Source: an uncultured Opitutia bacterium | GTDB taxonomy: Bacteria > Verrucomicrobiota > Verrucomicrobiia > Opitutales > Opitutaceae | Length of the DNA: 64,000 nt | Reading direction: 5' to 3' | Assembly: GCA_903855985.1 (NCBI GenBank) | Contig: CAIOAO010000014.1 | Coordinates: 1 to 64,000, forward strand | Shown: piece after piece, positions 1 through 64,000 of the stretch | How the letters are laid out: every line of letters starts with the position of its first letter | Numbering within the stretch: the stretch's first letter is position 1 | Translations under genes and position numbers: made by a program | The notes under the pieces: model-generated | Told to the model about the DNA's origin: nothing | Database searches by the model: none | The model's input: only the letters and a program-made list of their open reading frames with translations

Positions 1-23
1 AGTGTAACCTATTGGGTTACACT
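1..23. repeat. Perfect inverted repeat at window edge
   Basis: Arms AGTGTAACC and GGTTACACT flank a 5-nt loop. It lies downstream of the lemA-TPM operon, which reads leftward. No T-run follows on either strand, so an operator for a gene left of the window is as likely as a weak terminator. The AT-rich sequence stands out from its GC-rich surroundings. Confidence 0.4.
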
Positions 24-77
24 GGATGGCAGGCCGGGGCGCGATGGATCGCCGCTCATGGGCGGCGTGGGCTGGGT

Positions 78-515
78 TCAGTCGGTCTCCTCGACGCGGT
101 TGGGGAGTTCGTCCTGGTCATCGGCACCCCGCGGAAACTGTTCGGCCAGCAGCTGGCCGGCGTGCTCGATCCCGTGGACCAGGCCCGCGGTGAAATCGCC
201 GCGCTTGAAATGCAGGGTCATGGCGGCCGTGAGCAGGCGCCAGAACGCGTCGCCGCATTTCTCATGCACTGCGGTGTCGCCGATGACGGCGAACGTGCGC
301 GAGCGCGGGGCGAGGAAGATGAGCACGCCGTTGCGGGCCTTGGTATGCGTCATGCCGAGCCGTTCGAACTGTCGCTGGGCGGCGGCCACGGGATCGGCGG
401 CCGGGTGCCGGGCGATGACGACACGGATTTCGCCGGAGGTGTGTGACTCCGCGGCGGCGATGGCGGCCACGACTCGCGAATGGTCGATCTTGGGGAGAGG
501 GGAGAAGAAGCTCAT
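78..515 (-). CDS. TPM domain protein (145 aa), second TPM gene of lemA operon
   Basis: A 145-residue protein consisting almost entirely of a TPM_phosphatase (YgcG-type) fold. The N-terminal part has the family's SGEIRVVI strand and the later NGVLIF and FAVIGD strands. It has no signal peptide and no glycine-rich tail, unlike its upstream neighbour, so it is probably cytoplasmic or peripheral at the membrane. The ATG at 515 was chosen because it follows the preceding gene's stop by 4 bases and starts the conserved domain; the open frame continues upstream only through the low-complexity glycine codons of the neighbour. The lemA-TPM-TPM order is common in bacteria; its biochemical role is not settled, with membrane-protein quality control or stress proposed. 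Confidence 0.85.
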   Translation of the reverse strand: MSFFSPLPKIDHSRVVAAIAAAESHTSGEIRVVIARHPAADPVAAAQRQFERLGMTHTKARNGVLIFLAPRSRTFAVIGDTAVHEKCGDAFWRLLTAAMTLHFKRGDFTAGLVHGIEHAGQLLAEQFPRGADDQDELPNRVEETD

Positions 516-519
516 GATG

Positions 520-1284
520 TTACCAGCTCCCTCCCGCGCCGCCGCCGCCGAAGCTGCCGCCACCGCCGGAGAAACTTCCGCCACCACCGCCACCGGAAGA
601 GCCGCCGCCACCACCCCAGCCGCCACCGGGGATGAAGATGGTCCGGCCATTTCGGCCGTAAACGGCGCTGCCACGGGCGCGCCGGATCAGGACGGAAAAA
701 CCAATGAAGACGACAAACAACAGGATGATGACGGGCAGGGGCAGGTTGCCGGAATTGCCGCGCCGGTCGGCCACACTGCGGCCGGTGCCTTTGTATTCGC
801 CGCGTGTGGCAGCGATCATTGCGTGCACGCCGGCGGTCACTCCACCGGCGTAGTCGCCTGTGCGGAATTTCGGGGTGATTTCGTTCGCGATGATCTGCTG
901 GCAGAGTGCGTCGGGCAGCACGCCCTCGAGCCCATAGCCGACCTGGAGGTAGAGCTTGTGGTCCGAGCTGAAGATGAAGAGGACGGCGCCGTTCTTTTTG
1001 TCCTTCAGCCCGACGCCCCAGGACTGGGCGACGCGCACGGTGTAGTCCTCGATGGCGGAGTCCGACGCCATATGCGGATAGATCGCGACGACAAGCTGGT
1101 TGGAGGTATCGCGCTCGAACTGGGTGAGCTCGGCGTCGAGGGCCTGCACCGTGCCGGCGGGGACGATGCCGGCGTAGTCGTTGAAGTGATTGCGCGGGGC
1201 GGGCGGGATGACCTCGGCGGCGGGCAGGCCCAGGCTGCCCAGCAGCCAGGCGCCGAGCAGAGGAAGCAGCACGCGCCAGCGCAT
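520..1284 (-). CDS. TPM domain membrane protein, YgcG family (254 aa)
   Basis: A signal peptide (residues 1-23, ending near PAAE) is followed by an exported TPM domain (about 30-160), one transmembrane helix around residues 180-200 (LPVIILLFVVFIGFSVLI), and a C-terminal tail that is almost pure glycine with a few serines, ending GGSW. This is the standard architecture of YgcG/TPM proteins: domain outside, anchor, Gly-rich cytoplasmic tail. It sits between lemA (28 bp upstream) and the second TPM gene (4 bp downstream), so the three are almost certainly cotranscribed. Function is inferred from family only. Confidence 0.9.
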   Translation of the reverse strand: MRWRVLLPLLGAWLLGSLGLPAAEVIPPAPRNHFNDYAGIVPAGTVQALDAELTQFERDTSNQLVVAIYPHMASDSAIEDYTVRVAQSWGVGLKDKKNGAVLFIFSSDHKLYLQVGYGLEGVLPDALCQQIIANEITPKFRTGDYAGGVTAGVHAMIAATRGEYKGTGRSVADRRGNSGNLPLPVIILLFVVFIGFSVLIRRARGSAVYGRNGRTIFIPGGGWGGGGGSSGGGGGGSFSGGGGSFGGGGAGGSW

Positions 1285-1312
1285 GGGTGGGAAAACGGAC
1301 CGGTGGGTCCGT

Positions 1313-1951
1313 TTACGGCTTGGCCGGGGCGGGCTTGGCGCCGAAGTCGAACTGCACCGCCGGCGGCCGGTCGGAGCCGGCGGTGGCGGTGAAATACGGG
1401 CGGGCCGTATGGCCGAACATGCCGGCGAAGATCACGGCGGGAAAACTCTTCAGCGCGGTGTTGTAGGCCTGGACGGCGTCGTTGAAGCGGCCGCGCTCGA
1501 CCGAGATGCGGTTCTCCGTGCCCTCCAGCTGGGCCTGCAGGTCGCGGAAGCCGGCGGTGGCGGTGAGGTTGGGGTAGCGCTCCGAGACGACCAGCAGGCG
1601 CGAGAGCGCGCCGCCGAGCTGGGCCTGGGCCTGCTCGAACTCGGCGAACTTGGCCGGGTCGGTGGGCGCGCCGCCGGCGGGAAGCTGGACCCGGCCGACC
1701 GACGCGCGGGCGGCGGTGATCTCGGCGAGGGTGGACTTTTCGAAGTTGGCGGCGCCGGCGACGGTGTTGACGAGATTGGGCACGAGGTCGGCGCGGCGCT
1801 GGTAGACGTTCTGGACCTGGGCCCAGGCCGCGTCGGTGCCCTGCTGGAGGGTGACGAGGCGGTTGTAGATGCCGCTGATGGACAGGGCGACGATGACGGC
1901 GAGAACGACGAGGACGCCGACGAGGGCGAGGAGGATTTTACCGAAGCTCAT
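1313..1951 (-). CDS. lemA: LemA family protein
   Basis: A 212-residue protein with one N-terminal transmembrane helix (residues about 6-28) followed by the long helical LemA domain. Family signatures are visible: YNRLVTLQQGTDAAWAQV, the QRRADLVPNLVNTV block, and SERYPNLTA near residue 120. The ATG at 1951 puts the helix at the very N-terminus, typical for LemA; the frame stays open upstream but that part is shadow of the opposite gene. First gene of a lemA-TPM-TPM operon reading leftward. It is divergent from the dienelactone hydrolase gene, with 129 bp between the starts. Confidence 0.93.
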   Translation of the reverse strand: MSFGKILLALVGVLVVLAVIVALSISGIYNRLVTLQQGTDAAWAQVQNVYQRRADLVPNLVNTVAGAANFEKSTLAEITAARASVGRVQLPAGGAPTDPAKFAEFEQAQAQLGGALSRLLVVSERYPNLTATAGFRDLQAQLEGTENRISVERGRFNDAVQAYNTALKSFPAVIFAGMFGHTARPYFTATAGSDRPPAVQFDFGAKPAPAKP

Positions 1952-1998
1952 GGGCCCAAGGCTATCCAGCCCCCGGTTTGGCGCAAGGGGCAAGGGCC

Positions 1999-2023
1999 TT
2001 GAACAGCGGGGGAAAGTTATAAT
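1999..2023 (+). promoter_or_regulatory. Candidate promoter for dienelactone hydrolase gene
   Basis: A perfect -10 hexamer TATAAT lies at 2018-2023, 57 bp before the ATG at 2081, in the divergent spacer. TTGAAC at 1999-2004 resembles a -35 box but the 13-bp spacing is too short for typical sigma-70, so only the -10 assignment is reasonable. Confidence 0.35.
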
Positions 2024-2080
2024 AGACGGAAACAAGGTGGCGGTTTGACGAAAGCGCGGGGCCCACCACCGTTGTGGCCG

Positions 2081-2884
2081 ATGAAAACCTCCCTTGCGCT
2101 TCTGTTGTTCTCCCTGGCGGCGCTGACGGCGTCGGCGAAACTTGTCACCCGGTCCGTCGCCTACGAGCAGGGCGGGGTGAAGCTGGTGGGTTACCTGGCC
2201 TACGATGACAGCCAGACCGTGCACGGAAAGCTCCCCGGCGTGCTCGTCGTCCACGAATGGTGGGGCCTCAATGATTACGCGCGCAGCCGCGCCGAGCAGC
2301 TGGCGAAGCTGGGCTATGTGGCGTTCGCCCTCGACATGTATGGCGCCGGGCAGAGCACGACTGAGGCGAAGCAGGCCGGGGCCTGGGCCGGGCAATTTTA
2401 CGGTTCGCCGCTGATGGCGCAGCGCGCGCAGGCGGGGCTCGACCAGTTGCTGGCGACGGGGCTGGTGGATCCGGCGCGGGTCGCGGCCATTGGCTATTGT
2501 TTTGGCGGCTCGACGGTGCAGGCGCTGGCGTATTCCGGCGCACCGCTGGCGGGCATCGTGAGCTTTCACGGCGGGCTGATCCCGGTGCCGGCGGACGCCG
2601 CGGCGAAAACCAAGGCGAAGATCCTGGTCTGCAACGGCGGCGCCGACGGGTTTGTCCCGGCGAAGGACATCAACGCCTTCACCGACGCGATGAATGCCGG
2701 GAAGTTCGACTACCAGTTCATCAGCTACGCGCATGCGATCCACGCCTTCACGAGCCCGTCGGCCGACCGGCTGGCGGCGGCGAACGGGATGCAGGGGAAG
2801 ATTGGCTACAACGCCGCGGCGGACCACCGCTCGTGGCAGCACATGGCGGATTTCTTCGCCGAGATCTTCGCGAAAAAGGCATAA
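2081..2884 (+). CDS. Dienelactone hydrolase family protein, exported
   Basis: A 267-residue alpha/beta hydrolase. The ATG at 2081 opens a clear signal peptide (MKTSLALLLFSLAALTASA); an upstream TTG start would bury it. The DLH triad is visible: nucleophile Cys140 in GYCFGG, Asp189 in GGADGFVP, and His221 in the HAIHAF segment. VVHEWWGLN near residue 55 supplies the oxyanion-side motif. Members hydrolyse dienelactone-like or other ester/lactone substrates; the real substrate here is unknown and export suggests a periplasmic target. Not linked to aromatic degradation genes. Confidence 0.9.
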   Translation: MKTSLALLLFSLAALTASAKLVTRSVAYEQGGVKLVGYLAYDDSQTVHGKLPGVLVVHEWWGLNDYARSRAEQLAKLGYVAFALDMYGAGQSTTEAKQAGAWAGQFYGSPLMAQRAQAGLDQLLATGLVDPARVAAIGYCFGGSTVQALAYSGAPLAGIVSFHGGLIPVPADAAAKTKAKILVCNGGADGFVPAKDINAFTDAMNAGKFDYQFISYAHAIHAFTSPSADRLAAANGMQGKIGYNAAADHRSWQHMADFFAEIFAKKA

Positions 2885-2946
2885 ACCTGCGGGCGGGACC
2901 GTCCGGCGGCTTGCCACGGGCGGAAGTTTTGCCTTCTTCACCAGTC

Positions 2947-3366
2947 ATGGACCTCGCGACCGCCCGCCAGCAGATCACCGCCAGCTTTGAACGCATGCGT
3001 GCGCTTTATTTCACGCCGGTGTTCGACGAGTGGGTCATCCTCGCGCCGGGGTCGCAACAAAGCGGCATCCTGGCCTACACCGGTCCGCGGGTGGAGGAGT
3101 TCCGCAAGAGCCTGCCGGATGACGTCAAACCCCTGCTCGCACAGGTGAGCGGGCTGAAGCTCGAGCCGGGCGACTTCGAGTTCACCCACTCGGGCGACGG
3201 CACGCGGCACGACGTCCTGCTCAAGCTCGGCGTCAACAGCTACCTGGTCTGCAACAACACCGCCAAATCCATGGCGGAGATCCGCGCCGATACGCGGTGG
3301 TTGAAGGCGCAGGCGGCGTTCGTGGACCTGAGCGAGAAATTCCGCGTCGACCCGCTGACGGTCTAG
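2947..3366 (+). CDS. Conserved-looking hypothetical protein (139 aa)
   Basis: I do not recognise the family. The protein is soluble, with no signal or membrane segment, and has a mixed alpha/beta pattern: a start-proximal helix (ATARQQITASFERMRALY), the strand VFDEWVILAP, then two more strand-rich blocks (DFEFTHSGDG, YLVCNNTAKSM). The layout is loosely reminiscent of small roadblock/profilin-like domains, but that is only an impression. The ATG at 2947 follows the upstream hydrolase stop by 62 bp on the same strand, so cotranscription is possible. Confidence 0.7.
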   Translation: MDLATARQQITASFERMRALYFTPVFDEWVILAPGSQQSGILAYTGPRVEEFRKSLPDDVKPLLAQVSGLKLEPGDFEFTHSGDGTRHDVLLKLGVNSYLVCNNTAKSMAEIRADTRWLKAQAAFVDLSEKFRVDPLTV

Positions 3367-3468
3367 GTCCGCCCGGTCGGACCGGGGATGGACAAAGGCC
3401 GTCCCAACGGCCAGTCTGGGTCAACCGCCCGGACTGAATGACGGGCGGCCCGAAAGGCACCCCGCCCC

Positions 3469-4647
3469 ATGATGACCTCCAAGCAACGGTTTCTCACGAC
3501 CCTGGCCGGCGGTCGGCCGGACCGGCTGCCCGTCACCACCCACTGGGTGCCGGGTTATTTCCTGCAGAACGTCGTGCAGCTGGCGGAGCAGGATTTTTAT
3601 GACCGCTTCGGGTTGGACCCGATCCTCTACCTGGCGCCGCACCTGCCCGACCCCGCCCTCGGCCAGTACCATGACCCGGACCAGGGGCAGATTGGGTTTC
3701 TGGAGAGCCGTCGCGTGGCCAGCGACCAGTGGCGGGTGCGCAGCGAGAAGATCTCCGGCCGCCAGTACCCGGCCACCCGCTGGAGCTTTGTCACCCCCAA
3801 GGGCACGCTGAGCATGGTGCTGGAATCCGACCGCTACAGCGCGTGGGTGGTCGAGCCGCTGGTAAAGGAACGGCGCGATATCGATCTCATCGGCGAATAT
3901 TGCACCGCCCCGCTGTGCGACGTCGCGACCGTCAACCGCGCGGCCGAACAGTTTGGCGAGCGCGGCCTGGTGCGGTCGTATGTCTGCTGCTTCGACATCT
4001 TCGGCCAGCCGGGCACGTGGCAGGACGCCACGTGCCTCGCGGGCACCGAGGAGATGATCATGGCGACGTTCGACGATCCGGCCTGGGTGCACGAGTTCCT
4101 CGGCATCCTGCAGCGGCGGAAGAAAACCCACCTCGATTCCATGGCGGGGGCGCGCTTCGACCTGCTCGAGCTGGGCGGCGGCAGCGCGTCATCGTCGGTC
4201 ATCTCCCCGAAAATCTTCGACGAGTTCGTCGCCCCCTACGACGCGGAGCTGATTCGCATCGCCCACCAGCGCGGCCAGCGCATCGCCTATCACACCTGCG
4301 GCGGGATGATGCCGCTGCTCGAGCGCATCGCCGCCATGAAACCCGACGCCATGGAGACGTTCACGCCGCCGGCCATGGGCGGCGACGCCGACCTGGCCGA
4401 GGCGCGCCGGCGGATTCCGCGCGACATCTGCATGATCGGCGGATTTGACCAGTATCACAATTTCGTCGGTTGCAGCCCGGAGGAGACCCGGCGGGAGGTG
4501 CGGCGGTGTTTTGACGCGGCCGGACGCGACGGCGGTTACATCCTGTGTCCCTCGGACCAGTTCTTCGCGGCGGACACCCGCCTGCTCGAGGCCTTCGCGG
4601 ACGAGGCGCGCCACTGCACCTACGAGGAGAACGCGGTGCCGGCCTAG
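3469..4647 (+). CDS. Uroporphyrinogen decarboxylase-like protein (392 aa)
   Basis: A URO-D superfamily TIM barrel: N-terminal SKQRFLTTLAGGRPDRLPV, the central LLELGGGSASSSVISPKIFDEFVAPY block, the YHTCGGMMPLLERI strand and the C-terminal GGYILCPSDQF. The N-terminal substrate-binding region of true HemE is not preserved and no haem genes are near, so this belongs to the broad methyltransferase/URO-D-like group (MtaA/CmuA relatives and uncharacterised proteins), not porphyrin synthesis. Cys and His in the HTCGG strand could bind a metal, as in cobalamin or methanol MtaA-type enzymes. It converges with a second URO-D-like gene and their stop codons overlap. Confidence 0.88.
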   Translation: MMTSKQRFLTTLAGGRPDRLPVTTHWVPGYFLQNVVQLAEQDFYDRFGLDPILYLAPHLPDPALGQYHDPDQGQIGFLESRRVASDQWRVRSEKISGRQYPATRWSFVTPKGTLSMVLESDRYSAWVVEPLVKERRDIDLIGEYCTAPLCDVATVNRAAEQFGERGLVRSYVCCFDIFGQPGTWQDATCLAGTEEMIMATFDDPAWVHEFLGILQRRKKTHLDSMAGARFDLLELGGGSASSSVISPKIFDEFVAPYDAELIRIAHQRGQRIAYHTCGGMMPLLERIAAMKPDAMETFTPPAMGGDADLAEARRRIPRDICMIGGFDQYHNFVGCSPEETRREVRRCFDAAGRDGGYILCPSDQFFAADTRLLEAFADEARHCTYEENAVPA

Positions 4648-5729
4648 CGCGCCGCGGGACCGTACCCGCCGCACTCGCGGGCCGTGGCGTACATCGCCAC
4701 GACGTTCTCGGTCGGCGAGTTATCCTGCAGCTGGTGCGTCGGGGAGAAACAGTACCCGCCGCCCGGCATCATGATCTCGAGCGTCCGCCGGCAATACGCC
4801 GCGGTTTCCTCCGCCGTGCCCGACGCCACGGGGCCCGCCGTGCTGATGCAGCCGTGGAAAGCCAGCCGGCCGCCGAAATGCGCCTTCAGGTAGGCGGGCT
4901 CCATGTTCTTCGCCTCGGGCTGCAGGGTGTCGACGGCCTTGATGCCGACCGCGATGAAGTCCTCGAACGCCCAGCTGCTCGAGCCGCAGCAGTGGATCAT
5001 GGCGGGCAGGCCGTACGACTTGGCCAGGTCGGTGAATTGCTGGTGCAACGGCCGGATATGCCGGCGGTACAGCTCGGGGCTGATTGTGGGCCCGATCTGC
5101 GTGCCGAGATCCTCGCCCAGCCAGACAAAGTCGATGCCGCCCTTCGCGGCCTCGAGCGTCCGCCGCAAAATCTCGAATTGGATTTCGAACCGGCGGCGCG
5201 TCAGCAGCAGCCCGGCCGGATCGTCGGTGATCAGGTCCACGAGTGTCTGCTCCATGGAGCGGAGCATGCCGTTGCCGTTGATGACATCGGGCAGGCCCGC
5301 GTTGCCCGCGAACACGCCAAACTGGGCGTATTGCCGGCACTGGTCGTAAATCGCGGAGTAGTCGAAGTCATCGGGCGAGGGCATGGGCCAGGCCGCGACC
5401 TGCTCCTCGGTCGCCTCCTGCAGCGGGAAGTCGCAGAAATCCCAGTAACCTCCCGAGGCGTGTTCGACCCACATCCGGTGGATGCCCCAGTCGTCCACCT
5501 TCACCCCGCGCTCCGGGATGTCGGCGTGGAACTTGGGTCCGGTGTACGGGGCCCAGAGGCCGCGGAAGTCGACATTCAGGGCCTGCCGGAGCCCCTCGTC
5601 ATCCGTGGGCTTCAGCCCGAAGTGCCCTTTCAACCGGCGGTCGATGTCCTCGTTGGCAAAGTAGTCGATGGGCACGCGGTCCGGCTGTTGGCAGGCCAGG
5701 GCCGTGAGGACGCGTTCTTTGGAGTTCAT
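4644..5729 (-). CDS. Uroporphyrinogen decarboxylase-like protein (361 aa)
   Basis: Second URO-D superfamily member, 361 residues, beginning MNSKERVLTALACQQPDRVPID, the hallmark start of this subfamily. Other blocks are FVWLGEDLGTQIGPTISPELYRRHIRPL near residue 200, AMIHCCGSSSWAF near 250 and the C-terminal MMPGGGYCFSPTHQLQDNSPTENVVAMY, a strong signature of the URO-D-like proteins that accompany sugar catabolism in Verrucomicrobiota and Bacteroidota. The ATG at 5729 gives the canonical start; the open frame beyond it is non-coding. It converges with the URO-D-like gene on the other strand, sharing the palindrome CTAG at 4644-4647 as both stop codons. Substrate unknown. Confidence 0.9.
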   Translation of the reverse strand: MNSKERVLTALACQQPDRVPIDYFANEDIDRRLKGHFGLKPTDDEGLRQALNVDFRGLWAPYTGPKFHADIPERGVKVDDWGIHRMWVEHASGGYWDFCDFPLQEATEEQVAAWPMPSPDDFDYSAIYDQCRQYAQFGVFAGNAGLPDVINGNGMLRSMEQTLVDLITDDPAGLLLTRRRFEIQFEILRRTLEAAKGGIDFVWLGEDLGTQIGPTISPELYRRHIRPLHQQFTDLAKSYGLPAMIHCCGSSSWAFEDFIAVGIKAVDTLQPEAKNMEPAYLKAHFGGRLAFHGCISTAGPVASGTAEETAAYCRRTLEIMMPGGGYCFSPTHQLQDNSPTENVVAMYATARECGGYGPAAR

Positions 5730-5908
5730 CGAGGAGGGGTCGGGCAACAGGGGAGAAAGACAGACCGGCTGGACGCAGACTGACGTTCGCAGCCAACCCG
5801 CTTCCCGGGGGGAAGGCCCGCAGGAAATGGCCGCCGCGGCACGTATTGAGCCGGACCGCTGAGGCGGATAATCCGCGCTGATGGCCCCCTGCGCGGGTGC
5901 GAACCCGT

Positions 5909-6931
5909 TCAGGCCATCAGGCCCGTGGCCACGAACCAACCGTAGGCGGCGAGGAGCGGCCAGCCCATCCAGCGCGGCAGGCCGCCGGCGAAGAGCACGC
6001 AACCCGCGTGCAGCACGGCGGCGCCGATCAGGATGGCGAGGCCGGTTTCGAAGAAATTCGGCACGGGCAGCGGCTGGACCAGGGCGCAGAGTCCGATGCA
6101 GAGCGGGATGCAGATGTGGCCGTCGCCGACCTGCGAGGCGTAGGCAATGTCGGCGCGGCGTTTGGCGGCGTAATAGAACGCGAGCAGGGCGTTGGGCACG
6201 ACCATGAGCCAGCCGCTCAGCCAGCCGAGGTGCGCGGCGCTGATGAAGCCGCCCTTTTGCGCCGAGATCCAGTCCACGAGCCAGTCGGTGCTGGCGTAAA
6301 TCCCGTAGGCCGCGACCAGGACGATGAACAGGTCGAGGTAGAACAGCGGGCCGAAGGATTTCCGCTGGCGGACGTTGTGCTTGAGGACATCGAACACCTG
6401 GAAGCACTGCCAGAAGAGGAACAGCGCGATGAGCACGAGTCCGTCGGTGGCGTCGAGCCGTCCGTCGGCGCCGAGCGCCCAGGTGACGCCGCTGAAAAAG
6501 ACCACGGCGGCGAGCGTGAGCAACAGGGAGAGCCGGTTGATCTTCTGCTCGGTTTCGGTGGAGGCCGCGCCCTTGGCGGCCCGGGCGCCGCGTTTCTTTT
6601 TGAGCTTCGATTCGGACCGCAGGCTCAGCCCCCAGAACAGCGCGGGCAGGCCGAGGATGAGGGTGAGGTTGGTGACATTGTTGACGAGGCAGTTGGTCAG
6701 GACCTCCTGCACCGGGCCGTGACGGCTGACGACGATGGCGACGAAGACCAGGTTGCCCAGGCCGGAGCAGTACGGCATCACGAGCGTGCCGAGCGCGGTG
6801 CCCTCGAGGCCGTGGTCGAGGAGGGCCTCGAGCCGCCAGATCATCAGCAGGGAGGCGGTGAGGAACAGCCCGAGGTAGGTCCACACGCTGGTGAGCCCCA
6901 GGCCGTCAATGGACTCGGCGAGGGGATTCAC
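5909..6931 (-). CDS. Sodium/calcium exchanger-type membrane protein
   Basis: A roughly 340-residue polytopic protein with about ten hydrophobic segments in two similar halves, and a charged cytoplasmic loop (SESKLKKKRGARAAKGA) in the middle. Each half carries an exchanger-like motif: GLGNLVFVAIVV with NCLVNNVTNLTLILGLPALF in the first, VVPNALLAFYYAAKRR in the second, fitting the cation/Ca2+ antiporter (CaCA) alpha-repeats. No ATG lies near the conserved N-terminus. The best start is GTG at 6931, which overlaps the stop of the upstream ABC ATPase gene as GTGA, so translation is coupled. Ion specificity cannot be read. Confidence 0.8.
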   Translation of the reverse strand: MNPLAESIDGLGLTSVWTYLGLFLTASLLMIWRLEALLDHGLEGTALGTLVMPYCSGLGNLVFVAIVVSRHGPVQEVLTNCLVNNVTNLTLILGLPALFWGLSLRSESKLKKKRGARAAKGAASTETEQKINRLSLLLTLAAVVFFSGVTWALGADGRLDATDGLVLIALFLFWQCFQVFDVLKHNVRQRKSFGPLFYLDLFIVLVAAYGIYASTDWLVDWISAQKGGFISAAHLGWLSGWLMVVPNALLAFYYAAKRRADIAYASQVGDGHICIPLCIGLCALVQPLPVPNFFETGLAILIGAAVLHAGCVLFAGGLPRWMGWPLLAAYGWFVATGLMA

Positions 6932-7737
6932 GGATTCGACGGGCTCACCGCGGGCGGACGGGTGAAGCCGAGCCGGTAGCGGCGGCCGGCGCGGATGAGC
7001 TTGAGCGGCGCGCCCAGGGCGGCGGAGAGCCGGGCCGAGGTGAGCAGCGCGGCGCGCGGGCCGGCCGCGACCACGCGGCCCCGGCGTAGCAGCAGGGCGT
7101 GGGTGAACGCAGGGGTGATCTCCTCGACGTGGTGTGTGACCAGGACGAGCGCAGGTGCGCCGCGCCGCCGGGCGAGCCGGTCCACGAAATTCAGGAAATG
7201 CTCGCGCGCGACCGGATCGAGCCCGGCGCAGGGTTCGTCGAGGATCAGCAGGCGGGGCCGGGCCATGAGGGCGCGGGCGATGAGCACGCGCTGGCGCTCG
7301 CCCTGCGAGAAGTGCACCCACTCGCGGCAGGCCAGGCCGCCCGCGCCCACGAGCCGCAACAGGCGCGCGGCGGCGGCACGGTCGGCGCGGCTGGTTTTTT
7401 TCCAGAGGTCGAGCTGGGCGAATTTGCCGCTCATGACGGTGTCGAGGGCGGTCTCGGCGAGCGGGATGGCGGCGGCAAACGCGCTGGTGACCAGGCCGAT
7501 GTGGAGCTGCAGGGCGCGCCAGTCGCTGTCGCCGTACTGCTGGCCGAGCACGGTGATCTCACCGGCGGTGGGCGTGAGGAAGCCGGTCAGCGTCTTGAGC
7601 AGGGAGGTTTTACCGGAGCCGTTGGCGCCAAGGATGACCCAGTGCTCGCCGGGGCGGACCGTCCAGGCGACGTCCGACAAAATCGTGGTCCGCCCGCGGA
7701 CCACGCGCAGGCCGGTGACGTCGAGGATGGGTTGCAT
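6928..7737 (-). CDS. ABC transporter ATP-binding protein (269 aa)
   Basis: A single ABC ATPase domain: Walker A GANGSGKTS near residue 40, signature FSQGERQR, Walker B RLLILDEP, D-loop CAGLDP and switch histidine VTHH. The closest recognisable group is the solitary ModF/YheS-like iron or molybdate-type ATPases; no cognate permease is adjacent. The start at 7737 (MQPILDV) begins the domain; an upstream ATG would add a Pro/Arg-rich stretch unlike the family. Its stop overlaps the exchanger's GTG start, so the pair is an operon. Whether the ATPase energises or regulates that exchanger is unknown. Confidence 0.88.
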   Translation of the reverse strand: MQPILDVTGLRVVRGRTTILSDVAWTVRPGEHWVILGANGSGKTSLLKTLTGFLTPTAGEITVLGQQYGDSDWRALQLHIGLVTSAFAAAIPLAETALDTVMSGKFAQLDLWKKTSRADRAAAARLLRLVGAGGLACREWVHFSQGERQRVLIARALMARPRLLILDEPCAGLDPVAREHFLNFVDRLARRRGAPALVLVTHHVEEITPAFTHALLLRRGRVVAAGPRAALLTSARLSAALGAPLKLIRAGRRYRLGFTRPPAVSPSNP

Positions 7738-7822
7738 GGCGTCCGTGAATTTCGGGGGGTTCGGAGCCTTGGCGCAAGAGGGATTGCCTCGCCGGCGGCG
7801 GAGGCGCAATGACAGGGGAGCC

Positions 7823-8188
7823 ATGAGCACCCTGAAGGTCTACACCTACAAGAACTGCGATACCTGCCGCCGGGCGGTAAAATGGCTGGGAGCACACGGC
7901 CTCGCGTTTGACGAACACCCGATCCGGGAGACGCCGCCGGCGCCGGCGGAGCTGCGCACGATGCTGGCGGCGTATGACGGCGAGTTGCGCCGGCTCTTCA
8001 ACACCTCCGGCGGCGATTACCGCGAACAGAAGCTCGGCGAGAAGCTGCCGACGCTGACCCCGGCCGCGGCGCTGGCGCTGCTGGCCGGCAACGGCAACCT
8101 CGTCAAACGGCCGTTCCTGCTGGGCGCAAAGGTGGCGCTGGTGGGGTTTGACGAGGCCGCCTGGACGTCCGCCCTGTTGAAAAAATGA
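7823..8188 (+). CDS. ArsC/Spx family protein (YffB-like)
   Basis: A 121-residue thioredoxin-fold protein beginning MSTLKVYTYKNCDTCRRAVKWL, with the CxxC pair Cys11/Cys14 of YffB/Spx proteins. NLVKRPFLLG near residue 92 is the family's conserved cis-Pro-like and R-P motif, followed by VALVGFDEAAW. These proteins are glutathione-dependent reductases or transcription regulators; true arsenate reduction is unlikely without other ars genes nearby. Its stop overlaps the next gene's start as ATGA (8185-8188). A homologous copy of its last 21 codons recurs 630 bp downstream. Confidence 0.9.
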   Translation: MSTLKVYTYKNCDTCRRAVKWLGAHGLAFDEHPIRETPPAPAELRTMLAAYDGELRRLFNTSGGDYREQKLGEKLPTLTPAAALALLAGNGNLVKRPFLLGAKVALVGFDEAAWTSALLKK

Positions 8189-8742
8189 ACCCGACCCGCG
8201 AACCGGCCCACATCGAACTGCGCCTGCGCGAGCTGGCGCAGCTGTTCAACTCGATGGATCCTTCCCCCTTCATTGACCGCGACCTCGACCAGGATGCCGA
8301 GGAATTCATCCTCGGCTGGGCGCGGGAGCTTCCCGCCGGCCGGGAATTTGAGCTGGTGGTGCACTTGGCGGTGGCGCCGCCGGCCGACCGCGCGGCCGGC
8401 GCGGAGGATGCGGTGCGGCGTTATTTTGCCAGCCGCGGGGAAATGAAAGGCCGCGATCTGCGCCAGTTGCTGCGCCGGGGCCGGACGAGCCTGCTGGCCG
8501 GCCTGCTGTTCCTGGGTGTCTGCTACCTGCTGGGCCTGGCGATCGGCCGCCTCGACCTGCTGGGGGCCTTCTCCGCGGTGGGGAAGGAGGGCCTGGCCAT
8601 CGTGGGCTGGGTCGCGATGTGGCGTCCCCTGGAAATTTTCCTCTACGACTGGTGGCCGCTCCGGGAGGAGCAGGTGATGTTCCAGCGGCTCGCCCGCATG
8701 AGTGTGCGCCTGGTGCAGCCGCCGGCCCCGGCGACCGCTTGA
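8185..8742 (+). CDS. Conserved hypothetical membrane protein (185 aa)
   Basis: The N-terminal 100 residues are soluble and acidic, with AHIELRLRELAQLFNSMDPSPFIDRD, and are followed by two hydrophobic helices (about 105-123 and 132-148) and a basic C-terminus containing PLEIFLYDWWPL. The pattern is that of a small inner-membrane protein. I recognise the LFNSMDPSPF text as a recurring conserved hypothetical family but not a function. Translationally coupled to the Spx/ArsC gene by ATGA. It lies between that gene and a duplicated copy of that gene's 3' end, so it looks inserted. Confidence 0.8.
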   Translation: MNPTREPAHIELRLRELAQLFNSMDPSPFIDRDLDQDAEEFILGWARELPAGREFELVVHLAVAPPADRAAGAEDAVRRYFASRGEMKGRDLRQLLRRGRTSLLAGLLFLGVCYLLGLAIGRLDLLGAFSAVGKEGLAIVGWVAMWRPLEIFLYDWWPLREEQVMFQRLARMSVRLVQPPAPATA

Positions 8743-8758
8743 AAGGGGCCTTGGGCCC

Positions 8759-8824
8759 GGCGGAAAGGAATCGCTGATCGGCTTTGACGAAACGGACTGG
8801 AGTAGGGCACTGTTGAAGCAATGA
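8759..8824 (+). pseudogene. Remnant: last 21 codons of an Spx/ArsC-like gene
   Basis: In frame, this stretch reads GGKESLIGFDETDWSRALLK, then Q and a stop. It aligns with the end of the intact gene, GAKVALVGFDEAAWTSALLK, then K and a stop. The stop overlaps the next ATG as ATGA, exactly as at the end of the intact gene, and both following genes begin MNP. The sequence therefore looks like a leftover junction of a second Spx/ArsC copy. No further upstream homology is visible. Confidence 0.7.
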
Positions 8825-9078
8825 ACCCATCCGACCCGCTTCGCGACACCGTGCGCTGGCTCAGTGCGCATGCCCGCTTCCCGGCGAGCCGGCTGGAAAC
8901 CAAGGCGGAAACGCTGCTCTGCGTGGCGGCCCTGGCTGCGGCGGAGGAAGCCGCGGCCCTGGCGGGTGCGCGGCATTTGATCAAGTCGCGGGATGGAGCG
9001 AAGGACGCAGCGGCGCGGGATTATGCTTATCGCCGCAGCAAGGTGCATTACGTCTGCGACAACAGCGCCAAGGTCTGA
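8821..9078 (+). CDS. Small hypothetical protein (85 aa)
   Basis: A short, soluble, Ala-rich helical protein beginning MNPSDPLRDTVRWLSAHARF and ending VHYVCDNSAKV. No motif that I recognise. Its ATG overlaps the stop of the Spx/ArsC remnant, suggesting it once followed an intact copy of that gene directly. The coding potential is supported by the coupled start and the codon pattern. Confidence 0.6.
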   Translation: MNPSDPLRDTVRWLSAHARFPASRLETKAETLLCVAALAAAEEAAALAGARHLIKSRDGAKDAAARDYAYRRSKVHYVCDNSAKV

Positions 9079-9143
9079 GCCGCCGGGGCCGGCGGATTTC
9101 TGTAACTTTTTCGGCGTGTTCGGGTTTTTGAGGATACCTTCCC

Positions 9144-10085
9144 ATGAAATTCCCCTCCCTGCTTGTGACGGCCGGCTTGCTGGCCATGACCCCGTTGGCC
9201 GCGCACGCCAAGATCGAGCGCGTCGTTGAAAAGACCTTTGCCGTCCAGCCGGGCGGCGTCCTCAGGATTGAAACCCAGGGCGGCGATGTCCGCGTTTCGA
9301 CCTCGGCCGACGCCACCGTCAAGGTCACGGCCCGCCAGCGCATCCGCGCCAGCAACGACGCGGACGCGGACGAGATCCTCAAGAAGCTCACGCTGGACAT
9401 CGCCCAGTCGCCCGAAGGGGTGTCCGCGTCCGCGAAGTACGAAAAGAAAATGGTGGGTTTCCACTGGGGCTCCTGGCCGCCGGTGCAGGTGGATTTTACC
9501 GTGACGGTGCCGGTGAACTACCACGTCGAGCTCAAGACGTCCGGCGGGGACATCACCGTGGGCAACCTCAACGGGAAGGTTTACGCGCGGACCTCCGGGG
9601 GTGATATCACGCTCGGGAAGATCACGGGCGACATCGACGGTGGCACGTCCGGCGGCAACGTCCGCCTGGAGGAAGGCTCGGCCGAGGTGAAGCTCGGCAC
9701 GTCCGGCGGTGACATCCGCGTGGGCCGGGCGGTCGGCCCGACGGATCTCGGCACCTCGGGCGGCAACATCGACATCAAGTCGGTGGAAAACACGCTGCAC
9801 GCCGCGACGAGTGGCGGCGACGTGAGCGCCGGCATCGCCGGGCCGTTCAAGGGTGACTGCAAGCTTGCGACCTCGGGCGGCCGCGTCCGGGTGACCGTGG
9901 ACCGGGCCGCGGCCTTCGACCTCGACGCCTCCACCAGCGGCGGCGACGTGGACGCCACCGGGCTCACGATCACGATTGAACGCGGCGGCTCCGGCCGGAG
10001 CCGGCTGGCGGGCAAGGTCAACGGCGGCGGCTCCCTGCTGAAGCTCCGCTCCAGCGGCGGCGACATCATCGTCCAGACCCGCTGA
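9144..10085 (+). CDS. Exported DUF4097-type beta-helix protein
   Basis: A signal peptide (MKFPSLLVTAGLLAMTPLAAHA) precedes a 290-residue repetitive protein. From about residue 130 nine copies of a [TS]SGG[DNR] motif recur every 15-25 residues, each followed by a short alternating strand such as ITVGNL or IRVGRA. This is the DUF4097/DUF2807 'putative adhesin' beta-solenoid. The first 130 residues hold an atypical, longer segment (VGFHWGSWPPVQVDFTVTVP). The family is often found with anti-sigma or membrane-stress genes; here it stands alone, 65 bp after the small hypothetical gene. Likely periplasmic or surface-associated. Confidence 0.88.
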   Translation: MKFPSLLVTAGLLAMTPLAAHAKIERVVEKTFAVQPGGVLRIETQGGDVRVSTSADATVKVTARQRIRASNDADADEILKKLTLDIAQSPEGVSASAKYEKKMVGFHWGSWPPVQVDFTVTVPVNYHVELKTSGGDITVGNLNGKVYARTSGGDITLGKITGDIDGGTSGGNVRLEEGSAEVKLGTSGGDIRVGRAVGPTDLGTSGGNIDIKSVENTLHAATSGGDVSAGIAGPFKGDCKLATSGGRVRVTVDRAAAFDLDASTSGGDVDATGLTITIERGGSGRSRLAGKVNGGGSLLKLRSSGGDIIVQTR

Positions 10086-10111
10086 ACGTCCCCATCCGGC
10101 CGCGCCGAACC

Positions 10112-11326
10112 TCAGGCGCGCGGCCGGTAAAACACCCGTTCGACGCCGTAGTAGGTCAGCAGCGTCAGGGCCGCGGTGGCGGTAAACGTGACGGCCAGCT
10201 GCACCAGGTAGTCCCGGTTGCCGGTGAAACTCAGCAGCCCCCACGTGGCCAGCATGATGGCCGGCGTGTGCATGGCATAGAGGCTGTAACTGATCCGGCC
10301 CGAGTAGCGCAGCGCCACCACGACGGGACGGGACTGGGCGGCCGAGTGCAGGGCCTCGCGGCGCAGGGCCCAGAGGAGACCGAAGGTGCAGACCAGCGCC
10401 CACGCGGCCTGCTTAAACAGGGTGATGCCGTAAAAGTGTGGCGCCGCCTTGAGGGCGAGATATGCCAGCCACGCGGCCAGCAACCAGTGGCCGCGGACGA
10501 CCGTGTGCCGGTTGACATAGAGATGGGCGGCGAGGGCGCCCGCATACCAGAACAAGCCGAACATCAGGACGCTGTTGAACACCCAGTAGGGCGTGACGTA
10601 CTGCAGCAGCCAGACGGCGACCAGCTGGAGAAAGACAAAACCCAGGCCGAGTCCGAGCCAGCGCCCGCGGGCGGCCTGGGCGTAGACCAGGGGATAAAGG
10701 GCATACATCAGGAGCTCCACGGCGACGGTGATCAGCGGATAGTTTCCCGCGAAGATTTCATGCGGATAGAGTCCCGCCAGCGCGGCGAACCGCACGGCGA
10801 TCTCGCCCGGCGAGCCCGCGGCATGGGTGGACAACAGCAGGTCGCCGCTGGGCCGGTGGGTTTCGGCGAGGATAAAAATCAGGCCGAAGACACAAGCGGT
10901 CCAAAATACGGGCATGATGCGCAGGAACCGGCGGGTGAAATAGTCCTTCCAGCCGGGCTGGGGGAGGCCGGCGCGGGCGCGCTGGGCGAAGGGGTAGTGA
11001 ATGCAAAACCCGCTCAGTACGAAGAAACCGATGACGGCGGGATGATGCCCGCCGGTGGGCCAGGTGAGGGTCGTGAAAAGATCATAGGCCTTTTCTCCGA
11101 CCAGCCGCACCCCGTGCTCGAATCCGGCCTGCGGCGCAAAGTCCGACCAGAGGTGCCAGTGGCAGAGAAAGACCGCCATCGCACAACCGCCGCGCATCAC
11201 ATCGAGCGACCAGAGCCGCGAGGGCGGCACGGCGGGGGAGGAAGGGGGAGAGTCCACTGGGGGCAGGCTCCGGGCGACGCGGAAAGGTCGCAAGCGATTT
11301 TGCCCCGGCCACATCACACTGGCCAT
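10112..11326 (-). CDS. Acyltransferase 3 family membrane protein
   Basis: A 404-residue multi-pass protein of the Acyltransferase_3 (OafA/NodX) family. The N-terminal motif RLWSLDVMRGGCAMAVFLCHWHLW carries the conserved R and catalytic H, and GFFVLSGFCIHYPFAQR is the family's second motif. About ten hydrophobic segments follow, ending GVERVFYRP. Such enzymes O-acylate exported polysaccharides or lipids. The ATG at 11326 gives about 35 residues before the first motif; a shorter start is possible. The gene ends within a GC-rich inverted repeat shared with the convergent DUF4097 gene's 3' flank. Confidence 0.85.
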   Translation of the reverse strand: MASVMWPGQNRLRPFRVARSLPPVDSPPSSPAVPPSRLWSLDVMRGGCAMAVFLCHWHLWSDFAPQAGFEHGVRLVGEKAYDLFTTLTWPTGGHHPAVIGFFVLSGFCIHYPFAQRARAGLPQPGWKDYFTRRFLRIMPVFWTACVFGLIFILAETHRPSGDLLLSTHAAGSPGEIAVRFAALAGLYPHEIFAGNYPLITVAVELLMYALYPLVYAQAARGRWLGLGLGFVFLQLVAVWLLQYVTPYWVFNSVLMFGLFWYAGALAAHLYVNRHTVVRGHWLLAAWLAYLALKAAPHFYGITLFKQAAWALVCTFGLLWALRREALHSAAQSRPVVVALRYSGRISYSLYAMHTPAIMLATWGLLSFTGNRDYLVQLAVTFTATAALTLLTYYGVERVFYRPRA

Positions 11327-11355
11327 CGCGGGGCCGCGCGGTTTGGAATGACGCC

Positions 11356-12852
11356 ATGTCGACCGAAACCACCTATGCGGAGCTTACCCGCTGGATCCAA
11401 CGCGTGCATGCCCTCGGGACCGTGGGCGAATTACTCGGCTGGGACGAGCAGGTGAACCTGCCGCCCGGTGCCGCCGAGCAGCGCGCCGGCCAGCAGGCGG
11501 CGCTGGCCGAGGCGGCGCATGCGGCGGCGAGCGATCCGCGGCTCGGCGGCTGGCTGACCCAGCTGGAGGCGGCGGCCGGATTGACCGCGGACCAGCGCGC
11601 GGTGGTGAAGAATGCGCGCAAGGACTACGACCGCGCGACGAAGCTGCCGGCGGAGTTTGTCCGCGAGAAGGCGACGCAGGACAGCCGGGGCTACCATGCC
11701 TGGGCGAAGGCGCGGGCGGCGGATGATTTTGCCGGCTATGCGCCGGTGCTGGCGAAGAACCTGGAGCTGGTGAAGCGCGAGGCGGGCCATCTCGGCTGGG
11801 CCGGGCGCGAGTACGACTACATGATCGACAAGCATGACCCCGGCATGACGGCGGAGGTCATCGGGCGGCTCTTTGGCGAACTCAAGCGCGAGCTTGTGCC
11901 GCTCGTGCGGGAAATCGCCGCGTCGAAGGTGAAGCCGCGGGCGGATGCGCTGCGGGGCTTTTCCACCGAGGGACAGCAGGTGTTTTTGCGCGAAGTGACG
12001 GAACGGCTGGGCTTCGACTACAACCGCGGCCGGATTGACGTGTCACTGCATCCCTTCTGCTCGGGCACCGGCTCCGACGTGCGGATGACGACGCGGTTCA
12101 AGGAACACGAGCCGCTGGACTCGCTCTTCAGCTCGATCCACGAGACGGGTCACGGCCTGTACGAGCAGGGCCTGCCGGCGGACCAGCTGGGTACGGCGCT
12201 CGGCATCCATGCGGGCATGGCGGTGCACGAGTCGCAGAGCCGGCTCTGGGAAAACCAGGTCGCGCGCAGCCGCGGCTTCTGGCAATGCTTCGAGCCGCGC
12301 CTGCGGGCGGTGTTTCCCGCGCAGACGGCGGGGGTTTCGACGGATGAACTGTACCTCGCGATCAACGCGGTGTCGCCGACGCTGATCCGGGTGGATGCCG
12401 ACGAGGTGACCTACAACCTGCACATCATCCTGCGCTTCGAGCTCGAGAAAAAGCTCTTCACCGGCGAACTCGCCGTGGCCGACCTGCCCGGGGCGTGGCG
12501 CACCGCGGCGGCGGAGCTGCTGGGGCTCACCCCGCCGAACGACCGCGAGGGCGTGCTGCAGGACGTGCACTGGAGCGGCGGTGCCTTTGGCTATTTCCCG
12601 AGTTACTGCCTCGGCAACATGCTGGCGGCACAGCTGTGGTACCGGGCGCTCGCGCTGCGGCCCCAGCTGGAGGAGGACTTTGCGCGCGGGGATTTCACCT
12701 GGCTGCTCGGCTGGTTGCGGGAGAACATCCACAGCCAGGGCCGGCGCTATGACGCGCTCGAGCTGGCCCGGCGCGTGACGGGCGAGGAACTCTCGCCGCG
12801 GTCCCTCCTGCGCTATTTGCGCGAACGCTACGGCGCGTTATACCTGCGGTGA
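11356..12852 (+). CDS. Carboxypeptidase Taq, metallopeptidase family M32
   Basis: A 498-residue cytoplasmic enzyme, full length for M32. The zinc motif H262-E-T-G-H266 appears in SSIHETGHGLYEQGLP, preceded by the DVRMTTRF block and followed by AVHESQSRLWENQVARS, which contains the third ligand Glu. The ending GYFPSYCLGNMLAAQ and ENIHSQGRRYDALELA are family hallmarks. It removes C-terminal residues from peptides with broad specificity. It is followed after 3 bp by the TatD gene, so the two are probably cotranscribed. Confidence 0.95.
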   Translation: MSTETTYAELTRWIQRVHALGTVGELLGWDEQVNLPPGAAEQRAGQQAALAEAAHAAASDPRLGGWLTQLEAAAGLTADQRAVVKNARKDYDRATKLPAEFVREKATQDSRGYHAWAKARAADDFAGYAPVLAKNLELVKREAGHLGWAGREYDYMIDKHDPGMTAEVIGRLFGELKRELVPLVREIAASKVKPRADALRGFSTEGQQVFLREVTERLGFDYNRGRIDVSLHPFCSGTGSDVRMTTRFKEHEPLDSLFSSIHETGHGLYEQGLPADQLGTALGIHAGMAVHESQSRLWENQVARSRGFWQCFEPRLRAVFPAQTAGVSTDELYLAINAVSPTLIRVDADEVTYNLHIILRFELEKKLFTGELAVADLPGAWRTAAAELLGLTPPNDREGVLQDVHWSGGAFGYFPSYCLGNMLAAQLWYRALALRPQLEEDFARGDFTWLLGWLRENIHSQGRRYDALELARRVTGEELSPRSLLRYLRERYGALYLR

Positions 12853-12855
12853 GCC

Positions 12856-13653
12856 ATGGGACTCATCGACACGCACACGCACCTCGACGGTTTTGACCGC
12901 GCCGGCACGCTGCCCGCGGTCCTGACGCGGGCCCGCGCGGCGGGAGTCGAGGCGATGATCGCCATCGGCACGGCGCCCGATGACTGGACGCTGAACCAGG
13001 GTTATGCCCGGGCGCATCCGGGCTTTGTCCATTACACGGTCGGACTGCACCCCTGCGAGGTCACCGCGGAATGGGAAAGTGCGCAGGCGCAGGTGGCGGG
13101 GTTTTGGTCGGGAGAGAACAAACCCGTCGCACTGGGCGAGATCGGGCTCGACCGGTTTCACCTGCCGAAGGAGCCGGCGGAGGCGGAGGCTGTTTTTGCG
13201 CGGCAGCGCGCGGCGTTTGCCGCGGGGCTGAAGCTGGCGAAGCAGCTCGGCGGCCCGGTCGTGATCCATTCGCGCGGCGCGTTTGAGGAATGCGTGGCGA
13301 TGATCGACGCGAGCGGCGTGGACTGGAACAAGATCGTTTTTCACTGCTTCGTCGAGGGCGAGGCCGAGCTGGCGGTGCTCCGGGAACGGGGCGGCTATGC
13401 CTCGTTCACGGGCATCCTGACCTACAAGAACGCGCCGAATGTCCGCGCCGCGGCGAAGGCGCAGGGGCTGGCGCGGCTGATGATCGAGACGGATGCGCCG
13501 TATCTCACGCCGATGCCGCACCGCGGCAAACCGAACGAGCCGGCGTTTGTCCGGCACACGGCGGAATTCGCGGCGAAGGAAGTCTTCGGCGTGGGTTACG
13601 ACGAGCTGGCGGCAGTCACGACCGCGAACGCGCGGACGTTCTTCGGATTGTAA
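12856..13653 (+). CDS. TatD family metal-dependent hydrolase
   Basis: A 265-residue amidohydrolase-fold protein beginning MGLIDTHTHLDGF, the paired metal-binding histidines of TatD. ALGEIGLDRFH near 95 supplies the Glu, VVIHSRGAFEE near 137 the third His, HCFVEG the fourth, and IETDAPYLTPMPHRGKPNEP the final Asp and the family's signature. TatD enzymes are Mg2+-dependent 3'-5' exonucleases or D-amino-acid deacylases in various reports. The ATG lies 3 bp after the M32 stop. Confidence 0.93.
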   Translation: MGLIDTHTHLDGFDRAGTLPAVLTRARAAGVEAMIAIGTAPDDWTLNQGYARAHPGFVHYTVGLHPCEVTAEWESAQAQVAGFWSGENKPVALGEIGLDRFHLPKEPAEAEAVFARQRAAFAAGLKLAKQLGGPVVIHSRGAFEECVAMIDASGVDWNKIVFHCFVEGEAELAVLRERGGYASFTGILTYKNAPNVRAAAKAQGLARLMIETDAPYLTPMPHRGKPNEPAFVRHTAEFAAKEVFGVGYDELAAVTTANARTFFGL

Positions 13654-13727
13654 CCACGAAACACACGAAACGTCGGAAACACGCTAATCCGATCCGATTT
13701 TCGTGGGTTTCGTGTTTTTCGTGGTGA
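13654..13727. repeat. Palindromic intergenic repeat, CACGAAA family (copy 1)
   Basis: The 78-bp spacer between convergent tatD and HPr genes is an imperfect palindrome: CCACGAAACACACGAAAC on the left and, on the right, the complement-like TTTCGTGTTTTTCGTGG. Within each arm the 8-9-mer ACACGAAA recurs. A second copy of this family is at 24478-24645. It may double as a bidirectional terminator, but has no clean T-run. Confidence 0.7.
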
Positions 13728-13731
13728 CCAC

Positions 13732-14031
13732 TCAGGCCTCGTCGAACTTGCGGGCGAAGAGCTGCTCGAGTTCCTCGAGCATCTGCGGGGCGTCGTCGCC
13801 GGTGGCGAGAAACTTGACCTTCGAGCCCTTGCCGGCGGCGAGCATCATGAGGCCCATGATGCTCTTGCCGTTCACCTGCTCCTCATCCTTCTCCACAAAT
13901 ACGTCCGCTTTGAACTTGTTGGTAATGCGCACGATCATGGCGGCGGGACGGGCGTGAATGCCCATCTTGTTCTGTACCAGAAGCTCCTTGGTGAGCTGCG
14001 GCTGGGCAGAGGGTGCGTCGCTTTTGTTCAT
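13732..14031 (-). CDS. HPr family phosphocarrier protein
   Basis: A 99-residue HPr with a 13-residue N-terminal extension. The phospho-acceptor His26 is in MGIHARPAA, and Ser57, 31 residues later as in Bacillus His15/Ser46, is in NGKSIMGLMMLAAGKG. Both residues suggest control by an HPr kinase. No PTS enzyme I or permease is in the window, so a regulatory role (as in many Verrucomicrobiota and Chlamydiota with incomplete PTS) is as likely as sugar transport. Divergent from kdsB. Confidence 0.93.
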   Translation of the reverse strand: MNKSDAPSAQPQLTKELLVQNKMGIHARPAAMIVRITNKFKADVFVEKDEEQVNGKSIMGLMMLAAGKGSKVKFLATGDDAPQMLEELEQLFARKFDEA

Positions 14032-14112
14032 GAGAGTACTGGGAGAGCCGGCCTAAATCCGGGATGAGACCCCGGCTTGCAACCTAAAAACCAGTTGGCA
14101 TCGTGGCGAATG

Positions 14113-14859
14113 ATGACCGCAACTGCAATCATCGTGCCATGCCGGTTGGAATCCAGCCGCTTCCCCCGCAAGCTCTTACACAAGATCAAGGGCCGGCCAC
14201 TCTTGCTGTGGGTGGCGGAGCGCATTGCACAGCAGGCACCCGAGTTTCCGCTGTATTTCGCGGTGGATCATGAACTTTTGCGCGATTGCGTCGCCGGGCA
14301 GGGATTTAAGGCGATTATGACCGACCCGGCGCACCAAAGCGGCACGGATCGCATCGCGGAGGCCAACCGGACGCTCCGCGCCCGGCGGGTGATCAATGTC
14401 CAGGCGGACGAGCCGCTGGTCACGGGCGGGCAGATCCGGGCGCTGGCGGGGTTGCTGGAGGGCGGGGCGCCGATGGCGACCCTGGCGACGGCGTTTCAGC
14501 GCGCGGCGGACTTTACCAACCCGAACCAGGTGAAGGTGGTGATGCGGCAGGACGGCCGGGCGCTGTATTTTTCCCGGGCCATCATCCCGTTCCCGCGCGA
14601 GCGGGGCACCGCGGTGGACGACGCCTGGGTGAAGGCGAACCCGTGTTTCAAGCACCTCGGCCTGTATGCGTACCAGGCGGACCTGTTGGAGAAATTCACC
14701 AAGCTCCCGCCGGGTCGCTATGAGCAGGCCGAGAAACTCGAGCAGCTGCGCGCGCTGGAAAACGGCTACGACATCGCGTGCGGTGTGACGGAGGACCCGA
14801 CCATCGGCGTGGACACGCCGGAGGACGCGGTGAAGTTCGAGCAGTGGCTGGGAGTGTAA
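14113..14859 (+). CDS. kdsB: 3-deoxy-manno-octulosonate cytidylyltransferase
   Basis: A 248-residue CMP-Kdo synthetase that activates Kdo with CTP for lipopolysaccharide core synthesis. Motifs: the nucleotide-binding IIVPCRLESSRFPRKLL, SGTDRIAEA, INVQADEPLV, and the C-terminal LEQLRALENGYDIAC and IGVDTPED. Two adjacent ATGs (14110, 14113) are possible; the second gives the standard N-terminus. Its presence marks a Gram-negative outer membrane with Kdo. Confidence 0.94.
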   Translation: MTATAIIVPCRLESSRFPRKLLHKIKGRPLLLWVAERIAQQAPEFPLYFAVDHELLRDCVAGQGFKAIMTDPAHQSGTDRIAEANRTLRARRVINVQADEPLVTGGQIRALAGLLEGGAPMATLATAFQRAADFTNPNQVKVVMRQDGRALYFSRAIIPFPRERGTAVDDAWVKANPCFKHLGLYAYQADLLEKFTKLPPGRYEQAEKLEQLRALENGYDIACGVTEDPTIGVDTPEDAVKFEQWLGV

Positions 14860-14896
14860 CGCGGGGTCACCGGACCTCGCCATTGTCTTGAGAATA

Positions 14897-14968
14897 CCTT
14901 CCCGCGGATTACGCGGATGAACGCGGATTATCCGAATTTATCCGCGTCGATCCGCGATATTCGCGGGA
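14897..14968. repeat. Palindromic intergenic repeat, CCGCGGAT family (copy 1)
   Basis: An imperfect palindrome with CCCGCGGATTACGCGGATG on the left and the matching ATCCGCG.ATATTCGCGGG on the right; the core GCGGAT recurs in several phases. Its reverse complement aligns closely along ~75 bp with the copy at 17870-17946, so the two lie in opposite orientation around the 15007-17827 gene pair. Confidence 0.75.
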
Positions 14969-15006
14969 AAGATTGCTGAGGCTGGGTGGGGTTTGGAGAA
15001 CCCACT

Positions 15007-15594
15007 CTACAGTTTCCGGTGGCTGACGGAAGTTACCCACATCACCTCGCAGGCATGGGCCCCGGAGTCCTCGCGGGTCAGCGAGGATTTCCAGTGGTAG
15101 CCGCCCTCGCCGGAGACCTCGACGAGGTAACCCTCGAGCGTGACGAGTTCGTGGCGTTTCACGGCCAGCAATTCGCTGCGCACATCGTCGGCGGGCAGGC
15201 AGTGCGTGTTGGCGGAATGGGTTACAATCTGGCCGGGGTCGAGCGGCGGCTCGCCGGGGTAACGGTATTCGTACCAGCGGCCCGACTGGCTGATCTTGAG
15301 GTCGTTGATGACGCCGGCGATCGACATCGGGCCCCAGCCGAGCGCGAGGTCCACCGGGGAAAGATCGGCCTCGTGGTCGTTGCGGTAACGCTCCCGGCTG
15401 AGCACCACCGCGGTGACGGAGTAGCGGGCGAGCGGGGTGAGGGTGTAGCCGGCGTGAAGAAACGGCGGCGGGAGGTCCGAGGCGGCCTGGATGGGATCCT
15501 TGGTGGCGGGCATGCCGCGCCAAGCCGCGGCCGGCTCGTGAAAATAAAGCCACCCCGCCACCGCCAGCACCGCGAAGAAAAGGAATTTTTTCAC
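15007..15594 (-). CDS. Hypothetical exported/anchored protein (195 aa)
   Basis: A GTG at 15594 starts a membrane-anchor or signal-peptide segment (VKKFLFFAVLAVAGWLYFH). An ATG at 15630 would add 12 Pro-rich residues and is less likely. The rest is soluble, with LARYSVTAVVLSRERY and SPVDLALGWGPMSIAGVINDLKISQSGRWYEYRY near the middle. I do not recognise a named family, although the latter block recurs in uncharacterised proteins of other bacteria. It ends close to a palindromic repeat and is divergent from the glycosidase-like gene. Confidence 0.75.
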   Translation of the reverse strand: MKKFLFFAVLAVAGWLYFHEPAAAWRGMPATKDPIQAASDLPPPFLHAGYTLTPLARYSVTAVVLSRERYRNDHEADLSPVDLALGWGPMSIAGVINDLKISQSGRWYEYRYPGEPPLDPGQIVTHSANTHCLPADDVRSELLAVKRHELVTLEGYLVEVSGEGGYHWKSSLTREDSGAHACEVMWVTSVSHRKL

Positions 15595-15724
15595 GGGGGA
15601 CGGTGTCGGGGAAAAGCCGGGTCGAGGCAAGCGCCGGGACGCTGGAAAACCGCGACAATTTTCAAGCCGGCCCGGATGCGGACTTGAACCCGCGGGGATT
15701 CGGCCTCCGATTGACGCACCCCGC

Positions 15725-17827
15725 GTGCCGACCCGACTGCAAAACCCCTACTGGCAGATCAGCCTGGAGTCCGAGCGGCCCCAGCTGGCGTCGCTGGGCT
15801 TCGACGCCATGGGAGCCTCCCGCTGGGGGGCGAATCTGCTGAAGACCGACACGCCCCGCGCCTCGCACCTGCCGCTGACGGGGCCCTGCGGTGGCCAGAG
15901 CGGCTACGTGGATGCGGCCGGCAGCTGGCAGCTAAGCTCCAGTTCGGTTCCGGCGGTGATGCGGGTAATCAGCGGCACGGAAGTCGAAATTGACGGCATC
16001 CACTACGGGGCGGTGACGGAACGGTGGCACCTCCGGTTGGACGGGCCGAAGCTGGTCTGGACGATCCGCCAAACCTGGCGGGAGGAAACGGAAGTGGCAG
16101 ATGCGTTTTCGCCGGGCCTGTTTTTCTCGGCGCAAACCCCGTGGGGCGAACCGACGGTGTTTGTGCTGTGGGAGCGCGGCATGACGAAGGACGCATTCTA
16201 CGGGTCGGGCAGCATCCTGGGACCGGAGTGCCAGACACTGACTTCCCGGCACACGCGGACCGCGGCCGGTGGGTGGTGCATGGCCAAGCTGCTCTCGCGG
16301 GCGGGTCCCAACGGGGACTGGCGCGTGACGACCTCGCATCACGTGAAGAAGGGCGAGATCCAGAATTTCTCCTCCGTGCTGGCGCAGAGCCCGTGGTGCG
16401 ATGCGGCGGGGCCGCGCCTGATGCGCGCGGGCGAGGTCATTGAAACCACCTTCACGCTGGAACTGGTGACGGCGGAGACGGGCGTCGCGCTCGACGTCAA
16501 CCTGCGCGGGCCGCTGCAAGCCGAGGCGGCGGTCAACCGGCGATTTTTCGACAGCTATGCCAACTGCGGGCTGATGGCGGACACGCACGACTGGCGCATT
16601 GGCAACTCCCCGTCAGGCTACGTGGCGCTGCTGTGCCGGCACATGCATGCCGAGATGCTGAAATTTGGCGTGACGCGCGGTCCGCTGGGGCCGGACAGCA
16701 CGGACCTGCAGCGCGTGTTGATCGACGAGGTCACCCGCATGGCGGACCACCTCGTGCAGGACGACACCGTGGGACCGGGCTACCAGAGCACGACCTCGCT
16801 GGATTTGTACACGTCGTACCTCGTGTGCATGCGCGACGTGCTCCTGCTGACGGGCGACCGGGCCATGGGTGAACGACTCTGGCGGGGTGCGCGCCGCGCG
16901 CTGGTCCAGCTCAACCGGCAGATCGCGGAGGGCGGTGGGATGATTTACACGGCCAAGGAGGAAGGGAACGACTACTGGGACTGGATTTCGCGCAACGGCC
17001 ACATCGGGTACGTGAACGTGCTGGCGTGGATGGCGCTGCGCGCGGCGGCGGAGGTGGCGCAGTGGCTGGGACATGAGGCCGAGATCCCCGCCCTCGCGGC
17101 GCAGGCCGACGTGGTGCGCGCAAAATACGACCGCGATTTCTGGAGTGAGGAGCGCGGCTACTATGCCGACTGGATTGATACGGAAGGCGTGCCGCGGTTT
17201 TACCTGTACGGGCCGCCGCAGTTCATGGCGATCTGTGCGGGCATGGTGCCGCCGGAGCGGGCGCGGCGCGTCGTGGATGCAGTGCTGGCGCGGCGGAAAG
17301 AGCTCGGGCCGGCATGGGAGAATTGCTGGTCCATCCAGACGAACCTCCACGACGCCGAGGAATTTTCGTTCATGAAGCGCCGGTTCAACGCGGACGTGAC
17401 GCGCTTCGGCGAGACGATGAACGGCGGCTGCCTGGCGTCGTGGAACTACCAGTGGATCGGCGCGCTGGTGAAAGTGGGCCGCGTGGACGAGGCCATCGCC
17501 GCTTGGCGGAAATTCATGGCGCGGGTCGCGCGGACCTCACTCGTCGAGGGCTCCAACTATTGGGACTTCGAGGGCAAGCCGAGCCGGACCGTGGTCGAGG
17601 ATGTGATGATCCCGAAGGCGTTTCTATCCTATGATTTGATCGCCGCGGAGCCGTTCCTGGCTGACCAGGGCCTGGTCGCGTGCGCGCTGCCGCGCTGGCT
17701 GCTGGGGATCGAGCTGACGTTTGCCGGGGTGACGGCGAAACCCGTGCTGCCGGCGTCGGCGCTGCCGGCGACGGTGCGGATCACGCACCTCGGGCGGGAG
17801 CAGGGGTTGGAGATTCCGGCGCGCTGA
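15725..17827 (+). CDS. Six-hairpin (alpha/alpha)6 glycosidase-like protein
   Basis: A 700-residue cytoplasmic protein. Residues 1-260 form a beta-sandwich-like domain (LVWTIRQTWREETEV and so on), and residues 280-680 a helical toroid, with repeating helix pairs such as NGHIGYVNVLAWMALRAAAEVAQWLG and the aromatic, acidic motifs KEEGNDYWDWI and GSNYWDFEGKPS. These fit glycogen-debranching or GH-type six-hairpin glycosidases (trehalase/GH63/GH78 clans), but I cannot assign a GH family or catalytic pair with confidence. GTG start at 15725. No signal peptide, so the substrate is probably an imported oligosaccharide. Confidence 0.75.
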   Translation: MPTRLQNPYWQISLESERPQLASLGFDAMGASRWGANLLKTDTPRASHLPLTGPCGGQSGYVDAAGSWQLSSSSVPAVMRVISGTEVEIDGIHYGAVTERWHLRLDGPKLVWTIRQTWREETEVADAFSPGLFFSAQTPWGEPTVFVLWERGMTKDAFYGSGSILGPECQTLTSRHTRTAAGGWCMAKLLSRAGPNGDWRVTTSHHVKKGEIQNFSSVLAQSPWCDAAGPRLMRAGEVIETTFTLELVTAETGVALDVNLRGPLQAEAAVNRRFFDSYANCGLMADTHDWRIGNSPSGYVALLCRHMHAEMLKFGVTRGPLGPDSTDLQRVLIDEVTRMADHLVQDDTVGPGYQSTTSLDLYTSYLVCMRDVLLLTGDRAMGERLWRGARRALVQLNRQIAEGGGMIYTAKEEGNDYWDWISRNGHIGYVNVLAWMALRAAAEVAQWLGHEAEIPALAAQADVVRAKYDRDFWSEERGYYADWIDTEGVPRFYLYGPPQFMAICAGMVPPERARRVVDAVLARRKELGPAWENCWSIQTNLHDAEEFSFMKRRFNADVTRFGETMNGGCLASWNYQWIGALVKVGRVDEAIAAWRKFMARVARTSLVEGSNYWDFEGKPSRTVVEDVMIPKAFLSYDLIAAEPFLADQGLVACALPRWLLGIELTFAGVTAKPVLPASALPATVRITHLGREQGLEIPAR

Positions 17828-17869
17828 TCAGTTGTAGGGCGGGGTCTCTGACCCCGGCAAACCTCTACA

Positions 17870-17946
17870 AACCTTTCCGCGGATATCGCGGATCGACGCG
17901 GATGAGTGCAGGTAATCCGCGTCCGTCTGCGTAATCCGCGGGAAAG
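17870..17946. repeat. Palindromic intergenic repeat, CCGCGGAT family (copy 2)
   Basis: CTTTCCGCGGATATCGCGG on the left mirrors CTGCGTAATCCGCGGGAAAG on the right. This is the same text as the copy at 14897-14968, reversed. An outer, unrelated pair of GGGCGGGTC/GACCCGCCC-type arms surrounds it in the carA downstream spacer (17836-17985). Confidence 0.75.
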
Positions 17947-17990
17947 TATCCCCAAACCAAGGCGGGTCAAAGACCCGCCCTCCACCCGAA

Positions 17991-19163
17991 TCAAATCTTC
18001 CCGGCCTTGCGCTGCTCGACCATCCGGTAGAAATCGACGAAGAGCGGGTCGGCGTCGTTCGGGCCGGGGGCGGCCTCGGGGTGGTATTGCACGCAGAAAA
18101 CGGGGAGCTTCGTGTGGCGCAGGCCCTCGACGGTCTGGTCGTTGAGGTTGATCTCGGTGACCTTGGCGCCGCGGCCCTCGATGGATTTCGGGTCGGTGGC
18201 GAAGCCGTGGTTTTGCGCGGTGATGGAGACCTTGCCGGTCTCGAGGTTTTTCACCGGCTGGTTGCCGCCGCGGTGGCCGAACTTGAGCTTGAAGGTGGTG
18301 CCGCCGAGCGCGTGCGTGATCATCTGGTGGCCAAGGCAGATGCCGAAGATCGGGTAATCCGGCAGCAGGCCGGTGACGGTCCGGTGGATGTAGGGCAGCG
18401 CGGCGGGATCGCCGGGGCCGTTGGACAGGAACACGGCATCAGGCTTGTGCTCGCGGACCTGTTCATGCGTCGCGGTGGCGGGGAAGACCTGCACCTCGAA
18501 GCCGTGGTGGACGAGCTTGCGGTAGATGCTGTGCTTCGCGCCGTAGTCGAAGGCGGCCACGCGGAACTTTTTCGCCGGGATGCCCGGGGCGTTCATCGTG
18601 GTGCCGACGGGCAGGTAGGGCGTGTTGAAGTTCGCGGAATCCTCAAGGCGCCAGAGATAGGGCTCCTTGCAGGTGACGTCCTTCACGTAGTCGGCGCCGG
18701 CCATGTCGCGCCAGGCGCGGGCGCGCTTAACGGCCTCCTCGTCGCTGAGCGGCAGGGTGCTGAGGCAGCACTTCATGGCGCCCTCGACGCGGAGCTTTTT
18801 GGTGAGGGCGCGGGTGTCGATCTCGCTGATGCCGGGGATGCCGTATTTGCGAAGGTAGTCGCCGAGCGACTCGTGGCTGCGCCAGTTGCTGACGACGGGG
18901 GAGAGCTCGCGGACGACGAAGCCGGAGCACTTGGGTGTGGCGGCCTCGGTGTCGGCGGCGGTCACGCCATAGTTGCCGATCTGGACGGCGGTCATCGTGA
19001 CAATCTGGCCGAAGTAGGAGGGATCGGTGAGGATCTCCTGGTAGCCGGTCATCGACGTGTTGAAGACGCATTCGCCGGCGATGGTGGCGTCGGCACCAAA
19101 GGCGAGGCCCCGGAAAATCGAACCATCCTCAAGGGCAAGAATTGCGGGCTTCGGCGTGGACAT
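17991..19163 (-). CDS. carA: Carbamoyl-phosphate synthase small subunit
   Basis: A 390-residue glutaminase subunit that supplies ammonia to CarB for arginine and pyrimidine synthesis. N-terminal AILALEDGSIFRGLAFGA and MTGYQEILTDPSYFGQIVTMT are CarA-specific. The class I amidotransferase domain has the nucleophile in GICLGHQM and the His/Glu pair in YHPEAAPGPND. The start at 19163 is typical; the open frame upstream is not coding. carB is not in the window. Divergent from the lysine 2,3-aminomutase gene. Confidence 0.95.
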   Translation of the reverse strand: MSTPKPAILALEDGSIFRGLAFGADATIAGECVFNTSMTGYQEILTDPSYFGQIVTMTAVQIGNYGVTAADTEAATPKCSGFVVRELSPVVSNWRSHESLGDYLRKYGIPGISEIDTRALTKKLRVEGAMKCCLSTLPLSDEEAVKRARAWRDMAGADYVKDVTCKEPYLWRLEDSANFNTPYLPVGTTMNAPGIPAKKFRVAAFDYGAKHSIYRKLVHHGFEVQVFPATATHEQVREHKPDAVFLSNGPGDPAALPYIHRTVTGLLPDYPIFGICLGHQMITHALGGTTFKLKFGHRGGNQPVKNLETGKVSITAQNHGFATDPKSIEGRGAKVTEINLNDQTVEGLRHTKLPVFCVQYHPEAAPGPNDADPLFVDFYRMVEQRKAGKI

Positions 19164-19240
19164 TAAAGCCTGACGAAAAGGCGTCGGCTGGGGTCTGCCA
19201 AGGGCAAACCACGGCTTTTCCGGCAATATTACCCCGCCAT

Positions 19241-19269
19241 TTGACAGGACTGGTTAGCCCCCTTACCAA
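19241..19269 (+). promoter_or_regulatory. Candidate sigma-70 promoter for kamA
   Basis: A perfect -35 hexamer TTGACA at 19241-19246 is followed after 17 bp by TACCAA at 19264-19269, a weak -10. It lies in the 120-bp divergent spacer and would give a leader under 10 nt before the ATG at 19284. Confidence 0.35.
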
Positions 19270-19283
19270 TTGTCCCCTCACTC

Positions 19284-20501
19284 ATGCCCTACACTGAAGA
19301 CCGCTCCACCTGGTTCGAAGGGCAGGGGCTTTGGCAGCACGTCCCGGCGAGCGACTGGCAGGACTGGACATGGCAGCTGAAGAACCGGATCACCAGCGTC
19401 GCCCAGCTCGAGCAGTTCATGACGCTGACGCCGGACGAGAAGGCCGGGTGCTACTTCGCCGACAAGAAGCTCTCGCTGGCGATCACGCCGTATTTTTTCA
19501 ACCTGATCGACCGCAACGACCCGGACTGCCCGCTCCGCAAGCAGGTCATCCCGCGGTCGGGGGAGACGCAGCTCGCGGCCGAGGAGCAGCTCGATTCGCT
19601 GGGCGAGGACGAGCATTCGCCGGTGCCCGGGTTGGTGCACCGCTATCCGGACCGCGTGCTGTTCCTGGTGACGGACCGGTGCGCGTCGTATTGCCGCTAC
19701 TGCACGCGGAGCCGCCTCGTCTCCAACGCGCAGGACTATAATTTTCACCCGGAATACGAGCAGGCGCTCCGCTACATTGAGGGCCATCCCGAGGTGCGCG
19801 ATGTGCTGCTGTCGGGCGGGGACCCGCTGCTGCTCTCGGACAAAAAGCTCGAGCACCTGATCAGCCGGCTGCGCGCGATCAAGCACGTGGAGTTCATCCG
19901 CATCGGCTCGCGCATCCCGGTGTTCCTGCCGCAGCGCATCACGCCGGAGCTCTGCGAGATCTTCAAAAAGTACGGGCCGGTCTGGATGAGCATCCACGTC
20001 AACCACCCGAAGGAGTGCACCGCGGAGCTGAAGGCCGCGTGCGAGCGGCTGTCGTTCGCCGGTGTGCCGCTCGGCAACCAGAGCGTGCTGCTCAAGGGCG
20101 TGAATGATGACGCCGACGTGATGAAGGCCCTCGTCCACCGCTTGCTGCGGATGCGCGTGCGGCCGTATTACCTCTACCAGATGGACCTCATCACGGGAGG
20201 CGCGCACTTCAAGGTGGATGTCCGCAAGGGCATCGAGATCATCCGGGCGCTGCGCGGCCACACGACCGGCTATGCGGTGCCGCAGTACGTCATCGATGCC
20301 CCCGGCGGCGGCGGCAAGGTGCCGGTGAACCCCGACTACGTCGAAAGCATCACCGACGACGAGGTGGTGTTCCGCAATTATGAGGGCCAGCGCTTTGTGT
20401 ATCCGCTCAAGAGCACGCCGGTGCCGGACCAGGCCCCGGCCGACGTAGTGGCGACCGAGAAGGTGCAGGCGGAGCGGTCCGCGGCCACCGGCCAGCCGTA
20501 A
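19284..20501 (+). CDS. kamA: Lysine 2,3-aminomutase (radical SAM, PLP)
   Basis: A 405-residue KamA-family enzyme. The radical-SAM cluster motif is Cys133-xxx-Cys137-xx-Cys140 (DRCASYCRYCTRSR). The PLP lysine is Lys345 in DAPGGGGKVPV, and Asp338 of the same motif plus the Asp in LYQMDLI correspond to the two lysine-binding aspartates of the clostridial enzyme. Full length, including the C-terminal oligomerisation part absent from the EF-P enzyme EpmB. It makes L-beta-lysine. No acetyltransferase (ablB) for the osmolyte N-acetyl-beta-lysine is next to it, so the fate of beta-lysine is open. Confidence 0.9.
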   Translation: MPYTEDRSTWFEGQGLWQHVPASDWQDWTWQLKNRITSVAQLEQFMTLTPDEKAGCYFADKKLSLAITPYFFNLIDRNDPDCPLRKQVIPRSGETQLAAEEQLDSLGEDEHSPVPGLVHRYPDRVLFLVTDRCASYCRYCTRSRLVSNAQDYNFHPEYEQALRYIEGHPEVRDVLLSGGDPLLLSDKKLEHLISRLRAIKHVEFIRIGSRIPVFLPQRITPELCEIFKKYGPVWMSIHVNHPKECTAELKAACERLSFAGVPLGNQSVLLKGVNDDADVMKALVHRLLRMRVRPYYLYQMDLITGGAHFKVDVRKGIEIIRALRGHTTGYAVPQYVIDAPGGGGKVPVNPDYVESITDDEVVFRNYEGQRFVYPLKSTPVPDQAPADVVATEKVQAERSAATGQP

Positions 20502-20553
20502 GGCAAGGTGGTCGGCGCGCTCCGCACGACAATGCGGATTCGATCCGGTCGCT

Positions 20554-20624
20554 AAAGCGCAGAAGACCGAAAGCGCGGAAACCAGGATTCTGATTTCGCG
20601 TTCCCGCCTCTTCGCGCTTTTGCG
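20554..20624. repeat. Palindromic intergenic repeat, GCGCGGAAA family (copy 1)
   Basis: AAAGCGCAGAAGACCGAAAG and GCGCGGAAA on the left face TTTCGCG and CTTCGCGCTTTTGCG on the right in the convergent kamA/SIMPL spacer. A related copy is at 51403-51488. Confidence 0.6.
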
Positions 20625-20655
20625 ATGACTTCCGGACGGTTTGTTTTTCCGCCGC

Positions 20656-21399
20656 TCATTCGAGCGAGAACGTCGCGCTGACGGTGGTGGTGATGGTTTT
20701 CTCGAACGAGGAGTTGTCATTGTTGCCCTCCCAGCTCGTCGCGCTCGAGTACAGCGGGTTGATCTGCACGACACCCATGCGGGCGGTGCGCAGCTCCTTG
20801 ATTTTGCGGCCGCCCTGGCCGGCGATCTGCTCGGCCCGGGCCCGGGCGTCCTTCGTCGCCTCGGCCATCATCTCAATCTTCGCCTCGCTCGCCTTGGTGT
20901 AGATGAACTCGAGTCCTTCGGATACGAGTGCGATGCCCTGTTCCAGGAGCACGGCGGACTCGGTGCCCAGGCGCGTGGTGGTCGCGATGTCGGCCGACTT
21001 TATCTCAATGCGCTGGCTGAGCCGGTAGCCGATGCGCCTCGTCACGGTTTCATCATCGTCGCCTTTCGCTCGCGCCGTGATCTCGCGGATCTGCACCGGC
21101 AGAAGGGTGAATTCCTTCACGCCCTTCGCGCGCAGGAAGGCGTCCACCTGCACCAGGGCGGCCTTGAGTTTTTCGTGGGCCGAAAGGAGCGACTCATCGT
21201 CCACGCCGAAGCTGGCGCGCCAGACCACGAGATCGGACTGGACGTTTTTTCGCGCGGAGCCGGTCACGTCAATGACCTGGGATTCGTGCAGACGGGTCCA
21301 GGTGCGGGTGAACACGATGGAGGCGAAACAGAGGCCAGCGGCGAGAAACAGGCCTGCGAGGAGGCCGAACAGATGCGGACGGGAGGAGTGGTTTTCCAT
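20656..21399 (-). CDS. SIMPL domain protein (DUF541), membrane-anchored
   Basis: A 247-residue protein with an N-terminal hydrophobic segment (LFGLLAGLFLAAGLCFASIVF, residues about 10-30) and a SIMPL/DUF541 domain: VIDVTGSARKNVQSDLVVWRASF, LVQVDAFLRAKGVK, YRLSQRIEIKSADI and AKIEMMAEATKDARARAEQIA near residue 185. This last helix is the family signature. Homologues are periplasmic (E. coli YggE) and linked to oxidative stress. Preceded on its own strand by an AT-rich region (21470-21545). Confidence 0.88.
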   Translation of the reverse strand: MENHSSRPHLFGLLAGLFLAAGLCFASIVFTRTWTRLHESQVIDVTGSARKNVQSDLVVWRASFGVDDESLLSAHEKLKAALVQVDAFLRAKGVKEFTLLPVQIREITARAKGDDDETVTRRIGYRLSQRIEIKSADIATTTRLGTESAVLLEQGIALVSEGLEFIYTKASEAKIEMMAEATKDARARAEQIAGQGGRKIKELRTARMGVVQINPLYSSATSWEGNNDNSSFEKTITTTVSATFSLE

Positions 21400-21580
21400 G
21401 GGAAATTGGGCTCATCCAGCCCTCCGCCTGATGCGCCAAATTGTCCAATCCAAGTCATTCACAATCCTGTAATTGCTATCAAACAACGGGTTATGTAATA
21501 CGATAGTTATTCACAAAAAACCGGACTTTTTTTGAGCATTTCGCGGGGTCCCCCGTCTATCCCTATGTAGTCAGATACTG

Positions 21581-21653
21581 TTTGTAGTTCTTACGGTTTG
21601 CTTGGTGTTAGGTCACTCGAGCCGCTCCCGCAAGGGGGCGGCTCTTGTGTTTC
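21581..21653 (+). ncRNA. Candidate small RNA element, copy 1
   Basis: A 72-nt element almost identical to the one at 21773-21843. The first 35 nt (TTTGTAGTTCTTACGG and following) differ at one position. It ends in a hairpin at 21619-21644: an 11-bp stem GAGCCGCTCCC/GGGGGCGGCTC with one G-U pair, capped by a GCAA tetraloop, followed by TTGTGTTT, a plausible intrinsic terminator. No ORF of note. The repeated unit, the conserved 5' block and the terminator are visible; that it is transcribed is inference. Confidence 0.5.
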
Positions 21654-21772
21654 CGGACCAGGCGGGTCGGGCGGAAAAAGACCGCAAAAGATTTTTGAAG
21701 GTTTTTGAACGTTATGCGCCCGCGCGCATCTACCTCGGTGTAGTCAACATCGTCCTGGTAAGACGGTGCGTG

Positions 21773-21843
21773 TTTGTAGTTCTTACGGTTTGTTTGGTGT
21801 TAGGTCAAAGAGCCGCCCTGCAAGGGGCGGCTCTTGTGTTTTC
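21773..21843 (+). ncRNA. Candidate small RNA element, copy 2
   Basis: The second copy of the 70-nt element. The hairpin at 21810-21833 has a 10-bp stem GAGCCGCCCT/GGGGCGGCTC, again with a GCAA loop, then TTGTGTTTT. The stem differs from copy 1 by length and sequence while pairing is kept, which argues for selection on structure. It lies 110 bp before the TPP riboswitch. Confidence 0.5.
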
Positions 21844-21951
21844 CGGGTATGGCTAGCGCGGCGAGCCGCCTTCGTCCCGCTTCCGCGGGACTACGTCGGG
21901 CCAAGAAGATTGGCTTGCGCTGCTCCCTGCGGCGCGCTTTCTCCGGTCTTG

Positions 21952-22050
21952 CCTGTAGGGGTGCCCTCCGCGGAGGGCTGAGATTGCGGTGCGCTCGACC
22001 GCTCGACCCTTCGAACCTGAACGGATCATGCCGACGAAGGAAACAGCAGG
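21952..22050 (+). promoter_or_regulatory. TPP riboswitch (THI element)
   Basis: All conserved blocks are present in order: GGGGTGCC, GGCTGAGA, ACCCTTCGAACCTGA, and the 3' ATCATGCCGACGAAGGAA. P1 can form between CCTGT (21952-) and ACAG.AGG (22043-22050). It lies 75 nt upstream of the TonB receptor ATG on the same strand. Known function: binding of thiamin pyrophosphate switches off downstream expression. Downstream pairings that could serve as the expression platform are discussed in the findings. Confidence 0.95.
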
Positions 22051-22124
22051 CGCTGTCAGCGCCGAGGGGCAGACAACGCCGCTTTCGTCGGGAGTCCGGT
22101 TTGGGGCAGGTAACACCACCTCCC

Positions 22125-24419
22125 ATGAAACTCCCGGCCCGACTCCTTCTCCTCGCCTCCAGCGCGATTTTCCTGGCTGACGCCAGTGCTCAGCCGGCGG
22201 CGGACATCCCGGCCCTGGCCCGCTTCACCGTCACCGGCGTGCCGGTCGAGCAGTCGGTCAACCCGCTCACGCGCCAGACTTCGTCCGTGATGGGCGAGGC
22301 GCGCGACCCGCTCGATACGCCGCGCGGCGTGAGCACGATCACGACGGCGCTGTTCAACGAGCGGCAGATCCACGGGGTGCAGGAAATCCTGCTCTATTCG
22401 CCGAGCGCGTATGTCGGCGCGGCGTACGGCAACATCACGATGCCGAACCTGCGCGGCGACCTCGCGGAAACCTACCTCAACGGCCAGCGGCTCAGCTACA
22501 ATTACTACGGGTATTTCCCGTCGTTCAACGGCGTCGAGGCCGTGGATCTCGTCCGCGGCCCGGGCTCCGCGGTGTTTGGCGCGGGCTATTTCACCGGCGG
22601 CTACGTGAACTACGTCACGAAGCAGCCGAAGTTTTCCGGACCGGAGACGACCGTGACGACGCGACTCGGCACGTGGGCGCCGGGACAGGCCTCATTTCTC
22701 AACGGCTCGGTGCAAATCGACACGACCGCGCCGGTCAACGACCACCTTGCATGGCGCGTGAGCTATGAAGCAAAGGGCGGCGACACGTTCTTCCGCAAGA
22801 ATGACGCCCCGGACAGCCGGCAGGATATTTTTGCCGCGGTCACCTGGAAGCCCGGCGCGGCGACCACGCTGGATTTCAGCGCGCAGTATTTCTGGCAGAA
22901 CCCGCCGGAGACGCTCGGCGTCAACCGCGTCAACCAGGACCTCATCTGGCACGGGCTCTATTACACCGGCGCATCCGCCGACAATAACCCGTTCCCCGGC
23001 CCGATTCCCGCGACCGGGGTGGTGCAGCTGCCGTGGGAGGCGTCGCTCTTCTCGAAGGGGGATTTCTCCAACGCCAACGTCGTGCGCACGCAGCTCATCG
23101 CCACGCACGTGTTCTCCCCGGCGCTGACCCTCGTGAACCGCACGCTGTTCGAGTACGTGAACCGCCGCCGGTTCCAGCAGTTCGAGTACGCGGAGTACGT
23201 CACCCAGCACACCTTCGAGAACCGCACGGAGCTGCACCTCGACTGGAGCGCCGCCGCGCTGCCGTCGACGGCGGTCGCGGGCTTTACCGTCCGCTATGCG
23301 CACACGCTCAGCTACGAGAACTATTTCAACGAATACATCTACAACTTCGACCTGACCGACCCGACGCGGGTCTTCAACGAGGCGGAGCAATACCCGAACT
23401 CATATTATCCCGGCATTGCCGGGCCCGGGGGCCGGCCGTTTTTCCCGGCGGCGTGGGGCAGCCCGGAGACGGACAACAGCACGCTCTGGAATCCCGCGGC
23501 GTTCTGGCAGCACGAGGTTAAATTTTCCTCACAGCTCTCGTTCATCGCGGGCCTGCGCGGCGACCTGTACGTGGGCGACGCCCGCGACCCGCTGCCGCCG
23601 GATGGCACGACGCCGTGGCACGATCACGCCAACGTCGGCACGGTTTCACCGACGGCCAACCTGGTCTTCCGTCCCACGCCAACCTCGTCGCTCTATGCGA
23701 CCTACCAGCGCATCCGCGCGGTCACGGGCAACCTCGCCGGCGGCGGATTGATCCTCACGGATCGCGGCGACGGCACGGGCGGATTGAACCGCGATGACTT
23801 CCGCAACCGCAGCGATCTCGCTGAGCTCGGCGCGAAGTTTTCGCTCCTGGACCACCAGTTGTACGCGGCGGCGACGCTGTTTGACCAGCGGCGGACGAAG
23901 ATCGAGGTCGGCGGTGAGCACAGCGACATCCTGATCCGCGGTCTGGAGTTGGAGGCGGTTTACCAGCCCAACACGCAGTTCAACGCCACGGCCAACGCGA
24001 CGTTCCAGGACGGCCACTACGTGGACTCGTCCCCATTTCAATTGGGCGGCCGGTCGATCTACGAAGCGTATGCGCTGGGCCGCGGGCCCGGCGGACTCGG
24101 CACGGGCACGGCGGGATATGATCCCTATGCGAACCAGGTACCGGCGGGAGATTGGGCGCTGCTCGGTTTTTCCAAGGTCATGCTCAACGGCAGTGTGCGT
24201 TACCGGCTGGAGAGCGGGTTTGGGGCCGGGCTCAATGCGCAGTGGCAGAGCTGGCAGCGCGGCAACCTCGACAACCAGTGGCACCTCCCCGCGCAGTACA
24301 CGCTCAACGGCTCGCTCTTCTACGAGGCGAAGCGCTGGTCGGCCAACCTCGACCTCCTCAACCTCACCGGCCAGCGCAACTGGATCCACAACGGTGATGC
24401 CTACACCCCAGTGAGCTGA
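22125..24419 (+). CDS. TonB-dependent receptor under TPP control; C-terminus frameshifted
   Basis: A 764-residue outer-membrane receptor: signal peptide (MKLPARLLLLASSAIFLADASA), plug domain (TPRGVSTITTALFNERQI, MPNLRGDLAETYLNGQRL, DLVRGPGSAVFGAGYFTGGYVNYVTK), then a 22-strand barrel. The frame stops after NGDAYTPVS. In the next frame, from about 24410, the text SELIFPELPFRLEGYFKFKF runs to a stop at 24470-24472, which is the usual last strand with terminal Phe. One missing C in the run 24406-24409 would restore it (782 aa, end 24472). The riboswitch implies import of thiamin or a precursor through the outer membrane. Confidence 0.9.
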   Translation: MKLPARLLLLASSAIFLADASAQPAADIPALARFTVTGVPVEQSVNPLTRQTSSVMGEARDPLDTPRGVSTITTALFNERQIHGVQEILLYSPSAYVGAAYGNITMPNLRGDLAETYLNGQRLSYNYYGYFPSFNGVEAVDLVRGPGSAVFGAGYFTGGYVNYVTKQPKFSGPETTVTTRLGTWAPGQASFLNGSVQIDTTAPVNDHLAWRVSYEAKGGDTFFRKNDAPDSRQDIFAAVTWKPGAATTLDFSAQYFWQNPPETLGVNRVNQDLIWHGLYYTGASADNNPFPGPIPATGVVQLPWEASLFSKGDFSNANVVRTQLIATHVFSPALTLVNRTLFEYVNRRRFQQFEYAEYVTQHTFENRTELHLDWSAAALPSTAVAGFTVRYAHTLSYENYFNEYIYNFDLTDPTRVFNEAEQYPNSYYPGIAGPGGRPFFPAAWGSPETDNSTLWNPAAFWQHEVKFSSQLSFIAGLRGDLYVGDARDPLPPDGTTPWHDHANVGTVSPTANLVFRPTPTSSLYATYQRIRAVTGNLAGGGLILTDRGDGTGGLNRDDFRNRSDLAELGAKFSLLDHQLYAAATLFDQRRTKIEVGGEHSDILIRGLELEAVYQPNTQFNATANATFQDGHYVDSSPFQLGGRSIYEAYALGRGPGGLGTGTAGYDPYANQVPAGDWALLGFSKVMLNGSVRYRLESGFGAGLNAQWQSWQRGNLDNQWHLPAQYTLNGSLFYEAKRWSANLDLLNLTGQRNWIHNGDAYTPVS

Positions 24420-24477
24420 TCTTCCCCGAGCTGCCGTTCCGGCTGGAAGGGTATTTCAAGTTCAAGTTCTGAGGGTT

Positions 24478-24645
24478 CACCACGAAAGACACGAAAAGCA
24501 CGAAAACGAACTCACGATCCATCTGCCCACGGAACACACGGAAGCAGAATATGTAGGCTAGGAGGATCTAGTCCGATCGTTCCGTGTGTTCCGTGGGCAA
24601 TAATCCGGCCGGTTTTGTTTTCGTGTGTTTCGGGGCTTTCGTGGT
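24478..24645. repeat. Two nested palindromes (CACGAAA family copy 2, plus inner 20-bp arms)
   Basis: The outer palindrome pairs CACCACGAAAGACACGAAAA with TTTTCGTGTG...CTTTCGTGGT. Inside it, a perfect 20-bp inverted repeat pairs TGCCCACGGAACACACGGAA (24524-24543) with its exact complement at 24580-24599. The whole spacer between the receptor and the next gene is built from these arms. Confidence 0.8.
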
Positions 24646-24657
24646 AAAAATCCGGGC

Positions 24658-25251
24658 ATGATTGGGCTACTCGAAGGCAAGGGCTCACCCGCCAAGAAAC
24701 CACCCGAGCGATTCTTCACGCTGCGGCTTACCGTGGCCGGCTGCTCGCCGCGCATCTGGCGGCGGCTGAGCGTGCGCGAATCCATGTGGCTCTCGCGGCT
24801 GCACGACAGCATCCAGATCCTCTTCGACTGGTTCGACTACCAGACGCACGCGTTCAATCTCGACGACCTGCGTTATGGCAACCCGCTCAAGCGCGACGAA
24901 CTCAGCATCGAGGACGACCGCGACGTCTCGCTAGCGGACCTCGACCTCGAGCACCGGGCCCGCTTCACCTACGACTACAACTTCGGCGACGGCTGGCAGG
25001 TCGAGCTCAAGGTCGAGCGGGTCGGCGTGATTGAGAAAGGCGTGGCGTTTCCGGTCTGCCTGGCCGGCGAACGCGCCGGACCGCCGGAAGACTGCGGCGG
25101 GCTGGAGGCCTTTCACGATATGCTGGCCTGCATCAAGGAGCCCCAAACCGACCTCGGACGCGAATGGCTGGAGTGGCTGGGCCCGGATTACAGCCCCGAG
25201 ACCTGCGATCTGGATAAGATCAATAAAGCCCTAAAAAAACTGGGCAAGTAG
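24658..25251 (+). CDS. Plasmid pRiA4b ORF-3-like protein
   Basis: A 197-residue soluble protein of the PRiA4_ORF3 family. Signatures: FFTLRLTVAGCSPRIWRRLSV near the start, LHDSIQILFDWFDYQTHAFNL, FTYDYNFGDGWQVELKVERV and PEDCGGLEAFHDML. The family is widespread, often next to mobile elements (the IS1096/TnpR-passenger group), but its biochemical role is unknown. Here no transposase is adjacent. The ATG at 24658 sits right at the end of a nested palindromic repeat. Confidence 0.88.
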   Translation: MIGLLEGKGSPAKKPPERFFTLRLTVAGCSPRIWRRLSVRESMWLSRLHDSIQILFDWFDYQTHAFNLDDLRYGNPLKRDELSIEDDRDVSLADLDLEHRARFTYDYNFGDGWQVELKVERVGVIEKGVAFPVCLAGERAGPPEDCGGLEAFHDMLACIKEPQTDLGREWLEWLGPDYSPETCDLDKINKALKKLGK

Positions 25252-25403
25252 GCCTTTGTCAGTGGGTAGCGTCACAGTCGCTCATTTGTGACGAGCCAAT
25301 TTCTTGACGCCGGGGTCTACAGGGGCAGCTTGCCGCAGTTCTTTGGCATTTCCTGGTCGGTCTGGAGGCGTCCCGCATATCGCGGCGAAGCTTCCTTCCG
25401 ATC

Positions 25404-25661
25404 ATGAAAAACAGGACAAGACAGCACTACGTCATGAGTCCGGGGGTTTTCCCGGGTATGGCGTTCGTCAGCTGGGACTCGGGGGAAGACCCCTACCAGC
25501 GCGCGAACGACTATCTGCCCGAAGAGGAGAAGCCGGACGAACGATGCGAGAGCCCGCAGCGCAATTGGGCGCAGGCGGCAAAGCATCTGACCCAGGTGTG
25601 GAGCCGTCGCGTTCGCCAGCCGCTGTGGCGTCCGGCCGTCAAGCCGGTCGCATCAGCGTAA
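25404..25661 (+). CDS. Small hypothetical protein (85 aa)
   Basis: A short basic-acidic protein starting MKNRTRQHYVMSPGVFPGMA and containing VSWDSGEDPYQRANDYLPEEE. No family recognised. Support for a real gene: a protein-like composition, an isolated position with no overlapping gene on the other strand, and a strong intrinsic terminator 14 bp after its stop. A weak -35-like TTGACG lies ~95 bp upstream of the ATG. Confidence 0.45.
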   Translation: MKNRTRQHYVMSPGVFPGMAFVSWDSGEDPYQRANDYLPEEEKPDERCESPQRNWAQAAKHLTQVWSRRVRQPLWRPAVKPVASA

Positions 25662-25674
25662 ACCAGCAAACAAC

Positions 25675-25715
25675 GCCGGGGTGGGGGAGCAATCCTCCGC
25701 CCCGGCTCTTTTTTT
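25675..25715 (+). terminator. Strong intrinsic terminator
   Basis: A 14-bp stem, GCCGGGGTGGGGGA paired (with two G-U pairs) to TCCTCCGCCCCGGC, capped by GCAA at 25689-25692 and followed by CTCTTTTTTT. It ends rightward transcription after the small gene at 25404-25661, and perhaps the pRiA4b ORF-3-like gene. Confidence 0.85.
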
Positions 25716-25794
25716 GGGCGTAGCCCAGCCGCCGTGCATTTCCCGCGGATGCCCCGGCCCGGTATCCGGTCGGCCGGACCAGCGGCTGCGGAGC

Positions 25795-28617
25795 TTACTG
25801 GTACTTCCGCGTCTGTTTCCAGGCGGCGCGGTCGGTGAAGGTGACGGCGGGCGGGGTCTTCGGCTCGTGCGTACGCGCGAAGCCGAGATAGGTGCGCATC
25901 TGGCGCTTCGCCGGGTCGAGCGCGGCGGTGAGGATCTCCACGACGCGCGCCTTCGTGAGCCGGTCGAGCGCGGCGAGCGTCTCGGCCCGGCGGCCCCAGT
26001 TGGCGTCGCGGTTGTAGGCGAGGTCGAAGAACCGCCCGGCGCGGTCGGCGATGGCCTTGTCCTTTTCCTGCAGCGCGGCGCGCACGCCGCCCATGAGGGT
26101 GGCCCACTGGGCGTCGGTCTGTCCGGCGAGCAGGCCGGGGAGTTTCGCAATGTACTCGTCGGCGCGCGCCTCGACCTCATCGGCGGGATGATCGCCCGAC
26201 TGGATGATGAAATAGGCGAAGCTGATCTTCTCCTCGTCGCCGGCGCCGCCGAAGACGATGTAACCGAGCTGCTGGTGCGTGCGCATCTCGGCGTAGAACG
26301 GCTCGCCCATGAAGTTGGCGAGGGCGAGCGTGGCGGCGCGCAGCTCGGGCGAACTGTCGCCGAGCATGTACTCGCGGCGGTACGCGGAATTGTTGACCAC
26401 GAGTTTCTCGCTGGTGCGGATGGACTCGCCGGGCGCCCCGACGAGCAGGCGGCGGCGGAGGAGGTCGGCGTCGGGCACCGGGGCGGTCTGGAGCGCGGCC
26501 CCGAACCGGCGGGCGTCGGCGATGGCCGCGGCGGCGGTGACATTGCCATGCACCAGCGCCTCCAGCTTGCCGTGGGCATAAAGCTGGCGGGCGAAGTCCT
26601 GCACGGCGGCGAGCGTTACGCCCTGGGCGACGGGCAGCTGCTCATCGGGGCGGTAGTAGAATTCGCGCACGACGCTGCGCCGCGTCTCGGTGAGAATCAG
26701 GTAGGCATCGGCGCGCGGGAAGCTGCCGAGCTCGCGGAGGAACCGGTCCTTGATGGCCGCGAAGCGCTCGGGGGAGAGCTTGAAGTTCACGAGGTTGGCC
26801 GCGATGGCCTCGAGCAGGCGGTTGGTGGACTCGTCGTAGCCGTCCACGGAGATCTGCACGCCCTCGAGCGCGGCGCTGAGGCTGAAGTTCAGGCCGGCCT
26901 CGCGTGCGGTGTAGGAGGTCTCGTTGAGGGCTTCCTTCACGCAGGCCTCGTAGAAGCGGAGCAGGACGGCGGTTTGGACCGAGGCCAGCGCGCGGGGGAA
27001 ACGGAAGCGGTAAACCTCGGCGACCATCGGGCGGAGGAAATCGGTGTCCTGCGAGTAATAGAGGCTGAGGGCCGGCTCATCGATCAGGCGCAGCGGTTGC
27101 GCCGGGAGCTGGGCGGCCCGGGCGGGGATGAAGGGATTGGGCTTCGGCAGCTGGATACTGGCGACGGCAGCGGGCTTCAGGAGGGCGGTGTAGGCCGGGC
27201 CGGAGTCCTCGCTGTAGCTGTAGTGCGTGCCGTAGTAGGGCTCGACCTTGTCCGTGGGCAGACCCTTCGCGATGAGGGTGGCGAGCAGGTTGTCGGGCCG
27301 CAGCTGGTCGAGGATCAGCTTAAAGGCCACGGGGTCTTCCTTGATCCAGAGGTAGGGGACGCGCTCGGCGACCTCGAAGGGGTACTGGTTCACGAGGGAT
27401 GCCAGTTCCACGGCGCGTTCCGCGCCCTCGCCCTTGTCCTGGTAGGTCTCGTCGAGGCGGGCCATCGCCTGGCGCTCGCGGAAGAGGTAGGACGGGTAGC
27501 CGGCGGTACGGAGGCGTTCGACCGTGGCGAAGAAGAGTTCGAGCACGCGCGGGTAGTGCTTGAGCCCGGCCGGGGTCAGGCTGACGGAGACTTCCATGGA
27601 ACCGAACTCCGCGGCATCAAACTGGGTGTGGGCGCCCAGGCCGGTGGCCAGGCCCTCGGCCTTGAGCTGGGAGAGCAGGCTGCCCTCGCCCTCGGTGCCC
27701 AGTAGGAAGCTGATGAGCTCGTCCGGCTTGCCGGCATAATTCTGCCGCTGGGCGGGGAGGGGAAACTCGAGGGAGAGCTGGCGGAGATCCTTCAGCGGCT
27801 CCATTTTCGCGAGCCGGAGGGCGGGCTTGGGCGGCAGGTAATCGGCGGGGAACGTGATCGGCGCGAGGTGGCGGTTCTCGATCGGCGAAAACGACGTGCG
27901 CACCCAGGCCTCGAGTTGGTCGAGGCTGGCCTTGCCCATGGCGACGAGGGCCATGCGGTCGGCGCTGTAGTGCGTGCGGTAGAACGCGAGCAGCTCGTCA
28001 TGCGTGGTGCCGCCGAGGGTCTCGCGGTTGCCGGTGCTGAAGTGATTCGCGGGGTGGCCGGGGCGGTAAAGGGTGTTGTGGAGCTGGTAGCTGCGCCAGC
28101 CGTCGTTCTCCAGGTTCTTCTGGTTCTCGGAATTGACGGCGTTCAGCTCGCGCTGGGTGAACTCCGGCGTGAAGAGCGGGGCGATGAAGAACTGGGCGAG
28201 CCGGTCGAGGGCGCCCTCGAAGGCCTCGTGCCGGATCTCCAGCAGGTAGTTGGTGTGGCTGCCGGCGGTGAAGGCATTGTTGTAGCCGCCGTTGGTCTTG
28301 AGATAATTGCCGTAGTCGGTGACGCCGGGATACTTCGCGGTGCCGAGGAAGAGCATGTGCTCGAGGAAATGGGCGAGGCCCTGGCGGTTGGCCGGGTCGC
28401 TGAAGGACCCGGCGCCGACGTCGAGGGACGCGGAGGACTTGTTGAGCTTGGGGTCGGAGAGCAGGAGGACCTTGAGGCCGTTGGGGAGGACGAAGCGGCG
28501 GTACTCGGAGCTGTCGTTGGGCGCCTGCGGGCGGGGCGGGACGTCGGCGGGGGTCTGGGCGCGGAGCGCGGGGAGGAGCAGCAAGACGGACAGGAGAGGA
28601 AGAAATCTAAGTTTCAT
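25795..28617 (-). CDS. Insulinase-like zinc protease, family M16 (pitrilysin type)
   Basis: A 940-residue exported protease. The ATG at 28617 opens a signal peptide (MKLRFLPLLSVLLLLPALRA); the frame upstream is Pro-rich and not coding. The inverted zinc motif is H83-F-L-E86-H87 (GLAHFLEHMLFLGTAKYP), and the third ligand Glu lies in NAVNSENQKNLEND. Length and the single-chain two-half layout match pitrilysin/insulysin (E. coli protease III, 962 aa) rather than the two-subunit M16B group. It degrades peptides in the periplasm. It ends 89 bp from a convergent terminator. Confidence 0.93.
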   Translation of the reverse strand: MKLRFLPLLSVLLLLPALRAQTPADVPPRPQAPNDSSEYRRFVLPNGLKVLLLSDPKLNKSSASLDVGAGSFSDPANRQGLAHFLEHMLFLGTAKYPGVTDYGNYLKTNGGYNNAFTAGSHTNYLLEIRHEAFEGALDRLAQFFIAPLFTPEFTQRELNAVNSENQKNLENDGWRSYQLHNTLYRPGHPANHFSTGNRETLGGTTHDELLAFYRTHYSADRMALVAMGKASLDQLEAWVRTSFSPIENRHLAPITFPADYLPPKPALRLAKMEPLKDLRQLSLEFPLPAQRQNYAGKPDELISFLLGTEGEGSLLSQLKAEGLATGLGAHTQFDAAEFGSMEVSVSLTPAGLKHYPRVLELFFATVERLRTAGYPSYLFRERQAMARLDETYQDKGEGAERAVELASLVNQYPFEVAERVPYLWIKEDPVAFKLILDQLRPDNLLATLIAKGLPTDKVEPYYGTHYSYSEDSGPAYTALLKPAAVASIQLPKPNPFIPARAAQLPAQPLRLIDEPALSLYYSQDTDFLRPMVAEVYRFRFPRALASVQTAVLLRFYEACVKEALNETSYTAREAGLNFSLSAALEGVQISVDGYDESTNRLLEAIAANLVNFKLSPERFAAIKDRFLRELGSFPRADAYLILTETRRSVVREFYYRPDEQLPVAQGVTLAAVQDFARQLYAHGKLEALVHGNVTAAAAIADARRFGAALQTAPVPDADLLRRRLLVGAPGESIRTSEKLVVNNSAYRREYMLGDSSPELRAATLALANFMGEPFYAEMRTHQQLGYIVFGGAGDEEKISFAYFIIQSGDHPADEVEARADEYIAKLPGLLAGQTDAQWATLMGGVRAALQEKDKAIADRAGRFFDLAYNRDANWGRRAETLAALDRLTKARVVEILTAALDPAKRQMRTYLGFARTHEPKTPPAVTFTDRAAWKQTRKYQ

Positions 28618-28739
28618 GCGTGGTGGAAGAGGGGGACAGGGTGACGGGTGCGGGGCGTTTGCCAAGCGGGATGCGACGAGCAACGTGATAAGAGGGACGT
28701 CCGGTCCGCGACCGGGATGAGCGGACAGGCCGCGCCCGC

Positions 28740-30992
28740 TCACGTTCCGGAAATCACGCCGACCTTCTGCTGCAGGTGGGTGACGCGCTGCTTGGACTCG
28801 CTGTTGCGGACGGCCATGGCGTAGGCGGCGGGTTCGCCGACGATGAGGACCTTTTTCCGGCCGCGGGTGATCGCGGTGTAGAGCAGGTTCCGCTGCAGCA
28901 TCATGAAGTGGCCCTTGAGCAGCGGGATGACGACGACGGGATATTCGCTGCCCTGGGACTTGTGGATGCTGATGGCGTAGGCGAGCGCGAGGTCGCCGAA
29001 CTCGCCGCGGTCGAACGGGTGGCGCTCGCCGTCAAACTCCGCCTCGAGCGTGCCGGCGGTGGCGTCGATGGCGGTGACGGTGCCGATGTCGCCGTTGAAG
29101 AGGTTCTTGTCGTAGTTGTTGCGGAGCTGGATGACCTTGTCGCCCGGCCGGTACTCGGCGGTGAGGCCGCGCAGCCCGCGCGCGTGGGGGTTGAGCGCGG
29201 CCTGGAGGGAGGCGTTCAGGTTGGCGACTCCGGCCACGCCCTTGTGCATCGGCGCGAGCACCTGCACGTCGTTGACCGGATCAAACCATTTCCAGAGGTG
29301 CGGGATGCCTTCGGTGCAGAGCGCGGTGACCTTGCGCAGGCAGTCCTCGGCGTCGGTCGCGACCACGAACGTGAGGTCGCTCCACGCCTGGATGTCGGCG
29401 AGCTCGTTCACACTCGGCGGGAGGGAGGGGTCGCCGGAGTTGATGGCGTGCGCGGCGGTGACGATGCCGCTCTGGTCCTTCTGGCGGTAAATGACGGAGA
29501 GGCGCGTGACGGGGATCAGCGGCGTGGTGCCCTGGCCCGCGCCGGCGGCGATGAGATCCTTCAGCACATTGCCGGCGCCGACGCTCGGGAGCTGGTCGGT
29601 GTCGCCGACGAGCAGGAGGTGGGCCTTGGCGGGCACCGCCTGCAGCAGGGCGGAGGCGAGCCGCGCATCGAGCATGGAGGCCTCGTCCACGACGAGGAAA
29701 TCCGTGGCGAGCGGATGCGACTCGTTGCTCGTGAAGCCGCCGCCGGCCGGGTCGTACTTGAGCAGCCGGTGGATGGTGGACGCGAAGCCGCCGGTGGTTT
29801 CCGCGAGGCGCTGGGCGGCGCGGCCGGTGGGTGCGGCGAGGTGCACGCGGACTTTCTTGGCCTTCAGGATGTCCACGAGCGCGCGGAGGATCGTGGTTTT
29901 GCCGGTGCCCGGGCCGCCGGTGAGAACCGTGAACTTGTGCGTGAGCGCGAGGCGCACGGCGGTGCGCTGCAGCTCGTGAAACGCGAAGCCGGCCTTGTCC
30001 TCAGCCCACTTCACGGCGGCGTCAGCCTTGATCGGCGGCAGGCCGCTGCCCACGCGGTTGAGCCGCGCGACGACGTCGGCGATCTTCTGCTCGGCGCGGT
30101 CGTTGTGCGGCAGCTGGAGCAGGGCGGTGCCCGGGAGCGGGTTGGCGACCCCGGCGGGCCAGTGGCGGATGACGGCTTTCGTCTCGATCAGGGCGGCGAT
30201 GCGGGCCTCGACGAGCTTGGAGTCGGTCTCGAGCTGGTGGGACGAATACTCGACGAGCCCGGCCTCGGGGTAGGCGGTGTGGCCCTCCTCCTGCAGCGTC
30301 TCGAGGGCGAAGATGAGCCCGGCGTCGAGGCGAGGCGGGGCGTCGTTGGCGAAGCCGAGGTTGATGGCGATGCGGTCGGCGGTCTTGAAGCCGATGCCGT
30401 CAATCTCGCGGGCGACGCGGTAGGGCTCGTTCATCAGCACCTGCTTGGCCTGCGGGCCGAAGTGGTGGACGAGCTTCACGCACTGCGACGGGGTGACGCC
30501 GTAGGTCTGGAGAAAAATGTAGAGTTCGCGCTCGGTGCGCTTCTCGTCCCACGCCGACTTGATGGAGGTCGCGCGCTTCTTGCCGATGCCCTCGACGTCG
30601 CGCAGCCGGCCCGACTCCTCGCTCAGCACGCGGAACGTGTCGGTGCCGAACGCGTCCACGATCTTGTTGGCGTACACCTTGCCGATGCCGGGCACGAGGC
30701 CGCTGCCGAGGTACTTGCGGATGCCGTAGACGGACGCGGGCAGCTCGGACTTGAAGCCGGTGACCTTGAACTGCGCGCCGTGCTGCGCGTGGCGGGTCCA
30801 TTCGCCGGCGAGGTGGAGGGTCTCGCCGCATTCCACGCCGGGCAGCGCGCCGACAATGGTGACCTTGGCCTCGGCATCCTTCGGGTTGACCGCCTCCGGG
30901 CGGAATTCCGCGATGGTGTAATGATTCTCCTCGTTGAAAAAGATGATGCGCTCGAGGACGCCGGTGAGCGATGCGGACGGAGGGGAAGCCAC
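28740..30992 (-). CDS. recD2: ATP-dependent RecD-like DNA helicase (RecD2)
   Basis: A 750-residue SF1 helicase with the N-terminal extension of RecD2: an OB-like start (SLTGVLERIIFFNEENHYTIAEF), helix-hairpin-helix repeats (GSGLVPGIGKVYANKIVDAFG, RDVEGIGKKRATSIKSAW, EIDGIGFKTADRIA), then Walker A LTGGPGTGKTTI near residue 360, LVVDEASMLDA, LLVGDTDQLPSVGAGNVL, and the C-terminal YAISIHKSQGSEYPVVVIP. RecD2 acts outside RecBCD in replication and repair. It starts just upstream of the DUF2059 gene's terminator on the same strand. Confidence 0.95.
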   Translation of the reverse strand: MASPPSASLTGVLERIIFFNEENHYTIAEFRPEAVNPKDAEAKVTIVGALPGVECGETLHLAGEWTRHAQHGAQFKVTGFKSELPASVYGIRKYLGSGLVPGIGKVYANKIVDAFGTDTFRVLSEESGRLRDVEGIGKKRATSIKSAWDEKRTERELYIFLQTYGVTPSQCVKLVHHFGPQAKQVLMNEPYRVAREIDGIGFKTADRIAINLGFANDAPPRLDAGLIFALETLQEEGHTAYPEAGLVEYSSHQLETDSKLVEARIAALIETKAVIRHWPAGVANPLPGTALLQLPHNDRAEQKIADVVARLNRVGSGLPPIKADAAVKWAEDKAGFAFHELQRTAVRLALTHKFTVLTGGPGTGKTTILRALVDILKAKKVRVHLAAPTGRAAQRLAETTGGFASTIHRLLKYDPAGGGFTSNESHPLATDFLVVDEASMLDARLASALLQAVPAKAHLLLVGDTDQLPSVGAGNVLKDLIAAGAGQGTTPLIPVTRLSVIYRQKDQSGIVTAAHAINSGDPSLPPSVNELADIQAWSDLTFVVATDAEDCLRKVTALCTEGIPHLWKWFDPVNDVQVLAPMHKGVAGVANLNASLQAALNPHARGLRGLTAEYRPGDKVIQLRNNYDKNLFNGDIGTVTAIDATAGTLEAEFDGERHPFDRGEFGDLALAYAISIHKSQGSEYPVVVIPLLKGHFMMLQRNLLYTAITRGRKKVLIVGEPAAYAMAVRNSESKQRVTHLQQKVGVISGT

Positions 30993-31045
30993 GGGTTAAA
31001 CGGATATGCGGCGGACCCCGGAAGGAAAGCGCGGAACGCAGGCGC

Positions 31046-31074
31046 AAAAAAGCCCGCCGGGGTGGCCGGCGGGC
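31046..31074 (-). terminator. Intrinsic terminator of the DUF2059 gene
   Basis: On the minus strand a perfect 9-bp stem, GCCCGCCGG paired to CCGGCGGGC with a 5-nt loop, is followed by TTTTTT. It lies 31 bp past the stop of the DUF2059 gene and before recD2. Confidence 0.85.
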
Positions 31075-31104
31075 GGGATGACGGAAAAAATCCGCGGCCG
31101 GGAT

Positions 31105-31623
31105 TTACTTGGCGGCCGGGGCGGGGGCGGGGAACGAGACCTCGGCGGTCCGGGCGTCCTCGACCAGCTTCTGGACCTTCGGGATCAGCGTGCGCTGCAT
31201 CTCCTGCACGAGCGGCATGACATGCTGCATGATCTGCGGCTGCTTCGCCAGCATCGACTGGCCCTCGGGGGACGAGAAGAAGGTCTTCATGGCCTTGAGT
31301 TCGGCCTCGGTGTAAACGTCGGCGTAGATCTGGTCCATCTTGGTGATCATCTCCCGGGCGGCGGCCATGGAGAGGTCAAAGATCTTGTCCTGGAGGGCGG
31401 TCGCCTTCGCGCGCTGCTCGGGGGTGGCGGTGGCCGGGACGGCGGTGATCTGGGCGGCGCTCTGTTTCATCTGTGCGGCCATGGCGTCGAACATCTTGTC
31501 GGCCTTCATGACGGCGATGACCTCGCGGGCGAGGGCGAGCTTGGCGGGATCGGCGGAGGTGGTCTGGGCGAGGGCTCCGGTCGCAAGGGCGGCCAGCAGG
31601 GCAAGGAGGCGGGTGATTTTCAT
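31105..31623 (-). CDS. DUF2059 domain-containing exported protein
   Basis: A 172-residue protein with a signal peptide (MKITRLLALLAALATGALA) and a helical DUF2059 domain: KLALAREVIAVMKADKMFDAM, ITKMDQIYADVYTEAELKAMKTFFSSPEGQSML is the diagnostic block around residues 95-125. Function unknown; periplasmic. It has its own terminator downstream. The upstream symporter genes on the same strand lie 55 bp away, so it could be the last gene of that transcript or independent. Confidence 0.88.
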   Translation of the reverse strand: MKITRLLALLAALATGALAQTTSADPAKLALAREVIAVMKADKMFDAMAAQMKQSAAQITAVPATATPEQRAKATALQDKIFDLSMAAAREMITKMDQIYADVYTEAELKAMKTFFSSPEGQSMLAKQPQIMQHVMPLVQEMQRTLIPKVQKLVEDARTAEVSFPAPAPAAK

Positions 31624-31678
31624 GGGAAGGAAGGGTGACGTGGCCGGAGCATCGTGGACCGGGCGGCGGATGCAATGC

Positions 31679-31846
31679 CTACGGCGCCGGGGATTTGCCG
31701 TCCGGCGGGCGGGCGGCGGTCAGGTCCTTGATGAGGGTCTTCATTTCCCGGCCGGCCCGGATCCCGATGAAGAACACGAGGAAGCCATACCACGCGATCG
31801 AGGTGAAGAGCAGGAGGGTCCAGGCGATGACGTAGGGGTCTTTCAT
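31679..31846 (-). CDS. Small membrane protein (55 aa) coupled to SSS symporter
   Basis: The frame encodes a 55-residue protein, MKDPYVIAWTLLLFTSIAWY at the start, one transmembrane helix (residues about 6-29), then a basic cytoplasmic tail (RAGREMKTLIKDLTAARPPD). Its ATG follows the symporter's TAA directly, with no base between (31847/31846), so translation is coupled. It resembles the tiny companion subunits often encoded after SSS-type symporters. Too short for common ORF-length cut-offs and so easily missed. Confidence 0.75.
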   Translation of the reverse strand: MKDPYVIAWTLLLFTSIAWYGFLVFFIGIRAGREMKTLIKDLTAARPPDGKSPAP

Positions 31847-33349
31847 TTAGGGGGCCGGGACGGGTTGGAGGGTTTTGGCCGGCGCGCGGGAAACGAGCGA
31901 GCCGACAATCATGCCGAGAAAGGCGAGGGCGAAGGACGAGCCGCCGGCGACCTCGGCGGCGATCTGGTGTTCCGGCGTGGCCCGGGCGTTGACGATGAGG
32001 AACGTCAGCGGGCCGATGGCGCCGAGGATGAGGGCGGCGTAAGCGCCGGTGGAGTTCGCGCGCGGCCAGTAGAGGCCGGCGATGAGCAGGGTGAAGACGC
32101 TCGCGAGGTAGATGTTGCCGGTGACGGCGAGGAAGTCCCACGCCGAGCCCGGCAGCTGGTACCAGAGGCCGAAGAACAGGAGAAACACGGCGATGCCCAG
32201 CAGGATCATCCGGGTGAGCAGCAGCTGGCCTTTGTTCGAGAGCGGGTTTTTCAGGCACGGCATGATGATGTCGTTATAGATCACCGTGGCCCAGGTGAGC
32301 ATGTAGCCGCTGATGGTGGACATTTCGGCGGCGATCATGGACGCCACCAGGATGCCCATCAGGCCGACCGGCAGCACCACGCCGAGGTAGCGCGGCATGG
32401 CGGTCATGGAATCGAGCCCCGCGGGCAGGCCGCCATGCTGCGTGAAGTACACGAAGGCCGCGGCGCCCCACAGGCCGGGGAGCAGGAACCGGCCGACGAA
32501 ATAAAACGACACGCGGCGGTACATCTTCGTTGCAGTGGCGGAGTCCTTGGTCGCGAGCACGCGGCTGATCGTGGTCTGCCAGGTCGTCACGACGGCGAGT
32601 TGGAAGACCAGCATCCAGAGGATGTAACCCCAGCCGAAGCTGGTCGGATGCACGGGGTTGAACGGATGCGGGCTGGTGCCGCCGCTGGCGGTCCAGGTGG
32701 ATTGCATCGTGGTGATCAGGTTGGTCCAGCCGATGTGGGCGACGACCATGACCGAGGTGATGACGATGCCGACGCCGACCAGGATGAACTGCAGGTAGTC
32801 GGTCATCAGCACCGAGAGCATGCCGCCGACGACGGTGTAGAGCAGCACGAGCACGAGCAGGAGCGTCATGACCAGTTCCAGCGAACTGGCCGGCATGCCG
32901 GTCGCGTGGACGAGGAAATCGCCGCCGAGCCGGAGGAAGATGCCCATGTTGAGCAGGCCGCCGAGCGCGACGAACACGCCGGCGAGCCAGCGCACGCGCG
33001 TGCTGAAGCGTTTCTCGAACAGCTCGGGAATGGTCATCACGCCGGCGTTGCGCAGCGGCTTGATCACAAAGCCGGTGTAGCCCACGAACAGGAAACCGAC
33101 GGCCATGATCACGCCGATGGTCGCGCCGGCGAACCCCTTCGAGTAGCCGAGCTGCGCCGTGTACATGACGGTGACGAGGCCCATCTCGGTCGCCGCCAGC
33201 GAGGCGATGCCGAGGTTCACGTGCACCTCGCGGCCCGCGACGGTGAAGTCGTCCACGCCGCGGATGAAGCGCCGCATCCACAGTCCGGCCGAGAGACAGC
33301 CGATGACATAGCCCACAATGATAATCCAATCGAGCGGGTGCAGCGTCAT
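31847..33349 (-). CDS. Sodium:solute symporter (SSS family)
   Basis: A 500-residue protein with about 13 transmembrane segments. SSS features: N-terminal LDWIIIVGYVIGCLSAGLWM, the VDDFTVAGREVHVNLGIASLAATEMG segment of helix 1-2, and TDYLQFILVGVGI near residue 190. Substrate unknown; the nearest groups carry sugars or organic acids. The ATG at 33349 begins just before helix 1; an upstream in-frame extension has no membrane or family character. Followed immediately by the small membrane gene. Confidence 0.9.
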   Translation of the reverse strand: MTLHPLDWIIIVGYVIGCLSAGLWMRRFIRGVDDFTVAGREVHVNLGIASLAATEMGLVTVMYTAQLGYSKGFAGATIGVIMAVGFLFVGYTGFVIKPLRNAGVMTIPELFEKRFSTRVRWLAGVFVALGGLLNMGIFLRLGGDFLVHATGMPASSLELVMTLLLVLVLLYTVVGGMLSVLMTDYLQFILVGVGIVITSVMVVAHIGWTNLITTMQSTWTASGGTSPHPFNPVHPTSFGWGYILWMLVFQLAVVTTWQTTISRVLATKDSATATKMYRRVSFYFVGRFLLPGLWGAAAFVYFTQHGGLPAGLDSMTAMPRYLGVVLPVGLMGILVASMIAAEMSTISGYMLTWATVIYNDIIMPCLKNPLSNKGQLLLTRMILLGIAVFLLFFGLWYQLPGSAWDFLAVTGNIYLASVFTLLIAGLYWPRANSTGAYAALILGAIGPLTFLIVNARATPEHQIAAEVAGGSSFALAFLGMIVGSLVSRAPAKTLQPVPAP

Positions 33350-33426
33350 GAAAAAGGGAGAACGGCCGGGGGTGGGGCGGGGGAAGTGACCGGGGTACGT
33401 TGGGGCAAGGCGCGGCAGAGTGAAGC

Positions 33427-33568
33427 GGATTTTTCGGCCCGCGAAACACGCGAAGTTACGCGAATGCAACCCCCGGAACCTTCCGGAATTTTACAGGAGG
33501 CAACGAAGGAAACAGGGGGTTCCGCTCCAGGATTTCCCCGCTCTGTTTTCTCGGTTTCCTCCTGTAAA
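33427..33568. repeat. Palindromic intergenic repeats (GCGAAA-type and TTTACAGGAGG family copy 1)
   Basis: The 341-bp divergent spacer between the symporter and PhyH genes holds repeat text. A CCCGCGAAACACGCGAAG half-palindrome (33437-33465) leads to a 79-bp imperfect palindrome (33490-33568) with TTTTACAGGAGG and GGAAACAG on the left and CTGTTTT, GGTTTCCTCCTGTAAA on the right. The related copy is at 48227-48296. The remaining ~120 bp before the PhyH ATG show no clear promoter. Confidence 0.75.
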
Positions 33569-33690
33569 TCGGCTTGAACTCCGGATTTGGAATGCGCGCT
33601 GATCCACCCATTTCGCGGGCAAGGTTCGGGTTTGAGACCACCAGAAAAAGCTCCACACAACCATCGGTGCGGCTACGTTGGGCGCGCCGC

Positions 33691-34386
33691 ATGAAAAAGA
33701 CCGCCGCCCTGTCCCTTGCCGAGCGCTACGACCGCGACGGTTTTGTCATCGTGCCCGACCTGTTCAGCGTCGAGGAGTGCGACCGGCTGAAGGCGGAGGC
33801 GCGCCACGTGCTCGACACGCAGGCGAAGCCCGGGGCGTCGGTCTACGTGCATGTCGCCGTCGTGAGCCCGGCCTTCCGGGCCCTGGCGGAGGATCCGCGG
33901 GTGGTGGACATCCTCGGGGAGGTCATGCCGCAGGGCGTGATGTTCCTGAGCGACAAGATTGTCTACAAGTCCGCCAGCAAAACCTTCGCGACGCCGTGGC
34001 ACATTGACTTCTTCTACTGGCGCAACACCCGGCCCAAGCTCTCGGTCTGGATCCCGCTCGATGACGCGACGGCCGAGAACGGCACGCTCACCGTGGTGCC
34101 CGGCAGCCACAAGCGGGACTGGAACATGGTGAAGATCGGCCTGCCGAGCGGGGATTTCCAATACGAGATCAACGATGGCACGTGGCGGGACGGCGACATC
34201 GTCACCTGCAACATCAAGCGCGGCTCCGTGATCGTTTTTTCCGACCGCCTCGTGCACGGCTCGACGCGTAATACCGCGGGCAAGGACCGCTACGCCATCA
34301 TCAGCACGTATCACACGCCCGGCGCCGACGAGCCCTTCGATCTGGATTTTCCGGCGCGCAAGGTGCTGGTGCCCGCCGCAGGCTGA
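33691..34386 (+). CDS. Phytanoyl-CoA dioxygenase (PhyH) family protein
   Basis: A 231-residue Fe(II)/2-oxoglutarate oxygenase. N-terminal RYDRDGFVIVPDLFSVEECDRL is the family entry motif. The iron triad is His104-x-Asp106 in WHIDFFYW and His189 in RLVHGS, with Arg193 available for 2-oxoglutarate. NGTLTVVPGSHKRDW is also typical. Substrate unknown; bacterial members hydroxylate small molecules (for example ectoine or natural-product intermediates). The ATG at 33691 starts the domain. Confidence 0.9.
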   Translation: MKKTAALSLAERYDRDGFVIVPDLFSVEECDRLKAEARHVLDTQAKPGASVYVHVAVVSPAFRALAEDPRVVDILGEVMPQGVMFLSDKIVYKSASKTFATPWHIDFFYWRNTRPKLSVWIPLDDATAENGTLTVVPGSHKRDWNMVKIGLPSGDFQYEINDGTWRDGDIVTCNIKRGSVIVFSDRLVHGSTRNTAGKDRYAIISTYHTPGADEPFDLDFPARKVLVPAAG

Positions 34387-34411
34387 AGGGGGCTCAGCCG
34401 CCACCCCGGCC

Positions 34412-35053
34412 TCAGGCTAACTCCTGGGCGACCGCAATCAGGTCCGGTAACACGCGGTCGGCCCCGGCGGCGGTCAGTTGGGCCGCGTCGTGCGTGCCGG
34501 TCGTGACGCACCAGCAGGGGAAACCGGCGTTGTGGCCGGTCGCGACGTCGAACGGCGAGTCGCCGATGAGCAGCGTGGTGGCGGCGTCCGCGCCGAGCGC
34601 GTGCAACACGTGGGCGGAGAACTCGCGCGAGGGTTTGAGCCACGGGGTGTCGCCCGCGCCAAACACGCCCGACAGAAACGGATCCAGCCCGAGGTGCGTG
34701 CAGATGCGGCGGGCATAGCCGGCGTGCTTGTTGGTGTAGACGGCGAGTTTCAGGCCTTGCGTGTGCTGGGCGCGCACCAACTCCAGCGCCCCGGGGAGGA
34801 GAATCACATCCTCCAGCAGGATCCGGCTGGTGTAGTCGGTGTGGGCTTGGACCGCCGCCGGGATGAGCTCGGGCGGCAGAAAATGCGCCATCGCCTTCCC
34901 GATGCCGCCGCCGACCGCGCGGCGGACCTCCGCCATCGTCGGGGCCGGCCGGCCGAACAGCGGCAGGGTGTGCTGGTAGGCGCGGTGGATGGTGGTGAAC
35001 GCATCCACCAGCGTGCCATCGAGGTCGAACAGGAGGGTAGAGCAGGGCCGCAT
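34412..35053 (-). CDS. HAD-family hydrolase, phosphoglycolate phosphatase-like
   Basis: A 213-residue HAD phosphatase: motif I LLFDLDGTLVDAF (nucleophile and acid Asp), motif II VYTNKHAGYAR (Thr), Lys in WLKPSREF, and motif IV LLIGDSPFDVATGHNAG. A C1-type helical cap covers residues about 15-85 (RRAVGGGIGKAMAHFLP). The Gph/phosphoglycolate-phosphatase group is the best fit but specificity is uncertain. The ATG at 35053 starts just before motif I. Convergent with PhyH and divergent from the mla operon. Confidence 0.9.
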   Translation of the reverse strand: MRPCSTLLFDLDGTLVDAFTTIHRAYQHTLPLFGRPAPTMAEVRRAVGGGIGKAMAHFLPPELIPAAVQAHTDYTSRILLEDVILLPGALELVRAQHTQGLKLAVYTNKHAGYARRICTHLGLDPFLSGVFGAGDTPWLKPSREFSAHVLHALGADAATTLLIGDSPFDVATGHNAGFPCWCVTTGTHDAAQLTAAGADRVLPDLIAVAQELA

Positions 35054-35107
35054 GAAGCCGTGGAGATTTGGTTTGGCGGCGGGCCATGTCACGGGTGAAG
35101 TGGCGCC

Positions 35108-36235
35108 ATGCCTGCCAGCCCCGGACTCCTGAATGCGCGCGTGGCGCTGACCACCGAGGGCGACGCACTGGCCGTGGCATTGGCGGGCACATGGCAGGTG
35201 ACGGAGTCGCGGCCGTCGTGGGCCGGACTGCTCGGGACCCAGAACCCCGCCCGGGTCCGGCTCGTGGTGGCGGACGTCGAGAAGTGGGACAGCTCGCTGC
35301 TGCTCTTCCTGTTTGAGGTGCAGCAGTGGTGCCGCGGGACGGGCGCATACTGCGACACGGACGCGCTGCCGGAGAAAATCCGCACGCTCCTCAGCCAGCT
35401 TTCGGCCTCGCACGAGACCAGCGTGCCGTTCGACCGGTCGGAGAATTTCATCACGACGGTCGGCCTCGCGACGCAGGACGTGGCGGCCAAGGGCCGCGCG
35501 ATCTTCCAGTTCGTGGGCGAGTGCGTGCTCGGCGCGCAGCAGCTGGTGCGCAACCCGAAGAAGTTCCGCTGGCGGGACTGCCTGGACGAGATGCAGCAGT
35601 GCGGGGCGATGGCCCTCCCGATCGTGAGCCTCGTCAGCCTGCTGGTCGGCGTCACGCTGGCGTATATCGGCGCGGTGGTGCTGCGCCAGTATGGCGGCGA
35701 CATCTACGTGGCGGATTTTATCGGACTCTCGATGGTGCGGGAAATGGGCGCATTGATGACGGCCATGGTGCTGTCGGGCCGGACCGGCGCCGCCTTTGCG
35801 GCCACGCTGGGCAACATGAAGGCCAACGAGGAGATCGACGCCCTGGAGACGCTGGGCATCCCGGCGGTACAGTTCCTCGTGCTCCCGCGGCTGATCGCGC
35901 TGGGCGTGATGATGCCGCTGCTGGCGCTCTACGCCAACGCGCTCGGCATCATCGGCGGGGTCATCGTGGCCTTTGGGTTGCTCGGCATCCCCCCGGCGGC
36001 CTTCTGGGTCGAGATGCTCACGATCGTGGACCTGTCGGACATCATGAGCGGGGTGATCAAGGCGACCTCGTTCGGGTTGATCGTCGGGCTCTCGGGCTGC
36101 CTGCGCGGCCTGCAGGCGGACCGCAGCGCCGCCGGCGTGGGCCGCGCGGCGACCTCGGCGGTGGTGACCGCGATCCTGCTCATCATCATTGCGGACGCGA
36201 TCTTCGCGGTCCTCTTCAACGCCCTTGGCATCTAG
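35108..36235 (+). CDS. mlaE: MlaE-family lipid ABC permease with N-terminal STAS-like domain
   Basis: A 375-residue protein. Residues 1-110 resemble a STAS domain (LTTEGDALAVALAGTWQVTES, then RLVVADVEKWDSSLLLFLFEVQQW); residues 130-375 are the MlaE/YrbE permease, with LVSLLVGVTLAYIGAVVLRQYGGDIYVADF, the EMGALMTAMVLSGRTGAAFAATLGNMKANEEIDALETLG block and four to five membrane helices. In E. coli the STAS protein MlaB is separate; here it is probably fused. First gene of an operon with the ATPase (4 bp later), MCE protein and lipoprotein, moving phospholipids between the two membranes. Confidence 0.92.
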   Translation: MPASPGLLNARVALTTEGDALAVALAGTWQVTESRPSWAGLLGTQNPARVRLVVADVEKWDSSLLLFLFEVQQWCRGTGAYCDTDALPEKIRTLLSQLSASHETSVPFDRSENFITTVGLATQDVAAKGRAIFQFVGECVLGAQQLVRNPKKFRWRDCLDEMQQCGAMALPIVSLVSLLVGVTLAYIGAVVLRQYGGDIYVADFIGLSMVREMGALMTAMVLSGRTGAAFAATLGNMKANEEIDALETLGIPAVQFLVLPRLIALGVMMPLLALYANALGIIGGVIVAFGLLGIPPAAFWVEMLTIVDLSDIMSGVIKATSFGLIVGLSGCLRGLQADRSAAGVGRAATSAVVTAILLIIIADAIFAVLFNALGI

Positions 36236-36239
36236 GACC

Positions 36240-37031
36240 ATGGCCGACCCGACCCTCCCGCATCCCCCGCCCGCCGGCGGCCCCGCCATCGAGGTGGCCA
36301 ACCTCGACTGTGGCTATGATGGCAAGGTGGTGTTAAAGAACATCTCCTTCACCATCGCCCGCGGGGAGATCTTTTTCATCATCGGCGGCTCGGGCTGCGG
36401 CAAAAGCACGCTGCTGCGCAACCTCGTGGGTCTGAACCAACCGACCGCGGGCGCGGTGAAATTCTTCGGCCAGTCCTTCACCGAGGCGGACACGGTCACG
36501 CGGCGCGGGCTGCTGAAGACCTTTGGGATGCTGTTCCAGAGCGGGGCGCTGTGGAGCTCGCTCACGCTGCGGAAAAACGTGTCCCTGCCGCTGGAGGAAT
36601 ACACCACGTTGGCCCCGCGTGAGATCGAGGAGATCGCGACCCTGAAGCTCGCGCAAGTCGGGCTCAGCGGCTTCGAGGATTACTATCCGTCGGAGATCAG
36701 CGGCGGCATGAAGAAGCGCGCCGGCCTGGCCCGCGCGCTGGCGCTGGACCCGGCGATCGTGTTCTTCGACGAGCCGTCGGCGGGGCTGGACCCGGTGACC
36801 TCGCGCAAGCTCGACGAACTCATCCTGCAGATCCGCGAGACCTTCGGTACCACGATCGTCGTCGTGTCGCACGAGCTGGCGTCAATCTTCGACATTGCCG
36901 ACCGCGTGATCATGCTCGACCGCGCGGAGCAGGGTATCATCGCCTCGGGCCCGCCGCGCGAGCTGGCGAAGACCAGCCGCGACCCCCGGGTGGCGGAGTT
37001 TCTCCGGCGCGGCGACTTGCTCCCGCAATAG
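36240..37031 (+). CDS. mlaF: MlaF-family lipid ABC transporter ATPase
   Basis: A 263-residue ABC ATPase: Walker A IIGGSGCGKSTLLR near residue 48, Q-loop MLFQSGALWSSLTLRKNV (typical of MlaF/Ttg2A), signature EISGGMKKRAGLARAL, Walker B IVFFDEPSAGLDPVTS, and VVSHEL. The ATG at 36240 follows the mlaE stop by 4 bp. It energises the MlaE permease. Confidence 0.94.
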   Translation: MADPTLPHPPPAGGPAIEVANLDCGYDGKVVLKNISFTIARGEIFFIIGGSGCGKSTLLRNLVGLNQPTAGAVKFFGQSFTEADTVTRRGLLKTFGMLFQSGALWSSLTLRKNVSLPLEEYTTLAPREIEEIATLKLAQVGLSGFEDYYPSEISGGMKKRAGLARALALDPAIVFFDEPSAGLDPVTSRKLDELILQIRETFGTTIVVVSHELASIFDIADRVIMLDRAEQGIIASGPPRELAKTSRDPRVAEFLRRGDLLPQ

Positions 37032-37070
37032 ACTTCCCCTCAAATCCCCCATCGTTACGCTTTCCCGCAC

Positions 37071-38072
37071 GTGAAAACCAAAGTCAGCCCGGCCATCGTC
37101 GGCATGTTTGTGATCGGGGCGTTTGCGCTGCTCATCATCGCGCTGCTCACGTTCGGCGGGGTGAACTTCTTCGCGAAGCCGCAGCGCTTCGTGGTGTATT
37201 TCGACGAGTCGGTCCACGGCCTCAACCTCGGCTCCTCCGTGCAGCTGCGCGGCGTGCCGGTGGGCCGCGTGGTGGACCTCAATGTCCACTATGACAGCGG
37301 CACCCACAACTCGGTTGTCGCGGTCGTGTGCGAGTTCAGCAAGAACAAGGTCACCGACGCCAAGGGCCAGGCCATCAACGTCGCGGACCGCGCCGAGCTC
37401 CAGCTGCTGGTGGACAACGGCCTGCGCGCGCGGCTCGACGTCCAGGGCCTGGCGACGGGCCTGCTGTTCGTGGAACTCGAGTTTCTCGACCCCAAGGCCT
37501 ACCCGGCGGACAACCGCGTCACCGAGCTGAAATACGTCGTGGTGCCCTACGTGCCCTCCGCGATCTCGGAGTTCCAGACGAACCTCACGGAGATCCTGAA
37601 CGACATCAAGAAGGTGGATTTCGCCGGCATCGGCCGCGAGGTGAAGCTGCTGCTCGGCGACGCCCACAAGCAGCTCGACGGGCTCGATCTCAAGGCGCTG
37701 GCCGTCCAATGGCAGAAGGCGGGCGCCTCCGTCGAGGCGCTGGCCGGATCGCCGGAGACGAAGCAGACCATCACCAACCTCAACGCCACGCTCACCGACC
37801 TGCGCACCGTGCTGGCGAAGCTGGACAAGCAGGTGGACAGCAATGGCAACGAGCTGAAGGCGACGCTGGTGGAGACGAAGGCCACGCTGGCGTCGTTCAA
37901 CGCCGCGGCGGAAACCGCGCGGCGGTTCGTCGCGGCGCAGGGCAGCCTGGGCTCCGACACGGGCCGCACGCTGGCACAGCTGGCCGACGCCGCCGAGGCC
38001 GTGCAGCGGCTGGCCGAATTTCTCGAGCGCAACCCGCAGGCGCTGATCAGCGGCAAACACCCGGCGCGCTGA
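37071..38072 (+). CDS. mlaD: MlaD/MCE domain protein
   Basis: A 333-residue periplasmic lipid-binding subunit anchored by one N-terminal helix (IVGMFVIGAFALLIIALLTFG, residues about 9-30). The MCE domain follows (YFDESVHGLNLGSSVQLRGVPVGRVVDLNV) to about residue 160. The C-terminal 170 residues are helical, probably forming a tunnel-lining bundle or coiled coil. GTG start at 37071. Third gene of the mla operon. Confidence 0.92.
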   Translation: MKTKVSPAIVGMFVIGAFALLIIALLTFGGVNFFAKPQRFVVYFDESVHGLNLGSSVQLRGVPVGRVVDLNVHYDSGTHNSVVAVVCEFSKNKVTDAKGQAINVADRAELQLLVDNGLRARLDVQGLATGLLFVELEFLDPKAYPADNRVTELKYVVVPYVPSAISEFQTNLTEILNDIKKVDFAGIGREVKLLLGDAHKQLDGLDLKALAVQWQKAGASVEALAGSPETKQTITNLNATLTDLRTVLAKLDKQVDSNGNELKATLVETKATLASFNAAAETARRFVAAQGSLGSDTGRTLAQLADAAEAVQRLAEFLERNPQALISGKHPAR

Positions 38073-38103
38073 AATTGCGTCCGCGAACCACCCGAAACTC
38101 CCG

Positions 38104-38736
38104 ATGAAAGCCCGTCCTCTTTCCCTCCTTTCCCTGCTGCTCCCGGTCCTCTGGCTCCTCGCCGGCGCGGGCTGCAACGTCATTCCGGCCTCGCAGCCGG
38201 ATGCGACCCGCTACTACGTCCTGACCACTATCCCCGCCAAGCCCGCCGCGGCGGCGGCCGAGGGTCCGCACTGGCGCATCGCGCTGCGCACGGTCGAGGT
38301 CCCGAGCTTCCTCCGGGGCAAGGCCATGCAGGTGCGCAGCGCCGGCAACGAGGTCCACTACGCCGATGAAGCCCGCTGGGCCGAGTCGCTCGAGGCCGGC
38401 CTGGGCCGGGTCCTCCGCGAGAGCCTGGAGGGCCGCGGTGAGATCGCCCATGTGGTGGTGTCGGCGGGCGAGGATCCGGACTTTGACGTGCTGGTGCGCG
38501 TGCTCCGGTGCGAGGGCGACAGCGACGCGAAAGTGGCGCGCTTTTCCGCCGTGGTGGAAATTTATGCGCCCCGCCTCGGGGCGGACCTGCGGGCGCGCGA
38601 CACCTATGTCATCGAGGTCGCCGGCTGGGATGGCAGCTATGGCCAGCTCGCGGCCAAGCTGAGCGAGGCCGTGGACGGGCTGGCGGGGCGGATCGTCACC
38701 CTGCTTGGGTCCGCGGGCTCGCCGGGGAAGCGCTGA
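38104..38736 (+). CDS. ABC-type transport auxiliary lipoprotein (PqiC-like)
   Basis: A 210-residue lipoprotein: signal peptide ending LLAGAGC, with lipidation at Cys24, then a PqiC/YmbA-type DUF330 domain (TRYYVLTTIP, VEVPSFLRGKAMQVRSAGNEVHYADEARWAESLEAGLGRVLRESL). In the Pqi/Mla-type systems this lipoprotein partners the MCE protein in the periplasm. It closes the four-gene operon, 31 bp after mlaD. Confidence 0.88.
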   Translation: MKARPLSLLSLLLPVLWLLAGAGCNVIPASQPDATRYYVLTTIPAKPAAAAAEGPHWRIALRTVEVPSFLRGKAMQVRSAGNEVHYADEARWAESLEAGLGRVLRESLEGRGEIAHVVVSAGEDPDFDVLVRVLRCEGDSDAKVARFSAVVEIYAPRLGADLRARDTYVIEVAGWDGSYGQLAAKLSEAVDGLAGRIVTLLGSAGSPGKR

Positions 38737-38754
38737 CCGGCGGGGTCGCCGCGC

Positions 38755-39978
38755 TTACTTCAGCGCGGCGGCGATGCGGGTGAGGGCGGCCTCGACGTTG
38801 GCGCGGGAGTTGAACGCGCTGATGCGCACGTGGCCCTCGCCGCACTTGCCGAAACCGGCGCCGGGCGTGCAGACGACCTGGGCCTGGTTCAGCAACAGGT
38901 CGAAGAACTCCCAGGAGTCGCGGCCGGTGTTGATCCAGATATAGGGCGCATTGTCGCCGCCGACGCAGGGCAGGCGGAGCTTGGCCATGGCGTCGCGGAT
39001 GAGCTTCGCGTTGCCGAGGTAGAAGTCGGTCATCGCCCGCGTCTGCTGCTGGCCCGCGGCGGTGAAGATGGCGGCGGCGGCCTTCTGGATGGGATAGGCG
39101 ACGCCGTTGAACTTGGTGGTGTGGCGGCGGGTCCAGAGGGCGTGCACGGAGTGCGGCTGGCCGGCGGCGTCGAAGGCCTGGAGCGACTTCGGCACCACGG
39201 TGTAGGCGCAGCGCGTGCCGGTGAAGCCGGCGGTCTTGGAGAAGCTGCGGAATTCGATGGCGACGTCGCGGGCGCCGGGGATCTCGTAGATGGAGTGGGG
39301 GATGGCCGGGTCGCGGATGTAGGCCTCGTAGGCGGAGTCAAAGAGGATGATCGCCTGGTTCTGCTTCGCGTAGGCGACCCACGCCGCGAGCTGGGCCCGC
39401 GTGGCGACGGCGCCGGTGGGGTTGTTCGGGAAGCAGAGGTAGATCAGGTCGGTGGCGGCACTGGGAATCGCGGGCACGTAGCCATTGGCCGGGGTGCTGT
39501 CGAGGTAGGTGACCCCGGTGTAGCGGCCGTCGGCGTTCATCCCGGTGCGGCCGGCCATGACGTTGGTGTCGATGTAGACCGGATAGACGGGGTCGGGGAT
39601 CGCGAGCCGGATGTCGGAGCCGAAGATTTCCTGGATGTTGCCGCAGTCGCACTTCGAACCGTCGGAAACGAAGATCTCGTCCGCCTCGATCGGGCAGCCG
39701 CGCGCGGTGTAGTCATGGGCGGTGATGGCCTCGCGGAGGAAGGCGTACCCCTGCTCGGGACCGTAGCCCTTGAAGGTCTCGCGCTTCGCCATCTCGTCGG
39801 TGGCGGCATGCAGCGCCGTGATGCACACGGGCGGGAGGGGCTCGGTGACATCGCCGATGCCCAGCCGGATGATCGGCTTGGCCGGGTTGGCCGCGACGAA
39901 GGCGTTCACGCGCTTCGCGATGTCGGTGAAGAGGTAGGAGGCCTTGAGCTTGGTGTAGTTCTCGTTGATGCGGATCAT
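38755..39978 (-). CDS. dapL: LL-diaminopimelate aminotransferase
   Basis: A 407-residue PLP aminotransferase that converts tetrahydrodipicolinate directly to LL-diaminopimelate for lysine and peptidoglycan. The start [20 protein letters not shown] and [14 protein letters not shown] are DapL-specific. The PLP lysine is Lys248 in [25 protein letters not shown] binds the cofactor. DapL occurs in Verrucomicrobiota, Chlamydiota, cyanobacteria and plants, and supports the taxonomic guess. Convergent with the mla operon and divergent from the PanC-like gene. Confidence 0.95.
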
Positions 39979-40024
39979 GGGATGTAAAGGGAGCGTTAAG
40001 CGACCCTGTTGAAGGGCCGAAAAA

Positions 40025-40058
40025 CTTGAACAAAGGCCGCGAAGCGCGTTTGTTCAAG
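40025..40058. promoter_or_regulatory. 34-bp perfect inverted repeat before PanC-like gene
   Basis: CTTGAACAAA at 40025-40034 and its exact complement TTTGTTCAAG at 40049-40058 flank a 14-bp GC-rich spacer, 30 bp before the ATG at 40089 in the dapL/panC-like divergent spacer. It could be an operator or a leader hairpin. Confidence 0.4.
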
Positions 40059-40088
40059 CCCGACGTTTCGGTTCCGGAGCGTCGGCCC

Positions 40089-40931
40089 ATGCAAAAAATC
40101 GAGTCCGTGTCGGAAATGCGGTCAGTCGCGGCGCAACTCAAGGCGTCGGGGCAGAGCATCGCCCTCGTGCCCACCATGGGGGCGCTGCATGCGGGCCAGG
40201 CGGCGCTGATCCGCGCCGCGGGGCAGAAGGCGAAGGTGGTCATCGTTTCAATCTTCGTGAACCCGCTGCAGTTCGGCCCCAACGAGACGATGGCGAACTA
40301 CCCGCGGAGCATGGCGGAGGACCTGGCGCTCTGCGAGGCGTGCGGGGCGCAGATCGTGTTCCTGCCCACGGTGGCGGAAATCTATCCCAAGGGCTACTCG
40401 ACCTACATCAGCGAGGAGCACATCGCGCGGACGCTCTGCGGGCTGTCGCGGCCGGCGCATTTCCGCGGCGTGACGACGATGATGGCGAATTTCTTCAACC
40501 TCATCCACCCGGACTTCGCGTTCTACGGCCAGAAGACCGCCCAGCGCGCGGCGATCGTGCGGAAGATGGCGGACGACCTGCACTTTGGCGTGGAGATCGT
40601 CGTCGTGCCGACCGTGCGCGAGGCGGACGGACTGGCCACGGGCGTGAGCAACCGGAACTTTACGACCAGCCAGCGGGGGGAGGCGCTCGCGCTGAGCAAG
40701 GCGCTGACGAAGGTGAAGGAGATGACCGCCGCCGGCGTGAGCAATCCCGACCGGCTGATCGCCGAGGCGACGCACATCCTCAGCCAGCACCGGCGCGTGC
40801 GGATCATTTACATCTCGATCGTGGACACGGTGACGCTCGAGCCGGCACGCGAGGCCAAGGCGGGGAAGACCATGCTGGCCCTGGCGGCCTGGGTCGACGA
40901 GGTGCGCCTGGTCGACAACGTGCTCTTATAG
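40089..40931 (+). CDS. PanC-family protein with degenerate active site
   Basis: A 280-residue protein that aligns along its length with pantoate-beta-alanine ligase: ALVPTMGALHAG, VVIVSIFVNPLQFGPNE, YPRSMAEDL, SRPAHFRGVTTMMANFFNLI, IRKM and VDEVRLVDNVLL. Departures from the catalytic residues are striking: the HxGH motif is HAGQ (His34, Gln37), the GEKDxQQ loop is GQKTAQR (Lys149 kept, Asp to Thr, second Gln to Arg), and the SSRN loop is GVSNRN with two extra residues. It may be a divergent PanC, or a paralogue with another role. The ATG at 40089 matches the family. Confidence 0.8.
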   Translation: MQKIESVSEMRSVAAQLKASGQSIALVPTMGALHAGQAALIRAAGQKAKVVIVSIFVNPLQFGPNETMANYPRSMAEDLALCEACGAQIVFLPTVAEIYPKGYSTYISEEHIARTLCGLSRPAHFRGVTTMMANFFNLIHPDFAFYGQKTAQRAAIVRKMADDLHFGVEIVVVPTVREADGLATGVSNRNFTTSQRGEALALSKALTKVKEMTAAGVSNPDRLIAEATHILSQHRRVRIIYISIVDTVTLEPAREAKAGKTMLALAAWVDEVRLVDNVLL

Positions 40932-41077
40932 AATCGCGGCAGGGCCTGGCCGGGACGATTTTTCCCGGACCCGCGGGCTGGGGGAACGCGCCACCGTCTT
41001 CCGGGGGAGGAGGGGGAATTCAAGCCGTGTAACCCGGGCCTTCCGTGGTCAAAATCAGGCCCAACACCCCATTGAGA

Positions 41078-41108
41078 GATTTCGGTGGAAATCTATCAAA
41101 ATCTATCA
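41078..41108. promoter_or_regulatory. Operator-like palindrome and tandem 10-bp repeat before rhamnose genes
   Basis: GATTTC.GGTG.GAAATC is a perfect palindrome at 41078-41093. Overlapping it, AAATCTATCA is repeated exactly in tandem at 41089-41098 and 41099-41108, one helical turn apart. It ends 14 bp before the aldolase ATG and so may cover the promoter of the rhamnose operon. Direct repeats are typical of AraC-family regulators such as RhaS/RhaR, but no regulator gene is in the window. Confidence 0.5.
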
Positions 41109-41122
41109 TTTCCTGTTTCTTT

Positions 41123-41887
41123 ATGCCGGCCTCATCCGAACTGCTCCCGCGCCTGCTCGACCTCTCCCACCAGCTGGGCCGGGAAGAGCGCAAACTCGCC
41201 ATCCTGGGTGAAGGCAACACCTCGGCGCGGGTCTCGGACAACAGCTTTCTGGTCAAGGCCAGCGGCTCGAACCTGGCCACGCTGGCCGCGGCCAACCTGA
41301 CCGAGTGCCGTTTCAACGGCCTGCTGCCGCTGCTCGACACGAAGAAGCTGGCCGATGCCGCAGTGGACCAGGCGCTGCTCGCGGCGCGGGTGGACCCGGC
41401 CGCGAAGAAGCCCTCGGTCGAGGCGATGTTTCACGCGTGGCTGCTCACCCTGCCGGGCGTGAATTTCGTCGGCCACACGCACCCGGTGGCGGTGAACCAG
41501 ATTCTGGCCACCAGGCATGCGCGCACCTTTGCGACGAAGCGGCTGTGCCCCGATGAGATCGTCTGTTGCGGCACCGAGTTCGTGCTCGTGCCCTACGTGG
41601 ATCCCGGCCTGAAACTCGCGCAGGCGATCCGCACGGCCGTCACGGCCTACGTGAAGCGGCTCGCGCGCCCGCCGCGCGTTATCCTCCTTGAGAACCACGG
41701 CCTGATCGCGCTCGGCGCCACGCCGGAGGCGGTGCTGGCCGCGACGCTGATGGCCGTGAAGGCCGCCGAGGTCTTCACCGGCGCCAATGCGCTGGGGTCG
41801 GTGCGCTTCCTGTCGCCCGCCGTCGGCGCGCGCATCGCCGGCCGCCCTGACGAGCACTACCGCGAGAAGATGCTCGGGATCCGCTGA
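41123..41887 (+). CDS. Class II aldolase/adducin family protein
   Basis: A 254-residue zinc aldolase: ILGEGNTSARVSDNSFLVKASG binds the phosphate, FVGHTHPVAVNQ carries the two zinc histidines near residue 120, and LENHGLIALGATPE the third. It fits the fuculose/rhamnulose-phosphate aldolase group. It overlaps in function with the aldolase half of the next gene, 11 bp downstream. The ATG at 41123 follows an operator-like repeat; no Shine-Dalgarno is obvious. Confidence 0.85.
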   Translation: MPASSELLPRLLDLSHQLGREERKLAILGEGNTSARVSDNSFLVKASGSNLATLAAANLTECRFNGLLPLLDTKKLADAAVDQALLAARVDPAAKKPSVEAMFHAWLLTLPGVNFVGHTHPVAVNQILATRHARTFATKRLCPDEIVCCGTEFVLVPYVDPGLKLAQAIRTAVTAYVKRLARPPRVILLENHGLIALGATPEAVLAATLMAVKAAEVFTGANALGSVRFLSPAVGARIAGRPDEHYREKMLGIR

Positions 41888-41898
41888 ATTTTCCCACC

Positions 41899-44091
<2,193 letters not shown>

Positions 44092-44123
44092 GCGCAGGGC
44101 GCTCAGCGCAAGTGACAGGGGCC

Positions 44124-44198
44124 GAGTTTCAGGTGACAAGGATCATGCCAGCTTCGCTGAAATCCACCTTGTTACCGGTTCCTTGGTACTTGAAACTT
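44124..44198. repeat. Imperfect palindromic intergenic repeat, AGTTTCA family
   Basis: GAGTTTCAGGTGACAAGG at the left pairs imperfectly with CCTTGGTACTTGAAACTT at the right, with ACCTTGTTACC between. It fills the 112-bp gap before the epimerase gene, whose GTG start lies right at its end. Confidence 0.5.
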
Positions 44199-44203
44199 CC
44201 CGG

Positions 44204-45043
44204 GTGAAACTCGGAGCCCACATCTACCTCTGGACCGAGCGCTGGTCCGACGCGGAGACCGGGCTGTTCGACCGCGCGCGCGGGCTCGGGCTCGACCTGA
44301 TTGAGCTATCAGTCGGGCTGGATGTAAAATTTTCCTCCGTCCAGACCCGGCGCGCGGCGGAAGCGGCGGGTGTCGGCCTGCTGGTTGGGCCGGGGGGCGA
44401 GTGGCCGGCGGGGGCGGACCTGTCGGACGACGATCCGGCGAACCGGCGCGCGGCGCTCGAGTTTCACCGCGGGATTATCAACCAGGCGGCGGAGCTGGGG
44501 GCGGTGGCGTATGCCGGCGCGCTTTACGGCCGGCCGGGCAAGGTGCTGCGGCGGCGTCCGCCCGCGGAGGAATTTCCGCGCACGGCCGAGGGCCTGCACA
44601 CGCTCGCGGCGTACGCGCAGTCGGCGGGCGTGAAGCTCGTGATCGAGCCGATGAGCCGGTTTCGCTCCCATGTGATCAACACGCCGGCGCAGGCGCTGCG
44701 GATGCTGGAGCTCGCGGACCAGCCCAACCTCCACCTCCTGCTCGATACCTATCACCTTGTCACCGAGGTGCGGGATTACGCCGCGGCGATCAAGTCGGTG
44801 GGCGACAGGCTCTGGGGCCTGCACGCCTGCGAGAACGACCGGGGCGTGCCGGGTGGCGGGCTGCTGCCCTGGCCGGAAATCTTTGCCGCGCTCAAGACGA
44901 CCAAGGCGGAGTACGTCGGTTTCGAGGGTTACAACACGGGAATCGGCGACTTTGGCTGGCGGCGCGGGATGTTTCAGAACGTCTGCCCCGACGGTGATGC
45001 CTTTGTGCGCGAGGCCGTGGCGTTCACGCGGCGGCAGCTGTAG
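44204..45043 (+). CDS. Ketose 3-epimerase / sugar isomerase-like TIM barrel
   Basis: A 279-residue xylose-isomerase-like barrel of the D-tagatose/psicose 3-epimerase group. The metal ligands and catalytic acids are in LVIEPMSRFRSHVINT (Glu), LLLDTYHLVTEV (Asp and His), WGLHACENDRGVPG (His) and YVGFEGYN (Glu). The GTG at 44204 (VKLGAHIYLW) starts the barrel. Given its neighbours it probably interconverts L-rhamnulose or a related ketose; a dedicated L-rhamnose isomerase is not in the window. Confidence 0.82.
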   Translation: MKLGAHIYLWTERWSDAETGLFDRARGLGLDLIELSVGLDVKFSSVQTRRAAEAAGVGLLVGPGGEWPAGADLSDDDPANRRAALEFHRGIINQAAELGAVAYAGALYGRPGKVLRRRPPAEEFPRTAEGLHTLAAYAQSAGVKLVIEPMSRFRSHVINTPAQALRMLELADQPNLHLLLDTYHLVTEVRDYAAAIKSVGDRLWGLHACENDRGVPGGGLLPWPEIFAALKTTKAEYVGFEGYNTGIGDFGWRRGMFQNVCPDGDAFVREAVAFTRRQL

Positions 45044-45079
45044 GGCGGAGTCCGGGTCGCCCGACTCGCGCTCCACCAC

Positions 45080-46507
45080 TCAAGCGCGCGGCTGGTAGGT
45101 CTTTTGCTTCAGATTGGCGCTGAGCAGGCGGCGGAACGTGGCGAGGTCTTTGACTGCGCCGAGCGCGATCAGCTGGCTGGCAATGTTGCCGACGGCGGTG
45201 CCCTCGAGGTTGAACGACAGCACGGGGATGCCGGTGGCGTCGGCCGTGGCCTGGCAGAGCAGGCGGTTCTTCGAGCCGCCGCCGACCATGAGGACGCGGC
45301 GGAATTTCTTGCCGGTCATCCGCTCGAAGTTCGCCGCGGCGTTCGCGTGGCCGCGGGCGATGGAGTCGCAGATCAGGCGCGTGTAGCCGGCGAGGTTCTT
45401 CGGGACCGCGGCTTTCTTCCGCTTCAACTGCGCGTCGATCGCGGCGCGCATGGACTTCGGCGCCATGAAGGCGGCGTCGGTGGTGTCCAGCAGCAGCGCC
45501 GGGGCGGGTAGTTTTTCCGCGGCGGTGATGAGTGCGTCCCACGCCTTGGGGGTTTCCGGGCGGGCGTTGAATTCCTGCAGGGTCTGCTCGAGGAGGAAGA
45601 GGCCGGGGACATTGGTCAGCGGGCGGTAGCCGCCGAGGCCGGTGCGCTCGTTGGCAATGCGCGAGGCAAGGGCGTCGGGGTCGAGCAGGGGGGTGGCGTT
45701 CTCGAAGCCGACGAGGGACCAGGTACCGGAGCTGAGGAAGAGGTCGCCGCCTTCGGGCGAGGCGGGCATGGCGTCGTAGGCGCAGGCGGTGTCGTGGCCG
45801 GGGACGGCGATGACCTGGGTCCGGGCGAGTTCGGGCAGCGCGGTGACGGGACCGAGTTTTTTGCCGGAGAGGACCGGGGTGGTGAACCACGTCGGCGGGA
45901 TGTGGAAATGCTCGAGGGCGGTGCGCGACCAGTCGCGGCTGTGCACATCGATCAGCTGCGACGTGCTGCCGACGGTGAGCTCGTTTTCCATTTTCCCGCT
46001 CAGGAGGTAATTGAAATATTCCGGCAGGAAGAGGCAGCGCGTGGCGAGGTCGGTGACGGCCGGGCAGCGCGCGACGGTTTCACCCAGCTGGAGGCTGGTG
46101 TTGTAGAAGACATTCGGGATGCCGGTGGCGGCGTAGAGGTGTGCCGCGCCGTGCTTCGCGAGTGCGGCGAGGCCGGCCTGCGTGCGGTTGTCGCGGTAGG
46201 CGTGGGTGGGAAACACGAGCCGGCCGGCGTCGTTGAGCAGCACGTGGTCGCAGCCCCAGGTGTCCACGCCGACGGAGGCCAGCTTTGCGCCCTTCGGCAG
46301 GAGGGCGACGGCCTTGCGCAGGCCGGTCAGCGCCTCGTGCCAGAGCGTGCCGACCTCCCAGTAGGCGTGGTCGCCGAGCTCCCGGTAGGAGTTGGGGAAG
46401 CGGTGTGCCTCGGTGAGGGTCAGTTTGTTTTTCGACCACTGGCCGAGGATGACGCGGCCGCTGGTGGCGCCGAGATCGACGGCGGCGGAGTAGATGGGGG
46501 AGGCCAT
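45080..46507 (-). CDS. rhaB: Rhamnulokinase
   Basis: A 475-residue FGGY-family kinase: N-terminal AAVDLGATSGRVILGQW binds phosphate, SVGVDTWGCDHVLLN contains the catalytic region, and AVPGHDTACAYDAMPASPEGGDLFLSSGTWSLVG is highly characteristic of RhaB. VGGGSKNRLLCQATADATGIPV is the C-terminal nucleotide motif. It phosphorylates L-rhamnulose at O-1. It converges with the aldolase/epimerase operon rather than belonging to it, so it is separately promoted. Confidence 0.93.
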   Translation of the reverse strand: MASPIYSAAVDLGATSGRVILGQWSKNKLTLTEAHRFPNSYRELGDHAYWEVGTLWHEALTGLRKAVALLPKGAKLASVGVDTWGCDHVLLNDAGRLVFPTHAYRDNRTQAGLAALAKHGAAHLYAATGIPNVFYNTSLQLGETVARCPAVTDLATRCLFLPEYFNYLLSGKMENELTVGSTSQLIDVHSRDWSRTALEHFHIPPTWFTTPVLSGKKLGPVTALPELARTQVIAVPGHDTACAYDAMPASPEGGDLFLSSGTWSLVGFENATPLLDPDALASRIANERTGLGGYRPLTNVPGLFLLEQTLQEFNARPETPKAWDALITAAEKLPAPALLLDTTDAAFMAPKSMRAAIDAQLKRKKAAVPKNLAGYTRLICDSIARGHANAAANFERMTGKKFRRVLMVGGGSKNRLLCQATADATGIPVLSFNLEGTAVGNIASQLIALGAVKDLATFRRLLSANLKQKTYQPRA

Positions 46508-46603
46508 GGGGTGAGGGGGAAGTAAGAAGGAAGAATTAAGAGGGAAGAAGGCCGGAGGTTCGGAACTTGGACACGGAGGGAGGGGTTGAGGTCAATGAGG
46601 CTG

Positions 46604-46645
46604 AACTCTGTGCACTCTGTGCTGCTTCGGTGAGCTCTGTGGCGA
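46604..46645. repeat. CTCTGTG-rich intergenic repeat
   Basis: CTCTGTG recurs three times within 42 bp (CTCTGTGCACTCTGTGC ... GCTCTGTGGC) in the spacer between the mqo stop and the rhaB start. This resembles the CACAGAG intergenic text of the same repeat class as other spacers here; no partner arm is clear. Confidence 0.45.
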
Positions 46646-46653
46646 AAAAGAAC

Positions 46654-48153
46654 CTAGGCCAACTGCAGGAGCTGGTTGGCCTTTTGTTGTACGGTGCGGA
46701 AGCGGTCGGCGTTTTGGGGGAGTTTGATGTCCTCGCCATAGATGGGGATCATCTCCTTCAGGCGCGCCTGGCTGGCCGCGGTGGCGACCAGGTGCGGGAA
46801 GCAGAGCTTGATCACATCGAGGACGATGTTGACGCACACGGATGCGCCCGGCGACGCGCCGAGAAGGGCGGAGATGCTGCGGTCGGAGTTCGTGATGACC
46901 TCCGTGCCGTAGTGGACGATGCCGGCCTCGCCGTCGGTTTTCTTGATGGCCTGCACGCGAATGCCGGCGTCGATCAGCTTCCAGTCCTTCGCCTGCGCCG
47001 TCGGGTAGAAAATGTGCAGCACCTCCATGCGGTGGGCCATGCTCTGGGTGCCCTGCTGGACGAGGTATTTGACGAGCGGGAGGTTGCTGGCGCCGATCTT
47101 GAGCAGGGTGAGAAGGTTGTCGGGCTTGATGGAACCGGGCAGGTCGGTCCAGCTGCCCTCCTTGTGGAGGAACTTGGTCGTCCACGCGGCGAACGGGCCG
47201 AAGAGCAGTGTCTTTCTGCCGTCGAGGATGCGCGTGTCGAGATGCGGGACCGCCATGGTGGGGGCGGCATCGAGGGCCTGGCCGTAGACCTTGGCCTGGT
47301 GTTTCTTGACGATCTCGGGGTTGTCGCAGACCAGCCACTGCCCGCCGATCGGGAAGCCGCCGAGACCCTTGGCTTCCGGGATGCCGGACTTCTGGAGGAG
47401 GTGCAGGCTGCCACCGCCGGCGCCGACGAAGACAAACTTGGCGTGATTGTGGCGGACGGCGCCGGTGGCAAGATCCCGGGCCGCCACGTCCCAACCGCCG
47501 GGGGTCTTGGTGAGATTCACCACGCGGTGGCCGCTGGCGATGCCGCATCCGGGCTGCTGGGCGAGCCAGCCGAAGAGCTTGCGGGCGATCACGCCGAAAT
47601 TCACATCGGTGCCGCTGGTCATCTTGGTGGCGGCGATGGGGACCTCGCCGCGGCCCTCGGTCAGCAACGGGGCCCAGCTGCCGATGGTGGCACGGTCGGT
47701 GGAGTAGACCATCTCCGAGAAAAAGTGGTGCGCGGACATCCCGGCGTGGCGGGCCCGCAGGAAATCCACCTGTTCCGGACCGTGCACAAAGCTGATGTGG
47801 TTGACGGGATTGATGAACTCCCGGGGATTTTGCATCATCCCGCTCGCGACGGCGTAGCTCCAGAACTGCTTGGATTGCTCGAACTGCTCGAAGATTTCGA
47901 TGGCCTTGGTGACGTTGACGGTGCCGTCGGCCTCGCGCTTGGGCGTGTAGCTCAGCTCGCAGATGCCCGCATGCCCGGTGCCGGCGTTGTTCCAGCCGTG
48001 GGAACTCTCCTGGGCGAGTTCCTCGGTGACCTCATACACCTGGAGGGTGAGCTTGGGCTCGAGGCGCTTGAGGAGGGCGGCGAGATTGGCGGACATGATG
48101 CCGCTGCCGATCAGGATGACATCGGGGTCGGCGACGTGCGTGGCGTGCTTCAT
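46654..48153 (-). CDS. mqo: Malate:quinone oxidoreductase
   Basis: A 499-residue FAD flavoprotein, peripheral on the cytoplasmic membrane, that oxidises malate to oxaloacetate with quinone. FAD motif: VILIGSGIMSANLAALLKRLEP. Other Mqo blocks: ESSHGWNNAGTGHAGICELSYTP, GMSAHHFFSEMVYS, FVFVGAGGGSLHLLQKSGIPE and FPIGGQWLVCDNPEIVKKH. Full length. Monocistronic by position. Confidence 0.95.
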   Translation of the reverse strand: MKHATHVADPDVILIGSGIMSANLAALLKRLEPKLTLQVYEVTEELAQESSHGWNNAGTGHAGICELSYTPKREADGTVNVTKAIEIFEQFEQSKQFWSYAVASGMMQNPREFINPVNHISFVHGPEQVDFLRARHAGMSAHHFFSEMVYSTDRATIGSWAPLLTEGRGEVPIAATKMTSGTDVNFGVIARKLFGWLAQQPGCGIASGHRVVNLTKTPGGWDVAARDLATGAVRHNHAKFVFVGAGGGSLHLLQKSGIPEAKGLGGFPIGGQWLVCDNPEIVKKHQAKVYGQALDAAPTMAVPHLDTRILDGRKTLLFGPFAAWTTKFLHKEGSWTDLPGSIKPDNLLTLLKIGASNLPLVKYLVQQGTQSMAHRMEVLHIFYPTAQAKDWKLIDAGIRVQAIKKTDGEAGIVHYGTEVITNSDRSISALLGASPGASVCVNIVLDVIKLCFPHLVATAASQARLKEMIPIYGEDIKLPQNADRFRTVQQKANQLLQLA

Positions 48154-48226
48154 GAAGGAAAATAGCTAGCGGGGAAGTCGCGCACCGGCCAAGGCATTTT
48201 TAACCGCGAATGCCGACCCCAGGCAA

Positions 48227-48296
48227 TTTTACAGTAGGTAACGGAGAGAATGGAGCGCGGTCTGGGATTTCTCTGTTCTCTCTGTTTCCTCCTGTC
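48227..48296. repeat. Palindromic intergenic repeat, TTTACAGGAGG family (copy 2)
   Basis: TTTTACAGTAGGTAACGGAG on the left and CTCTGTTTCCTCCTGTCC on the right form a degenerate version of the palindrome at 33490-33568, in the mqo/OPT divergent spacer. Confidence 0.65.
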
Positions 48297-48349
48297 CAAA
48301 TCCGGATTCCGAGGCTTGATGCCGGGCCCGTCCATTTACAGCCTCCGGC

Positions 48350-50299
48350 ATGCAATCCGCCCCGTCCGTCCGCGAACTCACGGTCAGGAGTGTCATCCTC
48401 GGTGGCGTCATCACGCTGCTGTTCACCGCCGCCAATGTTTACCTCGGGTTGAAGGTCGGCCTGACTTTTGCGACCTCGATCCCGGCGGCGGTCATCTCGA
48501 TGGCGCTGCTGCGCCTCGTCGGGAATTCCAACATCCTGGAAAACAACATCGTCCAGACGATCGCCTCCGCCGCCGGCACACTGGCCGCGATCATCTTCGT
48601 GTTGCCCGGCCTCATCATGGTCGGCTGGTGGCAGGGCTTTCCATACTGGATCACCGTCGCGGTCTGCGCGATCGGCGGAATCCTGGGCGTGATGTTCTCG
48701 GTGCCGCTGCGGCGCGCGCTGGTGACGGGTTCCGACCTGCCGTACCCGGAGGGCGTCGCGGCGGCCGAGGTGCTGAAGGTCGGCTTCGGTTCCGCAGAGG
48801 GCAAGGTGGAGAACGCCAAGGGCCTGCGCATGATCATCGTCGGCTCGGTGGTTTCGGCGGGTTATGCGCTGCTGGCGGCGATGCGCCTCGCGGCGACCGA
48901 CGTCGCTGTGAGCTTCCGGCTGTTCCGTGGCGCCACGGCCGCCTCGACGAGCCTGTCCATGGCGCTCATCGGCGTCGGGCATCTCGTGGGACTCTCAGTC
49001 GGCGTGGCGATGCTGTTTGGCATGCTCATCGCCTGGGTCGGGCTGGTGCCGATGCTCACGGCCGCTCACGGCGTGACGGGCAACCTGGACCAGCTGGTCA
49101 ACACGACTTTCCGCAGCGAGGTGCGTTTCATCGGCGCCGGGACCATCGGCGTCGCCGCCCTCTGGAGCCTCATCCGCATCCTCGGGCCGATCGCCAAGGG
49201 CATCCGCTCCGCGATGGCGGCATCCAAGGCCCGCTCGGCCGGGACCGAGCTACCGCTCACCGAGCGCGACCTGCCGATTGGCATTGTCGGCGGCACCATC
49301 CTCGCGCTGCTCGTGCCGATCGCCGGGCTCCTCTGGGTTTTCTGCTCCGGCACGGCGATCGCCTCCGGTATCGGCCCGGTGATCCTCGGTACGCTGGTCT
49401 TTGTCGTGGTGGTCGGGGCGATCATTGCGTCGGTCTGCGGCTACATGGCCGGCCTGATCGGCGCCTCGAACAGTCCTGTTTCGGGTGTGGGCATCCTGTC
49501 TGTGCTGGGTGCGTCCCTGCTGCTGGTCCTCGTTTACGGACACGGCGGCACCCCGGAGCAGACCCGGGCGCTGGTGGCCTATGCGCTGTTCACCACCGGC
49601 ATCGTTTTTTCCATCGCGACGATCGCGAACGACAACCTGCAGGACCTGAAGACCGGCCAGCTGGTCGGCGCGACGCCGTGGCGGCAGCAGCTGGCGCTGA
49701 TCTACGGCGTGATCTTCGGCTCGCTGGTGATTCCGCCGGTGCTTGACCTGCTCAACAAGGCCTTCGGCTTCGCCGGCGCGCCCGGGGCGGGGGAACACGC
49801 GCTCGCCGCACCGCAGGCCGCGCTCATCTCCGCGCTGGCCAAGGGTGTGCTGGGCGGCGACATCAGCTGGAACCTCATCGGCTGGGGTGCACTGCTCGGC
49901 GTCGGCACGATCATCCTCGACGAGGTGCTGCGCAAGACGGGCAAGATGCGGCTGCCGCCGCTGTGTGTCGGCATGGGCATCTACCTGCCCATGGCGCTGA
50001 CGGTGCTGATCCCCGTGGGCGCCGTGATCGGACATTACTACGACAAGTGGGCCGACCGCGGCGGGAATCCGGAGTTTGCCAAGCGCATGGGCGTGCTGGT
50101 GGCCACGGGGCTCATCGTTGGCGAGAGTCTCTTTGGCGTGGCGTTTGCCGGCGTCGTCGCGGTGGCGGGCACCGACACGCCGCTGGCGGTCGTCGGCGAC
50201 AGCTTTGAGAAACCCGGCATCATCATCGGGCTGGTGCTGTTCGCGGGTGCGACGGCGCTGCTCTATCGGTACTCCAAGCGGATATGCCAGGCGGCGTGA
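48350..50299 (+). CDS. OPT family oligopeptide transporter
   Basis: A 649-residue membrane protein with about 15 hydrophobic segments. N-terminal LTVRSVILGGVITLLFTAANVYLGLKVGLTFATSIPAAVISM and NNIVQTIASAAGTLAAIIFVLPGLIM are signatures of the prokaryotic OPT (OPTX/YgjT-like) branch. DLPYPEGVAAAEVLKVGF and SNSPVSGVGILSV are also typical. It imports oligopeptides or metal-chelate compounds by cation symport. Substrate not assignable. Confidence 0.92.
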   Translation: MQSAPSVRELTVRSVILGGVITLLFTAANVYLGLKVGLTFATSIPAAVISMALLRLVGNSNILENNIVQTIASAAGTLAAIIFVLPGLIMVGWWQGFPYWITVAVCAIGGILGVMFSVPLRRALVTGSDLPYPEGVAAAEVLKVGFGSAEGKVENAKGLRMIIVGSVVSAGYALLAAMRLAATDVAVSFRLFRGATAASTSLSMALIGVGHLVGLSVGVAMLFGMLIAWVGLVPMLTAAHGVTGNLDQLVNTTFRSEVRFIGAGTIGVAALWSLIRILGPIAKGIRSAMAASKARSAGTELPLTERDLPIGIVGGTILALLVPIAGLLWVFCSGTAIASGIGPVILGTLVFVVVVGAIIASVCGYMAGLIGASNSPVSGVGILSVLGASLLLVLVYGHGGTPEQTRALVAYALFTTGIVFSIATIANDNLQDLKTGQLVGATPWRQQLALIYGVIFGSLVIPPVLDLLNKAFGFAGAPGAGEHALAAPQAALISALAKGVLGGDISWNLIGWGALLGVGTIILDEVLRKTGKMRLPPLCVGMGIYLPMALTVLIPVGAVIGHYYDKWADRGGNPEFAKRMGVLVATGLIVGESLFGVAFAGVVAVAGTDTPLAVVGDSFEKPGIIIGLVLFAGATALLYRYSKRICQAA

Positions 50300-50315
50300 G
50301 CGCCCCCGCTTTACC

Positions 50316-51389
50316 TCACTCCTCGCCGTCGTGGTAATCCACCTCGGCCGCGCGGAAGATTTTCCGCGGCGCCCGGAAGCCAAATTTATTGGAATCGGGG
50401 TAGTGCCAGAACTCATTGGGCGGGTTGTCGGCGACGAGGAGGTATTCGAGGTCGGTTGAACCGGTGTTGGTGAGCTGGTGGGCTTCGCCGGGCGGATGCA
50501 CGATTACGTCGCCAGATTCGACCGGGTAGGACTCGGTGTCGGCGCGAATTATGCCCGTGCCGGTGAGAATGACATAGAGTTCCCATTGCGAGGAATGGGA
50601 GTGAAACGGGCACCCGGCTTTTCCCGCGGGCAACCGGGCGAGCTCGAGGTCGAAGGGATGGCCGCCGAGGCCGGTCGGCGTGTTGCGCAGGGCGCCGACG
50701 GCGATGGAAAGCTCCTTGCCGGTGGCGCTGAATTTCCCTTTCGGCGATGACCACGGCCCCCACGGCAGCGTGTCAGGGTGGACCTTGCGCTGGGCGAACG
50801 GCGTCAACCCCGGTTCCGTCGGGGCGGGCGCGGGCTGGGAGGCGGCTGCAGCCGCTGGGCCGGGGGCGGACTTTTCCTGCGGCACGGGTCGGAGCGTCCA
50901 GGCTCCGCCGGATTCCTCCTCCCCGTCGAAATAGTCCGTCTCGATCATGCGGAAGACCTTCCCGGGTGGACGCAGCGCCCATTTGTTGGAGTCGGGGTAA
51001 TAACACGCGTCGAGCGGCGGGTTGTCGGCGACGATGAGCACGACGAGGTCCGTCGCGCCGGAATTGATCAACTGGTGGGGCTCGCCGGGCGGGTGGACAA
51101 ACACCTCGCCGGTCTGCACCGGGTGGGTTTCGGTGCCGGCGCGCACCGTGCCGGTGCCGGACTGGACCACGAACATTTCCCACTGGGCGAGGTGGGAGTG
51201 AAACGGACAGACCGCGGCGCCGGGCGGGATGCGCCGGATCTGGAGGTCGAAAGGATGGCCGCCGCCCCAGGTGCCGGCGCGGATGCCGCCATTGAGCTCC
51301 AGCGTGAGGTTGCGGCAGAAGGAGTGAAACTTACCCGTGGGGGATTTCTGCTCCACCTCGGGCAGGGCGGGGATGTGGACCTTTTTCAT
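50316..51389 (-). CDS. Bicupin protein with tandem duplicated domains
   Basis: A 357-residue protein with two ~150-residue cupin units that are clearly duplicates: GGHPFDLQIRRIPPGAAVCPFHSHLAQWEMFVV and GGHPFDLELARLPAGKAGCPFHSHSSQWELYVI; each is followed by GTG, VHPPGEPHQL or VHPPGEAHQL, and ends in the same ADNPP...YYPDSNKW / FWHYPDSNKF segment. Each unit keeps the HxH and distal His of a metal site. A Pro/Ala linker (about 175-195) joins them. Function unknown; the sugar or dioxygenase-type cupins are possible. Confidence 0.88.
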   Translation of the reverse strand: MKKVHIPALPEVEQKSPTGKFHSFCRNLTLELNGGIRAGTWGGGHPFDLQIRRIPPGAAVCPFHSHLAQWEMFVVQSGTGTVRAGTETHPVQTGEVFVHPPGEPHQLINSGATDLVVLIVADNPPLDACYYPDSNKWALRPPGKVFRMIETDYFDGEEESGGAWTLRPVPQEKSAPGPAAAAASQPAPAPTEPGLTPFAQRKVHPDTLPWGPWSSPKGKFSATGKELSIAVGALRNTPTGLGGHPFDLELARLPAGKAGCPFHSHSSQWELYVILTGTGIIRADTESYPVESGDVIVHPPGEAHQLTNTGSTDLEYLLVADNPPNEFWHYPDSNKFGFRAPRKIFRAAEVDYHDGEE

Positions 51390-51402
51390 GGGGCGAGGAT
51401 CA

Positions 51403-51488
51403 GATTATCGCGAAAACGCAGAGGTGCGGAAGCGCTGAAACTAACCTCGGATTCCCGGTATTTCCGCTCCTCCGCGTTTCCGCGATCT
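51403..51488. repeat. Palindromic intergenic repeat, GCGCGGAAA family (copy 2)
   Basis: ATCGCGAAAACGCAGAGGTG on the left faces CCGCTCCTCCGCGTTTCCGC and GATCT on the right, in the 127-bp spacer between the bicupin and FAH genes. Related to 20554-20624. Confidence 0.65.
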
Positions 51489-51516
51489 CCGGGTCCGGGC
51501 CTTCGGCGATTTCGAC

Positions 51517-52320
51517 TCAGACCTTCTCGTTGACGACCGGGTTCGTGAGCGTGCCGATCTTGTCGATCACGATGCTCACGGTGTCTCCGGCCTTCATGAA
51601 GATGGGGGGCTTGCGGGCGAACCCCACGCCGTGGGGCGTGCCGGTGAGAATCACGGTGCCGGGGAGGAGGGTTTTGCTGGCGCTCAGGAACTCGATCAGC
51701 GTCGGCACGTCGAAGCACATGTCGTTCGTGTTCCAGTCCTGCAGCGCGGTGCCGTTGAGGATGGTCTTGATGCCGAGCGCATTCGGGTTGGGGATTTCGT
51801 CGCGGGTCGTGATCACCGGCCCGAGCGGGCAGAAGGTGTCGAAGCTCTTGCCCTGGCAGAACTGGCCGCCGCCCCACTTGATCTGCCAGTCGCGGGCGGA
51901 GACGTCGTTGGCGCAGGTATAGCCGAGCACATACTTCAGGGCGTCGGCCTTGGTGACGTTCTTGCAGCGCTTGCCGATAACAACGGCGAGCTCGCATTCG
52001 TAATCCACCTCGGTGCTGGCCATCTTGACCGGGATTTCGATCGGGTCGCCGGGATTCTGGAGCGAGTTGAGGCTCTTCATGAAGAGCATCGGCTGCGCGG
52101 GCACGCCCTTGCCGCCTTCCTCGGCGTGTTTCTTGTAGTTCAGGCCGATGGCAAGGATGCTGACCGGCACCAGGGGCGCGAGGAGCTTGCCCGGCTGGAC
52201 CACGTTGGCGGTGACCTTGAACTCACCGAGGATGTCGCCGGCGATCGCGCGGGCGGAACCATCGGGCTGCAGGGCGGCATAGGCCGGGCCGGTCGGGGTG
52301 AGGTGGCGGATGATTTTCAT
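51517..52320 (-). CDS. Fumarylacetoacetate hydrolase family protein
   Basis: A 267-residue FAH-fold enzyme: ILAIGLNYKKHAEEGGKG near residue 55, the metal ligands in STEVDYECELAVVIGK and ANDVSARDWQ, FCPLGPVITTRDEIPNP, and the GTVILTGTPHGVGFARKPPIFMKAGD core near the C-terminus. Such enzymes act as hydrolases, decarboxylases or tautomerases on 2-oxoacids (acylpyruvase, ureidoglycolate lyase-like); the substrate is not readable. The ATG at 52320 gives the standard N-terminus. Confidence 0.92.
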   Translation of the reverse strand: MKIIRHLTPTGPAYAALQPDGSARAIAGDILGEFKVTANVVQPGKLLAPLVPVSILAIGLNYKKHAEEGGKGVPAQPMLFMKSLNSLQNPGDPIEIPVKMASTEVDYECELAVVIGKRCKNVTKADALKYVLGYTCANDVSARDWQIKWGGGQFCQGKSFDTFCPLGPVITTRDEIPNPNALGIKTILNGTALQDWNTNDMCFDVPTLIEFLSASKTLLPGTVILTGTPHGVGFARKPPIFMKAGDTVSIVIDKIGTLTNPVVNEKV

Positions 52321-52334
52321 GGGGAGGGAAGACA

Positions 52335-52436
52335 AGCTGTCGGCAATCAGCTCTCAGCTGTCAGCTTTATTTCGGACATATGACTTATAGGTCGTAGAGG
52401 ACAAATGGCTGAAAACTGAAAGCTAACCACTGATCG
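52335..52436. repeat. AGCTGTCAGCTTT-type intergenic repeat
   Basis: ATCAGCTCTCAGCTGTCAGC on the left and GGCTGAAAACTGAAAGCTAA with CCACTGATCGCT on the right, with AT-rich text between, fill the whole spacer between the FAH and gcvP genes. Confidence 0.6.
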
Positions 52437-55319
<2,883 letters not shown>

Positions 55320-55432
55320 CCGCCAACGCTAGGCGAGGAGGAAGGCCGCGCAACCGCGATTTGGCCGGCGGCGGGGCAATTAAGGGTTTGTTTCGAGACG
55401 GAAAGCGGGGCTGTTTGGGAAGGAACGGATGG

Positions 55433-55506
55433 TTTAAGGGGGAAGCCAGGAAACCATGAAGCGGATCTCCGAAGTATCCTCCTGGTTTCCTGGCTTCCCC
55501 TTTAAA
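55433..55506. repeat. Palindromic intergenic repeat with 24-bp arms
   Basis: TTTAAGGGGGAAGCCAGGAA plus ACCA on the left (from 55433) and its complement ending TTTAAA on the right (to 55506) match at 23 of 24 positions. It lies in the divergent gcvP/nth spacer, ending 13 bp before the nth ATG. Confidence 0.8.
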
Positions 55507-55519
55507 AATTCCGGCTCAG

Positions 55520-56194
55520 ATGAAAGTTCCCACTCCCGATTTCAGGTTGCGCCAAGTCCGCGCCGACCATGTCCACCGGCGGCTGGCGGAGCTGTATCCG
55601 GAGACGCCGGTGCCGCTGGACCACCGCGATCCGTACACGCTCCTGGTGGCGGTGCTGCTGTCGGCGCAGTGCACCGACAAGCGCGTGAACCTCGTGACGC
55701 CGCACCTGTGGGCGCGGGCGGACACGCCGGAAAAGATGGCGAAGGTCCCGGTGGCGGAGATTCAGCGCATCATCCGGCCGTGCGGGCTGTCGCCGCAGAA
55801 GGCCAAGGCGATTGCCGGGTTGTCGAACCTCCTCGTCGAAAAACACGGCGGCGAGGTGCCGCGCACGTTTGAGGAACTCGAAGCCCTGCCCGGAGTGGGC
55901 CACAAGACGGCCAGCGTGGTCATGGCGCAGGCGTTCGGCGTGCCGGCGTTTCCGGTGGACACGCACATCCACCGGCTGGCGCAGCGCTGGAAGCTGACCA
56001 GCGGCCGGAACGTGGTGCAGACGGAGGCGGACCTGAAGAAACTCTTTCCGCGCGAACACTGGAACGCGCTGCACCTGCGGATCATCTTTTACGGCCGGGA
56101 GCACTGCACCGCGCATAGTTGCGACGGCACGACCTGCGAGATTTGCCGTACGCTGTTTCCCGCCCGCAAGCGGGCGGTGAAAACGCGGAAGTAG
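55520..56194 (+). CDS. nth: Endonuclease III (DNA glycosylase/AP lyase)
   Basis: A 224-residue HhH-GPD glycosylase for oxidised pyrimidines. The catalytic Lys is in LSAQCTDKRVNLVTPHLW and the HhH motif with catalytic Asp in LEALPGVGHKTASVVMAQAFG...VDTHIHRLAQRW. The C-terminal iron-sulphur region is atypical: cysteines are spaced C-x4-C-x4-C-x2-C (HCTAHSCDGTTCEIC) rather than the usual C-x6-C-x2-C-x5-C. The N-terminal RLRQVRADHVHRRLAELYP is normal. Confidence 0.92.
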   Translation: MKVPTPDFRLRQVRADHVHRRLAELYPETPVPLDHRDPYTLLVAVLLSAQCTDKRVNLVTPHLWARADTPEKMAKVPVAEIQRIIRPCGLSPQKAKAIAGLSNLLVEKHGGEVPRTFEELEALPGVGHKTASVVMAQAFGVPAFPVDTHIHRLAQRWKLTSGRNVVQTEADLKKLFPREHWNALHLRIIFYGREHCTAHSCDGTTCEICRTLFPARKRAVKTRK

Positions 56195-56267
56195 GGTGAG
56201 GCAATTTTCGGTCAGAAAACGGGATTGATTCGCTGGCGGGGCCTCTTCACGTTCTCGCCCCCCAGTC

Positions 56268-56344
56268 GGACGCTTAGCTCAGTTGGTTAGAGCACGTGCT
56301 TCACACGCACGGGGTCACAGGTTCGAGTCCTGTAGCGTCCACCA
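56268..56344 (+). tRNA. tRNA-Val (anticodon CAC)
   Basis: A 77-nt cloverleaf with an encoded CCA. Acceptor stem GGACGCT/AGCGTCC, D-arm AGCTCAGTTGGTTAGAGC, anticodon stem CGTGC/GCACG with loop TTCACAC (anticodon CAC, reading GUG), and T-arm ACAGG-TTCGAGT-CCTGT. The discriminator is A at 56341 and CCA occupies 56342-56344. Confidence 0.95.
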
Positions 56345-56462
56345 GCCTTCGCCAAGCCTACGGCTGGCAGGCCAGCCCCGGAAGCGTCCCAGGCTATGGC
56401 CATCCCTTTGGTGTGATCCCACCCAGCGAAGGCTGCCCGCCGTAGGCTCGGCGAAGGCGGGC
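56342..56462. repeat. GCCTTCGCC/CCTACGGC repeat abutting tRNA-Val
   Basis: Two hairpin units in inverted orientation: CCAGCC...CCTACGGCTGG at 56342-56367, whose CCA is that of the tRNA, and GCCCGCCGTAGGC...GGCGGGC at 56435-56462. The left unit's reverse complement matches the right unit with few differences. The following 120 bp up to the symporter GTG show nothing recognisable. Confidence 0.7.
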
Positions 56463-56582
56463 CTTCACTCCGAAAGGCGCCCAAAACCCGGCACCGCCAT
56501 CCCCTGCGGGTCGACGAACCTGGTTTTGCCGCGGTAAGCCAGGCACGGATCATCTTGCTCCCTATTAGGTTGCGGCGGGGCA

Positions 56583-58091
56583 GTGGCGTCGTTGCAGTGG
56601 GGCGTGCACTTCGACAAGCCGAAGGCGAGTTGGCGCGATATCTGGGGCTATGCGACGGGCGAGGGCGCCTCGTCGCTGACCATGAACGGCATCTCGGGGT
56701 TCGCGATGCTCTACTACACCCAGGCGCTGGGGCTGCCCTTTGCGCAGGCGGGCATCGCCTTTTCCGTCGCGAGTTTCTGGGACGCCATCGTGGACCCGGC
56801 GGTCGGCCACCTGAGCGACAACACGCACACGCGCTGGGGCCGGCGGCAGCCGTATATCCTCATCGGCGGCATCCTGCTGGCCGTGACGTTCTATTACCTG
56901 TGGGCGGTGCCGGCGTTCATCAGCCAGCACGGGCTGCTCTTTGCCTACGCGCTCACGATCAACCTGCTCATCCGGACGTCGTTCGCGCTCTTCAGCGTGC
57001 CCTACGTCGCGCTGGGTTTCGAGATCTGTACCGACTACCACCAGCGGTCGCAGCTCCAGGGCGCGCGCATCGCGTTCAACATGCTCGCCAACCTCGGCGG
57101 CCCGGCGCTGGCCTGGTCGCTGTTTTTCAAGGACTCCAAGGTGCCCGGCGCGCCGGAGGCGACGAGCGTGGTGTCGAACTTCCTCCACATGGGCCTCGCC
57201 TTTGCCATCGCCACCATCGCCTTCACCCTGGTGGTGGTGCTGACGACGCGGCACCACATCACGGACACGCGCGGCGTGGTCACGGGCACGGGCAACAGCC
57301 TTGGGGCGTTCCTCGGGGACTTCCGCCAGATCGCCGGCGACCGCAATCTCCAGCCCATCGTCGTCTTTGTGTGCATCGGGCTGATCGGCGCGGTGTTCGT
57401 GGCGACGCTGCAGATGTATCTCTACGTTTACTTCATGCACCTGACGTCGCTGCAGAAGACGATCATCCACGGCGGCGGCATGATCCTCTGTGGGACGGGC
57501 GCGCTGGTCGGCGTGCGGCTCGAGCGCACGTTCGACAAGAAACACGCCGTCTGCATCGGCGCCGGCATCGCCGCGGTGGCGGACTTCACCGCGGGCGTGG
57601 TCTTCCTCACCGGGCTGCTCAAGCCCGCCAGCGCGTGGGTCATCGCCGGGCACAACGTGCCCATCGGCGTGATCGTGTTCGGGGGCTGCGACATGCTCAA
57701 CTGGTTCGGCGTCGGCCTGTATTCGTCGCTGGCCAACTCGATGATCGCGGACGTCGCCGAGGTGAACGAGTTGGAGTCGGGGGTGCGCAAGGACGGTGGC
57801 TACGCCGCGATCTTCGCCTTCCTGACCAAGCTTGTGCTGTCCGTGGCCGTCTTCATCGCGAGCGCCTGCCTTGCCTGGGTGGGCTTCGTCAACGGCAGCG
57901 ACCACCAGACCGCGGCCGCGCTGCGCTGGCTGGTGCTGCTGACCTTTGGACTGGGCGCGCTGTTCGCCGGACTCGTGATCCCGATCGCCCTGCGCTATCC
58001 CATCGACCGGAATTTCATGACCCGCGTGAAGACCGCGCTCGCCGCGCGGAAAGAAACCCCCGCCGCCTCCGCTCCGGCCGTGGGCGCCTGA
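56583..58091 (+). CDS. GPH-type MFS sugar:cation symporter
   Basis: A 502-residue, 12-helix transporter of the glycoside-pentoside-hexuronide group. Signatures: YATGEGASSLTMNGISGFAMLYYTQALGLP, SFWDAIVDPAVGHLSDNTHTRWGRRQPYILIGG (the loop 2-3 motif), and LIRTSFALFSVPYVALGFEICTDYHQRSQLQGARIAFN. GTG start at 56583. It is followed 87 bp later by a URO-D-like gene on the same strand. Probably imports an oligosaccharide or glycoside. Confidence 0.9.
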   Translation: MASLQWGVHFDKPKASWRDIWGYATGEGASSLTMNGISGFAMLYYTQALGLPFAQAGIAFSVASFWDAIVDPAVGHLSDNTHTRWGRRQPYILIGGILLAVTFYYLWAVPAFISQHGLLFAYALTINLLIRTSFALFSVPYVALGFEICTDYHQRSQLQGARIAFNMLANLGGPALAWSLFFKDSKVPGAPEATSVVSNFLHMGLAFAIATIAFTLVVVLTTRHHITDTRGVVTGTGNSLGAFLGDFRQIAGDRNLQPIVVFVCIGLIGAVFVATLQMYLYVYFMHLTSLQKTIIHGGGMILCGTGALVGVRLERTFDKKHAVCIGAGIAAVADFTAGVVFLTGLLKPASAWVIAGHNVPIGVIVFGGCDMLNWFGVGLYSSLANSMIADVAEVNELESGVRKDGGYAAIFAFLTKLVLSVAVFIASACLAWVGFVNGSDHQTAAALRWLVLLTFGLGALFAGLVIPIALRYPIDRNFMTRVKTALAARKETPAASAPAVGA

Positions 58092-58178
58092 CCGACCGTG
58101 ACGGGGCGGTAATTTCTGACATGGGTTCGTAAAGCTGGCCATTCCCTGGTGCGGCCAGAAGTGCTAGGATGCCCGGGC

Positions 58179-59342
58179 ATGAACCTGAGCTCCGCCTTCA
58201 CGGTCGATCCCGACGCTCCGGAGATCCGGCGGCACAACGACCAGGTCAAAGCCGCGCAGGCGGCCTTTGACGCCGGCCGGCCGACGCGGGTGCTCTTCAA
58301 GTGCAGCGAGTGGGTGGGGCAGCACGGCTTTTACGCCGACGAGATCGGGCTCGATTACCGCGAGTATTACACGAACCCCGACCTGATGCTGCAGGTGCAG
58401 CTGGAAGCCGCGCGGCGGCGGCGCGAGCTCCCGGTGCACGACATCATCCTGGGGGCGCCGCCGCAGGAGAGCTGGACCGCCGGCGTGGACCTCTGGCCGG
58501 CGGTCGCGCCGGGTGCGTTCGACTGCGAACTGATGTACCGGCGGGAAACCGTGATCGCCAACCGCTCGCGGCATCTCTCGCGCGAAGAGTGCGATGCCCT
58601 GGTCATGCCGAGTGTCGAGGACGGCGGCTTTGTCGGCACCGTCCGCCGGTTTCACGAGCACCTGGTCGGCCAGTATCAGGACAAGCTGGTCTTCCTCGGC
58701 AAGCCGGTGGACCGGATCCAGAACGGGATGGGCACGAGCGGTTTCTTCAGCCTCGCGCTCGACCTCCGGGGCGAGGCCATCATGTCGGACATGTATGAGG
58801 ACGAGGCCTTCGCGCACCGGTTCCTGCGCAAGCTGGCCGACTGGAGCGACGCCCTGACGCGCCGCTGGGCCGCGCCGGCGGACCGCAATGCGCCGTTCCC
58901 GCTCACCGACCACGGCATCGACATGCTGTCGCCCGCAATGTACGAGAAATTCATCCTGCCGATCCTGCTGGAAAAGAACCGCGGCCGGACCGGCGAGCCG
59001 CAGCTCTTCCACCACTGCGGCCGGGGCCAGCACCTGTTCCCGATCGTCAGCCGTCACTTCCAGGTGCAGACCCTGCATGCGCTCACCTATCCGCTGCTCG
59101 ACATCGAGCGCATCCGGCGCGACGTCGGCCCGGCCGCGCACCTCATCGTCCTGATCTCCGACGGCATCCTCAACCTGGGCACCGCCGCCGATGTGCGCGA
59201 CGCGGTGAAATCACTGCTCACCGACTCGCTGAAGCGGAGCGGGCCGCTCACGCTGATCTCCGGCGACCTGCTGCCCGGCACCAGGATGGACAACCTTCAC
59301 GTCCTCTACGAAGCCGTGAAGGAATTCGGCGCCATCGGCTAG
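58179..59342 (+). CDS. Uroporphyrinogen decarboxylase-like protein (third copy)
   Basis: A 387-residue URO-D superfamily barrel: EWVGQHGFYADEIGLDYREYYTNPDLMLQVQLEAARRR near the N-terminus, GTSGFFSLALDLRGEAIMSDMYEDEAFAHRFLRKLADW at residue 190, HHCGRGQHLFPIVSRHFQVQTLHALTYP and the closing SDGILNLG. It is distinct from the other two copies: shorter on the C-terminal side and with HHCGRG in place of HTCGG or HCCGS. Substrate unknown; it sits downstream of a sugar symporter, suggesting carbohydrate catabolism. Confidence 0.85.
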   Translation: MNLSSAFTVDPDAPEIRRHNDQVKAAQAAFDAGRPTRVLFKCSEWVGQHGFYADEIGLDYREYYTNPDLMLQVQLEAARRRRELPVHDIILGAPPQESWTAGVDLWPAVAPGAFDCELMYRRETVIANRSRHLSREECDALVMPSVEDGGFVGTVRRFHEHLVGQYQDKLVFLGKPVDRIQNGMGTSGFFSLALDLRGEAIMSDMYEDEAFAHRFLRKLADWSDALTRRWAAPADRNAPFPLTDHGIDMLSPAMYEKFILPILLEKNRGRTGEPQLFHHCGRGQHLFPIVSRHFQVQTLHALTYPLLDIERIRRDVGPAAHLIVLISDGILNLGTAADVRDAVKSLLTDSLKRSGPLTLISGDLLPGTRMDNLHVLYEAVKEFGAIG

Positions 59343-59407
59343 TTTTCAATAACGCCTGGCAGCGCGTCTTAGGAACACATCAGCCTGCGCTCAACCGTGA
59401 CATACAG

Positions 59408-59427
59408 TGAGTCCTGTCGCGCCCACC
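59408..59427 (+). other. Sequence resembling the 3' end of tRNA-Val
   Basis: The 20-nt text here matches 17 of 20 positions of the tRNA-Val T-arm/acceptor end at 56324-56343 (GAGTCCTGT.GCG.CCACC). The 260-bp spacer around it (59343-59602) is comparatively AT-rich and otherwise shows no gene. Confidence 0.35.
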
Positions 59428-59602
59428 GTGTTTTGCCACGGCCACAGATTACACGACCATTCCGCTCGATGTTGATCAGCATGAGGTTTGCGTCGGCTTT
59501 TGTGGCGCAGCCTGCCCTCCGGCGCTCTCGGGTGGCTCGGCGGTTGCCAATGCGGGGTGGGCTGTTCTGCTCCCGGTGTTTTTCAGTCGAGCGAAATATT
59601 CC

Positions 59603-60619
59603 ATGTCCCCGTCACTCCCCGCCCCGTCCCCGCTTCGCCGAGATAACCTGGATATGCTTCGTGGGCTCGCGGCGCTGCTCGTCTGTCTTTTTCATTTCAC
59701 CGGCAGCGGATTTCTGCCGGATGGGACCGGGACTCGGATACTCGCGCACGGCTATCTGGGCTTTGATGTTTTTTTCGTTATCTCGGGTTTTGTGATTCCG
59801 CTGGCGCTGCACCGGGCGGGCTATGGCGTCGGTGACTACGGGATTTTTATCAGGCGCCGCATTTTTCGCCTATTCCCGGCCTATCTGGTCTCGGGGCTGT
59901 TGGTTTTGACGCTCTGGTACGCAAGCTCGCTGCATCCCGCCTTTCGGGGGAGCCGGCCGCACCTTACGCTGGTGCAAGGCCTGGGCAACCTGACGCTCAC
60001 CGCCGATTTGCTGCACACGCCGTGGATCAACCCGGTGTATTGGACGCTCGCGATCGAGCTGCAGTATTACCTGCTTATCGGGCTGGTGTTTCCGTGGCTG
60101 GTCTCAGCGCAGCGCGGCCGGCGGTATGCGGCGATGGCGCTCTGGCTGCTCGCGCCGTGCCTTGGTCCGCTACCGGCCACGGTCTGGACCTACGCGGCGC
60201 TGTTTGGCATGGGCGTGTACACCTTCATGCGGGTGAACCGGCTGATCACGATGCGTGAGTGCGCCGGCTTGCTGGTGGCGGCCGCGGTGGTGCACGGGAT
60301 GCAGAGCGACTGGCTGAGTTCCGGCGCCGGGCTGGTGGCTGCGCTGGCCATCCTCCTGCTACCAGCAATCAAGGCGCGGCTGCTGCTATTTCTCGGGACC
60401 ATCTCCTATTCGCTGTACCTCATCCACGTGCCGTTTGGCGGCAAGCTCATCAACCTGGCGCAACGGCTGCCGGACAACCCCGCACTGCGCCTCATGCTGC
60501 TGTTGCTGGCGACAGTGACGGCCATCATGGCGGCCTGGGTTTTCTACCTGCTCATCGAGCGACCCTTCCATGAGTTTTCCCGGTCGGCCCGCTTTGTCCG
60601 GCCGCGGAAGACGGAATAA
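59603..60619 (+). CDS. Acyltransferase 3 family membrane protein
   Basis: A 338-residue Acyltransferase_3 protein with about nine membrane segments: RRDNLDMLRGLAALLVCLFHFTG (conserved R and H), YLGFDVFFVISGFVIPLALHR, RRRIFRLFPAYLVSG and the C-terminal ISYSLYLIHVPFG. It probably acylates a surface polysaccharide. The ATG at 59603 is used; a GTG at 59576 is possible. It has more AT-rich codons than its neighbours, a hint of later acquisition. Convergent with the GH78 gene. Confidence 0.85.
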   Translation: MSPSLPAPSPLRRDNLDMLRGLAALLVCLFHFTGSGFLPDGTGTRILAHGYLGFDVFFVISGFVIPLALHRAGYGVGDYGIFIRRRIFRLFPAYLVSGLLVLTLWYASSLHPAFRGSRPHLTLVQGLGNLTLTADLLHTPWINPVYWTLAIELQYYLLIGLVFPWLVSAQRGRRYAAMALWLLAPCLGPLPATVWTYAALFGMGVYTFMRVNRLITMRECAGLLVAAAVVHGMQSDWLSSGAGLVAALAILLLPAIKARLLLFLGTISYSLYLIHVPFGGKLINLAQRLPDNPALRLMLLLLATVTAIMAAWVFYLLIERPFHEFSRSARFVRPRKTE

Positions 60620-60625
60620 ATGCGG

Positions 60626-62356
60626 TCAGCACAGAACGTGAGTCTGGCCCCCGGCCAGGGCGAGTGGGGGACGATGGTCCAACTGCAGCGTGCCGGTGAT
60701 CCCGGGGGGGAGGGTGATTTCACCAGTGGTGGGGCTGGTGAGGCTGACGCGGATCTGGCCGTGGGGCGTGGGAATTTCGCCCTTGGCCCAGGTGAGGTCG
60801 CCGAGTTGCGGGCGGATCGAGACTTCGCGGTAGCCGGGCGCGGTGGGGGTGACGCCGAGGATTTTGGCGGGGAGCAGATAAGCAGGGCCGGCGGACCAGC
60901 CGTGGCAGTGGCTGCGACCGGCGGGGACGATGTGGTCAATGCCGGGTTCGCGACGGTCCACGATTTCCCACGTGGTCGTCGCCCCGCTGCGCAGCATCTG
61001 GCCGTAGTAGGAGCGCATTTCTTCCAACGCCTCGCGCACGAGCCCGGCATCCATCCACGCCTGCAAGAGGTAGAATTCCATGAACCCCGCCATCGGTCGG
61101 CGGACCTTGGCATCCTGCTGCAGCAAGGGGTAAATCGCGCGCAACTCCGCTGGGGTGAGGGCGCCGGCGAGGAACGCCGCGGCGTGCGCGTGCCAGCTGC
61201 GGGTGGCGTCGGGCCCGAAATCGTCGCGACATCCCGCCTTGGCAGGATCGCCGAACTTCGCGGCGGCCTGCGGGAGTCGCGCCCGGTGTTTGGCACGATA
61301 GCTTTCCGCCCTCGGGGTGTCGCCGAGCAGGTCGGCGAGTTTCGCGCCGTCGGCAAAGGCCGCGGCGATCTGGTAGGCGAGGGCGGACCGGCTGCCCCAC
61401 CAGTCCTTGTCGTCGGGCTGGTTGTCGGTGATGAAGGTCTTGCCGCCCTTCGTGACGGCAAGGTCTACCTTATCGAGGAAATCCAGCACGCCGTGGACGA
61501 CGGGCGCGAGCTCGCGGGCGAGCGCGGTGTCGCCGGTGTGGAGGACGTATTCCCAGATGCTGCAGACGAAATCCGCGCAGTAGTTGTCCAGCACCCACTG
61601 GTGCAGCCCGCCGGGCGTCGCGAGGTCGCCGAGATAGCTGATCCGCGGATACATGTGGCCGCCCGCCAGCAGGGCCACGGCGGACAGGCTGCCGTTCTCG
61701 TGCCGGCACTGGGCGAACAGCTCGAGGCTCCGCCGCGCCAGCGCCGCGTCGGCGAAGAGCGGGTGCGCGCAGAGGAATTCCACGCGGTAGTCGCCGATCC
61801 AGAGCATGCCGTCGCGCTTGATGCCGTCCTCATAAAAGCCCTGCATGCAGAGCTTCGTTGTGCGCCGGCTGATTGCCCACACGTCGTTGAGCAAAGTGTC
61901 CGAGCACACAAACGTCCCCAGCTCCGCGACCGGGGCGTGCTCGAGCGTCATCGTTGCACGGCGGAGGCGCACCGCCCCCGGCCCGTGCACGATCACGTTG
62001 ACGAAACGAAACGCCCGCCGGCCCTGATTCCGCGCGGTCTGCGGGCCGGCGGGCAGGTTCAGGATGTCGCGCGGCTGGTGATACCAGTGCTCCGGCGGAA
62101 ACGGCTCCTTGAGCAGCGCCTCCTCCAGATCCTCGCCCTCGACCAGCTCGAGCGTCGTGGCCGCGTCGGCCGTCAGTTCGAGCTCGAGCACGCCGACGAG
62201 CTCCTCGCCAAAATCGAGCACGAGCGACGCCCCCGCGGGGAGCAAGGTCTCGCCGCCCATGAGGCAGGCCTCGGGCTGTTGCGCGCCGCGGACCTCAACT
62301 ACGGCGCGGGGTGCGTGCGGAGTGTAAACGAGCGCGGCGGGCGTGATGGCTTGCAT
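60626..62356 (-). CDS. Alpha-L-rhamnosidase-like glycoside hydrolase (GH78 type)
   Basis: A 576-residue protein with an N-terminal beta-domain (VLDFGEELVGVLELEL, a GH78-like opening) and a six-hairpin toroid. The catalytic-region motif DGIKRDGMLWIGDYRVEF near residue 185 matches the CPQRDERxxWxGD block of GH78, with the acidic residues in place; later blocks are GGLHQWVLDNYCADFV, TWEIVDRREPGIDHIVPAG and SHCHGWSAGPAYLLPAKILGV. No signal peptide, so it is intracellular and shorter than typical GH78. Third gene of a minus-strand operon with lactonase and SDR. Confidence 0.85.
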   Translation of the reverse strand: MQAITPAALVYTPHAPRAVVEVRGAQQPEACLMGGETLLPAGASLVLDFGEELVGVLELELTADAATTLELVEGEDLEEALLKEPFPPEHWYHQPRDILNLPAGPQTARNQGRRAFRFVNVIVHGPGAVRLRRATMTLEHAPVAELGTFVCSDTLLNDVWAISRRTTKLCMQGFYEDGIKRDGMLWIGDYRVEFLCAHPLFADAALARRSLELFAQCRHENGSLSAVALLAGGHMYPRISYLGDLATPGGLHQWVLDNYCADFVCSIWEYVLHTGDTALARELAPVVHGVLDFLDKVDLAVTKGGKTFITDNQPDDKDWWGSRSALAYQIAAAFADGAKLADLLGDTPRAESYRAKHRARLPQAAAKFGDPAKAGCRDDFGPDATRSWHAHAAAFLAGALTPAELRAIYPLLQQDAKVRRPMAGFMEFYLLQAWMDAGLVREALEEMRSYYGQMLRSGATTTWEIVDRREPGIDHIVPAGRSHCHGWSAGPAYLLPAKILGVTPTAPGYREVSIRPQLGDLTWAKGEIPTPHGQIRVSLTSPTTGEITLPPGITGTLQLDHRPPLALAGGQTHVLC

Positions 62357-62363
62357 GCGGTCT

Positions 62364-63218
62364 TCAGCAAAAAAGCCGCGAGCGTTTCACCGGTCCGCCC
62401 TGGCCGGCGCCGGTCACGAGGAAGACGCCGCCGCCGACCAGCTCCTTCGGCGCCTCATCGGCCCGGGCGCTGGTCACAAAGAGCTGGTTGAACTTCTCGC
62501 CGCCAAAGCAGCACGACGTCGGCCGCAGCGCGGGAATCGCCAGCGCGCCGTCCACGGTGCCGTCCGCCTGGTGATGCACGATGCGGGAGCCGTCCCAGCG
62601 CGCGGACCAGAAGCCGCCCTTGGTGTCCATGCAAAGTCCGTCGGGAATGTCGTTTGCCGGCTGGGCCTGGTGAATGAGGCGCCGGTTGGAAATCTCCCCG
62701 GTCTCCACGGCGTAATCGAAGGCGAAGATCCGGCCGGTGGTCGAACACGTCCAGTAGAACGTCCGCAGGTCCGGCGAGAAGCCCATGCCGTTGGAGACGC
62801 CCGTGCCCCGGAAAAGCAACCGGGACGAGCCGTCGGGATCGTAGCGAAAGACGCCGCCGGACGTTGCGCTCAACCCGATCGTGCCGGCGAACACCCGGCC
62901 GTGCGGGTCGGCGGTGACGTCGTTGAAGCGTTCGGAACCCTCGTCGTGAAAGGGCCGGGACTGCGTGCACTGCCCGTCGCCGCCGAGGCGGACGTAGTCG
63001 TTCACGCGGAACAGCGCCAGCGCGCCGTCGGCCTCGAGCGTGAAGCCGCCGACCTTCGGGCCGGAGTAGATGCGCCGGGTTTGGCCGGTAGCCTCGGTCC
63101 ATGCGTGCAACTCGCCGGCTTCGATGTCCGACCAGTAGAGCACGCGCTTCGTTTCATCCCACAGCGGGCCTTCGCCGAGCGTGCAGCGGGAGGGGATGAG
63201 CAAGGTGACTTCGGGCAT
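62364..63218 (-). CDS. SMP-30/gluconolactonase family protein
   Basis: A 284-residue six-bladed propeller: LGEGPLWDETKRVLYWSDIEAGELHAW at the start carries the conserved metal Glu, FNDVTADPHGRVFAGTIG the Asn-Asp ligand pair, GVSNGMGFSPDLRTFYWTCS the substrate Asn, and DIPDGLCMDTKGGFWSARW the catalytic Asp. It hydrolyses sugar lactones. It lies 8 bp upstream of the GH78 gene and downstream of the SDR, an arrangement typical of an oxidative sugar route. The ATG at 63218 was chosen. Confidence 0.9.
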   Translation of the reverse strand: MPEVTLLIPSRCTLGEGPLWDETKRVLYWSDIEAGELHAWTEATGQTRRIYSGPKVGGFTLEADGALALFRVNDYVRLGGDGQCTQSRPFHDEGSERFNDVTADPHGRVFAGTIGLSATSGGVFRYDPDGSSRLLFRGTGVSNGMGFSPDLRTFYWTCSTTGRIFAFDYAVETGEISNRRLIHQAQPANDIPDGLCMDTKGGFWSARWDGSRIVHHQADGTVDGALAIPALRPTSCCFGGEKFNQLFVTSARADEAPKELVGGGVFLVTGAGQGGPVKRSRLFC

Positions 63219-63241
63219 GGGGTGGGACGGGTGCGTTGGAC

Positions 63242-64000
63242 TCACTCCAGCAGCCAGCCGCCGTCGACGACGCAGTTGTGGCCGGTGGAGGCGCGACTGG
63301 CGTCGCTCAGGTAGAACAGAATGTGGTTGGCGATGTCGGTTGCCGTGATCTTCAGCGGCAGCGACTGCACGCCGGCGAGGTAGGCGAGGTGTTTCTTCGC
63401 CTTGGGGCCGACAAAATACTCGTCCACCTGGCGCTCGGTGAAGATCCAGCCCGGGGTGACGGTGTTGAGGCGGATGCCCTCGGCGCCCAGCTCGCGGGCC
63501 AGGCCGGTGGTCAGGCCGAGGATGCCGGCCTTGGTCGCCGAGTAGATCGAGCGCTTGGGCACGCCGAGGCGGTAATTGATCGAGGAAACGTTGACGATGG
63601 CGCGGCCGCGTCCGCGGCGCAGGAACGGGGCGCCGGCCCGGATCACGAGGTAATAGGCGCGCAGGTTGAGGTCCACGACCTCCCGCCACTTGTGCTCGTC
63701 GCCATCGGCGAGGGCGATCTTGGGATCGATGCCGGCGACGTTGACGATGCCGTCGAGGTGCGGGGTCAGCTTCGCGATTTGCTTGAAGAGCGCGGTGATC
63801 GCCGGGGCACTGGCCAGGTCGCAGCGGAGCGAATGCAAGTTTTTATGGCGGTAGGCCAGGGCCGAGCGCGCGATGCCCAGCACGGTGGCGCCGCTGGCGA
63901 GCAGGGATTCGGCCGTGGCCCGGCCGATGCCGGCGGAGGCGCCGGTGACCAAGACGACCTTGCCCGCCAGGTCGGGCAGGGACAGCAGGGTGGCGGGGGT
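63242..64000 (-). CDS. SDR-family dehydrogenase, 5' end cut by window edge
   Basis: At least 252 residues of a classical SDR. GKVVLVTGASAGIGRATAESL is the NAD(P)-binding glycine motif; catalytic Ser in VNVSSINYRLGV and Tyr-Lys in YSATKAGIL follow, with the C-terminal STGHNCVVDGGWLLE. The frame is still open at the right edge (reading TLLSLPDLAGK before the motif), so the start lies beyond the window. First visible gene of the operon with lactonase and rhamnosidase; probably a sugar dehydrogenase, possibly of L-rhamnose. Confidence 0.88.
   Translation of the reverse strand, partial: TPATLLSLPDLAGKVVLVTGASAGIGRATAESLLASGATVLGIARSALAYRHKNLHSLRCDLASAPAITALFKQIAKLTPHLDGIVNVAGIDPKIALADGDEHKWREVVDLNLRAYYLVIRAGAPFLRRGRGRAIVNVSSINYRLGVPKRSIYSATKAGILGLTTGLARELGAEGIRLNTVTPGWIFTERQVDEYFVGPKAKKHLAYLAGVQSLPLKITATDIANHILFYLSDASRASTGHNCVVDGGWLLE

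Follow-up and report, generated by a model that had tools for sequence, protein, structure and literature searches.

The OmrA/OmrB, Qrr and CcsR RNAs are tandem or sibling stress sRNAs with their own promoters. Region R1 of GcvB is a conserved G/U-rich linker beside hairpins, and RybB and MicA are Sigma-E-dependent sRNAs. In a 2022 survey of Rfam, 8 distinct sRNAs are counted for the entire Planctomycetes-Verrucomicrobia-Chlamydiae group, against 345 for Proteobacteria (PMC9029176). The window considered here, a stretch of 64,000 nucleotides from an uncultured Opitutia bacterium of the Opitutaceae, carries two tandem elements. Very probably both are genes for the same small RNA, one that had not been described before. 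The features of the locus are as follows.

19284-20501, plus strand: kamA-family radical SAM gene, lysine 2,3-aminomutase-like (TIGR00238 and LAM_C above cut-offs)
20656-21399, minus strand: SIMPL-domain gene (PF04402, E 3.8e-23), between the kamA-family gene and the sRNA genes
21532-21561, plus strand: promoter of copy 1, TTGAGCATTT (21532-21541), 12 nt, CGTCTATC (21554-21561); 0 mismatches to the family pattern
21565-21652, plus strand: sRNA copy 1, short form without 5' hairpin; the promoter predicts the 5' end, give or take a few nt
21579-21615, plus strand: conserved block of copy 1, with the invariant core GGTTTGCTTGGTGTTAGGT at 21595-21613
21619-21652, plus strand: terminator hairpin and T-rich tail of copy 1, from folding and covariation
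21705-21734, plus strand: promoter of copy 2, TTGAACGTTA (21705-21714), 12 nt, CATCTACC (21727-21734); 1 mismatch
21738-21843, plus strand: sRNA copy 2, long form (5' hairpin present); the promoter predicts the 5' end here too
21748-21768, plus strand: 5' hairpin of copy 2, CATCGTC...GACGGTG, from the covariation of helix 1
21771-21807, plus strand: conserved block of copy 2; its core (21787-21805) carries a single C-to-T change
21808-21842, plus strand: terminator hairpin and T-rich tail of copy 2, from folding
21947-22059: TPP riboswitch, beginning 547 bp past the SIMPL gene
22125-24419: TonB-dependent receptor gene, with its ATG at 22125, 725 bp from the SIMPL gene

Each unit is ordered, from 5' to 3', as promoter, GTAGTC, hairpin (long form only), near-invariant 36-nt block and terminator, and the predicted RNAs are about 88 nt (copy 1) and about 105 nt (copy 2) long. 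A covariance model built from 42 long-form copies, with a match threshold of E 0.001, matches copy 1 at 21564-21661 (86.3 bits, E 6.5e-18) and copy 2 at 21737-21850 (121 bits, E 1.1e-26). The upstream member was the short form in all nine tandems of the genus that were read. A preliminary description of this DNA had pointed to tandem near-identical elements with a shared 5' block, and they are indeed a 37-nt direct repeat (21579-21615 and 21771-21807) with 97% identity and one mismatch. Its estimate of about 70 nt per element was too short, as the upstream promoters and the 5' hairpin of copy 2 had been missed. The terminator stem-loop of copy 1, GAGCCGCTCCC-GCAA-GGGGGCGGCTC (21619-21644), has the 11 pairs given there, while that of copy 2, AAGAGCCGCCCT-GCAA-GGGGCGGCTCTT (21808-21835), has 12, two more than had been counted. 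The GCAA loop is kept in both window copies, as had been noted, but is not a feature of the family, in which terminator loops vary (GAAA in L007, a longer loop in L023). The T-rich tails reported after the hairpins are present in both copies, though interrupted; each copy has the hairpin of an intrinsic terminator with a short and broken U tail. The gap in which the elements lie has the 725 bp stated, but it ends at the receptor ATG and not at the riboswitch. That riboswitch lies immediately 5' of the TonB-dependent receptor gene, an arrangement which suggests that thiamine or one of its precursors is imported.

Both copies are preceded by a bipartite promoter of their own, TTGARCGTTT-N12-CGTCTAYC. 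In a first set of copies, a minus-10-like box was recognised in 53 of 55, with the upstream box exactly 22 nt earlier in 49 of those 53. The boxes were picked after inspection of copies. In 124 distinct copies from named genomes, the profile reads T-T-G-A-R-C-G-T-T-T, 12 nearly patternless nucleotides, and C-G-T-C-T-A-T-C. The spacing of the boxes is exactly 22 nt in 111 of these 124 copies, and 121 score at least 12 of 15, compared with 15 of 454 control stretches from positions 400-700 nt distant. A scan for sigma-70 promoters gave no match. The sequence has the features of an ECF promoter, with a GAAC-like minus-35 box and a CGTC minus-10 box about 16 nt apart, measured from the GAAC/GAGC tetramer to the CGTC box. 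ECF promoters, for example those of group ECF41, have a minus-10 CGTC and a spacer of 16 ± 1 bp; both traits are shared with the sRNA promoter, whereas the minus-35 box is TTGARCGTTT here and not the TGTCACA given for ECF41 (PMC3426412). From the shape of the promoter, we infer that the sigma factor reading it is of the ECF type.

The promoter pattern was also sought throughout 12 genomes of the window's genus. All 19 perfect matches are promoters of this sRNA. With up to two mismatches allowed, the pattern occurs at 39 places, 24 of which are this sRNA; the remaining 15 are little above the 10 obtained with a reversed control pattern. Two of the 15, from two genomes of the genus (L080 1500-1620, plus strand, and L084 about 935-1060, minus strand), consist of the promoter, GTTTGTAGTTTC and a terminator, with the core absent, and these RNAs are apparent paralogues under the same promoter as the sRNA. 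In two genomes of the genus (L085 967-1265, plus strand, and L087, minus strand), a promoter-like match with 2 mismatches stands 5' of a gene for a 75-aa putative membrane protein, MQYLDSIITAVKK..., which has no Pfam match. This gene is possibly a second one read by the same sigma factor, or else a chance occurrence.

Both window RNAs fold better than 200 of 200 dinucleotide shuffles (z -3.45 for copy 1 and -3.58 for copy 2). The structure tested for covariation was set by hand from the sequences. In a MAFFT alignment of 42 copies, two-sided changes occur in 15 of the 19 pairs, and 86.9% of cells are paired, against 38-59% in slid controls. A second alignment, of 77 copies drawn from 70 of 118 named loci, has two-sided changes in 19 of 19 pairs and 91.0% of cells paired, against 39-61% in slid controls, and was fitted to the covariance model and so biased towards it. 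Helix 1, the 5' hairpin, has two-sided changes in 7 of its 7 pairs, and the terminator hairpin covaries too. Unconstrained RNAalifold on the 42-copy alignment returned only the core of the terminator stem and a doubtful helix in the block, missing the 5' hairpin. The core is about 43% unpaired on average by predicted folding of 72 copies.

The covariance model was also used to search relatives, as the preliminary description had proposed, and it matches 192 of 252 Opitutaceae genomes, in 35 of 49 genera, leaving 60 of the 252 without a match at E 0.001. Within the window's genus, 10 of 12 genomes have two or three matches each. Outside the family the element nearly disappears: matches were obtained in 23 of 286 genomes of a class sample, 22 of them Opitutaceae, and in 22 of 288 genomes of a phylum sample, 21 of them Opitutaceae. 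The single exception in both samples is one genome from another family of the order (G092:C101:27539-27639, minus strand), whose weak match (32.4 bits, E 4.5e-4) may be due to chance or else mark a diverged relative. With copy 2 as the blastn query, 50 of 95 genomes, the window's own included, gave a match at E ≤0.1; the matches at E <1e-5 are all in Opitutaceae, and the weak rows include chance matches that resemble terminators. The 19-nt core occurs in at least 118 stretches of named genomes, and of the 80 core matches listed all but one carry titles such as Opitutae, Opitutaceae and Verrucomicrobia, including Opitutus, Lacunisphaera, Rariglobus and Ereboglobus. Core matches in a Zixibacteria record (L163) and in viral contigs (L420-L422) were set aside as chance, the former with no other part of the element around the core and the latter with the element absent there. 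A search of 72,556 plasmid records with copy 2 gave no match. The preliminary description had recognised no known RNA class, and this stands: Rfam 15 returned nothing at the gathering threshold on the element, and within 21400-21940 only sub-threshold matches (best E 0.24). The titles and abstract openings of the Opitutaceae and Verrucomicrobia RNA literature, in which subscription journals were thinly covered, hold no description of this sRNA.

The neighbourhood of the genes bears on whether they are independent genes at all. Among 94 loci with at least 1500 nt upstream, drawn from 118 named loci collected (at least 118 exist), 65 have a kamA-family gene upstream in the same orientation, which makes it the commonest and most constant neighbour of the sRNA genes; the kamA-family gene of the window scores below the cut-off of the equivalog model for AblA (lysine 2,3-aminomutase). 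Because of this synteny, the sRNA is taken to be inherited as a gene and not as a scattered repeat. The same synteny, with a median of 161 nt from the kamA-family gene to the approximate sRNA 5' end in the 46 loci without a SIMPL gene, could indicate a 3'-UTR element of that gene, serving as its terminator or stabiliser or yielding a processed sRNA. This interpretation is very unlikely, since a separate promoter is conserved at fixed spacing, 29 of the 94 loci have no kamA-family gene there, and in the window as well as in 19 of the 65 loci a SIMPL gene on the opposite strand intervenes.

A mobile or REP-like repeat with a terminator-like hairpin might likewise occur as tandem duplicates, and two genomes do have 4 and 5 matches, while the other matched genomes listed have one to three each. 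The tandem cores lie 163-384 nt apart, with no locus having copies on both strands, and this arrangement, together with the kamA-family synteny, the fixed promoter spacing and the covarying helices, makes a mobile repeat scarcely credible. Repeat-like scatter and a lack of compensatory changes, which the preliminary description had named as grounds against its proposal, were not what was found: covariation and synteny were both seen.

The suggestion in the same description of a repeated leader or attenuator serving the receptor fared less well. In the window the copies do sit just 5' of the TPP riboswitch and the receptor, as a cis leader of either would; each copy, however, closes with its own terminator ahead of the riboswitch, and of the 373 flanking proteins called in 118 loci (by crude ORF calls) only 35 are receptor-like. 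The window receptor also has, 14 nt 5' of its ATG, the sequence TAACACCA, which is complementary to 8 nt of the core. Among 26 receptor rows (23 at ≥60% identity, some with misplaced starts), this complement recurs in only one other, L153, where it lies across that gene's own start. The receptor mRNA was accordingly rejected as a local target, and a cis-acting leader is highly improbable.

Taken as an sRNA gene, the element has what is expected of a promoter-driven bacterial example, namely its own promoter at a fixed position and a terminator, while an open reading frame is not conserved. Read across block and terminator for 75 nt, the three frames stay free of stops in 75, 84 and 0 of 128 copies, and the locus thus likely codes no peptide. 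With a promoter and a terminator for each copy and with family-wide conservation and covariation, the proposal of two sRNAs in the preliminary description is borne out as far as sequence can do so, and the element can be regarded, with high confidence, as a genuine sRNA gene.

Less can be said about the partners of this RNA. Hfq (PF17209), the usual RNA chaperone, was detected in 0/12 genomes of the genus and 0/80 Opitutaceae genomes, while 5 of 14 controls matched; the Opitutaceae thus appear to be without Hfq, and an Hfq-dependent sRNA was rejected on these counts. A sponge of the CsrB/CsrC type was also rejected, as neither window copy contains the GGA motif of CsrA and no CsrA match was found in the window's own genome, while 4 of the 12 genus genomes have one. 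Complementary targets were sought in 2.4 Mb from three genomes with crude gene calls, at 30 receptor loci, and by one near-exact 19-mer search. The last, allowing up to 3 mismatches in 12 genomes, returned only the sRNA loci themselves and 3 scattered places. At 1504 translation starts (3 x 0.8 Mb), duplex energies were no better than those of 40 shuffled cores, and mid-gene control stretches pair at least as well as starts (their mean is unusable, some cells having no value). Nor did exact seeds of 6-9 nt occur more often than those of shuffled cores. Groups of orthologues fell within or near the range of the shuffles, the best mean energies being equalled by 3 to 25 of 40. One receptor pair (G015 and G209) stood about 2 SD beyond the shuffles by its weaker member, and for this reason TonB receptors, the sole gene class so treated, were tested for pairing with the core. 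In a post hoc subset of 18 receptor starts, 0 of 40 shuffles were as low. This signal was gone in 30 held-out receptor starts (-17.44 vs -17.40 ± 0.52 for shuffles, 87 of 200 as low), a test weakened by several starts that look miscalled, and the claim of receptors as a target class was dropped.

The G/U-rich core, nearly constant across genera, is compatible with an antisense seed as well as with a protein site. A block of 19-23 nt that hardly changes, yet for which these searches found no complementary target, could be a recognition site by which the RNA titrates or delivers an RNA-binding protein. A viral copy that keeps the block in an mRNA-like setting, with neither promoter nor U tract, points in the same direction. 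The obvious proteins do not fit, given the missing GGA motif, the missing CsrA of the window's own genome and the lack of an Hfq match in 80 of 80 genomes, and no candidate protein was found; a protein-binding role is therefore plausible but rather unlikely.

The viral copy lies in a 26-kb IMG/VR record, L212 (IMGVR_UViG_3300005529_000089), at 3967-4088 on the minus strand, where the sRNA block scores 46.1 bits. It is flanked by unrelated hairpins of its own, which replace those of the sRNA, and the element fits exactly between a 151-aa ORF, itself directly 3' of the major head protein gene, and the start codon of a 149-aa ORF. Neither ORF has a PHROG match. There is no host-type promoter in the 200 nt upstream of the block and no U tract after the second hairpin. 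Exact-pattern scans of IMG/VR yielded this as the one true case, and the L212 element had no match in 50,697 phage records. This single case may be a mimic or a processed RNA; if it is functional, the block itself would be worth hijacking.

We prefer the reading of a trans-acting sRNA. Its tandem paralogous genes would each be read from their own ECF-like alternative-sigma promoter, and each transcript would end at its own intrinsic terminator. The invariant G/U-rich core, ACGGUUUGCUUGGUGUUAGGUCA, directly 5' of the terminator stem, would recognise targets, most likely by pairing in trans, and independently of Hfq, with a single mRNA or a small number of them. The 5' hairpin, which covaries and is found in the long form only, would merely protect or position the core, because the short form lacks it. 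We infer the transcription of the sRNA, its action in trans and its base pairing. This reading as a whole (trans action, an ECF-like promoter and an invariant core recognising targets without Hfq) is reasonably probable, and base pairing with the core as antisense seed is slightly favoured.

A possible refinement concerns the 5' arm of the long form. In copy 2, AACAUCG of this arm (21746-21752) can pair with UGGUGUU of the core (21795-21801), replacing the arm's own hairpin partner, and this is kept in many relatives. The alternative helix, AGCAYYG/UGGUGUU, has 96.9% of cells paired over the 37 rows of 42 that are ungapped there, 30 of them complete, and the next best register reaches 68.7%. 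Of 109 long copies, 75 contain its motif, where shuffling of the 5' regions predicts 22.8, and the other 34 lack it; it is in none of 28 short copies, as cut without the last base. Another heptamer of the block is likewise over-represented (42 vs 12.3 expected), and the partition function favours the alternative helix in 18 of the 109 long copies and in 1 of the 28 short ones. Changes in the 5' arm are presumably mostly transitions, which the arm's own hairpin tolerates anyway. The alternative helix of arm and core is thus to be taken as a lead, and not as proven. A fuller version, in which an Hfq-free Opitutaceae sRNA has its core gated by a 5' arm toggling between its own hairpin and UGGUGUU, and a phage carries a mimic beside its head gene, is distinctly unlikely.

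As a family-wide sRNA whose core is nearly invariant, in bacteria where Hfq went undetected, the element offers a handle on RNA regulation in this group, and with the covariance model and promoter motif this can be put directly to the test in Opitutaceae that are in culture. Compared with OmrA/OmrB, Qrr and CcsR, the core here is G/U-rich, the Hfq gene was undetected and there is no Rfam match; like them, the locus has adjacent sibling genes, one shared conserved core and a terminator hairpin. Unlike GcvB, the sRNA is shorter and without an Rfam match, and it shows no excess complementarity to translation starts, those of TonB receptors having failed validation; a conserved G/U-rich linker adjoining hairpins is nevertheless what the two have in common, and by analogy with R1 it would suggest C/A-rich targets. 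No outer-membrane target is confirmed here, in contrast to RybB and MicA, with which it shares the form of a short sRNA under an ECF-type promoter (ECF here by promoter shape only). Judged from its sequence, the sRNA is a new family of a known kind of RNA, well supported as a gene.
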